64,000 nt of DNA from Butyrivibrio sp. NC3005 (GTDB taxonomy: Bacteria > Bacillota > Clostridia > Lachnospirales > Lachnospiraceae). The DNA is taken from positions 4,022 to 68,021 of the forward strand of contig NZ_KE384206.1 of NCBI RefSeq assembly GCF_000424545.1, read 5' to 3'. Each line of letters begins with the position of its first letter. Position 1 is the stretch's first letter. The position numbers and the translations under genes were made by a program. Shown piece after piece: positions 1 through 64,000 of this stretch. A model generated the notes under the pieces. That model ran no database searches, was not told where the DNA came from, and saw nothing but the letters and a program-made list of their open reading frames with translations.

Positions 1-32
1 GTGAGAACAAAAGTCAAGCGGCAAACTGGTCC

Positions 33-48
33 AAGGCGAAGCCTTTTT
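33..48 (+). terminator. Small hairpin with T-run, probable terminator of a gene left of the window
   Basis: AAGGC-gaa-GCCTT is followed directly by more Ts. It sits inside a larger inverted repeat (GCAAACTGG at 21-29, CCAGTTTGC at 55-63), itself followed by GTAGTTTTT. Either hairpin could end a plus-strand transcript entering from the left, or the minus-strand PHP gene. No gene lies in 1-91. Read by eye only. Confidence 0.4.
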
Positions 49-91
49 AAATGGCCAGTTTGCGTAGTTTTTGGAACGCAGTGACAAAAAT

Positions 92-871
92 CTATATTTT
101 CGAATGATATACAACTTCAAGTGAAGCTTCCTGAGTGATTGTTGTTAGTTCTTTTGATTCTGCAACTGGTCTGAATGGGGTGCTTTCTCCGTGAACATTT
201 TTCTTAAAGACTGGTGTTCCATCGCCATTTTTAAATGCTTTTACATAATCTTTTATGGTCTCAATTTTATATGGGAAACTCATTCCGCCCATATCGTTTT
301 GTTTAACTGAATGAATATCTGATCCGGCAGACATTGTAAAGTTATGCTCCCTTGCAAAATGATATCCCAGAGCGTTCTGATAGTCTGGATTGCCAGAATT
401 ATATACTTCAGCGCCATCACATACTGATGGTGTAAGGTGTATGTGGGAGAGGTATCCCCTTTCTCTGTAAGGGTGTGCCTGAACCATGATTCCGCCATAT
501 TTGTGTACAAGTTCATAGACTTTTTGTCTAGAACATTCCATAATGTCAGGATTATCCAAAAGCCACTTTTTATCTACACCGTACAATAAGTATTCATCAC
601 CTTCAAAGTTGTATTCTATTCCGAAGAGCACTGTAAAATCCTTGCCATCAGCTTCCATGAGAGCGTGTTCATAACCTTTACAGTAGAGCTCAACTCTTTC
701 ATCCCATGGCAAATCTTTTGGGACGCAGCTATTGCCGTTGAAAAAGTGATCAGTAACAATTATTCCGTTATAGCCAAGATTTTTCATATATTCGATATAG
801 TTTTTAGCAGGGGTTACTGAACATGCGCTTCCTTCTATGGTATGAAGATGAGTTTCGTAGATATATTCCAT
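92..871 (-). CDS. PHP domain metal-dependent phosphoesterase
   Basis: A 259-residue cytosolic protein of the PHP (polymerase and histidinol phosphatase) superfamily. Visible metal-binding signatures in order are HLH near residues 8-10, TDHF near 41, QAHPYRERG near the middle and GSDIHS near residue 185. This is the usual trinuclear-site pattern of stand-alone PHP phosphoesterases. The ATG follows GTGAGG on the minus strand. It lies 15 bases downstream of the MATE gene, so the two are probably cotranscribed from the promoter near 2450. The substrate cannot be told from the sequence; related proteins act on nucleotide or sugar phosphates. The family is sure, the reaction is not. Confidence 0.85.
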   Translation of the reverse strand: MEYIYETHLHTIEGSACSVTPAKNYIEYMKNLGYNGIIVTDHFFNGNSCVPKDLPWDERVELYCKGYEHALMEADGKDFTVLFGIEYNFEGDEYLLYGVDKKWLLDNPDIMECSRQKVYELVHKYGGIMVQAHPYRERGYLSHIHLTPSVCDGAEVYNSGNPDYQNALGYHFAREHNFTMSAGSDIHSVKQNDMGGMSFPYKIETIKDYVKAFKNGDGTPVFKKNVHGESTPFRPVAESKELTTITQEASLEVVYHSKI

Positions 872-885
872 TTTATCCTCACTTT

Positions 886-2247
886 TTATAAATCTTGTTT
901 TTGACTTTTTTCTTTAGAACCAAAAAACTCTTTGCCAAGGCTGATTCTGAACAAGATAAGTGCAATAAACACTGTTACTATGTCAGAAACAGACTGCGAA
1001 ATAATTATACCATTTAAACCGAATATTTCCATAAGCAATTTTATTACAATTACAAATACAATTCCCTGACGGCATATAGAAAGAAGAAGTGCACTTAATG
1101 CTTTACCTGTTGATTGGAAACAACAGGTAATTACAAGGCTTATGGCAAAAAGTGGTATACCTATCATCTGCATTCTTAGCATTTGGGCTCCAGATAAGAT
1201 GAGGCTTTCATCTGAGAAAAAGTGAGAAATAATAGGGTTGGAGAATACACTCATTGTCAATGCGAATACTATTCCCGTTCCAGCTGTAAGTGACATACCA
1301 AAAAGAATAGTTTCTTTTAATTTGGCATATTTTTTTGCACCATAATTATAACCAAAGATTGGCTGGCCGCCGAAGGCAAGTCCTACTATTATCAATGTTG
1401 CTATATTTACTACTTTTAATACGACACCCATTAAGGCTACAGTTTCATAACCGTATCTGTTAAGACTATTGTTAGTAAGTGTGAGTCCAATAGTCTGCAT
1501 TAGGTTAGTGATAGATGCTGGAAGTCCTATGAAAAGAATTGCGCGCATTGTATTAAAATCAAAAGACAAATCAGAAAGTCTTATTGATAATTTTTTGCTC
1601 TTAAATGCTATAAAAAAGATGAAAAAAGCACATGTGCAGCTATAACCGATTATTGTAGCAATTGCAGCACCTGCTGCTCCGTAGTTCAATTTAAAAATAA
1701 ATATTGGATCAAGAATGATATTTACAATTGTTCCGAATATAATTCCGGCCATGGAGGTTACTGCATATCCTTCTGTTCTAAGAAGGTTGGAAGGAACGAG
1801 TGAGAATATAATGGTAACAGATCCAAGTACAAGGTATTTGTAATAGCTTTCTGCATAAAAGAAAGTTTCATTGGTTGTGCCAAGTAAAGATAAGATTTCA
1901 GGTTTGAATATAAGCATAAAAAAAGTGATGAAAAGGCTGCATATGATAGATGAATAGAAACAAAAAGAACTTTTCTTTCTTGCTTCTTCAATTTTGCCTT
2001 CGCCAAGGAGTCTGGATATTACTGAGCTTCCGCCTAGTCCAAAGATATCTCCAACTGCGAGCATGAAGGTGAATAGTGGAGCACAGATAGATACTCCTGA
2101 GATAAGTGCGGTGTTATTAGTTTGGGAAATATAATAAGTATCTACTAGGTTATAGATTAGAGTTACGACCATTCCAAGAACTACAGGTATGGCCATTTTT
2201 AAGTATAGAAGTTTAATGTTTTTGGTTTCAAAGATATTTTGTTCCAC
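886..2247 (-). CDS. MATE family efflux transporter
   Basis: An integral membrane protein of about 453 residues with twelve predicted hydrophobic segments and MATE-type repeats, for example GLGGSSVISRLLGEG in the first half and AFGGQPIFGYNYGAK in the second. MATE proteins export cationic drugs or metabolites using Na+ or H+ gradients. An upstream in-frame ATG exists at 2268 but has no ribosome site. AAAGGA followed eight bases later by a GTG makes 2247 the better start, giving a protein beginning (V/M)EQNIFETKN. The gene heads a two-gene minus-strand operon with the PHP protein. Its leader contains a promoter, a three-helix fold and an intrinsic terminator, suggesting ligand- or attenuation-controlled expression. 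The substrate is unknown. Confidence 0.88.
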   Translation of the reverse strand: MEQNIFETKNIKLLYLKMAIPVVLGMVVTLIYNLVDTYYISQTNNTALISGVSICAPLFTFMLAVGDIFGLGGSSVISRLLGEGKIEEARKKSSFCFYSSIICSLFITFFMLIFKPEILSLLGTTNETFFYAESYYKYLVLGSVTIIFSLVPSNLLRTEGYAVTSMAGIIFGTIVNIILDPIFIFKLNYGAAGAAIATIIGYSCTCAFFIFFIAFKSKKLSIRLSDLSFDFNTMRAILFIGLPASITNLMQTIGLTLTNNSLNRYGYETVALMGVVLKVVNIATLIIVGLAFGGQPIFGYNYGAKKYAKLKETILFGMSLTAGTGIVFALTMSVFSNPIISHFFSDESLILSGAQMLRMQMIGIPLFAISLVITCCFQSTGKALSALLLSICRQGIVFVIVIKLLMEIFGLNGIIISQSVSDIVTVFIALILFRISLGKEFFGSKEKSQKQDL

Positions 2248-2286
2248 TTGATTATTCCTTTCATACATACTGTAATAAATTTAGTT

Positions 2287-2324
2287 AAAAAAAAAATCCC
2301 CAATCATCAAAGGATTGTGGATTT
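2287..2324 (-). terminator. Intrinsic terminator inside the MATE leader
   Basis: Read on the minus strand, AAATCC-a-CAATC, a seven-base loop, GATTG-g-GGATTT and a run of about ten Ts. It ends about 40 bases before the GTG start of the MATE gene. The upstream neighbour is divergent, so no minus-strand gene needs ending here. The natural reading is an attenuator of the leader transcript. Confidence 0.75.
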
Positions 2325-2331
2325 CCGTACC

Positions 2332-2432
2332 GTAGCAGATGTATAATGTTGTTTATGCAAAAAATCTATACATTAACAATACTATTTCTGATATTGAATA
2401 CTGTATCTGCCCTACTAACTATTTGTTTAACG
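2332..2432 (-). ncRNA. Candidate structured leader RNA (riboswitch-like) of the MATE operon
   Basis: Between the predicted transcription start (about 2432) and the terminator, the minus strand can form a three-way junction. P1 pairs 2332-2340 with 2405-2415 (GUAG/CUAC and CAGAU/AUCUG with a two-base bulge). P2 pairs CAAUAU with GUAUUG (2396-2391 with 2382-2377). P3 pairs UAAUGU with ACAUUA (2375-2370 with 2349-2344). A terminator follows. It does not match the purine, TPP, SAM, THF, preQ1, glycine, fluoride or guanidine consensus patterns I know. The fold was derived by hand. Confidence 0.45.
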
Positions 2433-2438
2433 ATAGTA

Positions 2439-2467
2439 AAGATAACATTAGTAAAAAATAATGTCAA
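2439..2467 (-). promoter_or_regulatory. Sigma-A promoter of the MATE-PHP operon
   Basis: On the minus strand, TTGACA (2467-2462), a 17-base spacer and TATCTT (2444-2439). This near-consensus promoter puts the start of transcription about 185 bases upstream of the MATE start codon, leaving room for the structured leader. Confidence 0.65.
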
Positions 2468-2574
2468 GAAGTTTTAAATAGGGATTGGGGAGATTATTCT
2501 AACAGTAAATACTTAAAATAATCAATTACATCGGGTTAATCATAACATGTTAATCAAAGATAAGGAGTTAATCA

Positions 2575-3144
2575 ATGATAAGAATTGAAAGAGTAAAAAT
2601 TGAAGACGCCAGCGAGCTTTTAGAGATATATGCGTCCTACGTAACTGATACTGCAATTAGCTTCGAATATGAAGTTCCGGGAATTGATGAATTTACCAAA
2701 AGAATCAGGGAAATTTCTGCAAAGTATCCATATATCAAAGCTGTTGAAGATGGTAAAATACTTGGGTATGCTTATGCAAACACTTTCAAGGAAAGAAAAG
2801 CTTATGATTTCAATGTGGAAACAACTATTTATGTTGCAAAAAACATGAAGAGATCAGGCATTGGTCGCATGCTTTATTCTTCTTTAGAGAAATCTCTAAA
2901 GAGTATGGGAGTACTTAATGCAAATGCATGTATAGCATATCTGTCAGATGGTAGGGTAGATGAGCATTTGACAAATGATAGTTATTATTTTCATGAAAAA
3001 ATGGGTTACAAACTTGTTGGCACTTTTCATAATAGCGGTTACAAATTTGGTACATGGTACGACATGGTATGGATGGAAAAGATGTTAGGAGACCATGAGA
3101 ATAATATCGGAGAGGTTAAATTTGGAGAATACACTATTTTCTGA
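2575..3144 (+). CDS. GNAT family N-acetyltransferase, phosphinothricin acetyltransferase-like
   Basis: A 189-residue GNAT enzyme. The N-terminal IYASYVTDTAISFEYE segment, the central GYAYANTFKERKAYDFNVETTIYV and the acetyl-CoA loop (RSGIGRML near residue 97) match the Pat/MddA subgroup, which acetylates phosphinothricin-like compounds, methionine sulfone or related amino acids using acetyl-CoA. ATAAGGAG lies seven bases before the ATG. It is divergent from the MATE gene. The C-terminal tail of about 20 residues (from GDHENN) is longer than usual. The subfamily is likely; the true substrate is unknown and a drug-resistance role should not be assumed. Confidence 0.82.
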   Translation: MIRIERVKIEDASELLEIYASYVTDTAISFEYEVPGIDEFTKRIREISAKYPYIKAVEDGKILGYAYANTFKERKAYDFNVETTIYVAKNMKRSGIGRMLYSSLEKSLKSMGVLNANACIAYLSDGRVDEHLTNDSYYFHEKMGYKLVGTFHNSGYKFGTWYDMVWMEKMLGDHENNIGEVKFGEYTIF

Positions 3145-3260
3145 ATCACACTAATAAAAGAATGTTACTTGCTTTTAGTAAAAGACATAAATAAAAAATT
3201 GGTATTTTGAAAACTTTTATGCCGATTTGTTAATAAAATAAGTGAGAAGAGAGAGGAATT

Positions 3261-6149
3261 ATGGGAAAATTAGTAATGTTTGAAAATGGTATGCAGGTTG
3301 ACTTTCTTGTAGAAAAAGAGAGTTTTGAGGGTGTACAGAGGGTTGCAAAGACTGTTGCGGGTGATATCTTTCAGATTGTTGATGCATCTGTTGAAATAGC
3401 AGATAGTGTAGAGAAGCTTTCTAAGAAAACAGCTGTATTAATGGCAACATGTGGCAAGAGCACTATTTTATCTGAGCTTGAGAAAAAGGGTAAAATAGCA
3501 CTTTCTGATATTGAGGGTAAGAGAGAGGTTTATAAGTATCAGTTTGTGTCTAATCCGTTCAGTGATAGAGATGATATTGAAAATCTTCTTGTTATAGCCG
3601 GAAGTGACAAGCGAGGTACTATCTATGGTATGTTCCATTTGTCAGAGCTTTGCGGTGTATCGCCTCTTATCTATTTTGGAGATGCTGTTCCTGCTAAAAA
3701 AAGTGAATTATCTATTACAATTCCTGATGGTTATGTATCAAAGGAGCCTTCTGTTGAATTTAGAGGTTTCTTTATAAATGATGAATGGCCGGCTTTTGGT
3801 AACTGGGCTACAGATACTTTTGGCGGTGTTAATGCCAAAGCATATGAGAAAATTTTTGAACTTGTATTAAGACTTAAAGGTAACTATTTGTGGCCTGCTA
3901 TGTGGAATTCTTCTTTTTCAGAGGAAGGTCCTGGAATTGAAAATGCACATCTTGCAGATGTTTATGGTGTTGTGATGGGAACATCTCACCATGAACCTAT
4001 GTGCAGAGCTGGTCTTGAATGGCAGAATCAGTACAAAAAGTATGGCGATGACTCTTCCTGGAATTTTATTTCCAATAAAGAAGCTGTTGCAAAGTTCTGG
4101 GAAGATGGAATTATCAGAAACAAAGATTTCGAGAACGTTATTACTATTGGTATGCGTGGTGAGAATGATTCTAAGCTTATGCCAGAAGATGCTACTCTTA
4201 AAGATAATATAGAAGTTGTAAAAAATGCTATTAGAGCTCAGCTTGCTATTTTGAAAAAGTATAATCTTGAGAATACTCCTTTGATGATTGCAATTTACAA
4301 AGAGGTTGAGGATTATTATTATGGTGATGATACTTGCGAAGGTTTAAAAGACTGGAAGGAACTTGAAAATGTTATTTTCCTTCTTAGTGATGACAACTTT
4401 GGCAATCTTCGTAACCTTCCTGATGAGGAAACAATCTTGCATAAGGGCGGTTTTGGTATGTATTATCACTTCGATTATCATGGTGCGCCGATTAGTTATG
4501 AATGGACTAATTGCAACAAGATTGCAAAAATCTGGGAGCAGATGACTCAGGCTTATGAGTTTGGCGTTCGAAAGATGTGGATTGTAAATGTAGGTGATTT
4601 GAAGGAAATGGAATATCCTTTGAGTTTCTTTATGAATCTTGCATATGATTTTGAAGCTTATGGTTCATCTCAAGTTAATAAGACTGATGTTTTTGCAAAA
4701 GATTGGTTAGATGTTCAGTTTGGCGAAAAAATTAAAGATGAAACCAAAGAGAAGATTTTAAAGGTTTTAAATGGTTACATCAAGTGGAATCATGCCAGAA
4801 CTCCAGAGACTATGAATGAGACTATTTATCATCCAACTCATTACAATGAAGGAGAAAGAGTTCTTGCAGAAGTTGATGATATTTTGAAGACAAGTTATGA
4901 GCTTTTTGATGAGCTTGAAGGTGACGCTCTTACTACTTATGGGAGTATGATTGGATATGCTGCGTCTGCATCTTTGAATCTTGTAAGCGCGTGGGTTAAG
5001 ACTGGAATGAATTATGAGCTTGCAAATAGAGGTGTAATCAGAGCAAATGACTATGCTGATGAAATCGAGAATTGTATTAATGAGGATATTAGACTTGTTG
5101 ACAGTTTCCATAAAATGAATGGCGGCAAATGGAATCATTGTCTTGCATCTGCTCACACTGGCTTCAAGAATTGGGATGATTGGAACTGGACATATCCTAT
5201 TGTGCGAAGAGTTCATCCTATTCATGGACCAAAGGCTGTAATTGGATTTAGAGGAAGTGATGAATATCATCTTGGAACTCACTGGGCAGATAATGTTGTT
5301 CTTAGAAACGATGATTTGACTAGACCGGATGGAACTAAGGCTATTCTTGACTTTGACAGCAGAGGAGATATGTCCTATTCTTATGAAATCGAAATTGAAG
5401 ATGATATCATTTACTGCGATAAGCCTTCAGGAAGAGTTGAATTTGAAAAGAGCGGTCACGATGTTGTTACATTCTTTGCTCATAAAGATAAGTTTAGTGG
5501 AGAAAAGGAAGTAAAGGCTAGAGTATTTGTGACTTTTGATAATGGTCAAAAATCTGTTACTCATATGGTAATTGTGGCAAAAGGTGATGAGAAGTATTCT
5601 AAAAAGGGATATTTTGTTGAAAGCCAAGGCTATTGCAGTATTCTTGCAGAGCATTATATTGAGAAGAAGGATGTAGAGGGTGCTTGTTTTGAAGTTATTA
5701 AAGATCTTGGAAGAGAACATGATGCTATAAAAGCTCTTCCGATGAATTCCTGCTTTAATGATGTAAAGTCTGCTCCTTTTGTAAAATATGGTGTAATTGC
5801 TAAAGAAAGCGGAGAATATAATCTTTCCTTCTATCTTCTTTCCAGAAACCCTGCAAAGAAAGGTCAGCATGAAAGCTTCTTCGTAGCAGTAAATGATAAA
5901 GAGGCAATTAAAGTAAATGGAGTTCCTGAAGGCTTCTATACTGAATGGATGGATTTGAACTGGGCTAATGGTGTTCTGGATAAGGCTAGAGTAGTAAATG
6001 TAAAAGTAAGTTTAGATAAAGGTGAGAATGTTATTACTGTATACGCTGGTGAGCCAAGCTTTGCATTTGAGAAGCTTGTTGTTTTCAGTGAAGATGCCAA
6101 GATGAAAGATAGCTACTTTGGTCCTGAAGAAAGTTATGTAGTTAAATAA
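3261..6149 (+). CDS. Glycoside hydrolase family 115 (xylan alpha-1,2-glucuronidase type)
   Basis: A 962-residue protein with the GH115 core signature LRLKGNYLWPAMWNS followed by the LADVYGVVMGTSHHEPM block near residues 230-250 and MRGENDSKLMPED near 300. The last 150 residues form the beta-rich GH115 C-terminal domain. GH115 enzymes remove glucuronosyl or 4-O-methyl-glucuronosyl side chains from xylan and its oligomers. There is no signal peptide, so it probably acts in the cytoplasm on imported xylo-oligosaccharides. The ribosome site is GAGAGAGG before the ATG. It is monocistronic, with a strong terminator at 6186. An acetyltransferase precedes it; no xylanase or transporter is adjacent. 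Confidence 0.93.
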   Translation: MGKLVMFENGMQVDFLVEKESFEGVQRVAKTVAGDIFQIVDASVEIADSVEKLSKKTAVLMATCGKSTILSELEKKGKIALSDIEGKREVYKYQFVSNPFSDRDDIENLLVIAGSDKRGTIYGMFHLSELCGVSPLIYFGDAVPAKKSELSITIPDGYVSKEPSVEFRGFFINDEWPAFGNWATDTFGGVNAKAYEKIFELVLRLKGNYLWPAMWNSSFSEEGPGIENAHLADVYGVVMGTSHHEPMCRAGLEWQNQYKKYGDDSSWNFISNKEAVAKFWEDGIIRNKDFENVITIGMRGENDSKLMPEDATLKDNIEVVKNAIRAQLAILKKYNLENTPLMIAIYKEVEDYYYGDDTCEGLKDWKELENVIFLLSDDNFGNLRNLPDEETILHKGGFGMYYHFDYHGAPISYEWTNCNKIAKIWEQMTQAYEFGVRKMWIVNVGDLKEMEYPLSFFMNLAYDFEAYGSSQVNKTDVFAKDWLDVQFGEKIKDETKEKILKVLNGYIKWNHARTPETMNETIYHPTHYNEGERVLAEVDDILKTSYELFDELEGDALTTYGSMIGYAASASLNLVSAWVKTGMNYELANRGVIRANDYADEIENCINEDIRLVDSFHKMNGGKWNHCLASAHTGFKNWDDWNWTYPIVRRVHPIHGPKAVIGFRGSDEYHLGTHWADNVVLRNDDLTRPDGTKAILDFDSRGDMSYSYEIEIEDDIIYCDKPSGRVEFEKSGHDVVTFFAHKDKFSGEKEVKARVFVTFDNGQKSVTHMVIVAKGDEKYSKKGYFVESQGYCSILAEHYIEKKDVEGACFEVIKDLGREHDAIKALPMNSCFNDVKSAPFVKYGVIAKESGEYNLSFYLLSRNPAKKGQHESFFVAVNDKEAIKVNGVPEGFYTEWMDLNWANGVLDKARVVNVKVSLDKGENVITVYAGEPSFAFEKLVVFSEDAKMKDSYFGPEESYVVK

Positions 6150-6185
6150 TATTACAAGTCAGTAAAAATCAGCTATAAACTTAAG

Positions 6186-6229
6186 AAAACCTAGATTACT
6201 TGAAAAATTTCATTGTAATCTAGGTTTTT
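6186..6229 (+). terminator. Terminator after GH115
   Basis: A perfect stem, AAAACCTAGATTAC (6186-6199) with GTAATCTAGGTTTT (6215-6228), followed by further T-rich bases. It separates the GH115 gene from the convergent lipoprotein gene and may work in both directions. Confidence 0.85.
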
Positions 6230-6290
6230 GTTACTATATTTTTGACAAAATATATCTTATAGATAAAAATGTATGGCGATGCAGTAACGA

Positions 6291-6848
6291 TTACTCATCG
6301 CCGTTTTCTTCAGGAGAGGTCATATTTTGGTCATCGACTGGTGTGAAATCTTTGGCATTTTTAGTAGTAATACTAACTCCTTCACCAGAAGGTATTTGTC
6401 CATGAAGAATAGAAATCATATATTTAACTCTGGTATTTGCTCTTGCATAGTATTCTTTTGCCTGTGATTCGGAATCAGCATTATACTCTCCGTCATATGC
6501 TTCATGAAAAGAGACATTGGCTTTATTCATATAATCTGCTGCCTCTGTAGCAAGAGATGCGGCTGCATGGAAGTCTTCCGGTACACTGTAACCTGCCATC
6601 TTTGTAAACTCTGCATTTAAATTGTCGAGTTGTGTAAGAAGTTGTGCTGTTGCATCATCTTTAGTTGCATCAATGTTATTGATTGCTTCATTGTAAGTGG
6701 CTATGTTTACAAAGAAACTTTCCATGTTTTGTCTATAGGTCTCTAGTTCTGAATTTTTCTTTTTACATCCAGATAATAAAAGAGTAATGATAAAAAAGCA
6801 CGTAACAAGATAGCGCTTTGACTGACTTAACTTAAAATAATTTTTCAA
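6291..6848 (-). CDS. Hypothetical lipoprotein, helical
   Basis: About 185 residues. A positively charged start and a hydrophobic stretch lead to the lipobox LLSGC, then a Lys-rich spacer and a long, mostly helical domain with regular TYNEAINNI and ANTRVKYMISIL type segments. No catalytic motif is recognised. A TTG lies at 6863, but GGAGGGAG stands eight bases before a second TTG at 6848, which is the better start. It is likely anchored on the outer face of the membrane. It ends in an acidic, disordered tail. It resembles the many small lipoproteins of Lachnospiraceae without known role. Confidence 0.7.
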   Translation of the reverse strand: MKNYFKLSQSKRYLVTCFFIITLLLSGCKKKNSELETYRQNMESFFVNIATYNEAINNIDATKDDATAQLLTQLDNLNAEFTKMAGYSVPEDFHAAASLATEAADYMNKANVSFHEAYDGEYNADSESQAKEYYARANTRVKYMISILHGQIPSGEGVSITTKNAKDFTPVDDQNMTSPEENGDE

Positions 6849-7017
6849 AATGTCTCCCTCCAACGTTGATAATCAAATACTACACTATTTTAATACGTAA
6901 AATATCATTGGGCAATATATTAAGATAAGAAACATTTGTTTCGTTTTCTCTTTTCACAATAAATGACATGCAATTTTGTTAAAAGTTACAGAAATTACAA
7001 AAATATTAATATTTATA

Positions 7018-7047
7018 TTGACTTTTGTATATAAAACCACCTATTAT
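7018..7047 (+). promoter_or_regulatory. Probable promoter of the GH5 cellulase
   Basis: TTGACT at 7018-7023 with TATTAT at 7042-7047 (18-base spacer). An overlapping TATAAT at 7045 has a longer spacer. The predicted start lies about 35 bases before the ATG. Confidence 0.5.
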
Positions 7048-7087
7048 AATGGTGTCGCGACAAATAAAAAACATGGGAGGTATCATA

Positions 7088-8701
7088 ATGCCAAGATTTA
7101 AAAAAGTAACTAAGGCATTAACATTATTGTTATCTTTGTTTATTTTTATTACGGCACTTCCGGTTATGGTAAGTCATGCGGCTGGTAGAGCAGGTAGAAC
7201 AGCTGCACAGGTTGTTTCGGATATGAGAGTAGGATGGAATATTGGAAATAGTCTTGATTCTTTCGGACAGAAAGCTAATTATCCATATACTGTTTCAAAC
7301 GAAACATACTGGGGAAATCCGGAAACTACCAAGGAGCTGATAGATGAAGTGGCTAAGGCCGGCTTTAACACTGTTCGAATTCCTGTATCATGGGGACAGT
7401 ACACGACTGGATCAAATTATCAAATTCCTGACTTCTTCATGAATAGAGTAAAAGAAGTTGTTGACTATTGTATTGCAAATGATATGTATGTAATTTTGAA
7501 TACACATCATGATATCAACTCTGAGTACTGCTTCTATGTACCTAATAATGCAAACAAACAGCGTTCAGAAGCATATTTTACATCAGTTTGGACACAGATT
7601 GCCAACAAGTTCAAGAATTATGACTATCATCTTGTATTTGAAACAATGAATGAGCCTAGACTTGTTGGAAGCAGTGAGGAATGGTGGTTCCCAAGAAACA
7701 ATCCAAGCGCACAGATAAAAGAAGCTGTAAACTGCATTAATGATTATAATCAGACAGCACTTAATGCGATCAGAAAAACTGGCGGAAATAATGCTGATAG
7801 ATGTGTAATGGTTCCTGGGTACGATGCTTCAATTGAAGGTTGTATGACTGACGGATTCCATATGCCTAAAGATACTGTTAGAGACAGACTAATTTTATCT
7901 GTTCATGCATATATTCCTTATAATTTTGCTCTTGCCAGCGATTCTTTTGTAACTAAATTCGATCAGAGCACAAAGAGTGATGTTGATTACTTTTTCAATG
8001 ATCTTAATTCAAAGTTTATTTCTAAGAACGTACCTGTAATTGTAGGTGAAACAAGCGCTACCAATAGAAATAATTCTTCAGAGCGTGTAAAGTGGGCTGA
8101 TTATTTCTGGTCTGCTGCAGCAAAGTATAGCAATGTTGCAATGGTTCTATGGGATAATAATGTTTATGAAAATGATGCATCCGGATCAAATGGTGAATGC
8201 CACAGATACATTAATAGAAAGACTTTGAAGTGGACTGATCCACAAATTATTACCACTATAATGAAACATGTAGATGGAACACCAGCTACAATAAATGGTA
8301 AGAAAGTTCCTTCTACAGATCCAGAGCCTTCACCAGCACCTATACCAAAGCCAGATCCGCAGCCAACACCTGATCCAATTCCGGTTCCTACACCAGAACC
8401 AGTTCCGTCAGTACAAGGTTTGAAAACCTCTTACAACATTAGCAGCTGGGGGGCAGGATATCAGGTTGTATTCAAAGTAGAGAATACTTCTGATAGCAAA
8501 GTTAATAACTGGACCGTTAAGGTGAACAAAAAAGATGTTAAGATTGAATCCAGCTGGTGTGTTAATGTTGCAGAGGAAGGTAACTATTATGTAATTACAC
8601 CTATGTCCTGGAACTCTTCAATTGATTCCAAAAAAGCCATTGAGTTTGGAATTCAAGGCACAGGTTCTATAGGTGATACTATAGATTGCAGCGTACAGTA
8701 A
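7088..8701 (+). CDS. Secreted GH5 endoglucanase with Pro-rich linker and CBM2-like module
   Basis: A 537-residue extracellular cellulase. A signal peptide covers residues 1-31 (ends SHAA). The GH5 catalytic domain spans about 35-395, with [15 protein letters not shown], the acid/base Glu in ETMNEPR (about E189) and the nucleophile Glu in VIVGETSA (about E321). A linker of repeated Pro-Asp/Glu-Pro units spans about 408-441. The last 95 residues look like a family 2 carbohydrate-binding module ([22 protein letters not shown]). GGGAGG precedes the ATG at 7088; the frame is open further upstream, but the signal peptide fits this start. The order of catalytic domain, Pro-Thr-Pro linker and binding module recalls endoglucanases known from Butyrivibrio (recalled, not searched). 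Confidence 0.92.
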
Positions 8702-8751
8702 CAGGCAACGCAATATACAAACAGCAAAACGGATTAAGAATAGGATTTTTG

Positions 8752-10338
8752 TCACTTTTCTTTAGATAACTTTTCGAAATGTTCCTGTGCAAAACCCATT
8801 GGCTGTACACATTCAAGAGTGCCAACATAATTATTTTTGGCATCTCTTACAGCCATATATTTGATAAGTACTGGCTGATTATCACGATTTGCCCATACAT
8901 CCACACAGGAACGTGTACCGTTTCTAAAATCTTCAATAATAGTGCGAACAAGTGGCTCTATTTTAGGCGGATGACAGGAGAAAACCTCTCTATCTAGCGC
9001 CATGATTGGACGTTTGAAGAGTTTTGGCTCTTTTTGTTCGTTGAAATAGCAATTGATGTTATTTTCATCTACAAACGATATCTCTATAGGAATCGTGTTT
9101 AGCATAGCATCAAGCTGATAAGCACTTAAGTGTCCGGATGGGAAATTGATGCAACCTAAAGTCTGAGTAAGATTTTCTATGTGTGTTTTAGGTGTGGCTT
9201 TTTCCCATAAAGGACGCTTTTGGATAAGACATGGTTTGTAATCGTCAAAATCTCTGGCAATATCTTGCCATTCTTTTGTGCTGAAGTTTTTGGCACACAA
9301 TGGAAAAAGAATACTTTCTTCTTTATATATCATTTCTTCAGCTCTTGTAACAACATCATTTAATCTGTTATTCCATTCGGTATCTTCAAGAAGTGAAGAA
9401 AATTCTTTTGCACTTCCTGAAAGATTTTTCATTTCATCTCTAATATCATCATCTACAGACCACATAACATCGGAGGGACCGGCAAATCCGTATTTTTGTT
9501 TCAAAAGAGGGTAGAGTAAATCTCCTTTTTCCGCATAGTGAATAGAGAGTTCTCTGGCTTTATCTAATGCATTTAGTACTTCAGATTTATTCTCCATTGA
9601 TTTTCGGAGATTTTGCAATGCATTAGAAATTGCTTCGTTTTCAAGAGCAAAGATGTTGAGTGGATGATTTGGAATTTCTTTTAGCTCAAGATACTTTTCA
9701 TCGGCACCGTCTTGTCTTTTTACAGGTTTTGCTTTCCTCTTAGAACCAATACCCATACCATAGTTTTTGTCGTTAAGACTTTTTTCTACAGCTTTCTCTG
9801 CGTTTGCTATCTTTTCTGCCTTTGTAGCACCATGGAAAAGAGCAGAGTGAACATCACAAAGTTTTTGTACTTCTGATACGGGCATTCCGCCGGCAATTAA
9901 AGACTGCTCAGCTTTAGCGATTTCTCCGGCTTCTACTTCAGAAAAGTTTTCAACGAAATCTTTTTTTACTGATTCTAAATCTTCACCACTACTAAGACGT
10001 TTAATGTAGTTTTTTAATAGTTCTGTTCTTTCATCGGTATTGTTGTCTTGTGCATGTGATGACTTTTCTTCCAAATTTTTATCAAGTTTTTTTGAAACAA
10101 AATCGGGCATTTTTCCTTCTAAAACAAATCCATTATTTTTAAGTGCTAATACCACATCAATCATGTCAATTCCTTTGACTATGGCACCTTTTGGAATGGT
10201 CATAACCCTTCCAATAGTATTTAATTTGGCTTTGTTTGTAACATCGTTAAAGCCAAGATCTTCCATAATCTGGATGAGTTCTGGATATTCACTGCAAAGT
10301 TCATATACACTTTTCTTTAAATTGATTCGTTTTTCCAT
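8752..10338 (-). CDS. DUF1858-DUF438-hemerythrin-PAS protein
   Basis: A 528-residue cytosolic protein. Residues 1-80 match a DUF1858/ScdA-N type domain (YPELIQIMEDLGF, TIGRVMTIP). Residues about 105-175 match DUF438 (KDFVENFSEVEAGEIAKAEQSLI and the CDVHSALFHG end). About 225-360 is a hemerythrin-like helical domain with HPLNIF, HYAEKGDLLYP and EESILFP metal-ligand segments. About 405-520 is a PAS-like domain. Related proteins are thought to sense oxygen, nitric oxide or redox state through the di-iron and PAS modules; the output is unknown. The ribosome site GAGG precedes the ATG. An 18-base palindrome at 10418 in its upstream region is a possible operator. Confidence 0.85.
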   Translation of the reverse strand: MEKRINLKKSVYELCSEYPELIQIMEDLGFNDVTNKAKLNTIGRVMTIPKGAIVKGIDMIDVVLALKNNGFVLEGKMPDFVSKKLDKNLEEKSSHAQDNNTDERTELLKNYIKRLSSGEDLESVKKDFVENFSEVEAGEIAKAEQSLIAGGMPVSEVQKLCDVHSALFHGATKAEKIANAEKAVEKSLNDKNYGMGIGSKRKAKPVKRQDGADEKYLELKEIPNHPLNIFALENEAISNALQNLRKSMENKSEVLNALDKARELSIHYAEKGDLLYPLLKQKYGFAGPSDVMWSVDDDIRDEMKNLSGSAKEFSSLLEDTEWNNRLNDVVTRAEEMIYKEESILFPLCAKNFSTKEWQDIARDFDDYKPCLIQKRPLWEKATPKTHIENLTQTLGCINFPSGHLSAYQLDAMLNTIPIEISFVDENNINCYFNEQKEPKLFKRPIMALDREVFSCHPPKIEPLVRTIIEDFRNGTRSCVDVWANRDNQPVLIKYMAVRDAKNNYVGTLECVQPMGFAQEHFEKLSKEK

Positions 10339-10417
10339 GATTTTTACCTCTGATTTATTGTGGCTTATTTGTTTTTTCTTATTCTTGAGTATAGTATAAC
10401 AAAGGCAAAATAAAAAA

Positions 10418-10435
10418 GTGTGACATATGCAACAC
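10418..10435. promoter_or_regulatory. Palindromic operator candidate between DUF438 and AGCS genes
   Basis: GTGT-ga-CATATG-ca-ACAC is symmetric at 14 of 18 positions. It lies about 80 bases upstream of the DUF438 start and 70 bases upstream of the AGCS -35 box, and resembles CRP/FNR-family half-sites. No factor can be assigned from the window. The rest of 10339-10500 is AT-rich without a gene. Confidence 0.35.
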
Positions 10436-10504
10436 GAATATATTATTTAAATAAAATATATGCAAGTAAATAGTAATTAATTTGCTGGTCTGTTGCTATA
10501 AACA

Positions 10505-10533
10505 TTTACATAAAAACTAACTTTTGATATAAT
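10505..10533 (+). promoter_or_regulatory. Promoter of the AGCS symporter operon
   Basis: TTTACA at 10505-10510, a 17-base spacer and TATAAT at 10528-10533. It implies a leader of about 128 bases. The leader contains small hairpins (for example CCTG-tttttt-CAGG near 10563) but no recognisable glycine or other riboswitch. Confidence 0.6.
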
Positions 10534-10667
10534 TTCAACGTCGTAAAGCATCAATTTCTTGACCTGTTTTTTCAGGAATCACAAATATTGATAGTGAAAA
10601 TCTAGTTTATTCACTGAGTTAGATATGTCTTAAAAAATTCAACAAAAATGATTATATAAGGAGGATT

Positions 10668-12098
10668 ATGGTAGTAAGTATATTAGATAAAATTGATAGT
10701 GTGATGTATTATCCGGTTTTGATTATTGTATTAACTTTGGCAGGAGCATATTTCACGTTTGTTACTAGAGGTGTACAGATTCGGTTATTTCCAGAGTCTT
10801 TGAGAATACTGATGGAACCATCTAAAGATAAGAATAATATTTCTTCATTGCAGGCGATGCTGGTGTCAACAGCATCAAGAGTAGGAACAGGCAATATAGT
10901 CGGAGTTTCTACTGCACTATGTCTTGGCGGACCTGGTGCATGCTTTTGGATGTGGCTTTTATGCATAATTGGAGCATCATCAGCTTTTATTGAAAGTACA
11001 CTTGCTCAGATTTATAAAAGAAAAGATGAAAATGGTGTTTTTTATGGAGGTCCGGCCTATTATATTGAGAAGGCTTTGAAAGCGCCTAAAATTGCAGGAG
11101 CTTTTTGTGTATTTTTAATAGCTACATATGCAATCGGTTTTAATCTTTTGTGTTCTTACAACCTCCAATCGACTTTTGAAACATATCCGTTCTATGACAA
11201 AGAATCTTCACCGTTTATAATCGGATTGATTCTTGCTGTGTTTACTGGTTATTGTCTTCTTGGAGGCGGTAAAAGAATAGTTAAGCTAACAGGATTTATC
11301 GTGCCGATTATGGGAATTTCATATGTTATTATTTCTTTTGTTGTTATTCTGGTTAACATAAAAATGGTTCCTTCTATGTTCGGGATGATTTTTAGGGATG
11401 CTTTTGATTTTGAAGCGATTTTTGGTGGAATAGCAGGATCATGCATGGTTTATGGCATTAAAAGAGGTTTGTATTCAAATGAAGCAGGTGTAGGATCTGC
11501 TCCAAATGCTTCGGCATCAGCTAAAGTTTCACATCCTGTTAAACAGGGTCTTGTTCAGACTTTGTCTGTATATATTGATACGCTTCTTCTTTGCACAGCA
11601 ACAGCACTTATGTGTCTTTCGAGTGGTGTAGAACGAAATGAAAAAGTGTCTGGTGCGCTTTACGTTCAAAATGCAATCTCAACTGTATTTGGCAAGTTTG
11701 GACCAATTTTCATTACCTGTGCAATGATTTTATTTGCGTTTACAACGTTACTTGGAAATCTCTATTATGTTGATAATGCTATTATTTTCCTGAATAAAAA
11801 GAGAACTCCATCAAAGAAGTTTATGAGATTTTTTCATCTGATATGTGTTGTAGTTATATTTATTGGAGCAATTATTCCTATGGGCGCAGCTTGGTCACTT
11901 GCAGATATTACAATGGGAGGAATGACACTTATTAATCTTCCAGCTTGTATGATACTTGGTAAAGTAGCTATTAATGCTTTGAAAGATTATGAAAAGCAAA
12001 GGAATGAAGGAAAATCCCCGGTTTTTCTGGCTGAAAATATAGGATTGTCAGATGATGATGTTGAATATTGGAAAGAAGATGATGAAATAGTTCTTTAA
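10668..12098 (+). CDS. AGCS family alanine/glycine:sodium symporter
   Basis: A 476-residue polytopic membrane protein. Family signatures include TASRVGTGNIVGVSTAL near residue 70, GGPAYYIEKAL near 125 and the YSNEAGVGSAPNASASA block near 270. AGCS proteins take up alanine, glycine or related small neutral amino acids with Na+ or H+. AAGGAGG stands before the ATG. The following lipoprotein gene begins 28 bases after its stop, so they are likely cotranscribed. The C-terminus is an acidic cytoplasmic tail (DDDVEYWKEDDE). Confidence 0.93.
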   Translation: MVVSILDKIDSVMYYPVLIIVLTLAGAYFTFVTRGVQIRLFPESLRILMEPSKDKNNISSLQAMLVSTASRVGTGNIVGVSTALCLGGPGACFWMWLLCIIGASSAFIESTLAQIYKRKDENGVFYGGPAYYIEKALKAPKIAGAFCVFLIATYAIGFNLLCSYNLQSTFETYPFYDKESSPFIIGLILAVFTGYCLLGGGKRIVKLTGFIVPIMGISYVIISFVVILVNIKMVPSMFGMIFRDAFDFEAIFGGIAGSCMVYGIKRGLYSNEAGVGSAPNASASAKVSHPVKQGLVQTLSVYIDTLLLCTATALMCLSSGVERNEKVSGALYVQNAISTVFGKFGPIFITCAMILFAFTTLLGNLYYVDNAIIFLNKKRTPSKKFMRFFHLICVVVIFIGAIIPMGAAWSLADITMGGMTLINLPACMILGKVAINALKDYEKQRNEGKSPVFLAENIGLSDDDVEYWKEDDEIVL

Positions 12099-12125
12099 AA
12101 AACAAAGGCTAAAAAGGAGAAGGTT

Positions 12126-12776
12126 ATGACAAAATTTTCAAGATTGATGATGATTGCTTTTATGTGTGTTTGTTTTGCTGGATGTGGAGCAAAGAGTGAT
12201 GATGCTAAAAATGCGCCCCAAGGCGTAACAGGGGAGGTTGTTCAGAATTCTGTAACACAGGATAAAACCGCAGATGAAAATCAAAATTTAGATGGTAATA
12301 CTAATGAAAGTGGTAATGCCACTAGCGGTAATGAAGACACAGGTAGTACTTCTTCAAATGAAGGAGTATCAACGATTAATGATCCAGCATCGGAAAATCA
12401 AGAATCTGGAGTATACTATATAAGCGGTAATCTTCAATCATCTAAAAAAAGTGAGTCAGGCAAGCCGGATCAATCTGGGGTTTTGCAGGCAATTATTTAT
12501 GAAGCTGGTATTAATGGAGATGCGCTTAGAATCGTTGGCACAACTAATTTTAGAAACTTCATGGATCAAGATGTAGTGGGAGTTAATCCTGAGGAAGTTA
12601 TAGAATTAAAGCTTACAGAGAGCACTACATATTTGTGTATGGGTGGTGAGGATGGCTCCCAGGAGATGACAAAAGAAGAATTTGCACAGACTCTTCAAAG
12701 CTGCCTTGATTCTGGGCTGTTACTCGATATTCAGGTTTCAAATGGTGAAGCGGCAGTTATTATGCTTTGCTCATAA
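12126..12776 (+). CDS. Hypothetical lipoprotein downstream of AGCS
   Basis: A 216-residue protein. A signal with lipobox CFAGC (Cys about 20) is followed by about 80 residues rich in Asn, Ser, Gly, Thr and acids, a surface spacer. A folded domain of about 110 residues (from VYYISGNL) comes last, containing TNFRNFMDQDVVG and TTYLCMGGEDG. No known family is recognised. AAGGAGAAGG precedes the ATG. It is probably cotranscribed with the symporter, and a strong hairpin follows at 12812. Confidence 0.75.
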   Translation: MTKFSRLMMIAFMCVCFAGCGAKSDDAKNAPQGVTGEVVQNSVTQDKTADENQNLDGNTNESGNATSGNEDTGSTSSNEGVSTINDPASENQESGVYYISGNLQSSKKSESGKPDQSGVLQAIIYEAGINGDALRIVGTTNFRNFMDQDVVGVNPEEVIELKLTESTTYLCMGGEDGSQEMTKEEFAQTLQSCLDSGLLLDIQVSNGEAAVIMLCS

Positions 12777-12811
12777 TGGTATTAAAAAGGAAAAGCTGAG
12801 TCTTTTATATG

Positions 12812-12863
12812 AGTCCCCCTAAGTAGGCAAGGTGAATAACCCAATCTACTTAGGGGACTTTTT
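12812..12863 (+). terminator. Strong hairpin terminator, possibly the left end of an IS remnant
   Basis: AGTCCCCCTAAGTAG (12812-12826) pairs almost fully with CTACTTAGGGGACT (12846-12859), followed by a T-run. It ends the AGCS-lipoprotein transcript. Because a transposase-like start codon follows within a few bases, it could instead be the insulating hairpin commonly found at IS ends. Confidence 0.8.
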
Positions 12864-12938
12864 ATGTCCAAATATACAGCGGAAATAAAGAAAGTTGCAT
12901 GTAAAGATTTTTTGGATGGTAACTTATCACACAAGCTC
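12864..12938 (+). pseudogene. Remnant of an IS3-type transposase OrfA N-terminus
   Basis: From an ATG at 12864, 25 codons read MSKYTAEIKKVACKDFLDG and then NLSHKL. This strongly resembles the opening of IS3-family OrfA proteins (typical pattern MSKYt.EfKlkvvk.yl.G.lSy..lA). One residue seems lost after EIK. The resemblance stops where the frame meets the end of the recombinase gene on the other strand. No OrfB and no right end are present, so this is a truncated scrap. Family identity is from memory of the pattern. Confidence 0.5.
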
Positions 12939-13493
12939 TGTATATGCTTGAAGCATTTGGTCTTCCTCATAGGAGCTTACTCCAAGGTATCTTTGAGTGA
13001 TTGCAGGACTACTATGTTGATAAAAGTTCATGACTTTGATGATATTGTAGCCACTTGCTTCGTATAGATTCATTCCACAATATTTCCTGAATGAATGAGT
13101 AGATATGTTTTCATACTCTAAATAGTAGCAGACTTTTTGCAGATATTTTTGAACGGTTCTTTCTGTAATCGGGAAGATTCGTTCATCTTTTTTTATTTTA
13201 TTTTCTTTTATGTAAGCATTAAGATGCTTATAAAAATCTGTACTTATTGTCTTGTATCTTCGTTTCTTTGTTTTGTGTTCGACAATATTAATCTTATATA
13301 ATCCGCCTGCAAAGATGAAGTTTGAAGGCTTTAGTGCCAAAACATCTTCGATTCGTATTCCGAGATTTGCTTCAGTTATTAATGCTTCAGCGATTCTGGT
13401 ATTTGGTCTAAACCACATGGAGCCTTTTCTCATTGTGTCTATTATTTCTTTGTATTGTTCCTTTGTTAAAGGAACAGTTGTATATGATCCCAT
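12927..13493 (-). CDS. Short tyrosine recombinase (catalytic domain only)
   Basis: A 188-residue site-specific recombinase. All catalytic positions of the family can be traced: Arg47 in GIRIEDV, Lys near 74 in HKTKKRR, His133-x-x-Arg136 in HSFRK, His160 in QHSSP, and the Tyr169 nucleophile in TQRYLG. The N-terminal core-binding (SAM-like) domain is missing, so it is about half of the usual length. CGGAG precedes the ATG. Its stop lies against the IS3-type scrap at 12938. It could be a degenerate phage or ICE integrase, or one of the small stand-alone recombinases found in plasmids and islands; the intact residues favour activity. Confidence 0.85.
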   Translation of the reverse strand: MGSYTTVPLTKEQYKEIIDTMRKGSMWFRPNTRIAEALITEANLGIRIEDVLALKPSNFIFAGGLYKINIVEHKTKKRRYKTISTDFYKHLNAYIKENKIKKDERIFPITERTVQKYLQKVCYYLEYENISTHSFRKYCGMNLYEASGYNIIKVMNFYQHSSPAITQRYLGVSSYEEDQMLQAYTELV

Positions 13494-13804
13494 TATATTT
13501 CTCCGTATTTTGATTGCTTTTTGTATCCTAAATCACAGCAAAAATATTGTTTCGAATGCAAAATTTTCTAATGATAAATTTGGGGCTAGTACGGTTACCA
13601 GTTTTTTCGGGTGAAAACAATAACCTATGAGTTCTGAAAAATGTGTTCTGATCTAATTCGCATGTACGAAACAGGCTTTTTTAGTAATTTATTGATAGAC
13701 CATACAAATTTATCTATACGCCTTATATCTCATATTATATCGCAAAAGACGCTTAAAATCCACATTTTCTAGTTCGCAAATTATGCAATATCCGCACTTT
13801 TGTA
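13494..13804. other. AT-rich intergenic stretch in the mobile-looking patch
   Basis: No gene is supported. It holds the upstream region of the recombinase (minus strand) and a near-palindrome TTCGCATGTACGAA near 13657 that could be a protein-binding or attachment site. Nothing else stands out. Confidence 0.4.
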
Positions 13805-13838
13805 TGTATAACAATGTTTAACATGTATATGTTATACA
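13805..13838. promoter_or_regulatory. Inverted-repeat operator candidate upstream of the RHH protein
   Basis: TGTATAACA (13805-13813) and TGTTATACA (13830-13838) are exact inverted copies. Between them lies the similar TGTTTAACA (13815-13823). The cluster lies immediately upstream of the -35 box at 13847. Such an array suits a ribbon-helix-helix autoregulator. Confidence 0.5.
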
Positions 13839-13846
13839 CAACAGTA

Positions 13847-13875
13847 TTGAACAGTCGAGTTTATAATGCTATAAT
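13847..13875 (+). promoter_or_regulatory. Promoter of the RHH/coiled-coil gene
   Basis: TTGAAC (13847-13852), a 17-base spacer and TATAAT (13870-13875). The transcript leader then contains a hairpin, GATTTTTTTGCCAA (13901-13914) with TTGGCGAAAAATC (13931-13943). Confidence 0.6.
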
Positions 13876-13995
13876 ATTACTTGTAGGAATGAAAAAATAA
13901 GATTTTTTTGCCAAAAAAAGCAGATGGTTCTTGGCGAAAAATCTGTTTTACAATCATATACACGGTTAATATCATAATGGATAAGGATAAGGAAA

Positions 13996-14952
13996 ATGGC
14001 AGAGAAACTTACCAAAAGAGAAGAAGCACTATTAGAAGAAACAACTCGTGACAATACAACAAAGGTTCGAGGATTTAGATTAGATGATGAAACACATGAT
14101 GCCTTTAGAAAAATCGCAGAGAAGATTGGTGGAAATCAACAACATGTAATGGCTCAGTTGATTGCTACATATGAAGGGCAAAGCGAAAAGAACAACCTCG
14201 AAAGTGGCTCTGATGTTTTGGAAACATTTGAAAACTATCAGGAAATAATGCGAGGTATGATGTTAGACCTACTAAAAAATATTCAGAATGCTAAGATACT
14301 GGCAAGAGCGGATTTTGCGAAGCAACTTGAATCAAAAGATTCTATAATTGTAGAGTTGCAGGATAGAATAAAAAATATGTCGGAAAAACTTGAAGAATCA
14401 CAAGAAGAGTTAAAGCCTTTAAAGATCGAATTAGAAGAAAAAGAAAAAGAGTTAGAAAGCCAAAAAATCAAATATGAAGAACTTGAAAACAATTCCAGCA
14501 AGATTCAAAATTCTCTAGAAGAAACAAACAGAAAATTACAGGAAGAACTCAAACAGGCAAAAGAAAATGACAAGAATACTAGAACACTTTATGAAAATAA
14601 TGTCAAAATAATTGTTAAGTTAGAGGATGAAATTTCTTCTTTGAAAAAAGCTGAATCACCAATAAAAGAAAACTTATCAAAGGTTGTAAGCCAAAATAAG
14701 GTTCTTATAACGAGAAATGAATTTCTTGAAAAGGAAAACGAAGATTATAAGGCTAAGATTGAAGCTTTGAAAAACTCCAAGGAGGCTGAAATTCAAATTG
14801 CACGAAAGCAAGCGGTGCTTGAAACAAAAGATGAGATGTTCATGCAGATTCAAAGCATTCGAGAACAGTCCAATAAAGCAATGGAAAAGTATTTAAAACT
14901 TTTAGAAGAAACGAGACAAAATACAGTCCAGAAAACAGATAAAAAAGACTAA
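13996..14952 (+). CDS. Ribbon-helix-helix/coiled-coil protein of a mobile-type patch
   Basis: A 318-residue protein. Residues about 22-60 (KVRGFRLDDETHDAFRKIAE and the following helix with QHVMAQLIATYE) fit a ribbon-helix-helix DNA-binding fold. From residue 95 to 310 the chain is a highly charged, almost continuous coiled coil with Glu/Lys heptads. This layout recalls plasmid KfrA-like DNA-binding coiled-coil proteins and mobile-element regulators; the match is architectural only. AAGGATAAGGA precedes the ATG. The gene stands alone behind a promoter with inverted repeats, next to a tyrosine recombinase, suggesting both belong to a former element. Confidence 0.65.
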   Translation: MAEKLTKREEALLEETTRDNTTKVRGFRLDDETHDAFRKIAEKIGGNQQHVMAQLIATYEGQSEKNNLESGSDVLETFENYQEIMRGMMLDLLKNIQNAKILARADFAKQLESKDSIIVELQDRIKNMSEKLEESQEELKPLKIELEEKEKELESQKIKYEELENNSSKIQNSLEETNRKLQEELKQAKENDKNTRTLYENNVKIIVKLEDEISSLKKAESPIKENLSKVVSQNKVLITRNEFLEKENEDYKAKIEALKNSKEAEIQIARKQAVLETKDEMFMQIQSIREQSNKAMEKYLKLLEETRQNTVQKTDKKD

Positions 14953-15044
14953 GAATCTTCTATATTTAAATGTTTTTGTTTGTAGTTTTTTTGCTACTGT
15001 GATAGGATAAAGTAAATTGATTAGAAAACTATCGGAGGAGTAGC

Positions 15045-17564
15045 ATGACAAAAGAAATGTTTTGGGAACTGTGTAAATCTAGTCCTGTTTTTCTGGATGG
15101 AGCAACGGGTACAAATTTAATGAAGGCAGGAATGCCAGCTGGTGTGTGTCCGGAGGCTTGGATTCTAGAGCACAAAGATGTCATGCTAAGTCTTCAAAAA
15201 CAATATGTCGAGGCAGGAAGTAATATTCTTTATGCTCCAACATTCACAGCAAATAGAATAAAATTGAAGGAATACGGTCTTGAAGATAAGCTCGAACGGA
15301 TCAATAGGGATCTTGTAGCGCTTTCTAAGGAGGCATCCTCTGGTAAGGCTTATGTGGCAGGTGATATTACAATGACAGGTAGGCAACTGCAGCCGGTTGG
15401 AGATTTGTCTTTTGATGAGCTTATTGAAGTATATAAAGAACAAATAAAAGTATTAGATGATGCTGGAGTGGATATTCTTATTGTTGAAACTATGATGAGC
15501 CTTCAAGAATGTAGGGCTGCTTTGATTGCTGCAAAAGAAGTTTCAAAGCTTCCTGTTATGGTGACTTTGACATTTGAATCTGATTGTAGAACGCTTTACG
15601 GAACTACTCCTGAGTGTGCTGCGGTTGTGATGGAATCTCTGGGAGCGGTTTGTGTTGGCGCAAACTGTTCAACAGGACCTGATAAAATGGCAGAAGTCAT
15701 AAGGAGAATGGCAGAGGTTACATCTATTCCGATTATTGCTAAACCAAATGCAGGGCTTCCGCAAATTGATAAAGATGGTAATACTTTTTATGATGTTGAA
15801 CCTGAAGAATTTGCACAGCAGATGGATGTTTTGGTTGAAAATGGAGCATCTGTACTTGGAGGGTGCTGCGGTACCACGCCGTTATTTATTAAAGCACTGA
15901 AAGACCGTTTTGAATCGATAGCTTTAAAAGATATGGAGAGAATAAGCAGGAAAAAAGTCGGGGTTCGAATTTTAACATCAGAAAGAGATATTTGTTCATT
16001 TTCATTAAATGATCCATTTATGATTGTAGGCGAAAGAATCAATCCGACAGGTAAGAAAAAACTTCAAGAACAGCTTAGAAATGACTGTCTGGATATGGTC
16101 TGTGATTTTGCACAGGAACAGGAAAATGATGGTGCATCTATTCTTGACGTTAATGTTGGTATGAGTGGAATAGATGAAAAAGAGATAATGATGAAGGTAC
16201 TTTTTGAGGTGACTCAGGTTACAAATCTTCCTCTTTGCATTGACACAAGTAATGTTGAGGTGTTAGAAAAAGCTCTTAGATGGTATCCTGGCAGAGCATT
16301 GATTAACTCTATTTCACTTGAAAAGGGTAAGGCAGAAGTGTGCCTTCCTTTGGCAAAAAAATATGGCGCGATGTTCATTTTACTCCCAGTAGGAGAAAAT
16401 GGTATTCCAAATACCCTCGAAGAGAAAATCGATAATATCGAAAGACTTACAAAACTCGCAAAAGAATACGGATTAAGTAAAAATGATATAGTGGTTGATG
16501 GTCTTGTGGCTACAGTAGGTGCGGACAAAGATGCAGCTGTTAAGACTTTGGAAACTATTAGATATTGTAAAGAAAATGACTTTGCAACGATTTGTGGTCT
16601 TTCAAATATATCATTTGGACTTCCGCAAAGAAGTTTTGTGAATACTGCTTTTTTGACTATGGCGATAGATAGAGGACTTACTATGGCTATTGCTAATCCA
16701 TCTCAGGAGTTGCTTATAAATGCCGCATTTGCATCTGATTTGCTTATAAATAAAGAAAATTCTGATATTAGTTATATCAATAGAATGCTAAGGTATGATC
16801 TTGAAGACGGAAAGAAAGCAAAGCCGGGAATGATTTATCCAGATATGGAAAGCGGAGAGACTGCGAGAAATCGAACAAACTTTGGTGACACTGCAAAAAA
16901 TGACAATAGTCTGACGAATACTGATCCAAAACAGCAGGCTCTCGATACTATCTATAAAGATGTATTGAGCGGAAACAAAAGAGGAATTGCTAAAAATACT
17001 CAAAATGCTGTAGAAATGGGATGTAATCCTCAAGATATCTTGAACAATGTCCTTATGCCAGCAATAAATGATGTTGGGGCGAAATTTGATAAGGGAACGT
17101 ATTTTTTGCCTCAGCTTATAGGAAGCGCCGAAGCTATGAAACTTAGCATTGCATATTTAGAGCCGCTTCTTAAAACGTCAGATAGTGTTCAAGAGTCAAA
17201 GGGAACCGTTGTAATTGCGACTGTTCATGGTGATGTTCATGATATTGGAAAAAATCTCGTGGTATTGATGCTTAAGAATTATGGCTATAATGTCATAGAT
17301 TTAGGAAAAGATGTAGAATCTGAAATTGTAGTAGATACGGCAATTAGGGAAAACGCTCAGGTAATTGCACTTAGTGCTCTTATGACTACTACAATGGCTG
17401 AAATGAAAAATGTTATTTCTATTGCAAGGGATAAAAAATGCAAATCCAAGATTGTTATAGGCGGCGCATGTGTTACTAAGGAGTATGCCGATGAAATCGG
17501 CGCGGATGGATATTCTTCAGATGCTGCTGATTGTGTAAAAGTAATTGATAAACTAATAGGATGA
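15045..17564 (+). CDS. metH: Cobalamin-dependent methionine synthase, without reactivation domain
   Basis: An 839-residue enzyme transferring the methyl group of methyl-tetrahydrofolate through cobalamin to homocysteine. Residues 1-300 form the homocysteine module with zinc ligands Cys208 (GANCSTG) and Cys274-Cys275 (GGCCGTT). About 320-590 is the pterin-binding module (MIVGERINPTGKK). About 625-715 is the cobalamin cap and 716-839 the B12 Rossmann domain, with the ligand His732 in DVHDIG. The C-terminal AdoMet reactivation domain of E. coli-type MetH is absent, as in many anaerobes, so reactivation must come from a separate protein. GGAGGAG precedes the ATG. No SAM or cobalamin riboswitch is visible upstream. 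Confidence 0.93.
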   Translation: MTKEMFWELCKSSPVFLDGATGTNLMKAGMPAGVCPEAWILEHKDVMLSLQKQYVEAGSNILYAPTFTANRIKLKEYGLEDKLERINRDLVALSKEASSGKAYVAGDITMTGRQLQPVGDLSFDELIEVYKEQIKVLDDAGVDILIVETMMSLQECRAALIAAKEVSKLPVMVTLTFESDCRTLYGTTPECAAVVMESLGAVCVGANCSTGPDKMAEVIRRMAEVTSIPIIAKPNAGLPQIDKDGNTFYDVEPEEFAQQMDVLVENGASVLGGCCGTTPLFIKALKDRFESIALKDMERISRKKVGVRILTSERDICSFSLNDPFMIVGERINPTGKKKLQEQLRNDCLDMVCDFAQEQENDGASILDVNVGMSGIDEKEIMMKVLFEVTQVTNLPLCIDTSNVEVLEKALRWYPGRALINSISLEKGKAEVCLPLAKKYGAMFILLPVGENGIPNTLEEKIDNIERLTKLAKEYGLSKNDIVVDGLVATVGADKDAAVKTLETIRYCKENDFATICGLSNISFGLPQRSFVNTAFLTMAIDRGLTMAIANPSQELLINAAFASDLLINKENSDISYINRMLRYDLEDGKKAKPGMIYPDMESGETARNRTNFGDTAKNDNSLTNTDPKQQALDTIYKDVLSGNKRGIAKNTQNAVEMGCNPQDILNNVLMPAINDVGAKFDKGTYFLPQLIGSAEAMKLSIAYLEPLLKTSDSVQESKGTVVIATVHGDVHDIGKNLVVLMLKNYGYNVIDLGKDVESEIVVDTAIRENAQVIALSALMTTTMAEMKNVISIARDKKCKSKIVIGGACVTKEYADEIGADGYSSDAADCVKVIDKLIG

Positions 17565-17618
17565 TTTTAAAAATTCTTGATTTTTATAAGTACAAAATTA
17601 GATTTACGGAGGCTTTTG

Positions 17619-19247
17619 ATGAACGGAGCAGATGCAATTGTAAAGTGTTTAGAAAAAGAAAAGGTTGAAGTATTGTTCGGATATCCAGGAGTGGCAATAG
17701 CACCTTTTTATAATAGTCTGCTTAGTTCTGATATTCAGAAGATTCTTATCAGAACTGAGCAGAATGCGGCTCATTGCGCAAGTGGATATGCCAGAATAAG
17801 CGGAAAACCAGGTGTCTGTGTTGTAACATCAGGTCCAGGTGCAACCAATTTGATAACAGGAATTGCTACAGCTTTTGCAGATAGTATCCCTCTTGTTGCA
17901 ATTACTGGTCAGGTTAACAGTGCCATGATTGGTTCGGACGTTTTTCAGGAGGCAGATATTACAGGAGCTGTCGAATCTTTTGTGAAATATAGCTATCTTG
18001 TACGAGATGTTAACGATATTCCAAGAATATTTAAAGAGGCTTTTTTTATAGCCAATTCAGGCAGAAAAGGCCCTGTATTAATCGACATTCCGATTGATAT
18101 TCAACAAAAGACTATTAATAATTTTAAGTATCCTGATAGTATTACTATGCGCACCTACAAACCAACGGTGGATGGAAATGCAGCCCAGATTCGAAAAGTG
18201 ATTAAAGTTGTTGAAAAATCTGAAAGACCAATAATGTGCGTAGGCGGTGGTGTTCTTTTGGCTGATGCTAAAGATATAATAAGAGATTTCGCCAAAAAAT
18301 ATCAAATCCCGGTTGTATCCACAATGATGGGACTTGGTGCAATGGATAGCGAAAATCCTCTGTACTACGGAATGGTTGGAAACAATGGACGTTTTTTTGC
18401 CAACAAGGCACTTGACAGATCTGATTTGGTACTTATGGTAGGTGCAAGAGTTGCAGATAGGGCTGTTAATAGACCTGATATGATTACAGAGAATAAAATT
18501 CTGGTTCATATTGATGTTGATCCTGCTGAAATCGGAAAAAATGTTGGTCCGACAATTCCTCTTGTTGGTGATATCAAAAGAATATTTGGACAGATTACTG
18601 AAAATGAAATTACAGTTAAAGACCATACAGATTGGATTAATGAACTAAATGAAGAGAAAAAAGCTCATCCTGATAACAGACCTGTTATAGGAGATGAATA
18701 TGTTGATTCTAAGATTTTTTTGAATAAGCTTTCATCAAAAATGGAGAATGATGCGATTTATATTGCCGATGTAGGTCAAAATCAGATTTGGGCTACAGCA
18801 TTTTTTAATATAAAAGAAAATCAGCGCTTTATGACAAGTGGCGGAATGGGGACAATGGGATATTCTATCCCCGCTGGAATCGGAGCAAAACTTGCTGACG
18901 GAAAAAAGCAGGTTGTTGTTGGATGCGGAGATGGAGCTTTTCAGATGTCTATGATGGAATTGGCCACAATGAATCAGTTTGAAGTTCCTGTGAAAATAAT
19001 CGTTTTTAGAAACAATTATCTTGGAATGGTAAGAGAGTATCAACATTACACTTGGCAGGATCATTATTCAATGGTTGATATTGCAGGAAAGCCTGACTTA
19101 TCATATATTGCAAAAGCTTATGATATGAGATATATAAAACTTGATGGACGAAAGGATATGGAAGAGTCTATTGATGATTTTTTGAAAAATGATGATTCTG
19201 TACTTATGGAAGTAATTGTCGATCCAATGGATTTAGCAAAGGCGTAA
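17619..19247 (+). CDS. ilvB: Acetolactate synthase large (catalytic) subunit
   Basis: A 542-residue thiamine diphosphate enzyme that condenses pyruvate with pyruvate or 2-oxobutyrate, the first common step to Val, Leu and Ile. The TPP-activating Glu is in RTEQNAAH, and GFAR-type and GPGATN segments follow. The C-terminal TPP/Mg motif is GDGAFQMSM to NNYLGM near residue 440-470. The frame is open from 17577, but ACGGAGG stands before the ATG at 17619, which gives the family N-terminus MNGADAIVKCLE. It follows metH by 54 bases and precedes a matching ilvN, so they may share a transcript. Confidence 0.94.
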   Translation: MNGADAIVKCLEKEKVEVLFGYPGVAIAPFYNSLLSSDIQKILIRTEQNAAHCASGYARISGKPGVCVVTSGPGATNLITGIATAFADSIPLVAITGQVNSAMIGSDVFQEADITGAVESFVKYSYLVRDVNDIPRIFKEAFFIANSGRKGPVLIDIPIDIQQKTINNFKYPDSITMRTYKPTVDGNAAQIRKVIKVVEKSERPIMCVGGGVLLADAKDIIRDFAKKYQIPVVSTMMGLGAMDSENPLYYGMVGNNGRFFANKALDRSDLVLMVGARVADRAVNRPDMITENKILVHIDVDPAEIGKNVGPTIPLVGDIKRIFGQITENEITVKDHTDWINELNEEKKAHPDNRPVIGDEYVDSKIFLNKLSSKMENDAIYIADVGQNQIWATAFFNIKENQRFMTSGGMGTMGYSIPAGIGAKLADGKKQVVVGCGDGAFQMSMMELATMNQFEVPVKIIVFRNNYLGMVREYQHYTWQDHYSMVDIAGKPDLSYIAKAYDMRYIKLDGRKDMEESIDDFLKNDDSVLMEVIVDPMDLAKA

Positions 19248-19269
19248 TATTAAAATTGAGGAAAGCATT

Positions 19270-19758
19270 ATGAAAAAAATATATTCAGTTCTAGTTGAAA
19301 ATAGAACAGGTGTTTTGTCAAAAGTAGCAGGTCTTTTTGCCAGGAGATCTTTTAATATTGATTCTCTTGCTGTTGGTGAGACAGAAGATAAAGCTGTTTC
19401 ACGAATGACCATTGTATCAAGTGGTGACAAATGTGTATTAGAGCAGGTTGAGAAACAGTTAAACAAAAAACTAGATGTAATAAAAGTAAAAACTTTTGAC
19501 GAATTTGATAGTATTAGTAGAGAATTAATGCTAATTAAGGTAAAATATAATAAGAATAATCGCAGAGACATCATGGAGAATTGCGAAATAATGCATGCTC
19601 AGATTGTAGATATGTCTAAGAGCTACATGATGATTCAAATCTGTGATGTTCCAGAAAGAGTACAGCTTTTGTTGTCAATGTTAAGAGGTATATCTATTGC
19701 TGAAGTAGCCAGAACAGGCACTTTAGCACTTACTAAATGCATTGAGAATGAAAAATAG
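19270..19758 (+). CDS. ilvN: Acetolactate synthase small (regulatory) subunit, first copy
   Basis: A 162-residue regulatory subunit with an N-terminal ACT domain (YSVLVENRTGVLSKVAGLF, RRSFNIDSLAVG) and the ALS_ss_C region. It activates IlvB and gives valine feedback. It starts 22 bases after ilvB with GAGGAAAG upstream. A second ilvN, of slightly different length and sequence, lies at 22214 next to ilvC. The two share the ACT core but differ clearly (for example SVGETEDKAVSR-type versus TAGVTADPRFTR-type segments), so they are old paralogues rather than a recent duplication. Confidence 0.92.
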   Translation: MKKIYSVLVENRTGVLSKVAGLFARRSFNIDSLAVGETEDKAVSRMTIVSSGDKCVLEQVEKQLNKKLDVIKVKTFDEFDSISRELMLIKVKYNKNNRRDIMENCEIMHAQIVDMSKSYMMIQICDVPERVQLLLSMLRGISIAEVARTGTLALTKCIENEK

Positions 19759-19831
19759 TTTTATTCTGTCGTCTACAGATTTTTATAAGTAGGCGATGAA
19801 AACAATGTTATACAGAAAAAGAGGACGGGGA

Positions 19832-20596
19832 ATGATTTGTTATAATTGTGGACACGAACTTAAAGAGGGAGTAAAGTTCTGTACATTTTGCGGAAAGTCA
19901 TTAAATGTTAGCTACAACGGATTATATAATAATCAAGGTAATGTAACAGATAATAATAGGAATAATACAGGATTAAATGCATATTCAAATGCAACTTCTA
20001 GCAGCAATACTTCAGAATCTAATGCATATTCGAATTCAGCTCTTAATAGCAAGATTGCAGTAAATGCTAATTCGGGTTATTCTGGAAATAGCAATACAGC
20101 TTCATACAGTAATAGTGAAGGTGCGTCATATTCAAATACAGTAGAGTATAGCAACGCTGGAAATACTGCGAAGCAGACTGCTGTGGGATATAACAATGTA
20201 AATACAACGTATTCAAATGCAACTAGATGTGGAAATAATAATGCAGCATATATAAATAATAATACAGCATATACAAATGCATCTGGATATGGAAATACGG
20301 GAACATCTGCATATACGAATGCCAACTTATTGGGGCATAGTAATGCTGTAAATGCTACGTATACAAATGCAATTGGGTATACTGATACCGGAATGTATGC
20401 TGAGTCTGCAGGAAATCCAACTTTATATTCAAATGGATATTATCAGAATAATCAGATAGGTTATGGTTATCCTATGGGCGAGTATGGTGGCGGATTTTTA
20501 AGTCGATATTCTATAAAAAAAGATGTTTACATTGTTATTGGTGCATTTATCGCTATTATTGCTATTTCTGAATTTATTACTTATCTTTTATCTTGA
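19832..20596 (+). CDS. Zinc-ribbon membrane protein with Tyr/Asn/Ala repeat region
   Basis: A 254-residue protein. Residues 1-25 are a zinc ribbon (CYNCGHELKEGVKFCTFCGK). About 30-205 is a low-complexity stretch of irregular repeats with the core [A/T/S]Y[S/T]NA. The C-terminus has one membrane segment (IVIGAFIAIIAISEFITYLL). GAGG lies seven bases before the ATG at 19832; an upstream in-frame ATG is less likely. Zinc ribbons with a tail anchor are common in Firmicutes, but such an Asn-rich linker is unusual. It lies between two branched-chain amino-acid gene sets without an obvious link. The role is unknown. Confidence 0.75.
   Translation: MICYNCGHELKEGVKFCTFCGKSLNVSYNGLYNNQGNVTDNNRNNTGLNAYSNATSSSNTSESNAYSNSALNSKIAVNANSGYSGNSNTASYSNSEGASYSNTVEYSNAGNTAKQTAVGYNNVNTTYSNATRCGNNNAAYINNNTAYTNASGYGNTGTSAYTNANLLGHSNAVNATYTNAIGYTDTGMYAESAGNPTLYSNGYYQNNQIGYGYPMGEYGGGFLSRYSIKKDVYIVIGAFIAIIAISEFITYLLS
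19975..20400 (+). repeat. Imperfect tandem repeats coding for [A/S/T]Y[S/T]NA units
   Basis: Units such as gcatattcaaatgca, gtattcaaatgcaac, gcatatacaaatgca, gcatatacgaatgcc and acgtatacaaatgca recur at irregular spacing, all in the reading frame of the zinc-ribbon protein. Unit spacing varies from about 18 to 60 bases. They look like a slippage- or recombination-shaped low-complexity coding region, not a CRISPR array. Confidence 0.7.
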
Positions 20597-20642
20597 ATAC
20601 TGTGACTGACTTTAATGTCTATTATGGAAAGTTGGTGTTTTT

Positions 20643-21482
20643 ATGGTAAATATCGAAAATCAGAATTTTGATCAGGAAAGAGCTTTATATAATAGCGATG
20701 GTGCTTGCCTTAATAATTGCAAGTTTGATGGACCTTTAGATGGTGAAAGTGCTTTAAAAGAAAGCAGAAACATTAGTGTTAATAATTGCTTCTTTAATCT
20801 AAGATATCCATTTTGGCATGATGATAATCTGTCTATTAATAACTCTGAAATGACAGATAAATGTCGAGCTTCATTGTGGTATTCTAAGAATATTTCGATT
20901 AATAATACTAGAATGCATGGTATAAAAGCACTTCGAGAGTGTGAAAATGTATCAATTCATGATTGTGATATTGTATCACCCGAATTTGGCTGGTCTGTAA
21001 AAAATATTACTATGTGCGATTCAAAAGCTGTTAGTGAATATTTTATGATGAGGTCAGAAAATCTAAGCTTTAATAAAGTTGAGCTTAAAGGGAAGTATTC
21101 TTTTCAATATATTACAGAATCATTTTTTGATAACTGTAATTTCGATACCAAGGATTCTTTTTGGCATGCTAAAGATGTTGTGATAAGAAATAGTACTATA
21201 AAGGGTGAGTACTTAGCATGGTATTGCGAAAATGTAACTTTTGAAAACTGTACTATAATTGGCACACAGCCTTTATGTTATTGTAAGAATCTTAAGCTTA
21301 TAAACTGTAAAATGATTGAATCAGATCTTGCTTTTGAAAAGTCTGAAGTTGAAGCGACTCTTGTTAGCGAAGTTGTAAGCATTAAAAATCCAAAGAGCGG
21401 AAAAATTGTTGTGCCAAAGGTTGGTGAGATAATAAGAGATGATCCAAATTCTCAAGGTGAAATTGAAATAATAGGAAGTTAA
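20643..21482 (+). CDS. DUF3737 family right-handed beta-helix protein
   Basis: A 279-residue cytosolic protein made of regular turns with Asn ladders (ISVNNCFF, LSINNSEM, ISINNTRM, VSIHDCDI, VTFENCTI), typical of right-handed parallel beta-helices. The N-terminal FDQERALYNSDGACLNNCKFDGP and the C-terminal EIIRDDP are those of DUF3737. No function is known. Starts 46 bases after the zinc-ribbon gene, so may be cotranscribed with it. Confidence 0.85.
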   Translation: MVNIENQNFDQERALYNSDGACLNNCKFDGPLDGESALKESRNISVNNCFFNLRYPFWHDDNLSINNSEMTDKCRASLWYSKNISINNTRMHGIKALRECENVSIHDCDIVSPEFGWSVKNITMCDSKAVSEYFMMRSENLSFNKVELKGKYSFQYITESFFDNCNFDTKDSFWHAKDVVIRNSTIKGEYLAWYCENVTFENCTIIGTQPLCYCKNLKLINCKMIESDLAFEKSEVEATLVSEVVSIKNPKSGKIVVPKVGEIIRDDPNSQGEIEIIGS

Positions 21483-21498
21483 AATAAAGGAGGAGAGA

Positions 21499-21843
21499 AT
21501 GCCGTTTATTGATACTAAAACTAATATTACAGTTTCAAAAGAAAAAGAAGTTTTGTTGAAGACACGCTTAGGAGAAGCTATACAGATTTTTCCGGGAAAA
21601 TCGGAGAACTGGTTGATGATTGCAATTGAGGGTGATATTCCTATGTATTTTCGTGGAGAAAACGAGGCTCCAATGGCATATATTGAAGTGAAAGTTTTTG
21701 GAAGCATCTCCGGAAGTAGCACCCAAAAAATGACTGAGGAATTAACGAAAATATATGGAGAGGTCCTTGGAATTGCTTCGGATAAGCTCTATATCAGTTA
21801 TTTCAGCGTAAAAGACTGGGGTTGGAATGGAGCGAATTTCTAA
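21499..21843 (+). CDS. MIF/tautomerase superfamily protein
   Basis: A 114-residue protein of the macrophage migration inhibitory factor fold. Pro2 (after Met removal) is the catalytic base of the superfamily, Lys34 in FPGKSENWLMIAIEG is in the expected place, and the YFRGENEAPMAYIEVKVFG strand follows. Members are trimers that tautomerise phenylpyruvate or dopachrome-like substrates; the bacterial role is open. AAGGAGGAG precedes the ATG and the DUF3737 gene ends 16 bases upstream. It is the last gene before a strong terminator. Confidence 0.85.
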   Translation: MPFIDTKTNITVSKEKEVLLKTRLGEAIQIFPGKSENWLMIAIEGDIPMYFRGENEAPMAYIEVKVFGSISGSSTQKMTEELTKIYGEVLGIASDKLYISYFSVKDWGWNGANF

Positions 21844-21865
21844 CTTTTTAATATGACAATACACT

Positions 21866-21914
21866 AAAAGCTGTGAAGAAATGATATGATTTTTCATTTC
21901 TTCACAGCTTTTTT
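21866..21914 (+). terminator. Terminator after the MIF homologue
   Basis: AAAAGCTGTGAAGAAATGA pairs with TCATTTCTTCACAGCTTTT around an eight-base loop, followed by Ts. The following 180 bases up to the promoter at 22094 hold no gene. Confidence 0.88.
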
Positions 21915-22093
21915 GCGTGATTTAATGCACGTTTTTACAAAAATCACAGTAAATTCTATTCTTTCGATAAAGGCAGCGATGAGCTAATAATTATTAACAA
22001 CTCTATGTATCACAGTTTAAAGCGTCAAAGTGCAACGCTCTATCAGATTAAAATAGGTTAAGAAAATTATAAATAAAGGATAAATTTGTATGG

Positions 22094-22122
22094 TTGACAG
22101 GTTAAATTTACACATATATAAT
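22094..22122 (+). promoter_or_regulatory. Promoter of the second ilvN
   Basis: TTGACA (22094-22099), a 17-base spacer and TATAAT (22117-22122), a full consensus promoter. The leader is about 85 bases, and no leader peptide or T-box was recognised in it. Confidence 0.75.
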
Positions 22123-22213
22123 TGACCTAAATCGACCAAGTATTTTGTAAAACAAATTAACGAAAAGTCGAATAACAATGATATGATTTCATACTTTAAA
22201 GAGGTGAAGATGC

Positions 22214-22738
22214 ATGGCAGATACTACTACACAAACCTATAAAAAGGTTTTCCAATTACTAGTTGACAACACATCAGGTACTCTTAGTCGAATTTCTGGA
22301 TTGTTTTCAAGAAGAGGTTACAACATTGAATCAATTACAGCAGGTGTAACAGCTGATCCTAGATTTACTCGAATTACGATAGTCACTGTTGGTGATGATG
22401 TTATTTTGGATCAGATTGAGAAACAGGTTGCAAAGCTAGTAGACGTAAGAGATATCCATGAACTTAAGCCTAATGAATCTGTTTACAGGGAACTGGCTCT
22501 TGTAAAGGTAAGAGCTAATGCAGAGCAGAGACAACAGATTATAGCAGTTGCCGATGTATTCAGATGTAAAATTATTGATGTTGGAACAGAAAGTCTTATT
22601 ATCGAAATAACCGGTAATCAGGACAAAATTGAAGCTTTTCTCAGACTTTTAGATGGTTATGAGATTTTGGAACTGGCAAGAACTGGTTTGGCAGGTCTTG
22701 GACGAGGAATTGAGAATGTTGTTTATCTTGATGAGTAA
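22214..22738 (+). CDS. ilvN: Acetolactate synthase small subunit, second copy
   Basis: 174 residues: an ACT domain (FQLLVDNTSGTLSRISGLFSRRGYNI) followed by the small-subunit C-terminal region ending in ELARTGLAGLGRGIENV. AAAGAGG stands upstream. It lies with ilvC, whereas the first copy pairs with ilvB. Having two regulatory subunits and one visible catalytic subunit suggests either another large subunit elsewhere or two regulatory modes for the same enzyme. That last point is inference. Confidence 0.92.
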   Translation: MADTTTQTYKKVFQLLVDNTSGTLSRISGLFSRRGYNIESITAGVTADPRFTRITIVTVGDDVILDQIEKQVAKLVDVRDIHELKPNESVYRELALVKVRANAEQRQQIIAVADVFRCKIIDVGTESLIIEITGNQDKIEAFLRLLDGYEILELARTGLAGLGRGIENVVYLDE

Positions 22739-22909
22739 CAGTTTTGATAAACAATACTATCAATAAGATAATTGCTGGTAAAGGTTTTTACCTTTTATCA
22801 TATATGGCACAACGTCAGAAAAAAGTTACTGGGGATAGTTTACAGGTCTATTGCCTTGCTAGAAATATAAGTAACACAAATTGACGCTAATCATTCAAAT
22901 ATTATATAG

Positions 22910-23950
<1,041 letters not shown>

Positions 23951-24000
23951 TTAGATTAGTTGGCGTTTCTTGCGAAAGCCAGCAGATTAAGGTATTATTA

Positions 24001-24042
24001 AGGAGTGCCACCGTCCACCTGATTGGTGACACTCCTCTTTTT
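24001..24042 (+). terminator. Terminator after ilvC
   Basis: AGGAGTG-c-CACC pairs with GGTG-a-CACTCCT, followed by CTTTTT. Confidence 0.85.
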
Positions 24043-24090
24043 CTAAAAAAATACCTAATCACAACTTAAGGTTAATAGGGAGAAAACGTC

Positions 24091-26613
24091 GTGATAGAAG
24101 AATCTGAAATAAAACAATCCTACGAAGAAATTGAATTAATTCCCAAAAAAGGTCATGTGGTATTAAAAAATTATTTATTGATGCTGTGTCTTGGCTTTGT
24201 AATGTACGCAATTGCTGCACTTCCGATTATTATACATCACAATGGACTATTTTTTTATTATGGTGATTATAATGTTCAGCAAGTGCCTTTTTATGTTTTA
24301 GCGCATAGAGCAGTACGAAATGGTCAGTTCTTTTGGAATTTCAATCTTGACCTTGGTGGAGATTTAGTGGCAGATTTGTCATTTTATCTTATGGGAAGCC
24401 CATTTTTTTGGATTACAATACCTTTTCCAGAGCATTTTTTGGCATATATGATGCCATTTTTGATGGCACTTAAATATGGAGTTGCTACGGCTAATGGTTA
24501 TCTGTATTTTAGAAATAATTCAAGAACTAATAAAGGTGCGAAAATTGGTGCGCTGTTGTTTGCTTTTTGTGGTTTTAATGCGTGTAACATAGTGTTTAAT
24601 CATTTTACAGATGCAGTTGCTTTTTTCCCTCTTTTGATGCTTGCTTTTGATAAGTTAATGGAAGTGGATGATAAAAAGAATTTGAAAAAAAATATATTAT
24701 CAGGAAAACCACTTATTATGTTTGCATTATCAGTAATGGTGTGCAGCATTATTAATTATTATTTCTTCTTTGGACAGGTTATATTTTTAATTTTGTATTT
24801 TTTTGTAAGGTATGTAAAAAATAATCCAAAGCAAAATGTTATAAGAATGTTTTTTAGAGCAGCTTTTGGAGGAATTATTGGTGTAATGCTGGCTGGACTT
24901 TTCCTTATGCTTGCTTTTGGAGGAGTTGCTGGTAACAGCAGACTTAGTAATTATCTTCTTGGATATGATATGGTAGTTTATCCAAGTGCCAAGATGTATT
25001 GGGACATTCTAAAGAGCATGGTTATGCTTCCGGATATTATTGGAAGAGGAACGCTTTTTTACACTGCAACAGTGAAAAATGCTTCTCTTGCTATATATCT
25101 TCCTATGTTCGGACTAGCCGGAGTTATTGGATATTTTCGCATGAACAAAGGAAAAAAAGACTGGAAAAAGAGTATGCTGTTAATCTCTTTATTCATTTCT
25201 TTTATTCCGGTTCTGAATTCAATGTTTTCACTATTTAATTCAGAATATTATGCAAGATGGTTCTATATGCCGATATTACTCATGTCACTTGCAACTGTCG
25301 AAATATTGGAAACTGAAGTAAATGGTCAGAATCTAAGAATAGGAACGCTTGCAACTATTTTACTTTTTTTGCTTATGATAATAATAGCTGTTCTTCCATC
25401 AAGAGATGATGATGGAAATATAGCTTATATGTCTATGCTGATTAACAAAGACATGTTCTGGCGTGACGTACTTGGAACAGCTGTTTTTTATGCTGTACTT
25501 ATTCTTATTGTATTTCTAACCAGAAGACGATTTTGGAGACTGTTGTGGTCATATTTAGGAATAGTTGGAGCAGGTGTCTTTGGCACTATGATTGTGTTGT
25601 GGAATGGAAGTTCACTTATAAGCGATTATGGAATGAAAATGTGGCAGATCCAGATGCTTGATACAAAACCTCTTATAGATAATTCATCTTTTTGCAGAGT
25701 TGAGACTGATTCCACTTCGACAAATTATGAAATGTGTTGGGGAATTCCTACCGTACATTGTTTCCTGTCTACTGTAAATAGTCAGATTTTTGATTTTTAT
25801 AAAAAAGCAGCGGGCATTACCAGAACCGTCGAATCCGATTCGCCGCTTGACAGAGTAGGATTGCGAGCTCTTTTATCTTGCAGATATTATATAGAAAATA
25901 CAGATATTAATACAGATGGCGAATTCGGAAAAGATGAAGGAACGATGGACTATTTCGAAGCAGGTGAAAATGCAACACAAAATGGTTTCACCCTATATGA
26001 AAATAGTAATTATATTCCTATGGGATTTACTTTTGATTATTATACAAAAGAAAGTTCTTGGGAACTTGTAAATGCCAGCGAGGCAGATAAATATCTGGTT
26101 AAGACAATTATTTTACCAGATGATAAAGTTAATGAACTGAAAAAACAAGGCTTTTTATCATTACAGGAATTATCTTCTTTAGATATTGAGACTGGAATGG
26201 ATGTTGTGGAATTTAGAAATAACTGTTATTCAAGAAGAAAAACAGCATGTACTGATTTTAAAACTACAAAAGATGGTTTTAAAGCTACTACAGCTGATTT
26301 TACTACTAAGGAACTAGTTTTTTTCTCTGTTCCAAATGTTCCAGGGATGAAAGCCTATGTTGATGGAAAAGAAACAGAGATAATCACTGCAGATTATGGA
26401 CTCATGGCGATTCCTGTTGAAAGTGGGATTCATGACATTACTGTCAGATATTTTCCTGCATATTTGAAAACAGGAGCATATATTAGTGCTAGTGGTATAT
26501 GTCTCGTTATTATGTATTTTATTGTTTTTAAATCTCAAAGGAAAAAAGGAGATTGGGTAGATGAGCAAAATGACGATGAGCCAGAAGATTCTGGCAAAAC
26601 ATGCGGGGCTTGA
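24091..26613 (+). CDS. YfhO family multi-spanning membrane protein
   Basis: An 840-residue protein with GTG start (GGGAG upstream). About twelve hydrophobic segments fill residues 25-520, with the [11 protein letters not shown] loop after the first helix typical of YfhO. An extracytoplasmic domain follows (about 525-810), with one last membrane helix and an acidic tail. YfhO proteins are GT-C-like and are linked to glycosylation of lipoteichoic acid or other surface polymers in Bacillus. The last 53 bases overlap the start of leuC in another frame, so its translation may be coupled to leuC. Confidence 0.88.
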
Positions 26614-27832
26614 TTATGTAGAAGCTGGTCAGCTTATTGAGGCGAATCTAGATTTAGTTTTAGGAAATGATATTACTAGTCCGGTTGCTATATCGCAGAT
26701 GGAACGCTTTAATAAAAAAGGCGTCTTTGATAAGGATAAGATTGCACTTGTTCCTGATCATTTTGTGCCAAATAAAGATATTAAATCGGCTGAAAATTGT
26801 AAGTGTGTAAGAGAATTTGCGCGTCGTAATAAAATTACTAATTATTTCGAAGTAGGTCAGATGGGTATTGAGCATGCACTTCTTCCTGAAAGCGGACTGA
26901 CTGTTCCGGGTGATGTTATTATAGGAGCAGATTCACATACTTGTACATATGGTGCTCTTGGAGCATTTTCAACTGGTGTAGGCTCAACCGATATGGCTGC
27001 AGGAATGTCTACTGGTAAGGCTTGGTTTAAAGTTCCTTCAGCAATCAAATTTGTATTAAAAGGCAAAATGCCAAAGTATGTATCAGGAAAAGATTTAATT
27101 CTTCATATTATTGGAATGATAGGCGTTGATGGTGCTTTGTATCAGTCTATTGAATTTACCGGAGAAGGTGTACATGAACTTTCTATGGACGATAGATTTA
27201 CTATAGCCAATATGGCAATTGAAGCTGGTGGAAAAAATGGTATCTTTCCGGTTGATGACAAAACAATCGAGTATTTAAAGGAGCATGCGCCATCTAAAGA
27301 ATATGAGGTGTTTGAAGCTGACGAAGATGCTGAATATGTTAGAACAATTGAAATCGATTTATCAACTCTTAAATCAACCGTAGCATTTCCTCATCTTCCT
27401 GAAAATGCTAAAACTTTTGATGAAATTCCAGAAATAAAGATAGATCAGGTTGTAATAGGATCTTGTACAAATGGAAGAATTTCTGATTTAAGAGCTGCAG
27501 CTAAGATTCTCGAAGGAAAGCATATTGCAGAGGGTGTTCGTCTTATTGTCATCCCGGCTACTCAAAAAATTTATCTTCAGGCATTGAAAGAGGGACTTAT
27601 TGAAACTTTCATTACTGCTGGTGGTATTGTTTCTACACCTACCTGTGGACCTTGTCTTGGTGGATATATGGGAGTTCTTGCAAGTGGTGAAAAATGTGTT
27701 TCTACTACTAATAGAAACTTTGTTGGACGAATGGGAGCAATTGATTCAGAAATTTATCTTGCTTCACCGGAAGTTGCTGCAGCAAGTGCTGTGACTGGCA
27801 AAATTTCTCAGCCAAGTGAAGTAGTTGAATAA
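26561..27832 (+). CDS. leuC: 3-isopropylmalate dehydratase large subunit
   Basis: A 423-residue aconitase-family enzyme of leucine synthesis, interconverting 2- and 3-isopropylmalate with LeuD. Fe-S ligands lie in IGSCTNGR and [10 protein letters not shown], and the [11 protein letters not shown] substrate loop is present. The length is that of the short archaeal/clostridial LeuC type. The start ATG at 26561 lies within the YfhO end; AAAGGAGA is correctly placed, and the N-terminus [16 protein letters not shown] is typical, so the overlap is real. leuD follows. Confidence 0.95.
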
Positions 27833-27864
27833 TATGCCAAAGATACAATTAGAGGAGAAGTGTA

Positions 27865-28350
27865 ATGGAGAACGCAAGAGGAACTGTTTTTAAATATGGT
27901 GACAATGTTGACACAGATGTCATAATTCCTGCAAGATATCTAAACAATACAGATCCAAAAGATTTAGCAAAGCACTGCATGGAAGATATTGATAAAGATT
28001 TTGTAAATAAAGTACAAGAAGGCGACATCATAGTTGCAACGAAGAACTTTGGATGTGGTTCATCTAGAGAACATGCACCTATTTCCATTAAAGCTGCTGG
28101 TGTTTCATGCGTTATAGCTGATACTTTTGCAAGAATATTTTATCGAAATAGTATCAATATCGGTCTGCCTATAGTGGAATGTCCTGAAGCAGCAAATGAA
28201 ATTTCTTCTGGAGATTGCGTGAATGTTGACTTCAATAGTGGTATCATTACTGATGAGACTACAGGTAAAAAATATAAAGGACAGGCATTTCCTCCTTTTA
28301 TGCAAAAAATAATTGATTGCGGAGGACTTGTTAATTACCTGAATAGTTAA
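27865..28350 (+). CDS. leuD: 3-isopropylmalate dehydratase small subunit
   Basis: 161 residues, swivel domain partner of LeuC. Characteristic [11 protein letters not shown] and the [12 protein letters not shown] motif are present. The short form matches the LeuC type upstream. GAGGAG precedes the ATG. No leuB or leuA lies in the window. Confidence 0.95.
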
Positions 28351-28380
28351 TATTACTGTTTTAGGTAGGAGGAAAACTAA

Positions 28381-29211
28381 ATGGCAAACGAAGAACTAAG
28401 GAAAAAATTTGCTGCTAAACAGCCACCTAACTTTAGAGTTGAGCCTGCTAAGGGAACTCATGTAAAAAAAGTTATTGGTATTGTTTCAGGAAAAGGTGGT
28501 GTTGGAAAAAGCTTTGTTACAGCACTTAGCGCATGTGCAATGAACAGAGCAGGATTCAAGACGGCAATTTTAGATGCAGATATAACTGGACCATCTATTC
28601 CAAAAATGTTCAATGTTGAAAGCGTAGAACAGGTCAATGAGAGTAATCTTATTATTCCAGCAAAATCAGAGACTGATATCAAGATTATGTCACTTAATCT
28701 TTTGATGAAGAGTGAGACTGATCCTGTAATTTGGAGAGGACCTGTTATCGCGGGAGTTGTAAAACAGTTTTGGGCAGAAGTGATGTGGGGAGATGTAGAC
28801 TACATGTTTGTAGATATGCCTCCTGGAACTGGAGATGTACCGCTTACAGTATTTCAGTCACTTCCCGTTGATGGAATTATAGTGGTGTCTACTCCTCAGG
28901 ATCTGGTAGCCATGATTGTTGAAAAAGCGATAAATATGGCTGATATGATGAAAATCCCTGTATTAGGACTTGTTGAGAATATGAGTTATATGAAGTGTCC
29001 ACATTGTGGTGAAATGCTTCAGATTTTTGGCGAAAGTAAAATTGATTCATATGCAGCTTCAAAGGGAATTGATGTGATTGGAAGACTCCCACTTGATTCT
29101 TCATTTGCTTCATATGCTGATAAAGGTGAGATTGAAAAACTGGAACTTGAAGATTTAGATAGCCTTGTTTATAAGTTAAAATCACTTATTAAGGAAAATG
29201 ATAATCAGTAA
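28381..29211 (+). CDS. Mrp/NBP35 family Fe-S cluster carrier ATPase
   Basis: 276 residues. Deviant Walker A GKGGVGKS near residue 38, the DADITGPSIP switch, MPPGTGDVP Walker B region, and the C-terminal CPHC pair that holds a bridging 4Fe-4S cluster. It likely delivers Fe-S clusters to apo-proteins. Its position directly after leuCD, which encode an Fe-S dehydratase, is suggestive. GTAGGAGG upstream, 30 bases after leuD. Confidence 0.92.
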   Translation: MANEELRKKFAAKQPPNFRVEPAKGTHVKKVIGIVSGKGGVGKSFVTALSACAMNRAGFKTAILDADITGPSIPKMFNVESVEQVNESNLIIPAKSETDIKIMSLNLLMKSETDPVIWRGPVIAGVVKQFWAEVMWGDVDYMFVDMPPGTGDVPLTVFQSLPVDGIIVVSTPQDLVAMIVEKAINMADMMKIPVLGLVENMSYMKCPHCGEMLQIFGESKIDSYAASKGIDVIGRLPLDSSFASYADKGEIEKLELEDLDSLVYKLKSLIKENDNQ

Positions 29212-29241
29212 TTAGACAGGCATAAAGGCGAGGTATCAGTT

Positions 29242-30738
29242 TTGAAGTTGAAACCAGATAGAAATCAGATTACGTGGGCAATAACAATTACAATAACTGC
29301 ATTTCTAATTATGCTAGTCTATTATGTATTGTTTCAGGGAAGTATTTTAATAGATGGTGTAAGCGAGATTGTAGGTGGCATGAAAGGCATTGTATACGGA
29401 GTAATTATTGCGTATGTAATGTCTCCTGTCATGAATTTTGTAGAGCAGAAAATACTTGAAAGAATCTGGGAATTTTGTGGAGCAAAGCGCGATGAAAAAG
29501 GTGAATTAAAGCAAAAAAAGCTTATAAGAAATATATCTATTGCTATAACAATGGCTTTTCTTATAAGTCTTGTATGGGGACTCTTTTCCTATGTTATTCC
29601 CCAGCTTTTTCAGAGCATAACAGATATTATTAGGAATATTCCTGCATATTACTACAATTTACAGTATCGCTTAAATGATTTTTTGGACAAGTCAAAACCA
29701 GAGGTTAGGCATAATATTACTTATTTGATATCTCAAGGATATCGAAGGCTGAATAGATTCGCACAAGATAAAGTAATTCCAAATCTTGATTCGATTGTTA
29801 CTACAGTTTCAAAACAGGCTTTAAATATAGTAGGTGTATTTATTAATCTCATTGTAGGTTTCATTGTTGCGATTTATACACTTCACTCAAAAGAAAGTTT
29901 TTGTGGCTGTGCCAAAAAAATGGCTTATGCATTCTTTAATGAAAATGTAGCTAACGAGATAATCTCAGGTTGTAGATTGGTTCATCATACTTTTATTGGT
30001 TTTTTGCTAGGTAAAATAATAGATTCTCTTATCATAGGTTTGATGAGTTATATTGGTAATGAACTAATGGATATTCCTTATCCTGTGCTAATAGCTGTTA
30101 TAGTAGGAGTTACGAATCTTATACCATTTTTTGGACCATATATTGGCGGAATAATGGGGGTACTGATTTTGATTCTTATAAATCCTATAAAAGCTTTAAT
30201 CTTTCTTGTTTTTGTAATTATTTTACAGCAGTTTGATGGTAACATTTTGGGTCCAAAGATTCTTGGAAGTTCAACAGGACTTTCAGCTTTTTGGGTAATA
30301 TTCTCTATTATGCTTTTTGGCAGCATTTGGGGATTTGCAGGATGGATTTTGGGTGTTCCTATTTTTGCAGTAATCTACACAGTTATTCATCAAATTACAA
30401 ACTATAGCCTTGAAAAGAAAAAATTGACAACAGATGATGAAACTTATATCGAAACAGCGTATATAGAAGATGGGAAGATTTTCTATTTAAGTGATAAAAA
30501 CAGTGTTAAGTATAGATCAAAACCTGAGCAGTCATCGTGGAGTAGGTTATTTAGTTCTAAGAAAAAAAGAGATAAAAAACTCGAAGAAAAAACTAAGGCA
30601 AAAGCTGAGAGTAATGATGAAGAAATTATAAAAAAATCAAAAACGACAGCTGATAAATCAAGTACTAATCAAATAGATAATAATGTTGTAAAAGTTACTG
30701 ATGAGTCCATTAAAGCAGAAAGTAGATCCGAAGAATAG
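29242..30738 (+). CDS. AI-2E family transporter
   Basis: 498 residues starting at TTG with GGCGAGG upstream. Eight hydrophobic segments and the family pattern (GVTNLIPFFGPYIGGIMG, QQFDGNILGPKILG) are present. Family members export AI-2 or act in Na+/H+ antiport; the substrate is not known here. The last 90 residues are a highly charged cytoplasmic tail rich in Lys/Glu/Ser that goes beyond the usual family length. It is last of the YfhO-leuC-leuD-mrp run. Confidence 0.88.
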   Translation: MKLKPDRNQITWAITITITAFLIMLVYYVLFQGSILIDGVSEIVGGMKGIVYGVIIAYVMSPVMNFVEQKILERIWEFCGAKRDEKGELKQKKLIRNISIAITMAFLISLVWGLFSYVIPQLFQSITDIIRNIPAYYYNLQYRLNDFLDKSKPEVRHNITYLISQGYRRLNRFAQDKVIPNLDSIVTTVSKQALNIVGVFINLIVGFIVAIYTLHSKESFCGCAKKMAYAFFNENVANEIISGCRLVHHTFIGFLLGKIIDSLIIGLMSYIGNELMDIPYPVLIAVIVGVTNLIPFFGPYIGGIMGVLILILINPIKALIFLVFVIILQQFDGNILGPKILGSSTGLSAFWVIFSIMLFGSIWGFAGWILGVPIFAVIYTVIHQITNYSLEKKKLTTDDETYIETAYIEDGKIFYLSDKNSVKYRSKPEQSSWSRLFSSKKKRDKKLEEKTKAKAESNDEEIIKKSKTTADKSSTNQIDNNVVKVTDESIKAESRSEE

Positions 30739-30808
30739 TATGTAAAGGTTAAATGGAATATTTGAACGTAGATGAGTAAACATTAGTAATAGAAAGCATT
30801 ATTATACC

Positions 30809-30836
30809 TTGACAATATAAAAAGGTGTTCTATAAT
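30809..30836 (+). promoter_or_regulatory. Promoter of ilvE
   Basis: TTGACA (30809-30814), a 16-base spacer and TATAAT (30831-30836), with an unremarkable leader of about 50 bases. Confidence 0.7.
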
Positions 30837-30894
30837 GTTTACATAGCAATACTTTAATGCTTTAAAGTAAATATATGCAAAGGGGACAATAAAA

Positions 30895-31932
30895 ATGGCA
30901 AAGAAAGAATTAGACTGGGCAAATATTGGTTTTTCTTATATGAAGACAGACTATCGTTATGTGTCTGACTTTAAAAATGGCAAATGGGACGAAGGACATA
31001 TTACAGATGATGCCAATGTTGTCCTCAACGAATGTGCTGGTGTTTTGCAGTATTCACAGTCATGCTTTGAGGGACTTAAGGCATATGAGACAGAAGATGG
31101 AAGAATTGTTACTTTCCGTCCAGATCTTAATGCAAAACGTATGGTTGATTCAGCAAAGCGCTTGGAGATGCCGCCTTTTTCTGAAGAACAATTTATCGAT
31201 GCATTAGATAAGGTTGTTTCAGCTAATAAGGATTGGGTTCCACCATATGGAAGCGGAGCAACATTGTACATAAGGCCTGTTATGTTCGGCTCTTCAGTTG
31301 TAATTGGTGTTAAGCCTGCTGATGAGTATCAGTTCCGCATGTTCTGCACTCCTGTTGGACCTTATTTCAAGGGTGGTGCTAAGCCAATCGTAGTAAAAGT
31401 ATCTGATTTTGATAGAGCAGCACCACATGGTACAGGTAATATCAAAGCTGGACTTAACTATGCTATGAGTCTTCACGCAATTGTTACAGCTCATAACGAA
31501 GGTTTTGCAGAGAATGTGTACCTTGATCCTGCTACCCGTACTACAATTGAAGAAACAGGTGGTGCAAACATTATTTTCGTTGATGCCGATGGAAATTTAG
31601 TAGTACCAAAGTCTGCATCTGATTCAATTCTTCCATCCGTTACCCGTCGTTCAATTGTATATGTTGCTGAGCATATTCTTGGACTTAAGGTTGAAGAGAG
31701 AACTGTTCGCCTTGATGAAGTTCATAATTTCAAAGAAATGGGTCTTTGCGGAACAGCGGCTGTTATTAGTCCTGTAGGAAAAATTAACGACCATGGTAAG
31801 GAAATTTGTTTTGAATCAGGTATGGAAAAGATGGGACCAGTTATTCAGAAACTTTATGATACACTTACAGGCATCCAGATGGGCAGATTAGAGGCACCAG
31901 AAGGATGGATTCATGAGATAAAAGTTGATTAA
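30895..31932 (+). CDS. ilvE: Branched-chain amino acid aminotransferase
   Basis: A 345-residue fold-type IV PLP enzyme, the last step of Val, Leu and Ile synthesis. Recognisable are CFEGLKAYE, the RPVMFGSS strand, PLP Lys in GNIKAGLNYAMSL and EETGGANIIFV, and the TRRSIVYVA segment. The length is that of the plant/bacterial long subgroup. AAGGGG before the ATG. Alone on its transcript, ended by a strong hairpin. Confidence 0.95.
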   Translation: MAKKELDWANIGFSYMKTDYRYVSDFKNGKWDEGHITDDANVVLNECAGVLQYSQSCFEGLKAYETEDGRIVTFRPDLNAKRMVDSAKRLEMPPFSEEQFIDALDKVVSANKDWVPPYGSGATLYIRPVMFGSSVVIGVKPADEYQFRMFCTPVGPYFKGGAKPIVVKVSDFDRAAPHGTGNIKAGLNYAMSLHAIVTAHNEGFAENVYLDPATRTTIEETGGANIIFVDADGNLVVPKSASDSILPSVTRRSIVYVAEHILGLKVEERTVRLDEVHNFKEMGLCGTAAVISPVGKINDHGKEICFESGMEKMGPVIQKLYDTLTGIQMGRLEAPEGWIHEIKVD

Positions 31933-31977
31933 TCCTTTTTGAATTGAATTTTATTAATTAAATAATAAAAATATTTT

Positions 31978-32009
31978 CTGCCATCAGCTCTGCTGATGGC
32001 AGTTTTTTT
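31978..32009 (+). terminator. Terminator after ilvE
   Basis: CTGCCATCAG-ctctg-CTGATGGCAG followed by seven Ts. The stretch from here to 32258 is AT-rich and holds no gene or clear structure. Confidence 0.92.
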
Positions 32010-32258
32010 AAGAAAAATAATTAAAAACTTAGATTATTCATACGTAAATTAAAGAAGAAAAGTCAAATTGATGAATTGCATGAATACTTTGACGAATTGC
32101 TTAATATTAAAGTAGTAATAAAATTCATCTTGAGGTAACATATTATTGCACAAAATATTTTTTGCTTGATTGTTCAAAAAGTTTTGTTTCTTAAATCATA
32201 AACATATCAATTAAAATTTTCATTAGCAATTATTTTTTGAAATTGGAAAGAAGGGAAA

Positions 32259-33674
32259 ATGGATAAGAAAATCAAGAAAAAAATTATCAGTTCAACTTTA
32301 GCTGTTACCATAATAGGAATGTTAGGTGGATGCGGAAGTTCTATACAATTAGAAGAATCTAAGAAGGATAGTACAGAAAATTCTTCAGAGCGTAATTCCG
32401 GTTCATTAAATATGACAAATAATGCTCAAGTTGAAGATTCAATCAAGGCAGACAGTTCTTCAAATATAGCAAGCACATCTGATAACAAATTAGAAAAAAT
32501 ATCTTCAGATGAAAGTGTGTATGAAGATGTTTTGGATATGCAGTATTATCAGCTGGAAAATGCAGTTGTATATAGTGATTTTTATACAACAAATCCTGTA
32601 AGTGCAATGGCAACTTATGCTTATTCAAAGGATGGTCTTGATAAATCAAAAGCTTTAGAATACTCCGGATATGGTTTTGTTGATCTGAATAATGATGGAG
32701 TAAATGAACTTATTATCGGTAATACATCTGATGATAAAAATCTTGAAAAGGTAATATTTGCTGTTTATTCAGTGAATCACAATGTGCCTTATTTTATTAC
32801 AGGTAGTGATGAATTTACCAGATATTATCTTTGCAGCAATAATACTTTATATAGCGAGTATTTATCTGATTCCCGAAATGAGATGTGCTTTTACAAGCTT
32901 TCTAAAGACGGATTAAAAACTGAGGTTTCTGAAAGTTTAAAGTCTTCTAAAGATGATAATGGGAATGTTTCATGGAAGTTATTTTCTAAGCCTGATAGTG
33001 AAACTGATATTACTCAAGACGATGCAGAGAAATTTATTACCGAATATAAGACTCAACGAATTAGTTTTAGCTTAACTCCATTTTCAGAATATAAACCTGT
33101 CAATTCTGAAGATTTCTATAATGGAATTAGTGGTTCTACGTTTGGAAAAGGTTTTTCATCATGGAAAGATGCATATGAAACTTATTGTACCCAAGAAAGA
33201 CCTGAAAATGATGATGGACAGACTTATGCGCTTATTTATATTGATGATGACGATATTCCAGAACTAGTTGTAAATTCTGGCTTTGAAGCTGGTGGATGTC
33301 AAATTGTATCCTTTCATGATGGAACTGTAACTGAGCTTCAGACAAGCAGACTTCATTTCACATATATAGAAAAAAGCGGATTAATTTGCAATTCTGACGG
33401 AAACATGGGTGGATACTACGATATGGTATATCATCTTGACAATGGTAGATGGAAGAAGGTTTTTAATGGATTTATCCATGAATACGTACCAGAAGATGCC
33501 AAAGAAGGTGATGGAGACGAATTAAAGCGTGATTACCAGATTGATGAAAAAGATGTTGATGAAACAACATATAATACTAATCTGAAAAAAGTCTATGATT
33601 TAGATAAGGCAAAAGAAGTAGACTCAAGTGTTTATATTCCTTATGATAAAATGATAGAGGAATTAAAAAAATAA
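32259..33674 (+). CDS. Hypothetical lipoprotein with FG-GAP-like Asp motifs
   Basis: 471 residues. Lipobox GGCGSS near residue 26, a Ser/Asn-rich spacer to about 85, then two related segments with Asp-rich loops, DLNNDGVNELIIG (about 147-159) and YIDDDDIPELVV, typical of calcium-binding FG-GAP-like or dockerin-like surface proteins. No enzyme motif. AAAGAAGGG before the ATG. Anchored outside the membrane; role unknown. Confidence 0.75.
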   Translation: MDKKIKKKIISSTLAVTIIGMLGGCGSSIQLEESKKDSTENSSERNSGSLNMTNNAQVEDSIKADSSSNIASTSDNKLEKISSDESVYEDVLDMQYYQLENAVVYSDFYTTNPVSAMATYAYSKDGLDKSKALEYSGYGFVDLNNDGVNELIIGNTSDDKNLEKVIFAVYSVNHNVPYFITGSDEFTRYYLCSNNTLYSEYLSDSRNEMCFYKLSKDGLKTEVSESLKSSKDDNGNVSWKLFSKPDSETDITQDDAEKFITEYKTQRISFSLTPFSEYKPVNSEDFYNGISGSTFGKGFSSWKDAYETYCTQERPENDDGQTYALIYIDDDDIPELVVNSGFEAGGCQIVSFHDGTVTELQTSRLHFTYIEKSGLICNSDGNMGGYYDMVYHLDNGRWKKVFNGFIHEYVPEDAKEGDGDELKRDYQIDEKDVDETTYNTNLKKVYDLDKAKEVDSSVYIPYDKMIEELKK

Positions 33675-33692
33675 TCGAAACTAATCAATAGT

Positions 33693-33742
33693 AAAAGAGT
33701 TTGTATATAAGAAAATATATTCTTACATACAAACTCTTTTTT
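33693..33742. terminator. Bidirectional terminator
   Basis: AAAAGAGTTTGTAT pairs with ATACAAACTCTTTT around a loop of about 22 bases, with A and T runs on the two sides. It sits between convergent genes and can serve both. Confidence 0.88.
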
Positions 33743-33752
33743 GCTTATTTTT

Positions 33753-34259
33753 TTAAATATTTTTTGAAAAGCATCCAATAAGCGATTGAGCAAATTTTAA
33801 ATTTATGACTACTATTGCAATTCCAAGTAAAATACACATTGTAAAAATAAAGTCTACATTACTAACTTTTGCAAAGCATTTATAGATAATCAAAATGCTT
33901 ATAGGCAGAGATATAATACTAGTTGCAAGTGCTGGTATATATTGTTTTATAAAAAGGGATTGAAGAATGTGAATTATGAAATGAATAGCGCATCCTATAA
34001 AACCTCCTAACCAAATATATTCAATAACCGTTATTTTGGTATATAAGGCAAGTACCGATACAATTGTGCATACTATAAATTCTTCAAATACAGCGAGTGC
34101 AAATCCCTCAGTAGAAAAATTCTTATAGGTTTTGGCGATAGAGGGATATTTATTTTTTAACATATTCCTGTTTTTATCTAACCAAAAACCAAATCCGATT
34201 ATTTCTTCCATATCATGAAAAATAAATATGATAGGAAAAAGAAGAGCATATTTATCCAT
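33753..34259 (-). CDS. HXXEE domain membrane protein
   Basis: 168 residues, four to five membrane segments, with HDMEE near residue 14 and the FEEF segment in the second helix, as in the HXXEE family. Function unknown; the conserved polar residues in membrane helices hint at metal binding. A TTG at 34274 is in frame, but AAAGGA is placed for the ATG at 34259. A Fur-like palindrome lies 85 bases upstream of the start. Confidence 0.75.
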   Translation of the reverse strand: MDKYALLFPIIFIFHDMEEIIGFGFWLDKNRNMLKNKYPSIAKTYKNFSTEGFALAVFEEFIVCTIVSVLALYTKITVIEYIWLGGFIGCAIHFIIHILQSLFIKQYIPALATSIISLPISILIIYKCFAKVSNVDFIFTMCILLGIAIVVINLKFAQSLIGCFSKNI

Positions 34260-34342
34260 GGCAAATCCTTTCAATAATAATTAATAATTTAGAAGTAAAT
34301 TTTACCATAAAACAAGAGAAAATGACTCTTTTTATAGCTAAT

Positions 34343-34357
34343 TGAGAATTGTTCTCA
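34343..34357. promoter_or_regulatory. Fur/PerR-like box
   Basis: TGAGAATTGTTCTCA is a 7-1-7 inverted repeat, with one mismatch, close to Fur boxes. It lies upstream of the HXXEE gene (minus strand) and 135 bases upstream of the eno promoter. Confidence 0.4.
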
Positions 34358-34477
34358 TTTGAATACAACATTTTAAAGGAAAACAATTATATAATAGTTA
34401 GGTAAGACTAACGAAAACAATTAATTCAAGTTACAAATCAAGGCTAATTACATGATAAAAATAATCATTTACTGGTA

Positions 34478-34506
34478 TTGACTATAAGAGAAAGAGAATA
34501 TAGAAT
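34478..34506 (+). promoter_or_regulatory. Promoter of eno
   Basis: TTGACT (34478-34483), a 17-base spacer and TAGAAT (34501-34506). The transcript would begin near 34513, exactly at a small hairpin. Confidence 0.6.
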
Positions 34507-34513
34507 TGTCATT

Positions 34514-34596
34514 GTTAGCGATAGCTAACTTTGTGTAAATCATCTGAATTCCTCTTTTTATTACCAAACGCCGAATGGGTATGAAAAGAGGAATTC
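34514..34596 (+). promoter_or_regulatory. Two-hairpin 5' leader of eno
   Basis: GTTAGC-gata-GCTAAC (34514-34529) lies at the predicted 5' end. A second, long hairpin pairs GAATTCCTCTTTT (34546-34558) with AAAAGAGGAATTC (34584-34596), with an inner TTACC/GGGTA pair. No T-run follows, so it is not a terminator; mRNA stabilisation or protein binding is more likely. Confidence 0.55.
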
Positions 34597-34670
34597 GATA
34601 AACTGATAATTACTACATTTGAAAATAAATTACAGATTTAGGGATACTAAGAAACATTTATTCCCTATAA

Positions 34671-36002
<1,332 letters not shown>

Positions 36003-36067
36003 TAATAATTCTTACGGAACATGCGGTAAATGTCATTCCTTGTTGATAAATTTTCTTATCTAGCAAC

Positions 36068-36096
36068 TTGAAATTGGGATTTCATTGATGTACAAT
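36068..36096 (+). promoter_or_regulatory. Promoter of the DUF6110/P-type ATPase operon
   Basis: TTGAAA (36068-36073), a 17-base spacer and TACAAT (36091-36096). The -10 lies inside an inverted repeat TTCATTG-atgta-CAATGAA (36081-36099), which looks like an operator. Confidence 0.55.
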
Positions 36097-36114
36097 GAAG
36101 TTTGTTTCTTTTGG

Positions 36115-36189
36115 GTTCAATTAGATAATTGTGTGCCAGGTTTAATTGAACAGTTACTGATATGTTGTTAACTATAAGTATTCAGTAAC
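36115..36189 (+). promoter_or_regulatory. Tandem hairpins in the leader of the P-type ATPase operon
   Basis: Two successive perfect inverted repeats: GTTCAATTA (36115-36123) with TAATTGAAC (36143-36151), and GTTACTGA (36153-36160) with TCAGTAAC (36182-36189). They fill the 5' untranslated region before the GGAG ribosome site. No T-run follows either. Confidence 0.5.
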
Positions 36190-36218
36190 AAATTATGTGT
36201 TAGATAGGAGATTTTATT

Positions 36219-36467
36219 ATGAAGAATTTACGTCAATGTGCATTATTTTTAGGTGGGGTTCTTTTTGGTACAGCTGGTATAAAGATTTTATCAAGCAAAG
36301 ATGCAAAAAAGTGCTACACACATACTACAGCGGCTATTCTTCGTGCTAAAGAGTGTGTAATGGATACTGCTAACAAAATCCAGGAGAATTGCGATGATGT
36401 TCTTGCAGAAGCAAAGGAAATCAATAAAGATCGCAAATCTAAGGAAGATGTAGTAGTTGGAGAATAA
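36219..36467 (+). CDS. Small DUF6110-like protein paired with a P-type ATPase
   Basis: 82 residues. One N-terminal membrane segment (CALFLGGVLFGTAGIKIL) with SKDAKKCYTHTTAAILRAKE and a charged helical tail. This type of small protein is regularly found just before heavy-metal P-type ATPases in Clostridia (DUF6110, from memory). It probably assists or regulates the pump. GGAG before the ATG; the ATPase begins six bases after its stop. Confidence 0.7.
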   Translation: MKNLRQCALFLGGVLFGTAGIKILSSKDAKKCYTHTTAAILRAKECVMDTANKIQENCDDVLAEAKEINKDRKSKEDVVVGE

Positions 36468-36473
36468 TTAAAT

Positions 36474-38573
36474 ATGAAAATAGTCATTAAACATGAGATA
36501 AGCGGACGAATTCGTTTTTCCATGCCTAAGAGACGATTTTCCTTTGAGGAAGCAGATAGGTTACAATACTATCTGCTTTCTCTTGATGGAGTTGAAAAGG
36601 CTACAGTTTATGAAAGAAGTGCTGATGCAGTTGTTGTTTTCAAAGGCAATAGAGACGAACTACTTTCAAAAATTTGTGAATTCAATTCTGAATCTGAGGA
36701 AATAAAAGCTCTTGTTCCTGAAGGCTCTAGCCGTATGTTAATGGCTTCATACAAGGAAAAACTGATTTCAAAGATTATACTTCACTATGGTTGCAGATTT
36801 GTTCTTCCTTCACCGATAAGACGAGTTAAAGCTTTTGTCATGGCGACAAAGTTCGTATATAAAGGTTTGGCTTGCTTATTTAAAAGTAAAAAACTAGAAG
36901 TACCAGTGCTTGATGCCACAGCTATTTCTGTATCACTTTTGACAGGAGATTATGAAACAGCTTCATCTGTAATGTTCCTTCTTGGAATAGGAGATCTTCT
37001 AGAAGAGTGGACGCATAAAAAGTCTGTTGATGATTTGGCAAGAAGTATGGCTCTTAAATCTGATAAAGTATGGCTTAGAAAAGATGGTATTGAAGTTCAG
37101 GTTCCTTTTAGTCAGATAGTTCCTGGAGATACTATTTCAGTAAGAGTTGGCAGTGTTATTCCGTTTGATGGAACAATTGTTGATGGACAAGCTATGATTA
37201 ATCAGGCAGCTCTTACCGGAGAAGGCATTCCTGTAGCAAAAGAAACAGGTGCTTATGTTTATGCAGGAACTGTATTAGAAGAAGGAGATATTCTTCTTAG
37301 AGTAGAGAAAGCTTCAGGTGCAAGCCGATACGAAAAGATAATAAAGATGATTGAGGATTCAGAACAGCTTAAGTCTGGTGTTGAATCGAAAGCAGAACAT
37401 TTAGCTGATAAACTTGTTCCTTATACATTTGGAGGTACAATTCTGGCATATCTTATAACCAGAAATATTACCAAGGCATTATCTGTTCTTATGGTTGATT
37501 TTTCATGTGCTCTTAAGTTATCAATGCCTGTTACAGTTTTATCTGCAATGCGTGAATGTCAAGACAATCATCTTACAGTAAAAGGCGGAAAGTTCCTAGA
37601 AGCTATAGCTAAGGCTGATACAATTGTTTTTGACAAAACAGGAACTCTTACAATGGCTTCGCCAAAAGTAGTTGATATTGTTACTTTTTCAGGAAATGAT
37701 AAAGATGAAATGCTTAAGATAGCAGCTTGTCTTGAAGAACATTATCCTCATTCTATTGCAAATGCTGTTGTTAAAGAAGCTTCCATAAAAGGACTTGTTC
37801 ATGATGAAATGCATAGTAGCATCGAATATGTAGTAGCACATGGTATTGCTTCTGATATTGATGGTAAAAAAGTTGTTATAGGTAGTTGGCATTTCGTAAT
37901 GGAAGATGAGAAATGTATTATTCCTGAAAACGAACGTTATAAACTAAGTAATATTCCAGAACAGTATTCAAGGCTGTTTTTAGCAATTGGCGGATATCTT
38001 TCAGCAGTAATATGCCTTGAGGATCCGTTAAGAAAAGAAGCTCCAGATGTTATAAAAAAGCTTCATGATGCAGGATTTAGCAATATTGTTATGATGACAG
38101 GAGATTCTAAGCATATAGCACGAAGAGTTGCTATAGAAGTTGGAGTCGATTCCTATTATGCCGAAGTTCTTCCGGAAGAAAAGGCTGAATTTGTTAGCAG
38201 AGAGAAGGCAAAAGGACATACAGTGATAATGATTGGTGATGGAATAAATGACTCACCAGCACTTTCTGAAGCTGATTGTGGAATAGCTATAAGTCAAGGA
38301 GCGCAGCTTGCAAGACAAATAGCAGATGTTATGATTTCTGAAGATGATTTGTATAAGCTTGTTACATTGAAAGAACTTAGTAAGCTTCTTATGAAACGTA
38401 TACATTTTAATTACCGTTTTGTGGTTGGTTTTAATCTAGGTTTAATCGGTATGGGACTTACAGGACTTATTGCGCCTGCTACAAGTGCTATGCTTCATAA
38501 TGGATCAACTATAGCTTTGGGACTTCATAGTTTGACAAATTTGAAAAATGATAATAATGATTCAAATTCGTAA
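36474..38573 (+). CDS. P1B-type heavy metal-translocating ATPase with unusual transport motif
   Basis: 699 residues. An N-terminal HMA-like domain without a CxxC (IRFSMPKRRFSFEEADRL), then TGE actuator motif (LTGEGIPV), DKTGTLT (Asp387) phosphorylation site, the HP-type HYPHSIANA in the N domain, MTGDS and GDGINDSPALSEAD. The usual CPC/SPC of the metal site in the sixth helix is replaced by FSC (VDFSCALKLSMP, Cys345). The metal cannot be predicted; similar ATPases of the CtpC group are linked with Mn or Zn. Cotranscribed with the small protein before it. Confidence 0.9.
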   Translation: MKIVIKHEISGRIRFSMPKRRFSFEEADRLQYYLLSLDGVEKATVYERSADAVVVFKGNRDELLSKICEFNSESEEIKALVPEGSSRMLMASYKEKLISKIILHYGCRFVLPSPIRRVKAFVMATKFVYKGLACLFKSKKLEVPVLDATAISVSLLTGDYETASSVMFLLGIGDLLEEWTHKKSVDDLARSMALKSDKVWLRKDGIEVQVPFSQIVPGDTISVRVGSVIPFDGTIVDGQAMINQAALTGEGIPVAKETGAYVYAGTVLEEGDILLRVEKASGASRYEKIIKMIEDSEQLKSGVESKAEHLADKLVPYTFGGTILAYLITRNITKALSVLMVDFSCALKLSMPVTVLSAMRECQDNHLTVKGGKFLEAIAKADTIVFDKTGTLTMASPKVVDIVTFSGNDKDEMLKIAACLEEHYPHSIANAVVKEASIKGLVHDEMHSSIEYVVAHGIASDIDGKKVVIGSWHFVMEDEKCIIPENERYKLSNIPEQYSRLFLAIGGYLSAVICLEDPLRKEAPDVIKKLHDAGFSNIVMMTGDSKHIARRVAIEVGVDSYYAEVLPEEKAEFVSREKAKGHTVIMIGDGINDSPALSEADCGIAISQGAQLARQIADVMISEDDLYKLVTLKELSKLLMKRIHFNYRFVVGFNLGLIGMGLTGLIAPATSAMLHNGSTIALGLHSLTNLKNDNNDSNS

Positions 38574-38601
38574 AAATTGATTTTTAATTTATAGCAAGAT
38601 A

Positions 38602-38649
38602 AAAAAATATCCATTTGTTAGATTATTTCTATCAAATGGATATTTTTTT
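38602..38649 (+). terminator. Terminator after the P-type ATPase
   Basis: AAAAAATATCCATTTG pairs with CAAATGGATATTTTTT around a 15-base loop. Confidence 0.88.
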
Positions 38650-38743
38650 ATCTAAATTTGCAAGTTCAAAAAAGATTATCATCTAGTTCTACTAAGTACT
38701 ATCTATCGTAATGATATTTCGTTGAACTTTCGCTGTTTTAGCC

Positions 38744-38772
38744 TTTACTCACTGCGCCAAAAAGCGTAAAAT
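38744..38772 (+). promoter_or_regulatory. Promoter of pulA
   Basis: TTTACT (38744-38749), a 17-base spacer and TAAAAT (38767-38772). The predicted start of transcription is close to 38779, directly before the operator at 38780. Confidence 0.55.
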
Positions 38773-38779
38773 TAATCAT

Positions 38780-38793
38780 GGAAAACGTTTTCT
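38780..38793. promoter_or_regulatory. LacI-family (cre/MalR-like) operator upstream of pulA
   Basis: GGAAAACGTTTTCT contains the perfect 12-base palindrome GAAAACGTTTTC with the central CG of LacI-family sites. It fits the catabolite-response consensus TGWAARCGYTWNCW at 13 of 14 positions. It overlaps the predicted transcription start, a position that represses. Confidence 0.6.
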
Positions 38794-38816
38794 GAATAAT
38801 ATTAGGAGGTGTAGAG

Positions 38817-41555
38817 ATGAAAAAGAGTATTACATCAAGAGTAATGGCTTTTTTTCTAATGGTATTGCTTGTAACAGCAACGTTTCTTGGGGACTCATGG
38901 ACACAAATTCGTGTATATGCAGCTGATGGCGTAACGCTGAAACTTCATTATCATAGAAAAGATGGTGATTACCAAAAATGGGACGCATGGATGTGGCCAG
39001 AAGGTGGTGAAGGAGCAGGTTATCCTTTTGAAAAAGAAGAAGGAGATATGGTTGCAACTATAAATATTACTAATGGTGCATCGAGAGTTGGTTTTATAGT
39101 TAGAACTAAAGATTGGGACAAAGATTATCCAGATGATCAATATGTGGATATTTCGGAAGTTGTATCAGGAACAGTACATGCTTATGTTGAGTCGGGTACA
39201 GAAGGTGCTACGAAGAAATATGGAGATGATGTGGTTATTGGTACTAAGTTGAAAAAAGCAGTATATGATGGAAAAAATATGCTACAGCTAACTCTTACAG
39301 GGAAAATGAATGATAAGTTGAAAGACTCTTTGTATGTAGTAGGCCGAGATGGAAAAATAAAAATTAAATCAGTTGCTCTTTCTAAAAAAGTATCTGATAG
39401 CGAATATCTGTATGATGTAGTATTGGTAGAAAAACTTGATGCAAGCCGAAGTTATCGAATAGGTTTTGAAGACAGGGAATATCCAGTATCAATGCCTATT
39501 ATCTATGGAGAAAAGGAGTTCGAAGATAAGTATACTTATACAGGAAATGACCTTGGCGCATCTTATAGTAAGAATAAGACAGTTTTTCGTTTATGGGCTC
39601 CAACCGCACAAGAAGCTAGTGTTAATTTGTATGAATCAGGTAAACCTTGGGAAAAAGATTTAAAAGAAGAAGTCAAAATGACATCTGACAAAAATGGTAC
39701 TTGGATTGCAGAAGTTCAAGGTGATTTAAAGGGTACATATTATACTTTTAAAGTGGTTCTTGACGGACTTGATGTTGAAGCTTGCGATCCATATGCACGT
39801 ACAACCGGTGTCAATGGTAAAAGAGCCATGGTCATTGATCTTGATTCTACAAATCCGCAAGGATGGGATGAAGACAAAAATCCACATGCTGGAATAAAGA
39901 TGACAGATGCAATGATTTATGAACTGCATATTAGAGACTTTTCTGTTGATGAAAATGGAAATATAAAAGATGCTGGTAAGTATACAGCTTTTACTAAAAC
40001 AGGTACCAAGACAAAAGGAGGTAATCCAACAGGAATTGATTATTTAAAGAGTCTTGGTGTTACGCATATTCATCTTATGCCGTTTTATGATTTTGGATCA
40101 GTCGATGAAAATTTACAGACTACAGAAAGGTTTAACTGGGGATATGACCCTGTTAATTTCAATGTACCGGAAGGTTCTTATTCAACTGATCCGTATAATG
40201 GAGAAACAAGAGTAAAAGAAGCAAAACAGATGATAAAATCTCTCCACGATAATAGCCTTTCTGTTGTTATGGATGTTGTTTATAATCACGTCTATAGTGG
40301 AAAAGATTTCTGCATTAATCGTCTTGTTCCAGGATATTTTTCCAGGATTAATGCTGATGGAACATATTCCAATGGTTCTGGATGCGGTAATGATACTGCA
40401 TCAGAAAGATCAATGGTTAGAAAATATATTGTTGATTCGGTTTGTTACTGGGCAGATGAGTATCATATTGACGGTTTTAGATTTGATCTTGTGGGCCTTC
40501 TGGATGTTGATACTATAAACGAGATAGTAAAAGAGGTGCACAAAAATCATCCTGACGTTATATTCTATGGCGAAGGATGGAGCATGAATACTGATATTAC
40601 AAAAGAAAATGTTATTTTAGCAACGCAAAAAGCATCAGATAAAACACCTTCTTTTGCATATTTTAATGACAACATAAGAGATAACCTGAAAGGAAGTGTA
40701 TTTAATACATCAGAGACTGGTTGGGCATCAGGTGCTAAAAACTGTGAAAAATCGTTGAAAGCATCTTTTATGGCAAATGAGACCTGGTGCAAGAATCCTA
40801 CTCAGATTATCCAATATGCTTCTTGCCATGACAATAACACTCTTTTTGACAGAATTGCTACAGCTCGCCCTAAAATTGATGAAGAGACACGAATAAAGAT
40901 GAATAATCTTGCAGCAGCTTATTATCTGACTTCTGAGGGTGTTCCTTTTATGCAGGCTGGTGAAGAAATATTAAGAACTAAGGTTAAAGAGGATGGAACT
41001 TTTGATGATAACAGTTATAACTCAGGAGATAAAATAAACTGCATTAAATGGGAAAATCTCGATGATAAGAAGTATCAGGAAAACCTTGAATTCTATAAAG
41101 GGCTTATCAGTTTTAGAAAAGAACATAGTCTTTTACGATTAGACAGTAGAAAAGAGATTGACAAAAGAGTTACTCCTATTGAAAATCTCGATGAAAATGT
41201 TATTGCATTTACAATGGACAACGAGGATAAAAAGGTTGAAGGAGAACCTTCAGAAAAGATTATTCTTGTATTTAATCCTAATGAAAAAGGCACAAGTATA
41301 AGTCTTCCAAAAGGAAAATGGAACGTTTGCGTTAATGGTAAAAAGGCAGGATGCACATCGCTTGGCGCAGTATCTAACAATGTTACAGTTGAACCATTTT
41401 CAACTATGATTCTTGTAAAAGGAAATACCGGTGCAGTAAAAGGAGCAAGAAGAACTAGAACAATGCAGTATATTGCTGGAGGATTTATGATCACAGCAAT
41501 AATATGTGCAGCGTTTATTTTCATTTTAGTACCATCAAGAAAATACAAAAAATAA
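38817..41555 (+). CDS. pulA: Type I pullulanase, membrane anchored
   Basis: 912 residues. A signal peptide (to about residue 35), a CBM41-like starch-binding domain (LKLHYHRKDGDYQKWDAWMW), a CBM48-like domain near 260, and a GH13 catalytic domain from about 350. The FNWGYDPVNFNVPEGSYS motif is the type I pullulanase signature. The nucleophile Asp is in GFRFDLVGL, the acid Glu in YGEGWSM and the third acid in SCHDNNTLFD. A C-terminal membrane helix (GGFMITAIICAAFIFILV) then RKYKK anchors it to the cell. It debranches alpha-1,6 links in pullulan and starch. AGGAGG precedes the ATG; the LacI-type operator suggests sugar control. Confidence 0.93.
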   Translation: MKKSITSRVMAFFLMVLLVTATFLGDSWTQIRVYAADGVTLKLHYHRKDGDYQKWDAWMWPEGGEGAGYPFEKEEGDMVATINITNGASRVGFIVRTKDWDKDYPDDQYVDISEVVSGTVHAYVESGTEGATKKYGDDVVIGTKLKKAVYDGKNMLQLTLTGKMNDKLKDSLYVVGRDGKIKIKSVALSKKVSDSEYLYDVVLVEKLDASRSYRIGFEDREYPVSMPIIYGEKEFEDKYTYTGNDLGASYSKNKTVFRLWAPTAQEASVNLYESGKPWEKDLKEEVKMTSDKNGTWIAEVQGDLKGTYYTFKVVLDGLDVEACDPYARTTGVNGKRAMVIDLDSTNPQGWDEDKNPHAGIKMTDAMIYELHIRDFSVDENGNIKDAGKYTAFTKTGTKTKGGNPTGIDYLKSLGVTHIHLMPFYDFGSVDENLQTTERFNWGYDPVNFNVPEGSYSTDPYNGETRVKEAKQMIKSLHDNSLSVVMDVVYNHVYSGKDFCINRLVPGYFSRINADGTYSNGSGCGNDTASERSMVRKYIVDSVCYWADEYHIDGFRFDLVGLLDVDTINEIVKEVHKNHPDVIFYGEGWSMNTDITKENVILATQKASDKTPSFAYFNDNIRDNLKGSVFNTSETGWASGAKNCEKSLKASFMANETWCKNPTQIIQYASCHDNNTLFDRIATARPKIDEETRIKMNNLAAAYYLTSEGVPFMQAGEEILRTKVKEDGTFDDNSYNSGDKINCIKWENLDDKKYQENLEFYKGLISFRKEHSLLRLDSRKEIDKRVTPIENLDENVIAFTMDNEDKKVEGEPSEKIILVFNPNEKGTSISLPKGKWNVCVNGKKAGCTSLGAVSNNVTVEPFSTMILVKGNTGAVKGARRTRTMQYIAGGFMITAIICAAFIFILVPSRKYKK

Positions 41556-41671
41556 TTTAATATTTATTCCCTCTTCATAGAATGAAATTGACAAGAATTA
41601 TATAATTGTTTTAATTATAGTTTTGCTGTGATAAAATTAATCTATTATATTCTTATGGAGAGGGGATTTTT

Positions 41672-42757
41672 ATGCACAAAAACAGTACTAAATGGGAGTT
41701 AGTTGGAAGTCCGATTACAATTAACAAAACTGTAATAAAAAACAGACTTACGATGGCACCAACTGTAAAATTTGACTATGCAGGAGAAGATGGAAAAGTT
41801 ACGTCAAAGCACATAGAACACTATAAAGAAAGAGCAGAACATGGTGTAGGACTTATATGTGTTGAAGCAACAGCGGTTACTCCATCTGGACGATTTTGGA
41901 AAAATCACATGGGTCTTTGGGAAGATGAGCAGATTAAAGGGCACAAAGAAATAGTAAAAGCATGCCACGATAATGAAACAGCAGTTATTATACAGCTCAA
42001 TCATACAGGAATCGTTTCTAATCCTGATTGCGGAGAAATGATTGGTCCTTCAGCTGTTCCTACCAGGGATGAGAACGTCTATTCGAGAGAGATGTCTATA
42101 GAAGAAATCCATGAAATGCAGACTAAATATGTCGAGGCTGCAATTAGGGCTAAAGAAGCAGGATATGATGGAATTCAGCTTCATGGCTGTCATGGCTATC
42201 TTATAAATCAGTTTATTTCTAAAAAAACAAATCATAGAAAAGATGAATATGGTGGAGATGCCAAAAACAGAGCAAGATTTGCAACAGAAATAATACAGAA
42301 AATACGCGCAAAATGCGGAGAAGATTTTCTTATTTCAGTTCGAACAGCTGGAGTAGAGCCTACTGTAGATGAAGCTATAAAAATAGCTGATGAATATGTC
42401 AAAGCTTCATGTAACTATTTACAAGTTTCAACCGGTATAGAATGGGATGATTCTAGTGTTAAGGCGAGAAATCCTGTATACAATGATATTTGCGAACTGG
42501 GAGTAAGATTCCATGAACACTTCAAAGACATTGTTCCCGTTTCTTGTGTAAATGGATTGCTTGCACCTGATGCTGTTAGGTATCTAATTGAGAATAAACT
42601 TGTTGATACGGTTGACTTAGGACGAGCTCTTCTTGCAGACCCTTCATTTAGTGAAGCTGTATTGGAGAGTAAATCTTTTGTAAAATGCTATAATTGTCTA
42701 CGATGTCAGTATGGACCTGGAATGCCACATAAATGTCCTGCTGCATTAAAAAGATAA
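41672..42757 (+). CDS. OYE-family NADH:flavin oxidoreductase with C-terminal Cys motif
   Basis: 361 residues, FMN TIM barrel. Family landmarks are KNRLTMAPTVKFDY, QLNHTG, the HGCHGYLINQFISKKTNHR block and LGRALLADP. The end CYNCLRCQYGPGMPHKCP carries cysteines in the place of the 4Fe-4S site of the 2,4-dienoyl-CoA reductase subgroup, but the chain lacks the C-terminal FAD/NAD(P) domain of that group. The substrate is unknown. GGAGAGG before the ATG. Confidence 0.87.
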   Translation: MHKNSTKWELVGSPITINKTVIKNRLTMAPTVKFDYAGEDGKVTSKHIEHYKERAEHGVGLICVEATAVTPSGRFWKNHMGLWEDEQIKGHKEIVKACHDNETAVIIQLNHTGIVSNPDCGEMIGPSAVPTRDENVYSREMSIEEIHEMQTKYVEAAIRAKEAGYDGIQLHGCHGYLINQFISKKTNHRKDEYGGDAKNRARFATEIIQKIRAKCGEDFLISVRTAGVEPTVDEAIKIADEYVKASCNYLQVSTGIEWDDSSVKARNPVYNDICELGVRFHEHFKDIVPVSCVNGLLAPDAVRYLIENKLVDTVDLGRALLADPSFSEAVLESKSFVKCYNCLRCQYGPGMPHKCPAALKR

Positions 42758-42798
42758 ACTAAAAATCATTATAATTAATGAAAACTCTGGAGGAAATG

Positions 42799-43507
42799 AT
42801 GCTTAAAATAGAACATTTAACTAAGGTTTATGGTGATAAAAAAGCAGTAGATGACATATCATTAACTATAGAGGATGGTGAAATCTTTGGTTTTATCGGA
42901 CATAATGGAGCCGGTAAAAGTACTACACTTAAAAGTACTGTTGGAATTTTAAATTTTGACGAGGGTAAAATCACAATTGATGGTGCTTCTGTAAAAGAAA
43001 ATCCTATTGAATGTAAACAAAAAATTGCTTATATACCTGATAATCCTGATTTGTATGATTATATGAGCGGAATAAAGTATTTAAACTTTGTTGCTGATGT
43101 ATTCAGAGTATCTGCTTATGACAGGTTAAAAAAAATTGATCATTACGCTGAATTATTTGAAATAAAAAATGAATTGGCTCCAACCTATTTCATCATATTC
43201 TCATGGTATGAAACAAAAACTAGCCTTGATATCTGCATGGATGCATTCGCCAAAGCTAATCATTATGGATGAACCTTTTGTTGGTCTAGATCCAAAAGCT
43301 GCACACATTTTAAAAGAGATGATGCGTGAACATTGTAACAATGGCGGAGCAATCTTTTTTTCAACACACGTATTGGAAGTAGCAGAAAAACTCTGCGACA
43401 AAGTTGCTATTATAAAACAGGGAAAGCTTGTTAAAATTGGAACAATGGAGGAAGTCAAAGGAGATGACAGCTTAGAAGAAGTATTCTTGGAATTGGAGGC
43501 TGAATAA
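42799..43507 (+). pseudogene. ABC exporter ATP-binding protein, disrupted by a +1 frameshift
   Basis: The start ATG at 42799 (GGAGG five bases upstream) opens LKIEHLTKVYGDKK with Walker A GHNGAGKST. In frame it reads to about residue 127 (NELA) and then goes out of phase. The rest continues one frame on, from [13 protein letters not shown] (signature) through Walker B LIIMDEP and the H-loop [11 protein letters not shown] to 43507. At 43180-43183 four bases (ccaa) stand where three are expected. With one base removed, a normal 235-residue BcrA/CcmA-type ATPase results. It may be a real loss, a sequencing error or recoding; the intact permease after it favours error or recent mutation. Confidence 0.8.
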
Positions 43508-43510
43508 ATA

Positions 43511-45112
43511 ATGCTGAAAATCTTATTAAAAAAACAACTCTTTGAAATATTTAAAGGCTATTTTTATGATGCTAAAAATAATAAAATGCGTTCTAAGTTG
43601 TCTACTTTTTTGGGTGTTCTATTTTTTCTGGCAATAATGATAGGTCTTCTAGGAGGAATGTTTACATTTTTTGCATCCTCTATGTGTAAAGGTCTTGTAG
43701 CATGTAAAACAGAATGGTTGTACTTTCTGATAATGGGATTTATCGCAATAATGATAGGCTCTTTTGGAAGTATTTATAATTCTTATAATGCTTTGTATTT
43801 GTCAAAAGATAATGAACTGTTATTATCCATGCCAATACCACCAAGAGACATAGTCATTTCAAGGCTATTAACAGTATATGTGATGGGTATCATGTATATT
43901 TTAACCGTCACGATTCCGATGGAAATTGTATATTTTCAAAATGTTCAGTTTTCTACTAATAAACTGATATGCGGTATTTTGATGATACTTTCGATTTCCT
44001 TTTTTGTAATGGTAGTATCTTGTCTTATTGGTCTTATTATAGCTAAAATAAGCGTGAAGCTTAAAAATAGAAGCTTTGTAACAGTGTTTTTATCATTGAT
44101 ATTTATGGGCGTGTACTATTTTTGCTATTTCAAGGCAAATGAACTTATAAACAATCTTGTATTAAACGCTGTAACCTATGGAACTAAAATTAAAGGAAAC
44201 GCTTATATATTATATGCTTTTGGAAGCATCGGAGAGGGTAAATATAGTTATGCACTTTCTTTCTTTTGTATAACAATAGCAGCACTAGCACTGCTGTGCT
44301 ATTTGATGATGAGAAGCTTTATAGGAATTGTAACAACCAGCGAGAAGACAAGCAAAGTTAAGTATGTTTCTAAAAAAAGAAAAGAAAAGTCTTTATTCGG
44401 CGCTGTTCTTTCAAAAGAATTTGCTAGATTTTTCGCAAGTCCTAGCTATATGCTCAATTGTGGCATTGGATTAGTTTTTTTGATTGTTAGTGGTATTTTT
44501 ATTTTGATAAAAAAAGAAAAAGTTCTTTATGCATTCGACTTCGTAATGGCTGCTAATTCAGATGATATAGCTGTTTATCTTTTAGTAGGAATGTTATTCT
44601 TAGTGAATGTATGTGATATAGCAGCTCCATCAGTGTCTCTTGAAGGGAAAAGTCTTTGGGTAATGCAATCACTGCCTGTTCCTGCTAAAATGACTCTTTT
44701 TGCTAAAGCTTTTATGCAGATAATATTGACGATTGTGCCTATGATATTTGCTACAATCTGTATATTGCTTGTTTCTAATACATCAGTAACTGTAGCTATA
44801 CTGATTGTATGCCTGGCAATTATGTATGTGATTTTTTCTGGACTTCTAAATACAATTATTGCAATAAAAATGCCGGTTCTTACTTGGACTAATGAACTTG
44901 AGCCTATCAAAAGAAGTGGAGGAACTTTTCTTGCTATATTTGGAGGCTTTGGTATTGTAGCAGCTATATTTTTTGCATATGAACAGTTTTTTAGTCAAGG
45001 TTTGGGGGCTTCTTTGTTTCTGACATCTGTTACAGTTGTGCTGTTATTCCTGAATATTGTAATGACTGTTTGGATTAGCAAAAAAGGAGCAAAATTATAT
45101 TCAAATCTATAG
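43511..45112 (+). CDS. ABC exporter permease (ABC-2-like)
   Basis: 533 residues with about twelve membrane segments and a hydrophilic loop near residue 285 (SKVKYVSKKRKEKS). No signal peptide. The DNELLLSMPIPPRDIVISR segment after the second helix is typical of large ABC-2 type permeases. Its start lies three bases after the ATPase gene, so the two form an exporter. The substrate is unknown. Codon use and length are normal, with no sign of decay. Confidence 0.8.
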   Translation: MLKILLKKQLFEIFKGYFYDAKNNKMRSKLSTFLGVLFFLAIMIGLLGGMFTFFASSMCKGLVACKTEWLYFLIMGFIAIMIGSFGSIYNSYNALYLSKDNELLLSMPIPPRDIVISRLLTVYVMGIMYILTVTIPMEIVYFQNVQFSTNKLICGILMILSISFFVMVVSCLIGLIIAKISVKLKNRSFVTVFLSLIFMGVYYFCYFKANELINNLVLNAVTYGTKIKGNAYILYAFGSIGEGKYSYALSFFCITIAALALLCYLMMRSFIGIVTTSEKTSKVKYVSKKRKEKSLFGAVLSKEFARFFASPSYMLNCGIGLVFLIVSGIFILIKKEKVLYAFDFVMAANSDDIAVYLLVGMLFLVNVCDIAAPSVSLEGKSLWVMQSLPVPAKMTLFAKAFMQIILTIVPMIFATICILLVSNTSVTVAILIVCLAIMYVIFSGLLNTIIAIKMPVLTWTNELEPIKRSGGTFLAIFGGFGIVAAIFFAYEQFFSQGLGASLFLTSVTVVLLFLNIVMTVWISKKGAKLYSNL

Positions 45113-45129
45113 ACTTTGGAGGAAAACTA

Positions 45130-45945
45130 ATGAATATTGCAGCGACACCACAAAACACAAATGTTACTAAAGGATTAACAACAACCGGATTAAAAATTAT
45201 TGCCGTAATCTGCATGTTTATAGATCATTTAGGAGCTTCAATTGTTGAGGATATAGTAATAAAAAACTATATTGGACTTGAAGAAAACTGGGTTCTAATA
45301 TTAAGGAATGTTTATTTAGTCATGAGGATGATAGGTAGAATTTCGTTTCCTATTTATTGCTTTTTTATCGTTGAGGGATATTTTTATACTCATGATTTGA
45401 AAAAGTATCTACAAAGATTAGCAATACTGGCAGTTATTTCTGAAGTGCCATTTGATATGGCTTTTTCCAGAAAAATCTTTGCTCCCGATTATAATAATGT
45501 ATTTATCACGCTTGCAATAGGTTTGTTAACAATTGCAGGTATCGATAAGGCAAATAGCTATATTATGAACAAAAATAAGGGTTATTCTTCACATATTGAA
45601 GCTATCATAGGGAGTACTTTAATAGCTGCTACAGGATGTGCTGCCGCATATATTTTAAAAACGGATTATTCATATTGCGGTATTATTACGATAATAATAA
45701 TGTACTACAATAGGAAAAGTGCAAGTTTTAATCCGGTATTTTCTATGATAGAAGGAGTAATATGGCTTGGAATATCAGCAGGATTGGTAGAACTTGCAGC
45801 TTTAATTGATGCACTGTTTATCCACTTTTATAATGGACAAAAAGGTCGTAATATTAAGACTTTCTTTTATGGATTCTATCCTGTTCACTTGGCAATACTT
45901 GGAATTATCAATATGCTGATTTTAAAGCATTTTGGAGCTCTATAA
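45130..45945 (+). CDS. TraX family membrane protein
   Basis: 271 residues, eight predicted membrane segments. Family signatures are LKIIAVICMFIDHLGA near residue 20, RMIGRISFPIYCFFIVEGY near 75 and LAILAVISEVPFDMAF near 105. TraX was named from the F plasmid, where it N-acetylates pilin; chromosomal copies are probably acyltransferases of unknown substrate, and no conjugation gene is near. GGAGG precedes the ATG and it starts 17 bases after the permease. Confidence 0.85.
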   Translation: MNIAATPQNTNVTKGLTTTGLKIIAVICMFIDHLGASIVEDIVIKNYIGLEENWVLILRNVYLVMRMIGRISFPIYCFFIVEGYFYTHDLKKYLQRLAILAVISEVPFDMAFSRKIFAPDYNNVFITLAIGLLTIAGIDKANSYIMNKNKGYSSHIEAIIGSTLIAATGCAAAYILKTDYSYCGIITIIIMYYNRKSASFNPVFSMIEGVIWLGISAGLVELAALIDALFIHFYNGQKGRNIKTFFYGFYPVHLAILGIINMLILKHFGAL

Positions 45946-46090
45946 ATAAATTTTTTAGTTATGAATGACTGTGGAATGGTAGTTTGAAAAAGGATTATGA
46001 ACAAGTTTTTAAATAAATTGTTTGAAAAAAGTATTATGAAGAATGATATTAATCTTGTTTTATAAAATAAAACAAAATATATAGTAAAAA

Positions 46091-46130
46091 TTTAGCCGAT
46101 ACCATGAATTAGTAATGGTATCGGCTAATT
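46091..46130 (-). terminator. Terminator of the GGDEF/EAL gene
   Basis: TAGCCGATACCAT (46093-46105) pairs fully with ATGGTATCGGCTA (46115-46127). The T-run is on the minus-strand side, so it mainly ends the minus-strand gene but may also stop transcripts from TraX. Confidence 0.8.
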
Positions 46131-46135
46131 GTATT

Positions 46136-47821
46136 TTAGAAAACAGGTGCGGTATTTTTATTTGCTTGTAGCATATATTTTTCTTCGAATTCTTCTTTTG
46201 GCATTGGTTTATTGAACAAAAGCCCCTGAAAATATGGAACGCCGATGTCTGTAAGATGTTCATAGGTTTCTGATGTCTCAATTCCCTTTGCAATCACTGT
46301 AACCCCAAGTTCTTCACACATTTTAACTATTGAGCTTAGAATAATCTTGGTACGTTTTCTTTTTTCGCTTTCTGCGATAAATGATCTGTCAAGACATATT
46401 CCATCAGCTTCAATCTGATCAATCATTTTAAGTGAAGATTGTCCTACACCAAATCTGTCAATAAATACTTTAAATCCAAAAGAACGAAGCTGAACTATAT
46501 TACCCGCCAGAAGATTGCCATGATCGCCAATTGCAGTTTCCGGTATTTCAATATGTAACTTTGAGGCATCTATTAAATGTTTTCTTGACAATTCAAAGAA
46601 AAATCTAGGAATATCCAAATACAGGAAATCTCTGGAAGAGACGTGAATAGATAAATGCAAATCGCGTCTTCCCATATCCTGCCATTTTTTTAATAACTTG
46701 GCAGATTCTTCCCAAATATAAGTATCAAATCTAGCGATAAGAACTGATTCTTCAAGAATATCTATAAAGGAATCAGGTTTAACAACATCTCCGTCAGGAA
46801 GTATCCACCTTGTCAATACTTCGGCTCCAATCGCATTAGAAGATGTATCAAGCCTTGGCTGAAGATATATCTGGAATTCATGTTCTTCAAGCGCTCGTTC
46901 AAAACTTTGAACAGTTTTTTCTCTTCTAGAAATCTTGTGCATAAGTGTCTGATCAAACCATGAAAAACCAGATACGATATTTTGGTGTATTCTTTCCATT
47001 GCCATTGTAGCCTGATCCAGCATAAATGGAATTGGAAGAGAATGGTCAGTAATTCTATATAGTCCAAAGTGCAAGGTGATAGGCCTTGCCAAATCATGAA
47101 TCTGATTTGTGGATTGAAGTATAATATCTGCAATGCAATCTTCGTCAAACATCCTGGAAGGTACACAAATAGCAAACCTGTCACCATATACATGACCAAT
47201 AACAGCATCTTCAGGAAAAGCGTTCTTTAAAAGATCTGCTATAAAGACAAGTATTTCGTTTCCCTTCTCACGACCAAGGAAGGTGTTTATTGATTGGAAC
47301 CCCCTAATATTAAGCAAAATCATAACACCTGAATCATCCTTGTGTGATTCCAAAAGGTGTCTGGCCTGAAACAAAAAGCCTTCATAGTTAGGAAGCCCTG
47401 TCATCTGATCGTGAAAAAGAAGATAGAGCACATTTTCATTTTCTTTCTCTGGCAAAGAAATCTTAGGTTCTTCACTTACGGTAGACTGAATAGTAATCAT
47501 CTCCATTACACATGGAAGATGCACATCATCAGGCAAGCTAAGCATAATGGGCGTTGAATGAATCTGAAACTTACGCCCATGATAATTTTCTGTACGTTCA
47601 ACTGTTGAAAATGTACGTACAGCTTTCAAACTTGTACAATTACTGCATCTGTTATGACTATTCCAAACACTGTGACACGCTTCGCCTGTATGGATTTGAT
47701 TGTCATCATCAATAATTATCACTCGACATTCCTCAGGATCGACAAGTCTTACTATATCATAGAGCGGACGAAGAGTTTGCATTGTCATACGGACACGTTC
47801 AGGAGTATATTCTTTTTCCAT
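46136..47821 (-). CDS. Degenerate GGDEF-EAL signalling protein
   Basis: 561 residues. About 1-130 is a PAS-like sensor with a Cys pair (HNRCSNCTS). About 150-290 is a GGDEF domain whose signature reads VYGDRFA, so cyclase activity is unlikely. About 305-545 is an EAL domain: EVLTRW and the HIEIPET Glu are kept, but INLS reads IHVS, DDFG reads DRFG, the Lys position reads ICLD and AEGVE reads AKGIE. Most metal ligands and the catalytic base are changed, so phosphodiesterase activity is doubtful. It may bind cyclic di-GMP or act by protein contact. The upstream 190 bases hold no other gene. Confidence 0.87.
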   Translation of the reverse strand: MEKEYTPERVRMTMQTLRPLYDIVRLVDPEECRVIIIDDDNQIHTGEACHSVWNSHNRCSNCTSLKAVRTFSTVERTENYHGRKFQIHSTPIMLSLPDDVHLPCVMEMITIQSTVSEEPKISLPEKENENVLYLLFHDQMTGLPNYEGFLFQARHLLESHKDDSGVMILLNIRGFQSINTFLGREKGNEILVFIADLLKNAFPEDAVIGHVYGDRFAICVPSRMFDEDCIADIILQSTNQIHDLARPITLHFGLYRITDHSLPIPFMLDQATMAMERIHQNIVSGFSWFDQTLMHKISRREKTVQSFERALEEHEFQIYLQPRLDTSSNAIGAEVLTRWILPDGDVVKPDSFIDILEESVLIARFDTYIWEESAKLLKKWQDMGRRDLHLSIHVSSRDFLYLDIPRFFFELSRKHLIDASKLHIEIPETAIGDHGNLLAGNIVQLRSFGFKVFIDRFGVGQSSLKMIDQIEADGICLDRSFIAESEKRKRTKIILSSIVKMCEELGVTVIAKGIETSETYEHLTDIGVPYFQGLLFNKPMPKEEFEEKYMLQANKNTAPVF

Positions 47822-48013
47822 AAGCAGTATTACCTTTTTAAATAATAAAGGTGATTATTCTAAAATCTAAACAAAAATCACATTTAGTGACACTGTATTT
47901 ATTGTTTAAGAATAATCCATTACAAAAATATGTCTAGATAGTATAAAAATAATAAGACCGAATTTCCTATTTATAGTATAGAATTAAACGATAAAATGGT
48001 CAATACATTATCG

Positions 48014-48805
48014 TTAAAAAGAAAATACACTTCCGAAGGCTCCATACGAAGAAACTATCTCGTTTTCCATGAGAAGATGCGATGTATCACCTAGTGTTTG
48101 AATTCTGAAATGAGCTTGGTTATGAAGTCTTTTTTCCGCATTAACAATAGTTACAGAAGATGGTGGCAGAAAAGTGCCATGCCATAATGTAACCGGTGAT
48201 ACGTTGAGAAGATGAGCAAGCATTACATCAATAACACCAAGATGAGCAAATATTACAATTGTTTTGCTATCATCTTCATCTCTTGACTCGTAAGCTTTAT
48301 CTCCATGAAGCTGAATGTCAGAAATCTCCGCATTTAGTTCAGTTCCATTTGGCTCATGGAAAATATAATACCCATCATGACGTTTATATCCGTATTTAGA
48401 TAAGATATAGTCAAGACCAAGTGTAACTTCAACCCATTTTTTCTCTATTTCAGGATTTTCTCTATATATTGAGCTTTGATACCATTTTTTTGGACTGAGC
48501 ATCAAAGGCGCAGTTGTATAGAAATCAGGCATATAATCCCACGGGTTACGTTCCTCACCTGTAATCGGATCTTTTGCTGTATAATTGAATTCTTGCAGCC
48601 AATCATAAACAGTAGCTTTAGCATGATGAAGTCTAAGAGTAGGAGCAGCTGTTTCTTTAGCTCTTCCAAGCGGTGAACAAAAAAATGCATCTACGTCCCA
48701 GTTTTTAGTTCTATGCGAAAGTAAAACTGCTTCTTTTTTTCCTTTTGAAGTTAAACCATCAATTGAATAATCAGGCTCTGCATGCCTTATGAAAATAATT
48801 CTCAT
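48014..48805 (-). CDS. Histidine phosphatase family protein
   Basis: 263 residues with the catalytic start IIFIRHAEPDYS (His8 as the phosphoenzyme residue, with Ala for the usual Gly of RHG), the FCSPLGRAKETA segment and IVIFAHLGVIDVML for the second His. Insertions in the middle (YMPDFYTTAPLMLSPKKWYQ) are not shared with phosphoglycerate mutases, so the substrate is unclear. GGGAGGG is before the ATG. Confidence 0.85.
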   Translation of the reverse strand: MRIIFIRHAEPDYSIDGLTSKGKKEAVLLSHRTKNWDVDAFFCSPLGRAKETAAPTLRLHHAKATVYDWLQEFNYTAKDPITGEERNPWDYMPDFYTTAPLMLSPKKWYQSSIYRENPEIEKKWVEVTLGLDYILSKYGYKRHDGYYIFHEPNGTELNAEISDIQLHGDKAYESRDEDDSKTIVIFAHLGVIDVMLAHLLNVSPVTLWHGTFLPPSSVTIVNAEKRLHNQAHFRIQTLGDTSHLLMENEIVSSYGAFGSVFSF

Positions 48806-49017
48806 ACACCCTCCCCATGGTCTATATGTATTGTTATAGTCATATTATAACGTAGAACTTGGTGTATTACCATTTTTAGTTATGTTTTTATCGACCTTTT
48901 AATTAATATTTGTGATATCATAAAGAGTGTGGTTTCAAAATGTTACATTTACCTGCAAAGAGAATTAAATGCTGAATTTATAAAGCATTGCAAAGAAATG
49001 ACAGAAGGGATAATACT

Positions 49018-50394
49018 ATGAATAACAATGAAATAAAGGAAAGAGTAGAATCATATAGGGAAGAGCTTCTTAATCGTTTAGGAAAGCTTGTATCAATCAA
49101 TAGTGAAGAGGGAAAAGCAAAAGAAGGGATGCCTTTTGGTGAAGGTCCTGCTAAAGCTTTAAATACAGCCCTTGATATGCTTAAAGAAGACGGTTTTGAA
49201 GTTAAAAATCTTGATAATTATGCTGGGTATGCTCAGATGGGAACAGGTAAAAAACTTATTGGTGTAATCGGACATCTTGATGTTGTTCCTGCTGATAAAA
49301 ATGATGGTTGGAATACTGAGCCATATGAAATGGTTGAAAAAGACGGAAATGTTTATGGACGAGGAGTAGCAGATGATAAAGGAGCTGTTGTGGCTTCAAT
49401 GATAGCATTCAAAGTTCTTAAAGATATGAATGTTCCAATGAATAAGAGAGTTCGTCTTATTATGGGTACAAACGAAGAGACAGGTTCTAAGTGTCTTGAA
49501 CATTATGTAAAAGTTGAAGGTCATGTTGACTACGGATTTACTCCTGATGGCGATTTCCCTGAAATTTATGGTGAAAAGGGTATCATTCATGGTCACTATA
49601 CATGCCAGAATACAAATCTTATCGCTATCGAGGGTGGTGCTGCAAAAAATATCGTTCCTGGAAAGGTTACAGCTAAAGTTAAGAGCAATACCTATAATAT
49701 GGATACTCTTAAAAATGTTATTGAAGAAAATGGTTGTGGTCTTGTTGTAACTTCAGAAAACGGAGTAGATACTCTCGTTGTAACAGGTAAGCCGGCACAT
49801 GCTTCTTTACCAGAACTCGGAATTAATGCAATCAGCTTCTTATTCGAAGGACTTAAAGAGGCTGGATTTGTTGATCCTGTTACAGATTTTTATTGCGATC
49901 ACTTTGGAACAGGTACAGATGGCGACAAGCTTGGAATTAAGCTTGAAGATAAGTATGGAAAACTTACTCTTAACTGCGGTGTTATTTCTATGAAAGACGG
50001 TGTAGTAGAGGGTACAATTGACATAAGATTCCCTGTAACAATGCATGTTGAAGATGTATGCAAGCTTATAGATAAAAATGCAAAGGATGAAAACGGAGAA
50101 ATAGCCATAGATGTTAAATCAGAGCCTTTATTTGTTGATCCGGAATCACCTCTTGCTAAATCTCTTTATAATGCATATAAGGATGTTACAAACGATACAG
50201 TAAATAAGCCAATGACAATTGGTGGCGGTACATATGCCAAGGAAATCAACAATACAATCGCTTTTGGATGTGCATTTCCTGGCACAGACTATAAGATTCA
50301 TGATGCTAATGAGTGGGTTCCTGTAAATGAACTTTTGCTTCAGGCTGAGATTTATGTTCATGGAATTCTTAACCTTTTGGCTATTGAAGACTGA
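49018..50394 (+). CDS. pepV: Dipeptidase PepV-type, M20 family
   Basis: 458 residues. An M20 metallopeptidase with the first ligand in GHLDVVP, then GRGVADDKG and the MGTNEETGS catalytic Glu, FTPDGDFPE, and the lid domain with GGAAKNIVPG. PepV enzymes release amino acids from dipeptides with an unblocked N-terminus. The frame is open from 48988 but AGAAGGG is placed for the ATG at 49018. Single gene, no terminator recognised. Confidence 0.9.
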   Translation: MNNNEIKERVESYREELLNRLGKLVSINSEEGKAKEGMPFGEGPAKALNTALDMLKEDGFEVKNLDNYAGYAQMGTGKKLIGVIGHLDVVPADKNDGWNTEPYEMVEKDGNVYGRGVADDKGAVVASMIAFKVLKDMNVPMNKRVRLIMGTNEETGSKCLEHYVKVEGHVDYGFTPDGDFPEIYGEKGIIHGHYTCQNTNLIAIEGGAAKNIVPGKVTAKVKSNTYNMDTLKNVIEENGCGLVVTSENGVDTLVVTGKPAHASLPELGINAISFLFEGLKEAGFVDPVTDFYCDHFGTGTDGDKLGIKLEDKYGKLTLNCGVISMKDGVVEGTIDIRFPVTMHVEDVCKLIDKNAKDENGEIAIDVKSEPLFVDPESPLAKSLYNAYKDVTNDTVNKPMTIGGGTYAKEINNTIAFGCAFPGTDYKIHDANEWVPVNELLLQAEIYVHGILNLLAIED

Positions 50395-50432
50395 ATTTAA
50401 TATCATCAAAAATATTGTAATCTAGAAAGATG

Positions 50433-50525
50433 AGTTTTGCTGTTTTGTACTATTTCATAAGTGGTATTATTGGGAAACTTTATTCTGTTTTGATATCTAC
50501 GATGAAATATGCAAACAGCAAAACT
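50433..50525. repeat. Long-range inverted repeat downstream of pepV
   Basis: AGTTTTGCTGTTT (50433-50445) and AAACAGCAAAACT (50513-50525) are exact inverted copies separated by 67 bases, in the gap between pepV and the next gene. A related AGTTTTGCTGT occurs near 41622 and ACAGCAAAAC near 8721. Confidence 0.5.
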
Positions 50526-50613
50526 GTATAAATCAGCGATAGAACAATAGTTGTTGAAAAGATTCAAAAAGGTTGCGTAAAACTTATAGTCTAAGATAGG
50601 AAGAGAACATACT

Positions 50614-51576
50614 ATGAAAATTGTTGCGGCAGATATTGATAGTGTAGGAGAAGATCTTGACTACACTATTTTTAATGAATTAGGAGAAGTTGATTATTAT
50701 AAAGATAAAATAACTGACATAAATGCCAAAGAAAGGCTTGCTGATGCACAGGTACTTCTAATAAATAAAAGTAAGATTACAGCTACAATTCTTGAGAATG
50801 CGCCTAAACTTCAGCTTATATGCGAGTTTGCAACTGGTTTTGATAATGCTAACATAAAAGAGTGCTCAAGGCATAATGTTAAAGTCGCAAATGTCAGAAA
50901 TTATTCGACTATGTCAGTCGCTCAGCATACTTTCGCTCTTGCTCTTTATCTTTTAGAGCATTTACCTCACTATGATAATTTTGTAAAAAGCGGTGCTTAC
51001 GCTGCCCAAGAGCATTTCTGCTGTCTTGACATACCTTTTAGTGATTTTAGTAACATGACCTGGGGAATTGTCGGAATGGGCAATATTGGAAGAAAAGTAG
51101 CCGAAATAGCTAAAGCTTTTGGTGCAAAAGTCATTTTCTATTCAGCATCTGGAAAGAGTAGTTGTACCGATTACGAAAGAGTCGAATTTGATGACCTTTT
51201 ATCAAGAAGCGATATTATATCGCTTCATTGTCCACTTAGTGATTTGACCAGAAATTTAATGAATGAAACTGCTTTTAAGAAGATGAAGAAAACTGCTATT
51301 TTAGTCAATGTTGCGAGAGGCGCGGTCGTTTCTGAAAACGATTTGGTCAATGCACTGTTAAATAATGAAATTGCAGCAGCCGGATTAGACGTATTAGATC
51401 CTGAACCGATGGCTCAAAATTCAAGACTTCTCGAAATTCAAGATAGTGGAAAACTTATTGTTACTCCACATATAGCGTGGGCAAGTACAGGGTCAAGAAA
51501 AAGATGTATTGAAGAAGTTAAAGAAAACATCAAAGCATGGAAGCTTGGAAATCCGAGGAATATAGTAAACCCATGA
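50614..51576 (+). CDS. D-isomer specific 2-hydroxyacid dehydrogenase
   Basis: 320 residues. Rossmann motif GIVGMGNIGRKVAEIA, catalytic Arg in VNVARGAVV, Glu in LDVLDPEP and His in TPHIAW. The NAD selectivity loop (YSASGK) gives no clear answer. The substrate could be glycerate, lactate, hydroxypyruvate or a related 2-oxo acid. TAGGAAGAG before the ATG. It opens the block to 62341 and overlaps the next gene by an ATGA. Confidence 0.88.
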   Translation: MKIVAADIDSVGEDLDYTIFNELGEVDYYKDKITDINAKERLADAQVLLINKSKITATILENAPKLQLICEFATGFDNANIKECSRHNVKVANVRNYSTMSVAQHTFALALYLLEHLPHYDNFVKSGAYAAQEHFCCLDIPFSDFSNMTWGIVGMGNIGRKVAEIAKAFGAKVIFYSASGKSSCTDYERVEFDDLLSRSDIISLHCPLSDLTRNLMNETAFKKMKKTAILVNVARGAVVSENDLVNALLNNEIAAAGLDVLDPEPMAQNSRLLEIQDSGKLIVTPHIAWASTGSRKRCIEEVKENIKAWKLGNPRNIVNP

Positions 51577-51974
51577 CAAATACGAGCGCAAGTGGTACGA
51601 AAAAGACTAAGAGAGAAATCATTTTGACTATTGCAGTCACTGCGACTGCTTTGGTCATTTGGCTTTTTTTCACTCTTTTTTATGGCAAAACAGAGCATCC
51701 AAAGGTCGAAATCGTAGTTGGCGGAAAAGTTACTCAAACGTATGATTTGTATGTTGATCAGACAGTTGAAATAAAAGGAGAATTTGGTAATAGCAACACT
51801 CTTGTTATCAAAGACAAGAGCTGTTATATGAGTTGCGCTAATTGCCCCGATCAAGTATGTGTCTTATTAGGTAAAATATCTAAAAATGGAGAAAGTATTA
51901 TCTGTTTGCCACACGAGCTTGTAGTTAGAATCAGTTCGAGTGAAGAAAATGAAGTTGATGCTACAGCAAAATAG
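51573..51974 (+). CDS. NusG domain II-containing membrane protein
   Basis: 133 residues. One N-terminal membrane segment (EIILTIAVTATALVIWLFF) and an extracytoplasmic NusG-II/DUF1312-type domain (VEIVVGGKVTQTYDL, CANCPDQVC, SIICLPHELVVRI). The ATG at 51573 forms an ATGA overlap with the dehydrogenase stop; an ATG at 51537 is less likely. Such proteins commonly travel with Gx transporters, as here. Confidence 0.85.
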   Translation: MTNTSASGTKKTKREIILTIAVTATALVIWLFFTLFYGKTEHPKVEIVVGGKVTQTYDLYVDQTVEIKGEFGNSNTLVIKDKSCYMSCANCPDQVCVLLGKISKNGESIICLPHELVVRISSSEENEVDATAK

Positions 51975-51993
51975 TGTAAAAAAAGGGGGAGAT

Positions 51994-52485
51994 ATGAAGA
52001 TAAAAACGTCACAGCTTGGTCTATTACTTTGCACTTCGTTAATTCTATCTTATATTGAATCGCAAATTCCCTTTCCTTTTGCAGTTCCAGGAATGAAACT
52101 TGGTTTGCCTAACATGGCAATTGTAATGGTTTTATACCTTTTTGGCTGGAAAGAAGCTTTACTTATCAACGCTTCCAGAATATTGTTATCCGGATTTATG
52201 TTTGGGAGTCTTTTTGGAATACTGTTTAGTCTTTCAGGAGCTTTAATAAGTGGCTTTATAATGATTTTGGTTAAACATTTTGATTTATTTTCAATAAAAG
52301 GGACATCGATTTGTGGAGGTGTATCCCACAATGTCGGTCAATTACTTGTGGCGGCGTTTATCGTCAAGACAAGCGGAATAATGTATTATACACCTGCTCT
52401 AATGATTGCAGGTCTTATTACCGGTCTTCTTATAGGAATAATTGCAGAGGCTGTCATTCCTGTGGTAAAGAAAACGATTCGGTAA
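51994..52485 (+). CDS. Gx transporter family protein
   Basis: 163 residues, five membrane helices, start of the Hpre_diP_synt_I/Gx family (LGLLLCTSLILSYIESQIPF, PGMKLGLPNMAIV, GGVSHNVGQLLVA). It was earlier annotated as heptaprenyl diphosphate synthase component I; it is now regarded as a transporter of the ECF S-component type. AAAGGGGGAG fixes the ATG at 51994. The pair with the NusG-II protein is typical. Confidence 0.85.
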   Translation: MKIKTSQLGLLLCTSLILSYIESQIPFPFAVPGMKLGLPNMAIVMVLYLFGWKEALLINASRILLSGFMFGSLFGILFSLSGALISGFIMILVKHFDLFSIKGTSICGGVSHNVGQLLVAAFIVKTSGIMYYTPALMIAGLITGLLIGIIAEAVIPVVKKTIR

Positions 52486-52507
52486 AATAATTTTATGAGG
52501 AAAACTA

Positions 52508-53119
52508 ATGATTGCATTTGTAGAAGGTATTCTTGAATATCTTGATATAGATTTGGCAGTTATTGACGTTGGCGGTGTTGGCTATGAAGTCCATATTTGC
52601 GCATCGACTTGTGACAGACTGCCTGGAATAGGGAATAAGGCTAAATTATTTACATATTTAAATGTTAAAGAAGACGAAATGAGTCTTTATGGATTTATTA
52701 CAAGAGATGAAATTGCTATGTTTAAGCGTCTTATAAGTGTTTCTGGTATAGGACCAAAGGGGGCACTTTTAATATTATCAGTATTTTCAACTGACGATTT
52801 AAGGTTTGCTATTTTGGCAGGCGACGTAAAGACGATTTCAAAAGCTCCTGGTATTGGCAAAAAAACTGCGGAGAGAATGGTTCTTGAATTAAAAGATAAA
52901 TTTTCTAATGAAGAGATTACTTCATCTGCTAATTCTGCAAATATTTCTAGTACAGCATCTGGTTTAGGCGATAATGCAGCAAAAGATGAAGCTGTTGAAG
53001 CACTTGTTGCTCTTGGATATAATTCAACAGATGCTTTAAAAGCGGTCAGAAAAGTACTTATCGATAATCCTCAAAGCAGTACTGAGGAAATATTGAAACA
53101 GTCACTTAAATTTATATAA
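52508..53119 (+). CDS. ruvA: Holliday junction branch migration protein RuvA
   Basis: 203 residues. An OB-fold N-terminus (MIAFVEGILEYLDIDLAVIDVGGVGYEVH), two helix-hairpin-helix motifs (VSGIGPKGALLIL and APGIGKKTAERMV) and the C-terminal RuvB-binding helices. It tetramerises on four-way junctions. GAGG before the ATG. ruvC is not here. Confidence 0.96.
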   Translation: MIAFVEGILEYLDIDLAVIDVGGVGYEVHICASTCDRLPGIGNKAKLFTYLNVKEDEMSLYGFITRDEIAMFKRLISVSGIGPKGALLILSVFSTDDLRFAILAGDVKTISKAPGIGKKTAERMVLELKDKFSNEEITSSANSANISSTASGLGDNAAKDEAVEALVALGYNSTDALKAVRKVLIDNPQSSTEEILKQSLKFI

Positions 53120-53143
53120 CAATATGTAACTTGGAGGATTTGT

Positions 53144-54172
53144 ATGCCAAAGCGCAGTATCAAGACATCTGCTGCCGGTAAAAATATGATGGAACCTGGT
53201 TTTACCAGTGAAGATGTTCAGGTTGAAGGTTCTTTAAGACCAAAAACTTTAGACCATTATATAGGACAGGAAAAGATAAAGAAGAGTTTAAAAATATATA
53301 TTGCAGCAGCAAAAGAAAGAGGCGACAGTCTCGATCATATTTTGTTTTATGGACCTCCAGGGCTTGGAAAAACAACACTTGCTCAAATTATGGCAAGTGA
53401 AATGGGGGTTAATATTAAGATAACTTCCGGACCAGCAATTGAGAAGCCGGGTGAAATGGCAGCAATACTTAATAATCTTCAAGAAGGAGATATTTTATTT
53501 ATTGATGAAATCCACCGTCTTAATAGACAGGTTGAAGAAGTGCTTTATCCTGCAATGGAAGATTTTGTTATAGATATTATGATTGGTAAAGGGCCAACAG
53601 CCCGTTCCATAAGACTTGACCTTCCAAAATTTACTCTTGTTGGAGCTACTACAAGAGCGGGTATGTTATCTGCACCTCTTCGTGATAGATTTGGAATGAT
53701 ACATAGAATGGAGTTTTATAATGATGATGAGCTTGCTCAAATTATTATTCAATCTGCGAAAGTTCTAGGTGTTGAAGTTGATTTTGACAGTGCCATTGAA
53801 ATGGCAAGACGAAGTAGAGGAACTCCGCGACTTGCAAACAGAACGCTAAAAAGAGTAAGAGATTTTGCCCAGGTCAGAAATAATGGAATAGTAACTCTTG
53901 ACATTGTCTCAGAAGCATTACGATTATTAGATGTTGATGATATGGGACTAGATAGAACAGATCACGAACTTCTTCGTACAATGATTGAAAAGTTCGGAGG
54001 AGGACCTGTTGGACTTGACACTTTGGCTGCAGCTGTTGGAGAAGATTCTGGAACAATAGAAGATGTATACGAACCGTATCTTATAAAATGCGGGCTCATT
54101 ACGAGAACTCCAAGGGGACGAATGGTGTCTGATTTAGGATATCGTCAAATGGGAATTGATAAAATACAATAG
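53144..54172 (+). CDS. ruvB: Holliday junction ATPase RuvB
   Basis: 342 residues. Walker [12 protein letters not shown], Walker [10 protein letters not shown], sensor [18 protein letters not shown], arginine finger in the same loop, and the winged-helix C-terminus ending [16 protein letters not shown]. Drives branch migration with RuvA. Starts 24 bases after ruvA with GGAGG. Confidence 0.97.
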
Positions 54173-54232
54173 TGAGCCTATAATAAGATATTATGTTTAA
54201 AAGCATTATATTTAGGGCTTAGGGAGGATGTT

Positions 54233-54676
54233 ATGGCAGAAAAAACGGATACACAAGTCATTATTGGTGGTAAAGTTTTGACTCTGACAGGTTTTGAAAG
54301 CGAAGAATATTTACAAAAAGTAGCATCATATCTTAACAGCAAACTTTCAGAGTGTGGTGAAATTGAGGGATTTAACAGACAACCAATTGATATGCAGAAT
54401 CTTATGATTCAGCTCAATCTTGCAGACGATTATTTTAAAGCGAAAGATCAGATAAGACTTCTTGATGAAGAAATCAAGGAAAAAGAAAAAGAATTATATG
54501 ATCTTAAGCATGAACTTGTTACATCACAAATAAAGCTGGAAAATACAGAGAAAAATTTAAAAAATGTTCAGGATAATCTTGATGCTGATGCAAAAAAGCT
54601 TATCGAACTGGAAACACAGCTAAAAAACAATAATAATTCATCTTCAGGATATCAATCAAATAATAAAAAGAGATAA
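54233..54676 (+). CDS. zapA: Cell division protein ZapA-like
   Basis: 147 residues. The N-terminal half (TQVIIGGKVLTLTGFESEEY) is the ZapA fold, followed by a coiled coil from about residue 65 to 130 and an Asn/Ser-rich end. ZapA bundles FtsZ filaments. The tail is longer than in many homologues. GGGAGG before the ATG. Confidence 0.85.
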   Translation: MAEKTDTQVIIGGKVLTLTGFESEEYLQKVASYLNSKLSECGEIEGFNRQPIDMQNLMIQLNLADDYFKAKDQIRLLDEEIKEKEKELYDLKHELVTSQIKLENTEKNLKNVQDNLDADAKKLIELETQLKNNNNSSSGYQSNNKKR

Positions 54677-54694
54677 TTAATTTAGAGAAAAAAT

Positions 54695-56008
54695 ATGAGT
54701 TTTAACAATTTTAAAGGAAAAAATGTTCCTGAATTATTAGCACCTGCTGGAAATTATGAAGCTTTCCTAGGTGCTATTGCAGCAGGTGCCGATGCTGTTT
54801 ATATAGGTGGTCAGCGTTTTGGTGCAAGAGCGTATGCTGATAATTTTGATGAAAGTCAGGTTGTAAGAGCTATAAAATATGCACATCTGCATAATCGTAA
54901 GCTTTATATGACCGTAAATACACTGGTTAAAGAAGAAGAATTTGCTGACCTGTACGATTTTTTAAAGCCGTATGCTGATGCAGGGCTTGACGGAGTAATC
55001 GTACAGGATTTTGGTGTATTTGGATTTATTAAGGAGCATTTTCCAAATGTAGAGCTTCACACAAGTACTCAAATGGCGATTAGTGGCGTTCATGGAGCAA
55101 AACTTATGAAGAGCCTAGGTGCAGTTCGAGTAGTTCCTGCAAGAGAACTTAGCCTTAAAGAAATTTCACGGATACGAAAAGAAGCTGATATCGAAGTTGA
55201 AGCTTTTATTCATGGAGCAATGTGCTATTGCTACTCAGGAATGTGCCTTTTTTCTAGTATCGTAGGTGGAAGAAGTGGGAATAGAGGTCGCTGTGCACAG
55301 CCTTGTAGATTATCTTATAAAGTAGAAGGTCAAGAAAGTTTTTACCCTCTTAGCCTTAAAGATATGTGTACAATTGAAATTCTGCCAAGCCTTATAGAAG
55401 CTGGAATAGATTCTTTCAAAATCGAGGGAAGAATGAAAAAACCTGAATTTGCCGCAGGAGTGACAGCAATTTATAGAAAATATATAGATAAATATCTTGC
55501 AAATCCAAAGGCTGAATATAAAGTTTCCAAAAAGGATATGGATATTCTTAGACATTTATATCTTAGAACAGGAATAAGCACAGGATACTATAATCAGCAT
55601 AATGGCAAAAATATGGTTACATTAGATCAGCCAGGCTACGCTGGTTCAGATGAAATTCTTCTATCTAAGATAAGAGAAAAATACATTATCGGTGAAAAGA
55701 AACTTCCTATTGTCGCATATGCCTATTTTCATGTTGGAGAAGAGTCTGTGTTAACTCTTTCTATTGGAGATGAAAGTATATCAGTTGTTGGAGATGTTGT
55801 ACAAAAAGCTTCAAACAGGCCTATGACAAGCGATGATATTGCAAAGCATCTTATGAAATGCGGTGATAGCTTTTTTAGCCTGACTAAAGAAGACTTAACA
55901 CTTGATATATCGGAAGATGAAGGTATTTTTATTCCTATAAAAATGCTTAACGAATTAAGAAGAAAAGCAATAGATGAATTAGAAAGTGTATTGACACCTT
56001 CTAAATAA
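54695..56008 (+). CDS. U32 family peptidase-like protein
   Basis: 437 residues. The U32 pattern is clear: PELLAPAGNYEAF, GADAVYIGGQRFGARAYADN, ELHTSTQMAIS, and the Cys-rich block EAFIHGAMCYCYSGMC to RGRCAQPCRL, then FKIEGRMKKPEF. Members with these Cys are now thought to work in tRNA or rRNA hydroxylation (RlhA/TrhP), not proteolysis. The four-Cys Fe-S set can be traced. The gene after it encodes a shorter protein of the same kind. Confidence 0.9.
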   Translation: MSFNNFKGKNVPELLAPAGNYEAFLGAIAAGADAVYIGGQRFGARAYADNFDESQVVRAIKYAHLHNRKLYMTVNTLVKEEEFADLYDFLKPYADAGLDGVIVQDFGVFGFIKEHFPNVELHTSTQMAISGVHGAKLMKSLGAVRVVPARELSLKEISRIRKEADIEVEAFIHGAMCYCYSGMCLFSSIVGGRSGNRGRCAQPCRLSYKVEGQESFYPLSLKDMCTIEILPSLIEAGIDSFKIEGRMKKPEFAAGVTAIYRKYIDKYLANPKAEYKVSKKDMDILRHLYLRTGISTGYYNQHNGKNMVTLDQPGYAGSDEILLSKIREKYIIGEKKLPIVAYAYFHVGEESVLTLSIGDESISVVGDVVQKASNRPMTSDDIAKHLMKCGDSFFSLTKEDLTLDISEDEGIFIPIKMLNELRRKAIDELESVLTPSK

Positions 56009-56059
56009 TTTTTGGAGCAGCCAATTTAAAAATTTAATAAATTCGAGGTTTAAGTAATT

Positions 56060-56908
56060 TTGACAAAGAAACTAGATGTTTATGTGCAGACTATACCACA
56101 GCTTAAAGCTGTTATAAATAGTAGTGCTGATATAACCAGAATATATATAGACTATTTTCTTTTTGCAGATGATAGTGTTTCATCACTGGTAAAAAGTGCA
56201 AGTGAAATTGATTTCTATTTAGTTCTTCCTTTTATGTTAAGGGAAGAAAAAGATTTATTTTCTACAGAAGATATTCAGAAAATCCTTGCAGAAAACAATT
56301 TTTTAAAAGGGGTTCTTGCAAGAAATCTTGAAGAACTAGGCTTTTTGAAATCAATTTCATACACAGGAAAAGTAATAGGTGACTACGGTGTTTATATATG
56401 GAATCATGGTGCAAGCAATTTCCTTTTTAACGAAGAAATTATTGATGAAGCCTGTATTCCGTATGAATTAAACAATAGAGAAATAAGTTCTCTTTTAGAT
56501 AAAACTACAGGAAGAGATTTTTCGATGTGCATTTATGGTCATATTCCTATGATGATTAGTAGTGGATGCCTTAAGAAAACTACAGATTCTTGCAGTGGGA
56601 AAATGGGACGTTTTAATAGAGATATTACTATTATGACTGACAGGAAAAATAATAAATTGCCGGTATTAAATGATTGCAAGTGCTGTCTCAATGTCTGCTA
56701 TAATGCTGTTCCGCTTTCACTACACAAACAGCTTTCATTATTACAGAAAGAAAGTGGAATTTCTAATTTTAGAATTGATTTTACTATAGAAGATGAAAAT
56801 ACAACTTCTAAGATTTTAGCTTTTTGGAATGATTTATTAACGCTTCATAAGGCGGATTGCCCTTATGAAAACTATACGACTGGACATTTTAAACGAGGGG
56901 TGGAGTAA
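56060..56908 (+). CDS. U32-related second protein
   Basis: 282 residues, starting at TTG (CGAGG upstream). It resembles the second, Fe-S/TIM-like half of long U32 proteins, with DFSMCIYGHIPMMISSGC near residue 155, and Cys at CSGKMG and CKCCLNVC. In many Lachnospiraceae one long U32 protein does both. Here the function is probably split between this and the preceding gene. No peptidase motif. Confidence 0.7.
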   Translation: MTKKLDVYVQTIPQLKAVINSSADITRIYIDYFLFADDSVSSLVKSASEIDFYLVLPFMLREEKDLFSTEDIQKILAENNFLKGVLARNLEELGFLKSISYTGKVIGDYGVYIWNHGASNFLFNEEIIDEACIPYELNNREISSLLDKTTGRDFSMCIYGHIPMMISSGCLKKTTDSCSGKMGRFNRDITIMTDRKNNKLPVLNDCKCCLNVCYNAVPLSLHKQLSLLQKESGISNFRIDFTIEDENTTSKILAFWNDLLTLHKADCPYENYTTGHFKRGVE

Positions 56909-56916
56909 AAGTATAA

Positions 56917-58320
56917 ATGACGCTTTATATATTAGAAATTTCGAAGTATCTAGTGGCAGGACTTAGTATTTTATTTGCTACTTTAGGCTTCGTGGCACTT
57001 AATTACAGAAGTGAAAAAAAGAGAAGTCCTATTTATGTTTTGCAAACCATTATACTTGCTTTAATAGAAATACTTGGTTTTTTACAGATAGTAATGAGAA
57101 CGGGAGTAATAAGTCATTTTTTTTATGCCGTTTTTATGACTATTGTGTTACTTGCAATGATGCTGCTGACTAAAGCTATTTTTCCTGATGCTAATAGACT
57201 TATCATAAATCATATGGCCTTTCTAATGATGACTTCGATGATTATTCTACTTAGAATAGATGAGAAAAAAGCAATAAGACAACTTATTTTTTCTGCAATT
57301 GCAATAGCTCTTATGATGGCCGCATGTGAAATTGTATATCGTTTTCCTGTACTAATGGATTTAAAATGGGTTTATTCTCTTTTGGGAGTTTTCTTTTTAA
57401 GTGTAGTTCTTATAGTGGGTAAGGCTACTAATGGATCTTATTTGTCAATTACTGTTGCACATGTAACTTTCCAGCCGTCAGAGTTCGTAAAGATTTTGCT
57501 TATTTTTTTCATAGCAAGCACAATGTATCAGTCAAACGGGCTTACAGAAACTACTCTAAGTTTTGCAATTACAATGATATATATTGCCATACTTATGATT
57601 AGTAAGGATTTAGGTACATCTGCGATTTTATTTGTAATATGTCTTTGCATGGTGTTTTTGTCTACAAGAAAACCTTCATATCTGTTAACAGGATTTATGC
57701 TGGCAGTAATAGGTTCTGTCATAGGTTATGTAATGTTTGCACATGTACGATTACGTGTTCATGCATGGCTTGATCCATGGTCTAAAATTGATTCATCAGG
57801 ATATCAGATTGCACAATCTTTGTTTGCAATCAGTTCAGGTGGATTGTGGGGACTTGGTCTATATCATGGTAATCCCAAAACAATACCATATGTAGAAGAT
57901 GACTTTATTTTTTCAGCAATTTGTCAGGAACTTGGAATGATTTATGCAATTGCTCTAATTCTTGTAATGCTTGGAATGTTTCTTATGATTTTGTTGGAAG
58001 CATCCAGACTTCGTGATAATTTCAGCAAACTTTTATGCGGAGGAATTGCTGTAAGTTTTATTTTTCAAACTTTCTTAACTGTCGGAGGAGGCACAAAATT
58101 TATTCCACTTACAGGTGTAACTCTTCCTCTTGTAAGTTATGGAGGTTCATCACTTGTGTCGACGTCACTGATGATGGGAGTATTTGAAGCTGCTTGTCTC
58201 ATAAGAGCAGATGAATTCTATGAAGCTATGGAAAAATTTGAAAAAAGGCAACTGAAAAAGCAGCGTCAGAATCAGCAATTAAGGAATAAACAAAGACAGG
58301 AAGATTACTATGTTGAATGA
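56917..58320 (+). CDS. FtsW/RodA/SpoVE family peptidoglycan polymerase
   Basis: 467 residues, about eleven membrane segments. SEDS motifs: TFQPSEFVKILLIFF, SKDLGTSAILFV, the SGGLWGLGLYHGN loop and FIPLTGVTLPLVSYGGSSLV near the end. It polymerises glycan strands from lipid II with a partner class B PBP. The next gene overlaps its stop by 11 bases and encodes such a PBP. The first 150 residues are longer than in FtsW. RodA or FtsW cannot be chosen. Confidence 0.92.
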   Translation: MTLYILEISKYLVAGLSILFATLGFVALNYRSEKKRSPIYVLQTIILALIEILGFLQIVMRTGVISHFFYAVFMTIVLLAMMLLTKAIFPDANRLIINHMAFLMMTSMIILLRIDEKKAIRQLIFSAIAIALMMAACEIVYRFPVLMDLKWVYSLLGVFFLSVVLIVGKATNGSYLSITVAHVTFQPSEFVKILLIFFIASTMYQSNGLTETTLSFAITMIYIAILMISKDLGTSAILFVICLCMVFLSTRKPSYLLTGFMLAVIGSVIGYVMFAHVRLRVHAWLDPWSKIDSSGYQIAQSLFAISSGGLWGLGLYHGNPKTIPYVEDDFIFSAICQELGMIYAIALILVMLGMFLMILLEASRLRDNFSKLLCGGIAVSFIFQTFLTVGGGTKFIPLTGVTLPLVSYGGSSLVSTSLMMGVFEAACLIRADEFYEAMEKFEKRQLKKQRQNQQLRNKQRQEDYYVE

Positions 58321-59794
58321 TGAAATGTATGAAGCATTTGAGCATGAGAATTCCCGAAAAAAAAGAAAACATTCAAATAATAAAGCGCTTGTTTTTCTTG
58401 GTATTTTTTTCTCACTACTGATTATATCGATGCTAAGTTACATTGGTATTTACAGTTATTCTAATGCTCAGACTTTCGTAGAAAACAAATATAATACAAG
58501 AGCTTCTCAGCTAAAGAAAGAAAATTCAAGAGGAAGTATTATATCAAGTGATGGAGTAGAGCTTGCTATTACACAAATAGATGATAATGGAAATGAAAAC
58601 CGTGTTTATCCATACAAAAACGAGTTTGCACATGTTGTAGGATATTCCAAGCTTGGAGGAGCAGGAATTGAAAATCAGGTTAATTACTATTTAATAAACT
58701 GTAATTCAGATCTTTCAACCAAAGCAGCATATTCAAATGCCAAGAAGAAATTTCCAGGTGATAACGTCTATGTAACGCTTAATTCCAGCCTTCAAAGACT
58801 TGCATATTACTCACTCGGACAATATAATGGAGCCGTTATTATTTCTAATCCGAAGACAGGAGAAATTTTGGCAATGGTCAGCAAACCTGATTTTGATCCA
58901 AATACTATTGCTGATGATTGGAATACATTGTCTAAAGATAAAGAAAATGCTCCTCTTTTGAATAGAGCAACACAGGGGTTGTATCCTCCGGGATCAACTT
59001 TTAAGATTTTAACAAGTCTAGAATACATTCGCGAAAATCCAACTAATTTTATGGGTTATTCTTATATGTGTCATGGATCAATCACCAAGGATGGTAATAC
59101 TATTAAATGTTATCATGGACAGGTTCATGGAAAAGAAGATTTTACAAAGTCTTTTGCAGTTTCGTGTAACTCGTCTTATTCTAATATTGGACTTATGCTT
59201 AATCAGACAGATTTTGCAAAAACTCTTGATAGCATGCTGTTCAATGCTCCACTACCTGTGGATTTTGCTACTGCAAAAAGCAGGGCAACTGCATCTACAT
59301 CCTTGTCAACGCATGCTATTATGCAATTATCAATAGGACAGGGCGCAACTTCGGTATCGCCGTTACACATGAATATGATAACAATGGCAATTGCCAATGA
59401 TGGTATCTTAAAAAAGCCTTACCAGATTGATAGGGTGGTTTCTTCTGATGGAAACGTTGTAAAAAAGTTTGAAAGTTCAGAAATTGGCAGAATTATGAGT
59501 GAAAATGAAGCTGAAATATTAACACAAATGATGAGAGCTGTTGTCACAAAAGGAACTGCATCATCTTTAAAAAATGCTGAATATGAAGCTGTTGGAAAAA
59601 CCGGTTCTGCAGAATTTGAAGATAAAACAAGAAATTCTCATGCATGGTTTACAGGTTTTGCTCCTGCAAACGATCCTCAAATTTGTGTAACTGTTATTAT
59701 GGAAAATGCGGGAAGTGGAGGACATATGGCAGTTCCTGTTGCAAAGCGTATTTTCGATGAATATTTCAAAGTCAATACGATAAAAAACGAATAA
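58310..59794 (+). CDS. Class B penicillin-binding protein
   Basis: 494 residues. One N-terminal membrane segment (FLGIFFSLLIISMLSYIGIY), a short pedestal domain, then the transpeptidase domain with Ser229 in STFK, SCN (285-287) and KTG (about 431). No PASTA domain, so it is of the PbpA/FtsI-like short type. It begins within the end of the SEDS gene and so forms a polymerase-transpeptidase pair. Confidence 0.92.
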   Translation: MLNDEMYEAFEHENSRKKRKHSNNKALVFLGIFFSLLIISMLSYIGIYSYSNAQTFVENKYNTRASQLKKENSRGSIISSDGVELAITQIDDNGNENRVYPYKNEFAHVVGYSKLGGAGIENQVNYYLINCNSDLSTKAAYSNAKKKFPGDNVYVTLNSSLQRLAYYSLGQYNGAVIISNPKTGEILAMVSKPDFDPNTIADDWNTLSKDKENAPLLNRATQGLYPPGSTFKILTSLEYIRENPTNFMGYSYMCHGSITKDGNTIKCYHGQVHGKEDFTKSFAVSCNSSYSNIGLMLNQTDFAKTLDSMLFNAPLPVDFATAKSRATASTSLSTHAIMQLSIGQGATSVSPLHMNMITMAIANDGILKKPYQIDRVVSSDGNVVKKFESSEIGRIMSENEAEILTQMMRAVVTKGTASSLKNAEYEAVGKTGSAEFEDKTRNSHAWFTGFAPANDPQICVTVIMENAGSGGHMAVPVAKRIFDEYFKVNTIKNE

Positions 59795-59812
59795 AAAAGA
59801 TGGGAGAAAAAA

Positions 59813-60169
59813 ATGAATATACGACATTATTGTGTTTTTGACAAAAAAATGTATATTGGTGAATCTATTACCCATCCAAGACTAGTCAAATTAAAGCTTG
59901 CTTTGGGCAAACCTCAGCTATTAATCTACGTTATCTGCAAAGCTTCTAATAACGTGGATCAGCTTGAGATTTGTCATAGTTTAATACTTAAGCAAAAGTA
60001 TTACAAGCACAATCCGGTTTATGTTTATGGAATTGCAAAAGGATATCGAGAAGCTTTGGATATAATAGTAAAAATCAGTGATGAAGCATCTGAATGTAAC
60101 ATGCCCGGGCAGCTTCTTGGTTATTTACAAAGTGCTTCAAGTGCTGTTAAAACAGCTAGGGAGGGATGA
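59813..60169 (+). CDS. Conserved hypothetical protein
   Basis: 118 residues, cytosolic, not recognised. The mid part (LLIYVICKASNNVDQLEICHS, GIAKGYREALDIIVKI) suggests a small alpha/beta fold. GGGAG before the ATG. Its stop overlaps the next gene by ATGA, so it is cotranscribed with DUF2953. Confidence 0.65.
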   Translation: MNIRHYCVFDKKMYIGESITHPRLVKLKLALGKPQLLIYVICKASNNVDQLEICHSLILKQKYYKHNPVYVYGIAKGYREALDIIVKISDEASECNMPGQLLGYLQSASSAVKTAREG

Positions 60170-61335
60170 TGCTAGGAATAATACTTGCAATACTAAAAAC
60201 AATCGGCATAATTTTACTGATTCTTCTTGCTGTTTTTTTACTTCTTATCATATTAGTTTTGTTTGTTCCAATAAGATATGAAGCAAGTCTTTATGTGCCT
60301 GAAAAAAGGTTTTCTAACAAAGAAATTGATTTTTTAGATGGTATCTGTGCAGTTTTTCGATTTAACTGGTTTCTTCACTTTATAAGGGGAGAGGTAGCAT
60401 ACCCGGATAAAAAAGACTTTACGTTAAAGGTTCTTTTTTTTAGAATCTTGCCGAAAAAAGAAAAAAGCAAAGTTGCTTTAGAGGGTGAACACAATGGAAA
60501 AAAGGCCAATAACATTACCAGAAAAGCTAAAGAAAATTTGGATAGCCAAGAAAATCATGAAATTGTCAACAATGATTTTGACGATTTTGTTGATAATGAT
60601 TACAGCAATAGTAGCGAAGACCAGGAAAACAAAGAAAAAACATTGGATTCAAATTCTTACGGAGAAAAGGAAGAAACCACATCTTTTGAAGGCATTAATA
60701 AAGAAAAAGAATCATCAGAAGTTTATTCTAATTCCAAAGAAGAAAAGTCTGATTTTTCAAATAATAAAGCACAAGAAGAAGACACGTTTTACAATGATGA
60801 AGATAAGCCTAGACAGGATAGGGGCTTTTTTGCATTTATTGCAAAGATTAAAGAAAAAATAATGCGTTTGACAGATAAAATATCCAAATTTAAGGATTTT
60901 TTTGACGGAAAGACAAATTCTATAAAAAAGCTTATCTATACAATATCGAGTGTTTGTGATAAAATAAAGGCGATTTATAATGTCCTTGAAAGTAAGACTT
61001 TTGATAAGGCTTACACTAGGGCTACTAAAGAAATATTTTTTATTGCGCGTTGTCTTTTACCACGGAAATTCGATGCTGATTTATTGTTTGGTACCGGAGA
61101 TCCGGCAGATACTGCAAATTTATTATCCGCATTGTATATTTTGAATTCATTTTCAAGATATAGCATTACTTTAGAACCGGATTTTAATGATGTAGTAATT
61201 CGTGCCGATATAAAAATAAAAGGTAAATTGACAATCTTTTTTATTTTAATCAGCGCTTGTAAGATTTATTTTGATAAAAACATACGAAAGGTTTTGCATA
61301 GATTTGACATAATCATGCATGGACGTAAGAAATAA
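60166..61335 (+). CDS. DUF2953 domain protein
   Basis: 389 residues. An N-terminal double-length membrane helix, then VPIRYEASLYVPEKRF and the DUF2953 core, with a low-complexity acidic, Asn/Ser/Lys-rich insert (about residues 105-225) in the middle and the conserved FGTGDPADTANLLSALYI at about 305. Members accompany GerW/YtfJ proteins, as here. The insert is unusually long. Confidence 0.83.
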   Translation: MMLGIILAILKTIGIILLILLAVFLLLIILVLFVPIRYEASLYVPEKRFSNKEIDFLDGICAVFRFNWFLHFIRGEVAYPDKKDFTLKVLFFRILPKKEKSKVALEGEHNGKKANNITRKAKENLDSQENHEIVNNDFDDFVDNDYSNSSEDQENKEKTLDSNSYGEKEETTSFEGINKEKESSEVYSNSKEEKSDFSNNKAQEEDTFYNDEDKPRQDRGFFAFIAKIKEKIMRLTDKISKFKDFFDGKTNSIKKLIYTISSVCDKIKAIYNVLESKTFDKAYTRATKEIFFIARCLLPRKFDADLLFGTGDPADTANLLSALYILNSFSRYSITLEPDFNDVVIRADIKIKGKLTIFFILISACKIYFDKNIRKVLHRFDIIMHGRKK

Positions 61336-61349
61336 GGTGGGAGGACTTT

Positions 61350-61742
61350 ATGAGTGATAATAATTTTGGAGAGGTTGTAAACTCTCTGCTTGATGGTATG
61401 GGAAACCTTCTTTCAACCAAAACAGTTGTGGGAGAGCCTACCGTTGTAGGAGATACAATTATTCTTCCTCTTGTTGATGTATCATTTGGTGTCGGTGCCG
61501 GCTCTAAAAACGATGATAGAAAGACAAATGGTGGTGGCGGATTTGGTGCTAAGATGTCACCTACTGCAGTACTTGTAATAAAGGATGGCCACACAAAACT
61601 TGTAAATATCAAGAACCAGGACGCAGTAACCAAGATTTTAGATTTAGTCCCGGATGTTGTGGATCGTTTTACTGCAGGAAAAGCTGATATGCCTGATGAC
61701 AGTGAAGTTGTAGATGCAGCTTTTCCAGAAGATGAAGAATAA
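61350..61742 (+). CDS. GerW/YtfJ family protein
   Basis: 130 residues. NFGEVVNSLLDGMGNL, GEPTVVGDTIILPLVDVSFGVGAG and a Gly-rich loop (GGGGFGAKMSPTAVLVI). In spore formers it is a sporulation protein (YtfJ). In Lachnospiraceae it is also kept by non-sporulating strains. Follows DUF2953 by 15 bases. Confidence 0.88.
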   Translation: MSDNNFGEVVNSLLDGMGNLLSTKTVVGEPTVVGDTIILPLVDVSFGVGAGSKNDDRKTNGGGGFGAKMSPTAVLVIKDGHTKLVNIKNQDAVTKILDLVPDVVDRFTAGKADMPDDSEVVDAAFPEDEE

Positions 61743-61798
61743 AATAGTTTTATGTAATGTTGTTAATAGGAAAAAGTTATAAAGGGATGGAGCCTAAT

Positions 61799-62341
61799 AT
61801 GGATCAAAAAATTAATATGTACACAAATAAGGGAATAGAAATTCTAATTGAAGCAGGTGATTACCAGCAGCTCAACGAAATCAGACAGTTTTTGTTTTCT
61901 GAAAACTGCAGATTGCAGGAAAAAGAGTCTTTGCTTGATGAACAGCTTGCAAAATTAGAAGAAGAGCGTAGGAACTTTCGCAGTCAGATGGATGAAATTG
62001 CTACAGAATTTGAGCGCAAGCAGGAGCAGTTAAGAAAAGACAGATTATTTTTTGACCAAAAAATGAAAATCTTAAAAGAAGGTTTTGACAAGCTCAACCA
62101 AGATAAGAAACAGCTTGAGCTTGAAAGAAGCTTTCTTGCAGAAGATCAGAGATATATGGATGAACAAGCTGCAGATGCTATAGATTTTTTCTTCAAAGGA
62201 GCTGATACCGAAGATGCTTTGAAGAAACGTTATCGTGACCTTATGAAAATTTTTCATCCGGACAACGAAAGCGGAGACTCTCAGCTTATGCAGATGATTA
62301 ATATTGAATATTCAAAGCTTTCAGGCTCGTACGTGGGATAA
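61799..62341 (+). CDS. Coiled-coil protein with a J-domain-like C-terminus
   Basis: 180 residues. Residues about 35-120 are a coiled coil (LQEKESLLDEQLAKLEEERR). The end (ALKKRYRDLMKIFHPDNESG) has the HPD of J-domains. Only the C-terminal helices of the J fold are seen, in the unusual order coil then J. It may act as a DnaK co-factor. GGATGGAG is placed for the ATG at 61799. Ended by a strong terminator. Confidence 0.65.
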   Translation: MDQKINMYTNKGIEILIEAGDYQQLNEIRQFLFSENCRLQEKESLLDEQLAKLEEERRNFRSQMDEIATEFERKQEQLRKDRLFFDQKMKILKEGFDKLNQDKKQLELERSFLAEDQRYMDEQAADAIDFFFKGADTEDALKKRYRDLMKIFHPDNESGDSQLMQMINIEYSKLSGSYVG

Positions 62342-62423
62342 ACACATTTAATTGTCAATATTATTCAGAAATCATTCCATATAATAAAGTAAATATATTT
62401 GATAAAATATAGCGAATTGAGTT

Positions 62424-62480
62424 AAACATAATAAAAGAGTAGTGCAAATAAAAAGCATTGCTCTTTTATTATGTTTTTTT
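62424..62480 (+). terminator. Terminator at the end of the 50.6-62.3 kb block
   Basis: AAACATAATAAAAGAG pairs with CTCTTTTATTATGTTT, with an inner AGTGC/GCATT pair and a T-run. Confidence 0.88.
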
Positions 62481-62544
62481 ATGGCTTTTTGTAATCAGTA
62501 TATTTTTTCAAAAACTCAACTACTATGATTTTCTAAAGGAAATG

Positions 62545-62572
62545 TCAAGAAGATAAAGTTATATGTCGATAA
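62545..62572 (+). promoter_or_regulatory. Sigma-D-like promoter of the flagellin-peptidase gene
   Basis: TCAA (62545-62548), a 16-base spacer and GTCGATAA (62565-62572) match the flagellar sigma-D consensus (TAAA-N15-GCCGATAA) at all but two bases. The leader is about 77 bases. Confidence 0.6.
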
Positions 62573-62655
62573 ACTGAATGAATAATATGTTTTATTATTT
62601 ATTGCTATGATTTAAGAATAAGCTTATATAGAAAAATGTTGATTGAGGATAAGAT

Positions 62656-64000
62656 ATGAGTAATGTAGTTCAACATAATATGTCTGCCATAAATTCTCAA
62701 AGGCAATTGAAAATAACTACTGGAAATCAGGCTCAGTGCGCTGAAAAACTATCTTCTGGCTATAGAATTAATAAAGCAGCTGACGACGCTGCCGGGTTGG
62801 CAATTTCCGAAAAAATGAGAAGGCAAATTCGTGGACTTACTCAGGCAAGTTCAAACGCTAATGATGGTATTTCGTTTGTTAAAATTTCAGAAGGAGCATT
62901 AAATGAAGTTCATGATATGCTACAAAGAATGAATGAACTTGCAGTAAAAGCTGCTAATGATACTTTAACTGACAATGATAGAAGCTATATCCAGGAAGAA
63001 ATGGATGCTCTATGTGAAGAAATCAATCATTCGACTTCTCAGGCAAGATTTAATGAAATAGAATGTTTCCCGGAAACTGGTGAAGCGCCCAATTTCTCAA
63101 GGGTTGATGCAATTCTTTCAGCATACAATATAACTGTTGAATTTAACTACATTACAAGACAAGGCAATAAAGTCGACAGTGTCAGTGAAACAGTAGAAGG
63201 AGAAGCTACAGGGTATACCGGTGATAGGCAGACTATAGCTGAATATGTAACAGGTGTTGCCAAAGATGTTATGAGTAAACTTGCGACCAGGTATGATAGC
63301 CTTTTTTCGGTTGCAGCAACACAGGGAGTCAAAATTGGTCTGAATCTAACAAATGTTGATGGACAGGGTCAAACACTTGCAGTTGCAAAAATGCGTGTAG
63401 GAGAGTCGGCAGATGGTGCAGCAATAGAGTATCAGATGGCTGTAGATATGTCTGATTTTAATATCAATAATTATAATTCTGGTCAGCTTGCAACTACAGT
63501 TGCGCATGAAATGACTCATCTTATTATGTATGATATGGTAACTGGAGGTATGATGAATAATTTTCCTTCATGGTTTGTTGAAGGAATGGCACAGACTTCA
63601 AGTGGTGATGATGGATGGGTTACTTATCATTTAAATGAGAATTCCACTGATGCAGAAATTGCTTCATATCTGGCAAATGGAAGCTATAGAGATTATGGCG
63701 CAGGATATTTGGCTTCCATGTATCTTGGATATAAGGCAGGCGGAAACAATTTGTCTAACACTAGTATAGGTAATGGATTGGATGAAATTCTAACTTATAT
63801 AGCTAATAAGAGTAATTCCACTCCTGCAGAAGGAATCCAAACAAATCAGTCATCGCTAGGAGAAGCAATTGCGTCAAAAGTTGGATCTTATTCAAATGAG
63901 AGCGATTTTGCTGGTAGTTTTTTCAGCGGTGATACATCTGTTAATACCGAAAGATTTGATTTTATAAGAGATTTACTAAGAACACGAGGAACTAATGGAG
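62656..64000 (+). CDS. Proteolytic flagellin (flagellinolysin type), cut by the window edge
   Basis: 448 codons are visible without a stop. Residues 1-135 are a flagellin N-terminus (VQHNMSAINSQRQL, AEKLSSGYRINKAADDAAGL, LNEVHDMLQRMNELAVKAAN, QARFNEIECF). Instead of a plain D2/D3 domain, about 140-440 is a zinc metallopeptidase: His284-Glu285-x-x-His288 in AHEMTHLIMYD and Glu309 in WFVEGMAQ as third ligand, a gluzincin pattern close to the collagenase-like M9 fold. The flagellin C-terminus should follow beyond 64000. Flagellinolysins are filament subunits that cleave extracellular proteins. ATG at 62656 with GAGG upstream. Confidence 0.93.
   Translation, partial: MSNVVQHNMSAINSQRQLKITTGNQAQCAEKLSSGYRINKAADDAAGLAISEKMRRQIRGLTQASSNANDGISFVKISEGALNEVHDMLQRMNELAVKAANDTLTDNDRSYIQEEMDALCEEINHSTSQARFNEIECFPETGEAPNFSRVDAILSAYNITVEFNYITRQGNKVDSVSETVEGEATGYTGDRQTIAEYVTGVAKDVMSKLATRYDSLFSVAATQGVKIGLNLTNVDGQGQTLAVAKMRVGESADGAAIEYQMAVDMSDFNINNYNSGQLATTVAHEMTHLIMYDMVTGGMMNNFPSWFVEGMAQTSSGDDGWVTYHLNENSTDAEIASYLANGSYRDYGAGYLASMYLGYKAGGNNLSNTSIGNGLDEILTYIANKSNSTPAEGIQTNQSSLGEAIASKVGSYSNESDFAGSFFSGDTSVNTERFDFIRDLLRTRGTNG

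Follow-up and report, generated by a model that had tools for sequence, protein, structure and literature searches.

A putative divergent flagellinolysin-type flagellin of Butyrivibrio sp. NC3005 and relatives of its peptidase domain inside and outside flagellins

The gene, its flagellin ends, and its genomic site

The window, i.e., the whole 64,000-nucleotide stretch of Butyrivibrio sp. NC3005 analyzed here (G000:C1:4022-68021), belongs to a 3.87 Mb draft genome of 93 contigs and ends inside a gene encoding a flagellin with a central peptidase domain (Table 1). The frame starts with the ATG at 62656 and stays open for 448 codons up to the window end. It was completed using the next bases of the same genome, which gave a protein of 655 residues (L008:4656-6623) whose C-terminal end is ...QSKQLVLQLLNS. 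An early stop after 64000 without a flagellin C-terminus, which the earlier note had regarded as fatal to its proposal, was ruled out, as the frame closes with a full Flagellin_C domain (PF00700) at residues 568–653 (90.5 bits, above cut-off, whole profile 1–86 of 86). The Flagellin_N match, also above cut-off, covers profile positions 1–134 of 139 and runs into the HExxH-containing insert, in the same way as was first read from the window. The complete D0/D1 that marks a bacterial flagellin is present at both ends of the protein, and no Pfam match above cut-off was obtained between Flagellin_N and Flagellin_C. In the model, helices were located at residues 2–34, 41–100, and 106–129 of the Flagellin_N part. 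Solved flagellins aligned to the protein in two stretches, and the 50 rows shown by Foldseek for the full-length model were flagellins or flagellar filaments. When the D0/D1 parts were compared with the 272-residue flagellin of the same genome, values of 74% over the N part and 68% over the C part were obtained.

Other flagellin frames were also observed in this genome. A second large flagellin (L010:7377-9152, G000:C62) has ~590 residues, and its insert of ~360 residues is without a Pfam match above cut-off. Two partial frames at contig ends, L009:13071-13351 on C63 and L013:7308-7943 on C2, are perhaps one gene of a tandem flagellin array that was split by the assembly.

Table 1. Features of the peptidase flagellin locus and secreted-looking proteins with the same peptidase
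Feature	Position or locus	Strand	Basis or remark
Upstream neighbor, coiled-coil protein with weak DnaJ-like end	61757..62341	+	DnaJ 21.7 bits, under cut-off 27.8
Possible sigma-28-like promoter, TCAA-N16-GTCGATAA	62545..62572	+	10/12 matches to consensus
GAGGA, probable ribosome-binding site	62645..62649	+	Read directly from sequence
5' part of peptidase flagellin gene (448/655 codons)	62656..64000	+	Frame ends outside window at G000:C1:68644 (L008:6623)
Flagellin_N (PF00669), residues 5–138, D0/D1 helices	62668..63069	+	Pfam, 134.1 bits
Inserted gluzincin-type peptidase domain, from ~residue 143 to ~470 (beyond window)	63082..64000 in window	+	NF033876, model, alignment A4
HEMTH, residues 284–288: predicted zinc ligands His284/His288, general base Glu285	63505..63519	+	Motif; H284, E285, H288 invariant in A2
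WFVEGMAQ, residues 306–313: predicted third zinc ligand Glu309, hydrophobic Ala312	63571..63594	+	Motif; W306, F307, E309, G310, A312, Q313 invariant in A2
Secreted-looking Lachnospiraceae proteins with same peptidase	L020, L070, L071, L073, L074, L123, L206, L209-L215, L217
Secreted-looking protein with same peptidase, other family of class	L159

The GAGGA ahead of the start is of the kind that we take to be a ribosome-binding motif. The sigma-28 consensus applied further upstream is likewise our assumed form of it. By chance, scores of 10 or more were reached by 85 of 3000 pieces drawn at random from the window and by 78 of 2000 shuffled versions of this upstream stretch; four other flagellin starts tested in the genome scored lower (8 to 9 of 12). 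The score of the possible sigma-28 promoter is therefore not clearly above chance.

The gene is followed by a small ribosomal-protein-like frame and then by Asp23- and YloV-like genes; these names, and that of the DnaJ-like neighbor, are partly our presumption. The DnaJ-like gene forms the left border of a site that is without the flagellin gene in two related species. In G812, ~700 bases containing the ribosomal-protein frame and no flagellin were found between the same neighbors, versus ~2800 in the window's genome, and G829 is the same up to a contig end inside its DnaJ-like gene. Both are close species, with YloV-like proteins 83% identical to that of the window's genome, a value that no other member of the genus sample exceeds, and both carry a peptidase flagellin elsewhere. 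In G779, G780, and G788, the peptidase flagellin adjoins another flagellin. The DnaJ-like neighbor was not found beside Asp23 in G735, G573, and G614, which are therefore uninformative on the site.

A silent or decaying gene, unexpressed and without present function, would fit the doubtful promoter match, the absence from this site in two close species, and the patchy presence in the genus, where any peptidase form occurs in 30 of 61 genomes, the window's own included. Such an explanation is extremely improbable, however, since the 655-codon frame is intact, catalytic and filament residues are conserved, and the ribosome-binding-like GAGGA is in place.

The peptidase insert and its relation to known flagellinolysins

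Both motifs of the insert, HEMTH and the Glu309 of WFVEGMAQ, were located in the window's own protein at the positions claimed earlier, and the 20 residues between His288 and Glu309 give a gluzincin-like spacing. H284, E285, and H288 as well as W306, F307, E309, G310, A312, and Q313 were invariant among the 39 sequences of alignment A2. An HExxH followed by the Glu of EGxA at 21–31 positions after the last His was kept in 59 of 60 listed homologues, so that a chance origin of the motif is excluded. The exception, P0054, has 460 residues, and only its C-terminal flagellin domain was listed. D264 and D267 are nearly invariant in alignment A1. In FliA(H), Asp206 together with three backbone oxygens forms a calcium site beside the active site.

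Many flagellin outer domains are not enzymes, and the present insert could in principle be a structural or adhesive outer domain with a peptidase fold. Natural losses of one catalytic residue were indeed observed in the flagellin peptidases of two relatives, L059 and L091 (HGLMH and HEMTS), which are possible non-catalytic forms. This explanation is nevertheless very unlikely for the window protein, because every expected catalytic residue is present in its insert. Furthermore, of 100 flagellin-type relatives or fragments of them that were inspected, 97 retain both motifs, although domain identity to the window protein drops to 27–43% in alignment A4; this is hard to explain without catalysis.

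The NCBIfam flagellinolysin model NF033876 was aligned with the whole protein over its full length (1–384) at 150.4 bits, which is less than the curated equivalog cut-off of 205 bits. To exclude score borrowed from the flagellin ends, the insert was scanned alone and gave 118.5 bits (E 4.6e-34). In the domain alignment A4, each of the 36 members matched this model at E ≤ 0.001, including the non-flagellin L020, L123, and L159, and the only other NCBIfam family to match was MXAN_6640 (4 of 36 members, best 5.2e-7). Comparison with known flagellinolysins by hhalign gave 99.4% probability over 218 columns between A4 and a canonical set composed of three flagellinolysins of the class that exceed the cut-off and one canonical-like sequence of the same family (L072). 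Pfam returned only sub-threshold matches on the insert, namely DUF1570 (17.7, cut-off 22 bits) and SprT-like (15.5, cut-off 25.6), and its M9 family was absent for the full protein (E ≤ 1) and for the 36 A4 members (E ≤ 0.01).

The model of the protein placed HEMTH in helix 277–294 and the Glu309 motif in helix 305–316, so that in the model the HExxH does not lie outside a helix. A separate model of the domain has pTM 0.85. The top structural matches were peptidase domains of clostridial collagenases, tied with M1 aminopeptidases, pointing to a collagenase-like gluzincin fold. Foldseek with the domain model gave no match at E ≤ 0.001, and a PDB sequence search with the domain profile gave nothing credible (one row, E 0.33). 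Identity to the M9 collagenases G, H, and T was 12–15% in the structural-match rows, and the window protein differs from them by having neither a Pfam M9 match nor collagenase accessory domains.

The domain architecture, the NF033876 match on the insert, the hhalign result, and the fold support the original proposal of a flagellinolysin-type flagellin with an embedded gluzincin. The protein would hence be of a kind known since 2017, on a distant Lachnospiraceae branch that we regard as divergent because the whole-protein score is under the curated cut-off. It resembles the flagellinolysin (FlaMP), or FliA(H), of C. haemolyticum in that flagellin ends enclose a central HExxH...E gluzincin with homology to NF033876, and also in its collagenase-like fold and the E-G-x-A around the third ligand. 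It differs in scoring under the flagellinolysin cut-off and in standing on a branch separate from the three canonical class members (100/100). Between the final His and the Glu lie 20 residues in the window protein, 17 in the three canonical proteins, and 24 in FliA(H), the last by the numbering published in PMC5595980. According to PMC7643111, the FliA(H) gene is located in a flagellar cluster, whereas the window gene has a housekeeping neighborhood. The same source describes HgrFlaMP of Hylemonella gracilis, which by this description shares the architecture and is also encoded among non-flagellar genes; it is, however, the protein of a Gram-negative organism, and activity was shown there.

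Occurrence of the peptidase in two protein contexts and its trees

The NF033876 cut-off was passed by none of 200 same-family genomes and by 3 of 391 class genomes, all three from other families. With domain profile A3 at E ≤ 1e-6, matches were found in 22 of 397 family genomes and in the 30 of 61 genus genomes noted above (60 to 100% complete), the window's own genome being counted in both. In a phylum sample, 10 of 398 matched at E ≤ 1e-5, all except the own genome at no more than 70 bits. Named genome contigs encoded at least 314 relatives among 587 stretches listed. Among the best 80 of the 314, ranked by likeness to the window, most titles refer to Lachnospiraceae or to genera within it, and a smaller number to Oscillospiraceae, Eubacterium, and unplaced Clostridia; gut sites of goat, sheep, or deer are given in 11 titles. 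In this list, ordered by likeness, the profiles classify 79 entries as flagellin-type and one, L123, as not. The locus L076 belongs to a cultured relative, Butyrivibrio sp. YAB3001. Proteins of G777 and G781, of the same genus, are identical to those of contigs labelled uncultured Butyrivibrio (L085, L087), which fits the rumen or gut Clostridium relative first supposed. Giant flagellin frames of 1256 to 2463 residues were also observed (L139, L121, L148, L127, and L114), in which the peptidase lies close to the N-terminal flagellin part; no flagellin C part was seen in L139.

Among the 61 genus genomes, 16 have the flagellin form only, 11 the non-flagellin form only, 3 both, and 31 neither, giving totals of 19 and 14 for the two forms; a few frames are cut by contig ends (L257, L261). 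Mutual exclusion of the forms was considered and discarded, as the 3 genomes with both are close to a chance expectation of ~4 by hand arithmetic. The non-flagellin form accounts for 11 of 29 same-genus loci classified, most of them with an acidic tail. These secreted-looking relatives share the peptidase profile and the HExxH with the window protein, as well as the second motif, which takes the form W[FY]xE[GS]x[AS], and differ in having no flagellin domains by profile and N-terminal signal-like sequences, signal peptides and lipoboxes being judged by eye. This combination was observed in L070, L071, L073, L074, L123, and L159, of which L123, from Velocimicrobium porci, contains an InlB-type repeat (43.3 bits). 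Two non-flagellin genus relatives, L213 and L260, have by eye a lipobox-like start, which suggests a membrane-anchored form of the peptidase.

L020 of G092 is a 720-residue protein in which a type I dockerin (41.2 bits) and a Pro/Thr linker accompany the same peptidase; it is 35% identical to the window protein over 289 residues (E 6e-36). When a database was searched with the peptidase of L020, limited to proteins of 0.55 to 1.75 times its length, the best 120 of 199 all had a flagellin domain, which argues against a widespread dockerin form. No cohesin partner for the dockerin was found in G092 at E ≤ 0.001. In the source genome, a ~2 kb stretch at G000:C7:59698-61876 contains a cohesin match (24.6 bits, cut-off 24.1) and a dockerin match (28.1, cut-off 22.9).

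The peptidase tree, the second one built, contained 59 rows. Two long branches, L072 and L021, had been removed beforehand, and the set had been thinned by ten more flagellin rows and by seven flagellin loci of the genus; L216 and L218 are absent as the motif is missing. A single clade of Lachnospiraceae-type flagellin peptidases was rejected (p-AU 1e-4), and so was a single clade of non-flagellin peptidases (p-AU 6e-5). The latter occupy four places: a secreted clade of 13 rows, L123 beside a trio of flagellins (100/99), L159 next to a single one (99/95), and L020 inside the window's own set of 13 rows (100/99). This supports movement of the peptidase between flagellin and non-flagellin contexts, in a direction left open because two arrangements are allowed: the secreted clade as sister to all other Lachnospiraceae-type rows (p-AU 0.12), and the window's flagellin clade without L020, which is slightly better than the free tree (p-AU 0.57).

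The three canonical flagellinolysins formed one 100/100 group, a separate clade on a long branch. Together with the score under the flagellinolysin cut-off and an apparent exchange with secreted proteins that makes repeated capture plausible, this would agree with a convergent architecture, in which the insert came from a different gluzincin family by a capture of its own, separate from that of the published flagellinolysins. Such independent capture is nonetheless unlikely, since NF033876 on the insert stands far above the best value of any other NCBIfam family (4.6e-34 versus 5.2e-7), and the hhalign match to the canonical peptidases extends over 218 columns.

A backbone tree was built from the joined N and C flagellin parts of 80 rows, 36 of them with the peptidase. 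On this tree, the peptidase label has to change 9 times, and strong branches force at least 3 of these changes. A single backbone clade of the 15 flagellins that carry the window's cassette clade, a group chosen after the peptidase tree was seen, was rejected with the window left aside (p 8e-4), and one cassette clade thus sits on at least two flagellin backbones. That the window plus these 15 are also rejected (p 8e-4) was not taken as evidence on the window, as the 15 are rejected without it too. G812 and G829 pair weakly with the window by backbone (82/49), and the same pairing by peptidase was rejected (p 3e-8). These tests do not establish that the cassette of the window gene was swapped recently, since its backbone is allowed both with 22 own-genus major flagellins (p-AU 0.42) and with seven flagellins of the same cassette clade (p-AU 0.41). 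The backbone/peptidase pattern could also arise through gene conversion among resident flagellins. As the flagellin peptidases are not one clade and one cassette clade occurs on several backbones, the peptidase appears to be a module that moves, in whichever direction. A mobile cassette, repeatedly moved among flagellin genes, secreted, lipoprotein-like, and dockerin proteins, and flagellin backbones in rumen and gut Lachnospiraceae, has about an even chance of being the correct description.

Proposed action of the protein and its significance

In the C. haemolyticum relative, the flagellinolysin was assembled into the filament and active, as given in PMC5595980. By likeness to it, export, filament assembly, and cleavage of extracellular protein by the outer domain are most likely for the present protein. 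The chain would exit the cell via the flagellar export channel, and its D0/D1 helices would co-assemble with the ordinary flagellins of the cell, while the central insert would fold as a gluzincin on the filament exterior. Zinc would be held by His284, His288, and Glu309, with Glu285 activating water, so that extracellular proteins nearby may be cut into peptides beside the cell; dietary protein, host protein, or mucus, as put forward in the earlier note, would be conceivable targets. We judge it quite probable that the protein is a flagellin, presumably a minor one, that makes the filament surface a protease of the flagellinolysin type.

The protein might instead be exported through the flagellar channel and act mainly as a soluble protease, either as free monomer or as released insert. 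Soluble action is named as a possibility for flagellinolysins in Eckhard 2020 (PMC7643111), it suits an enzyme that is also present in secreted-looking non-flagellin proteins, and the gene lies away from flagellar genes in the stretch read. D0/D1 are, however, complete and well conserved at both ends of the protein, which makes this alternative rather improbable relative to action on the filament.

The new observation is the same peptidase in non-flagellin, secreted-looking proteins, found in 14 of 61 genus genomes. The main text of the 2017 flagellinolysin paper mentions neither Lachnospiraceae, Butyrivibrio, Roseburia, or rumen nor secreted, non-flagellin, or dockerin forms; the part of PMC7643111 available contains no mention of dockerin, non-flagellin forms, or Lachnospiraceae. 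Titles and abstract openings of the papers listed on the subject describe no non-flagellin peptidase relatives, and in the parts available of PMC6529551, PMC13269764, and PMC7018530, flagellinolysins are cited or mentioned in passing.

A large gut and rumen branch under the cut-off is likely annotated plainly as flagellin, as P0002 is named, so present annotation may underestimate how common proteolysis on the filament is in the gut. Of most interest is that the peptidase, of which the window's would be one copy, seems to be mobile between the filament and secreted-looking proteins. Because non-flagellin relatives exist, one of them 35% identical and others within the own genus, it becomes possible to test how the domain fusion originated and in which direction it went. 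If the mobile cassette is true, related bacteria would use one and the same enzyme in different places, filament-borne, cell-bound, or dissolved, and these relatives would be candidates for the source, or the descendants, of the flagellinolysin insert.
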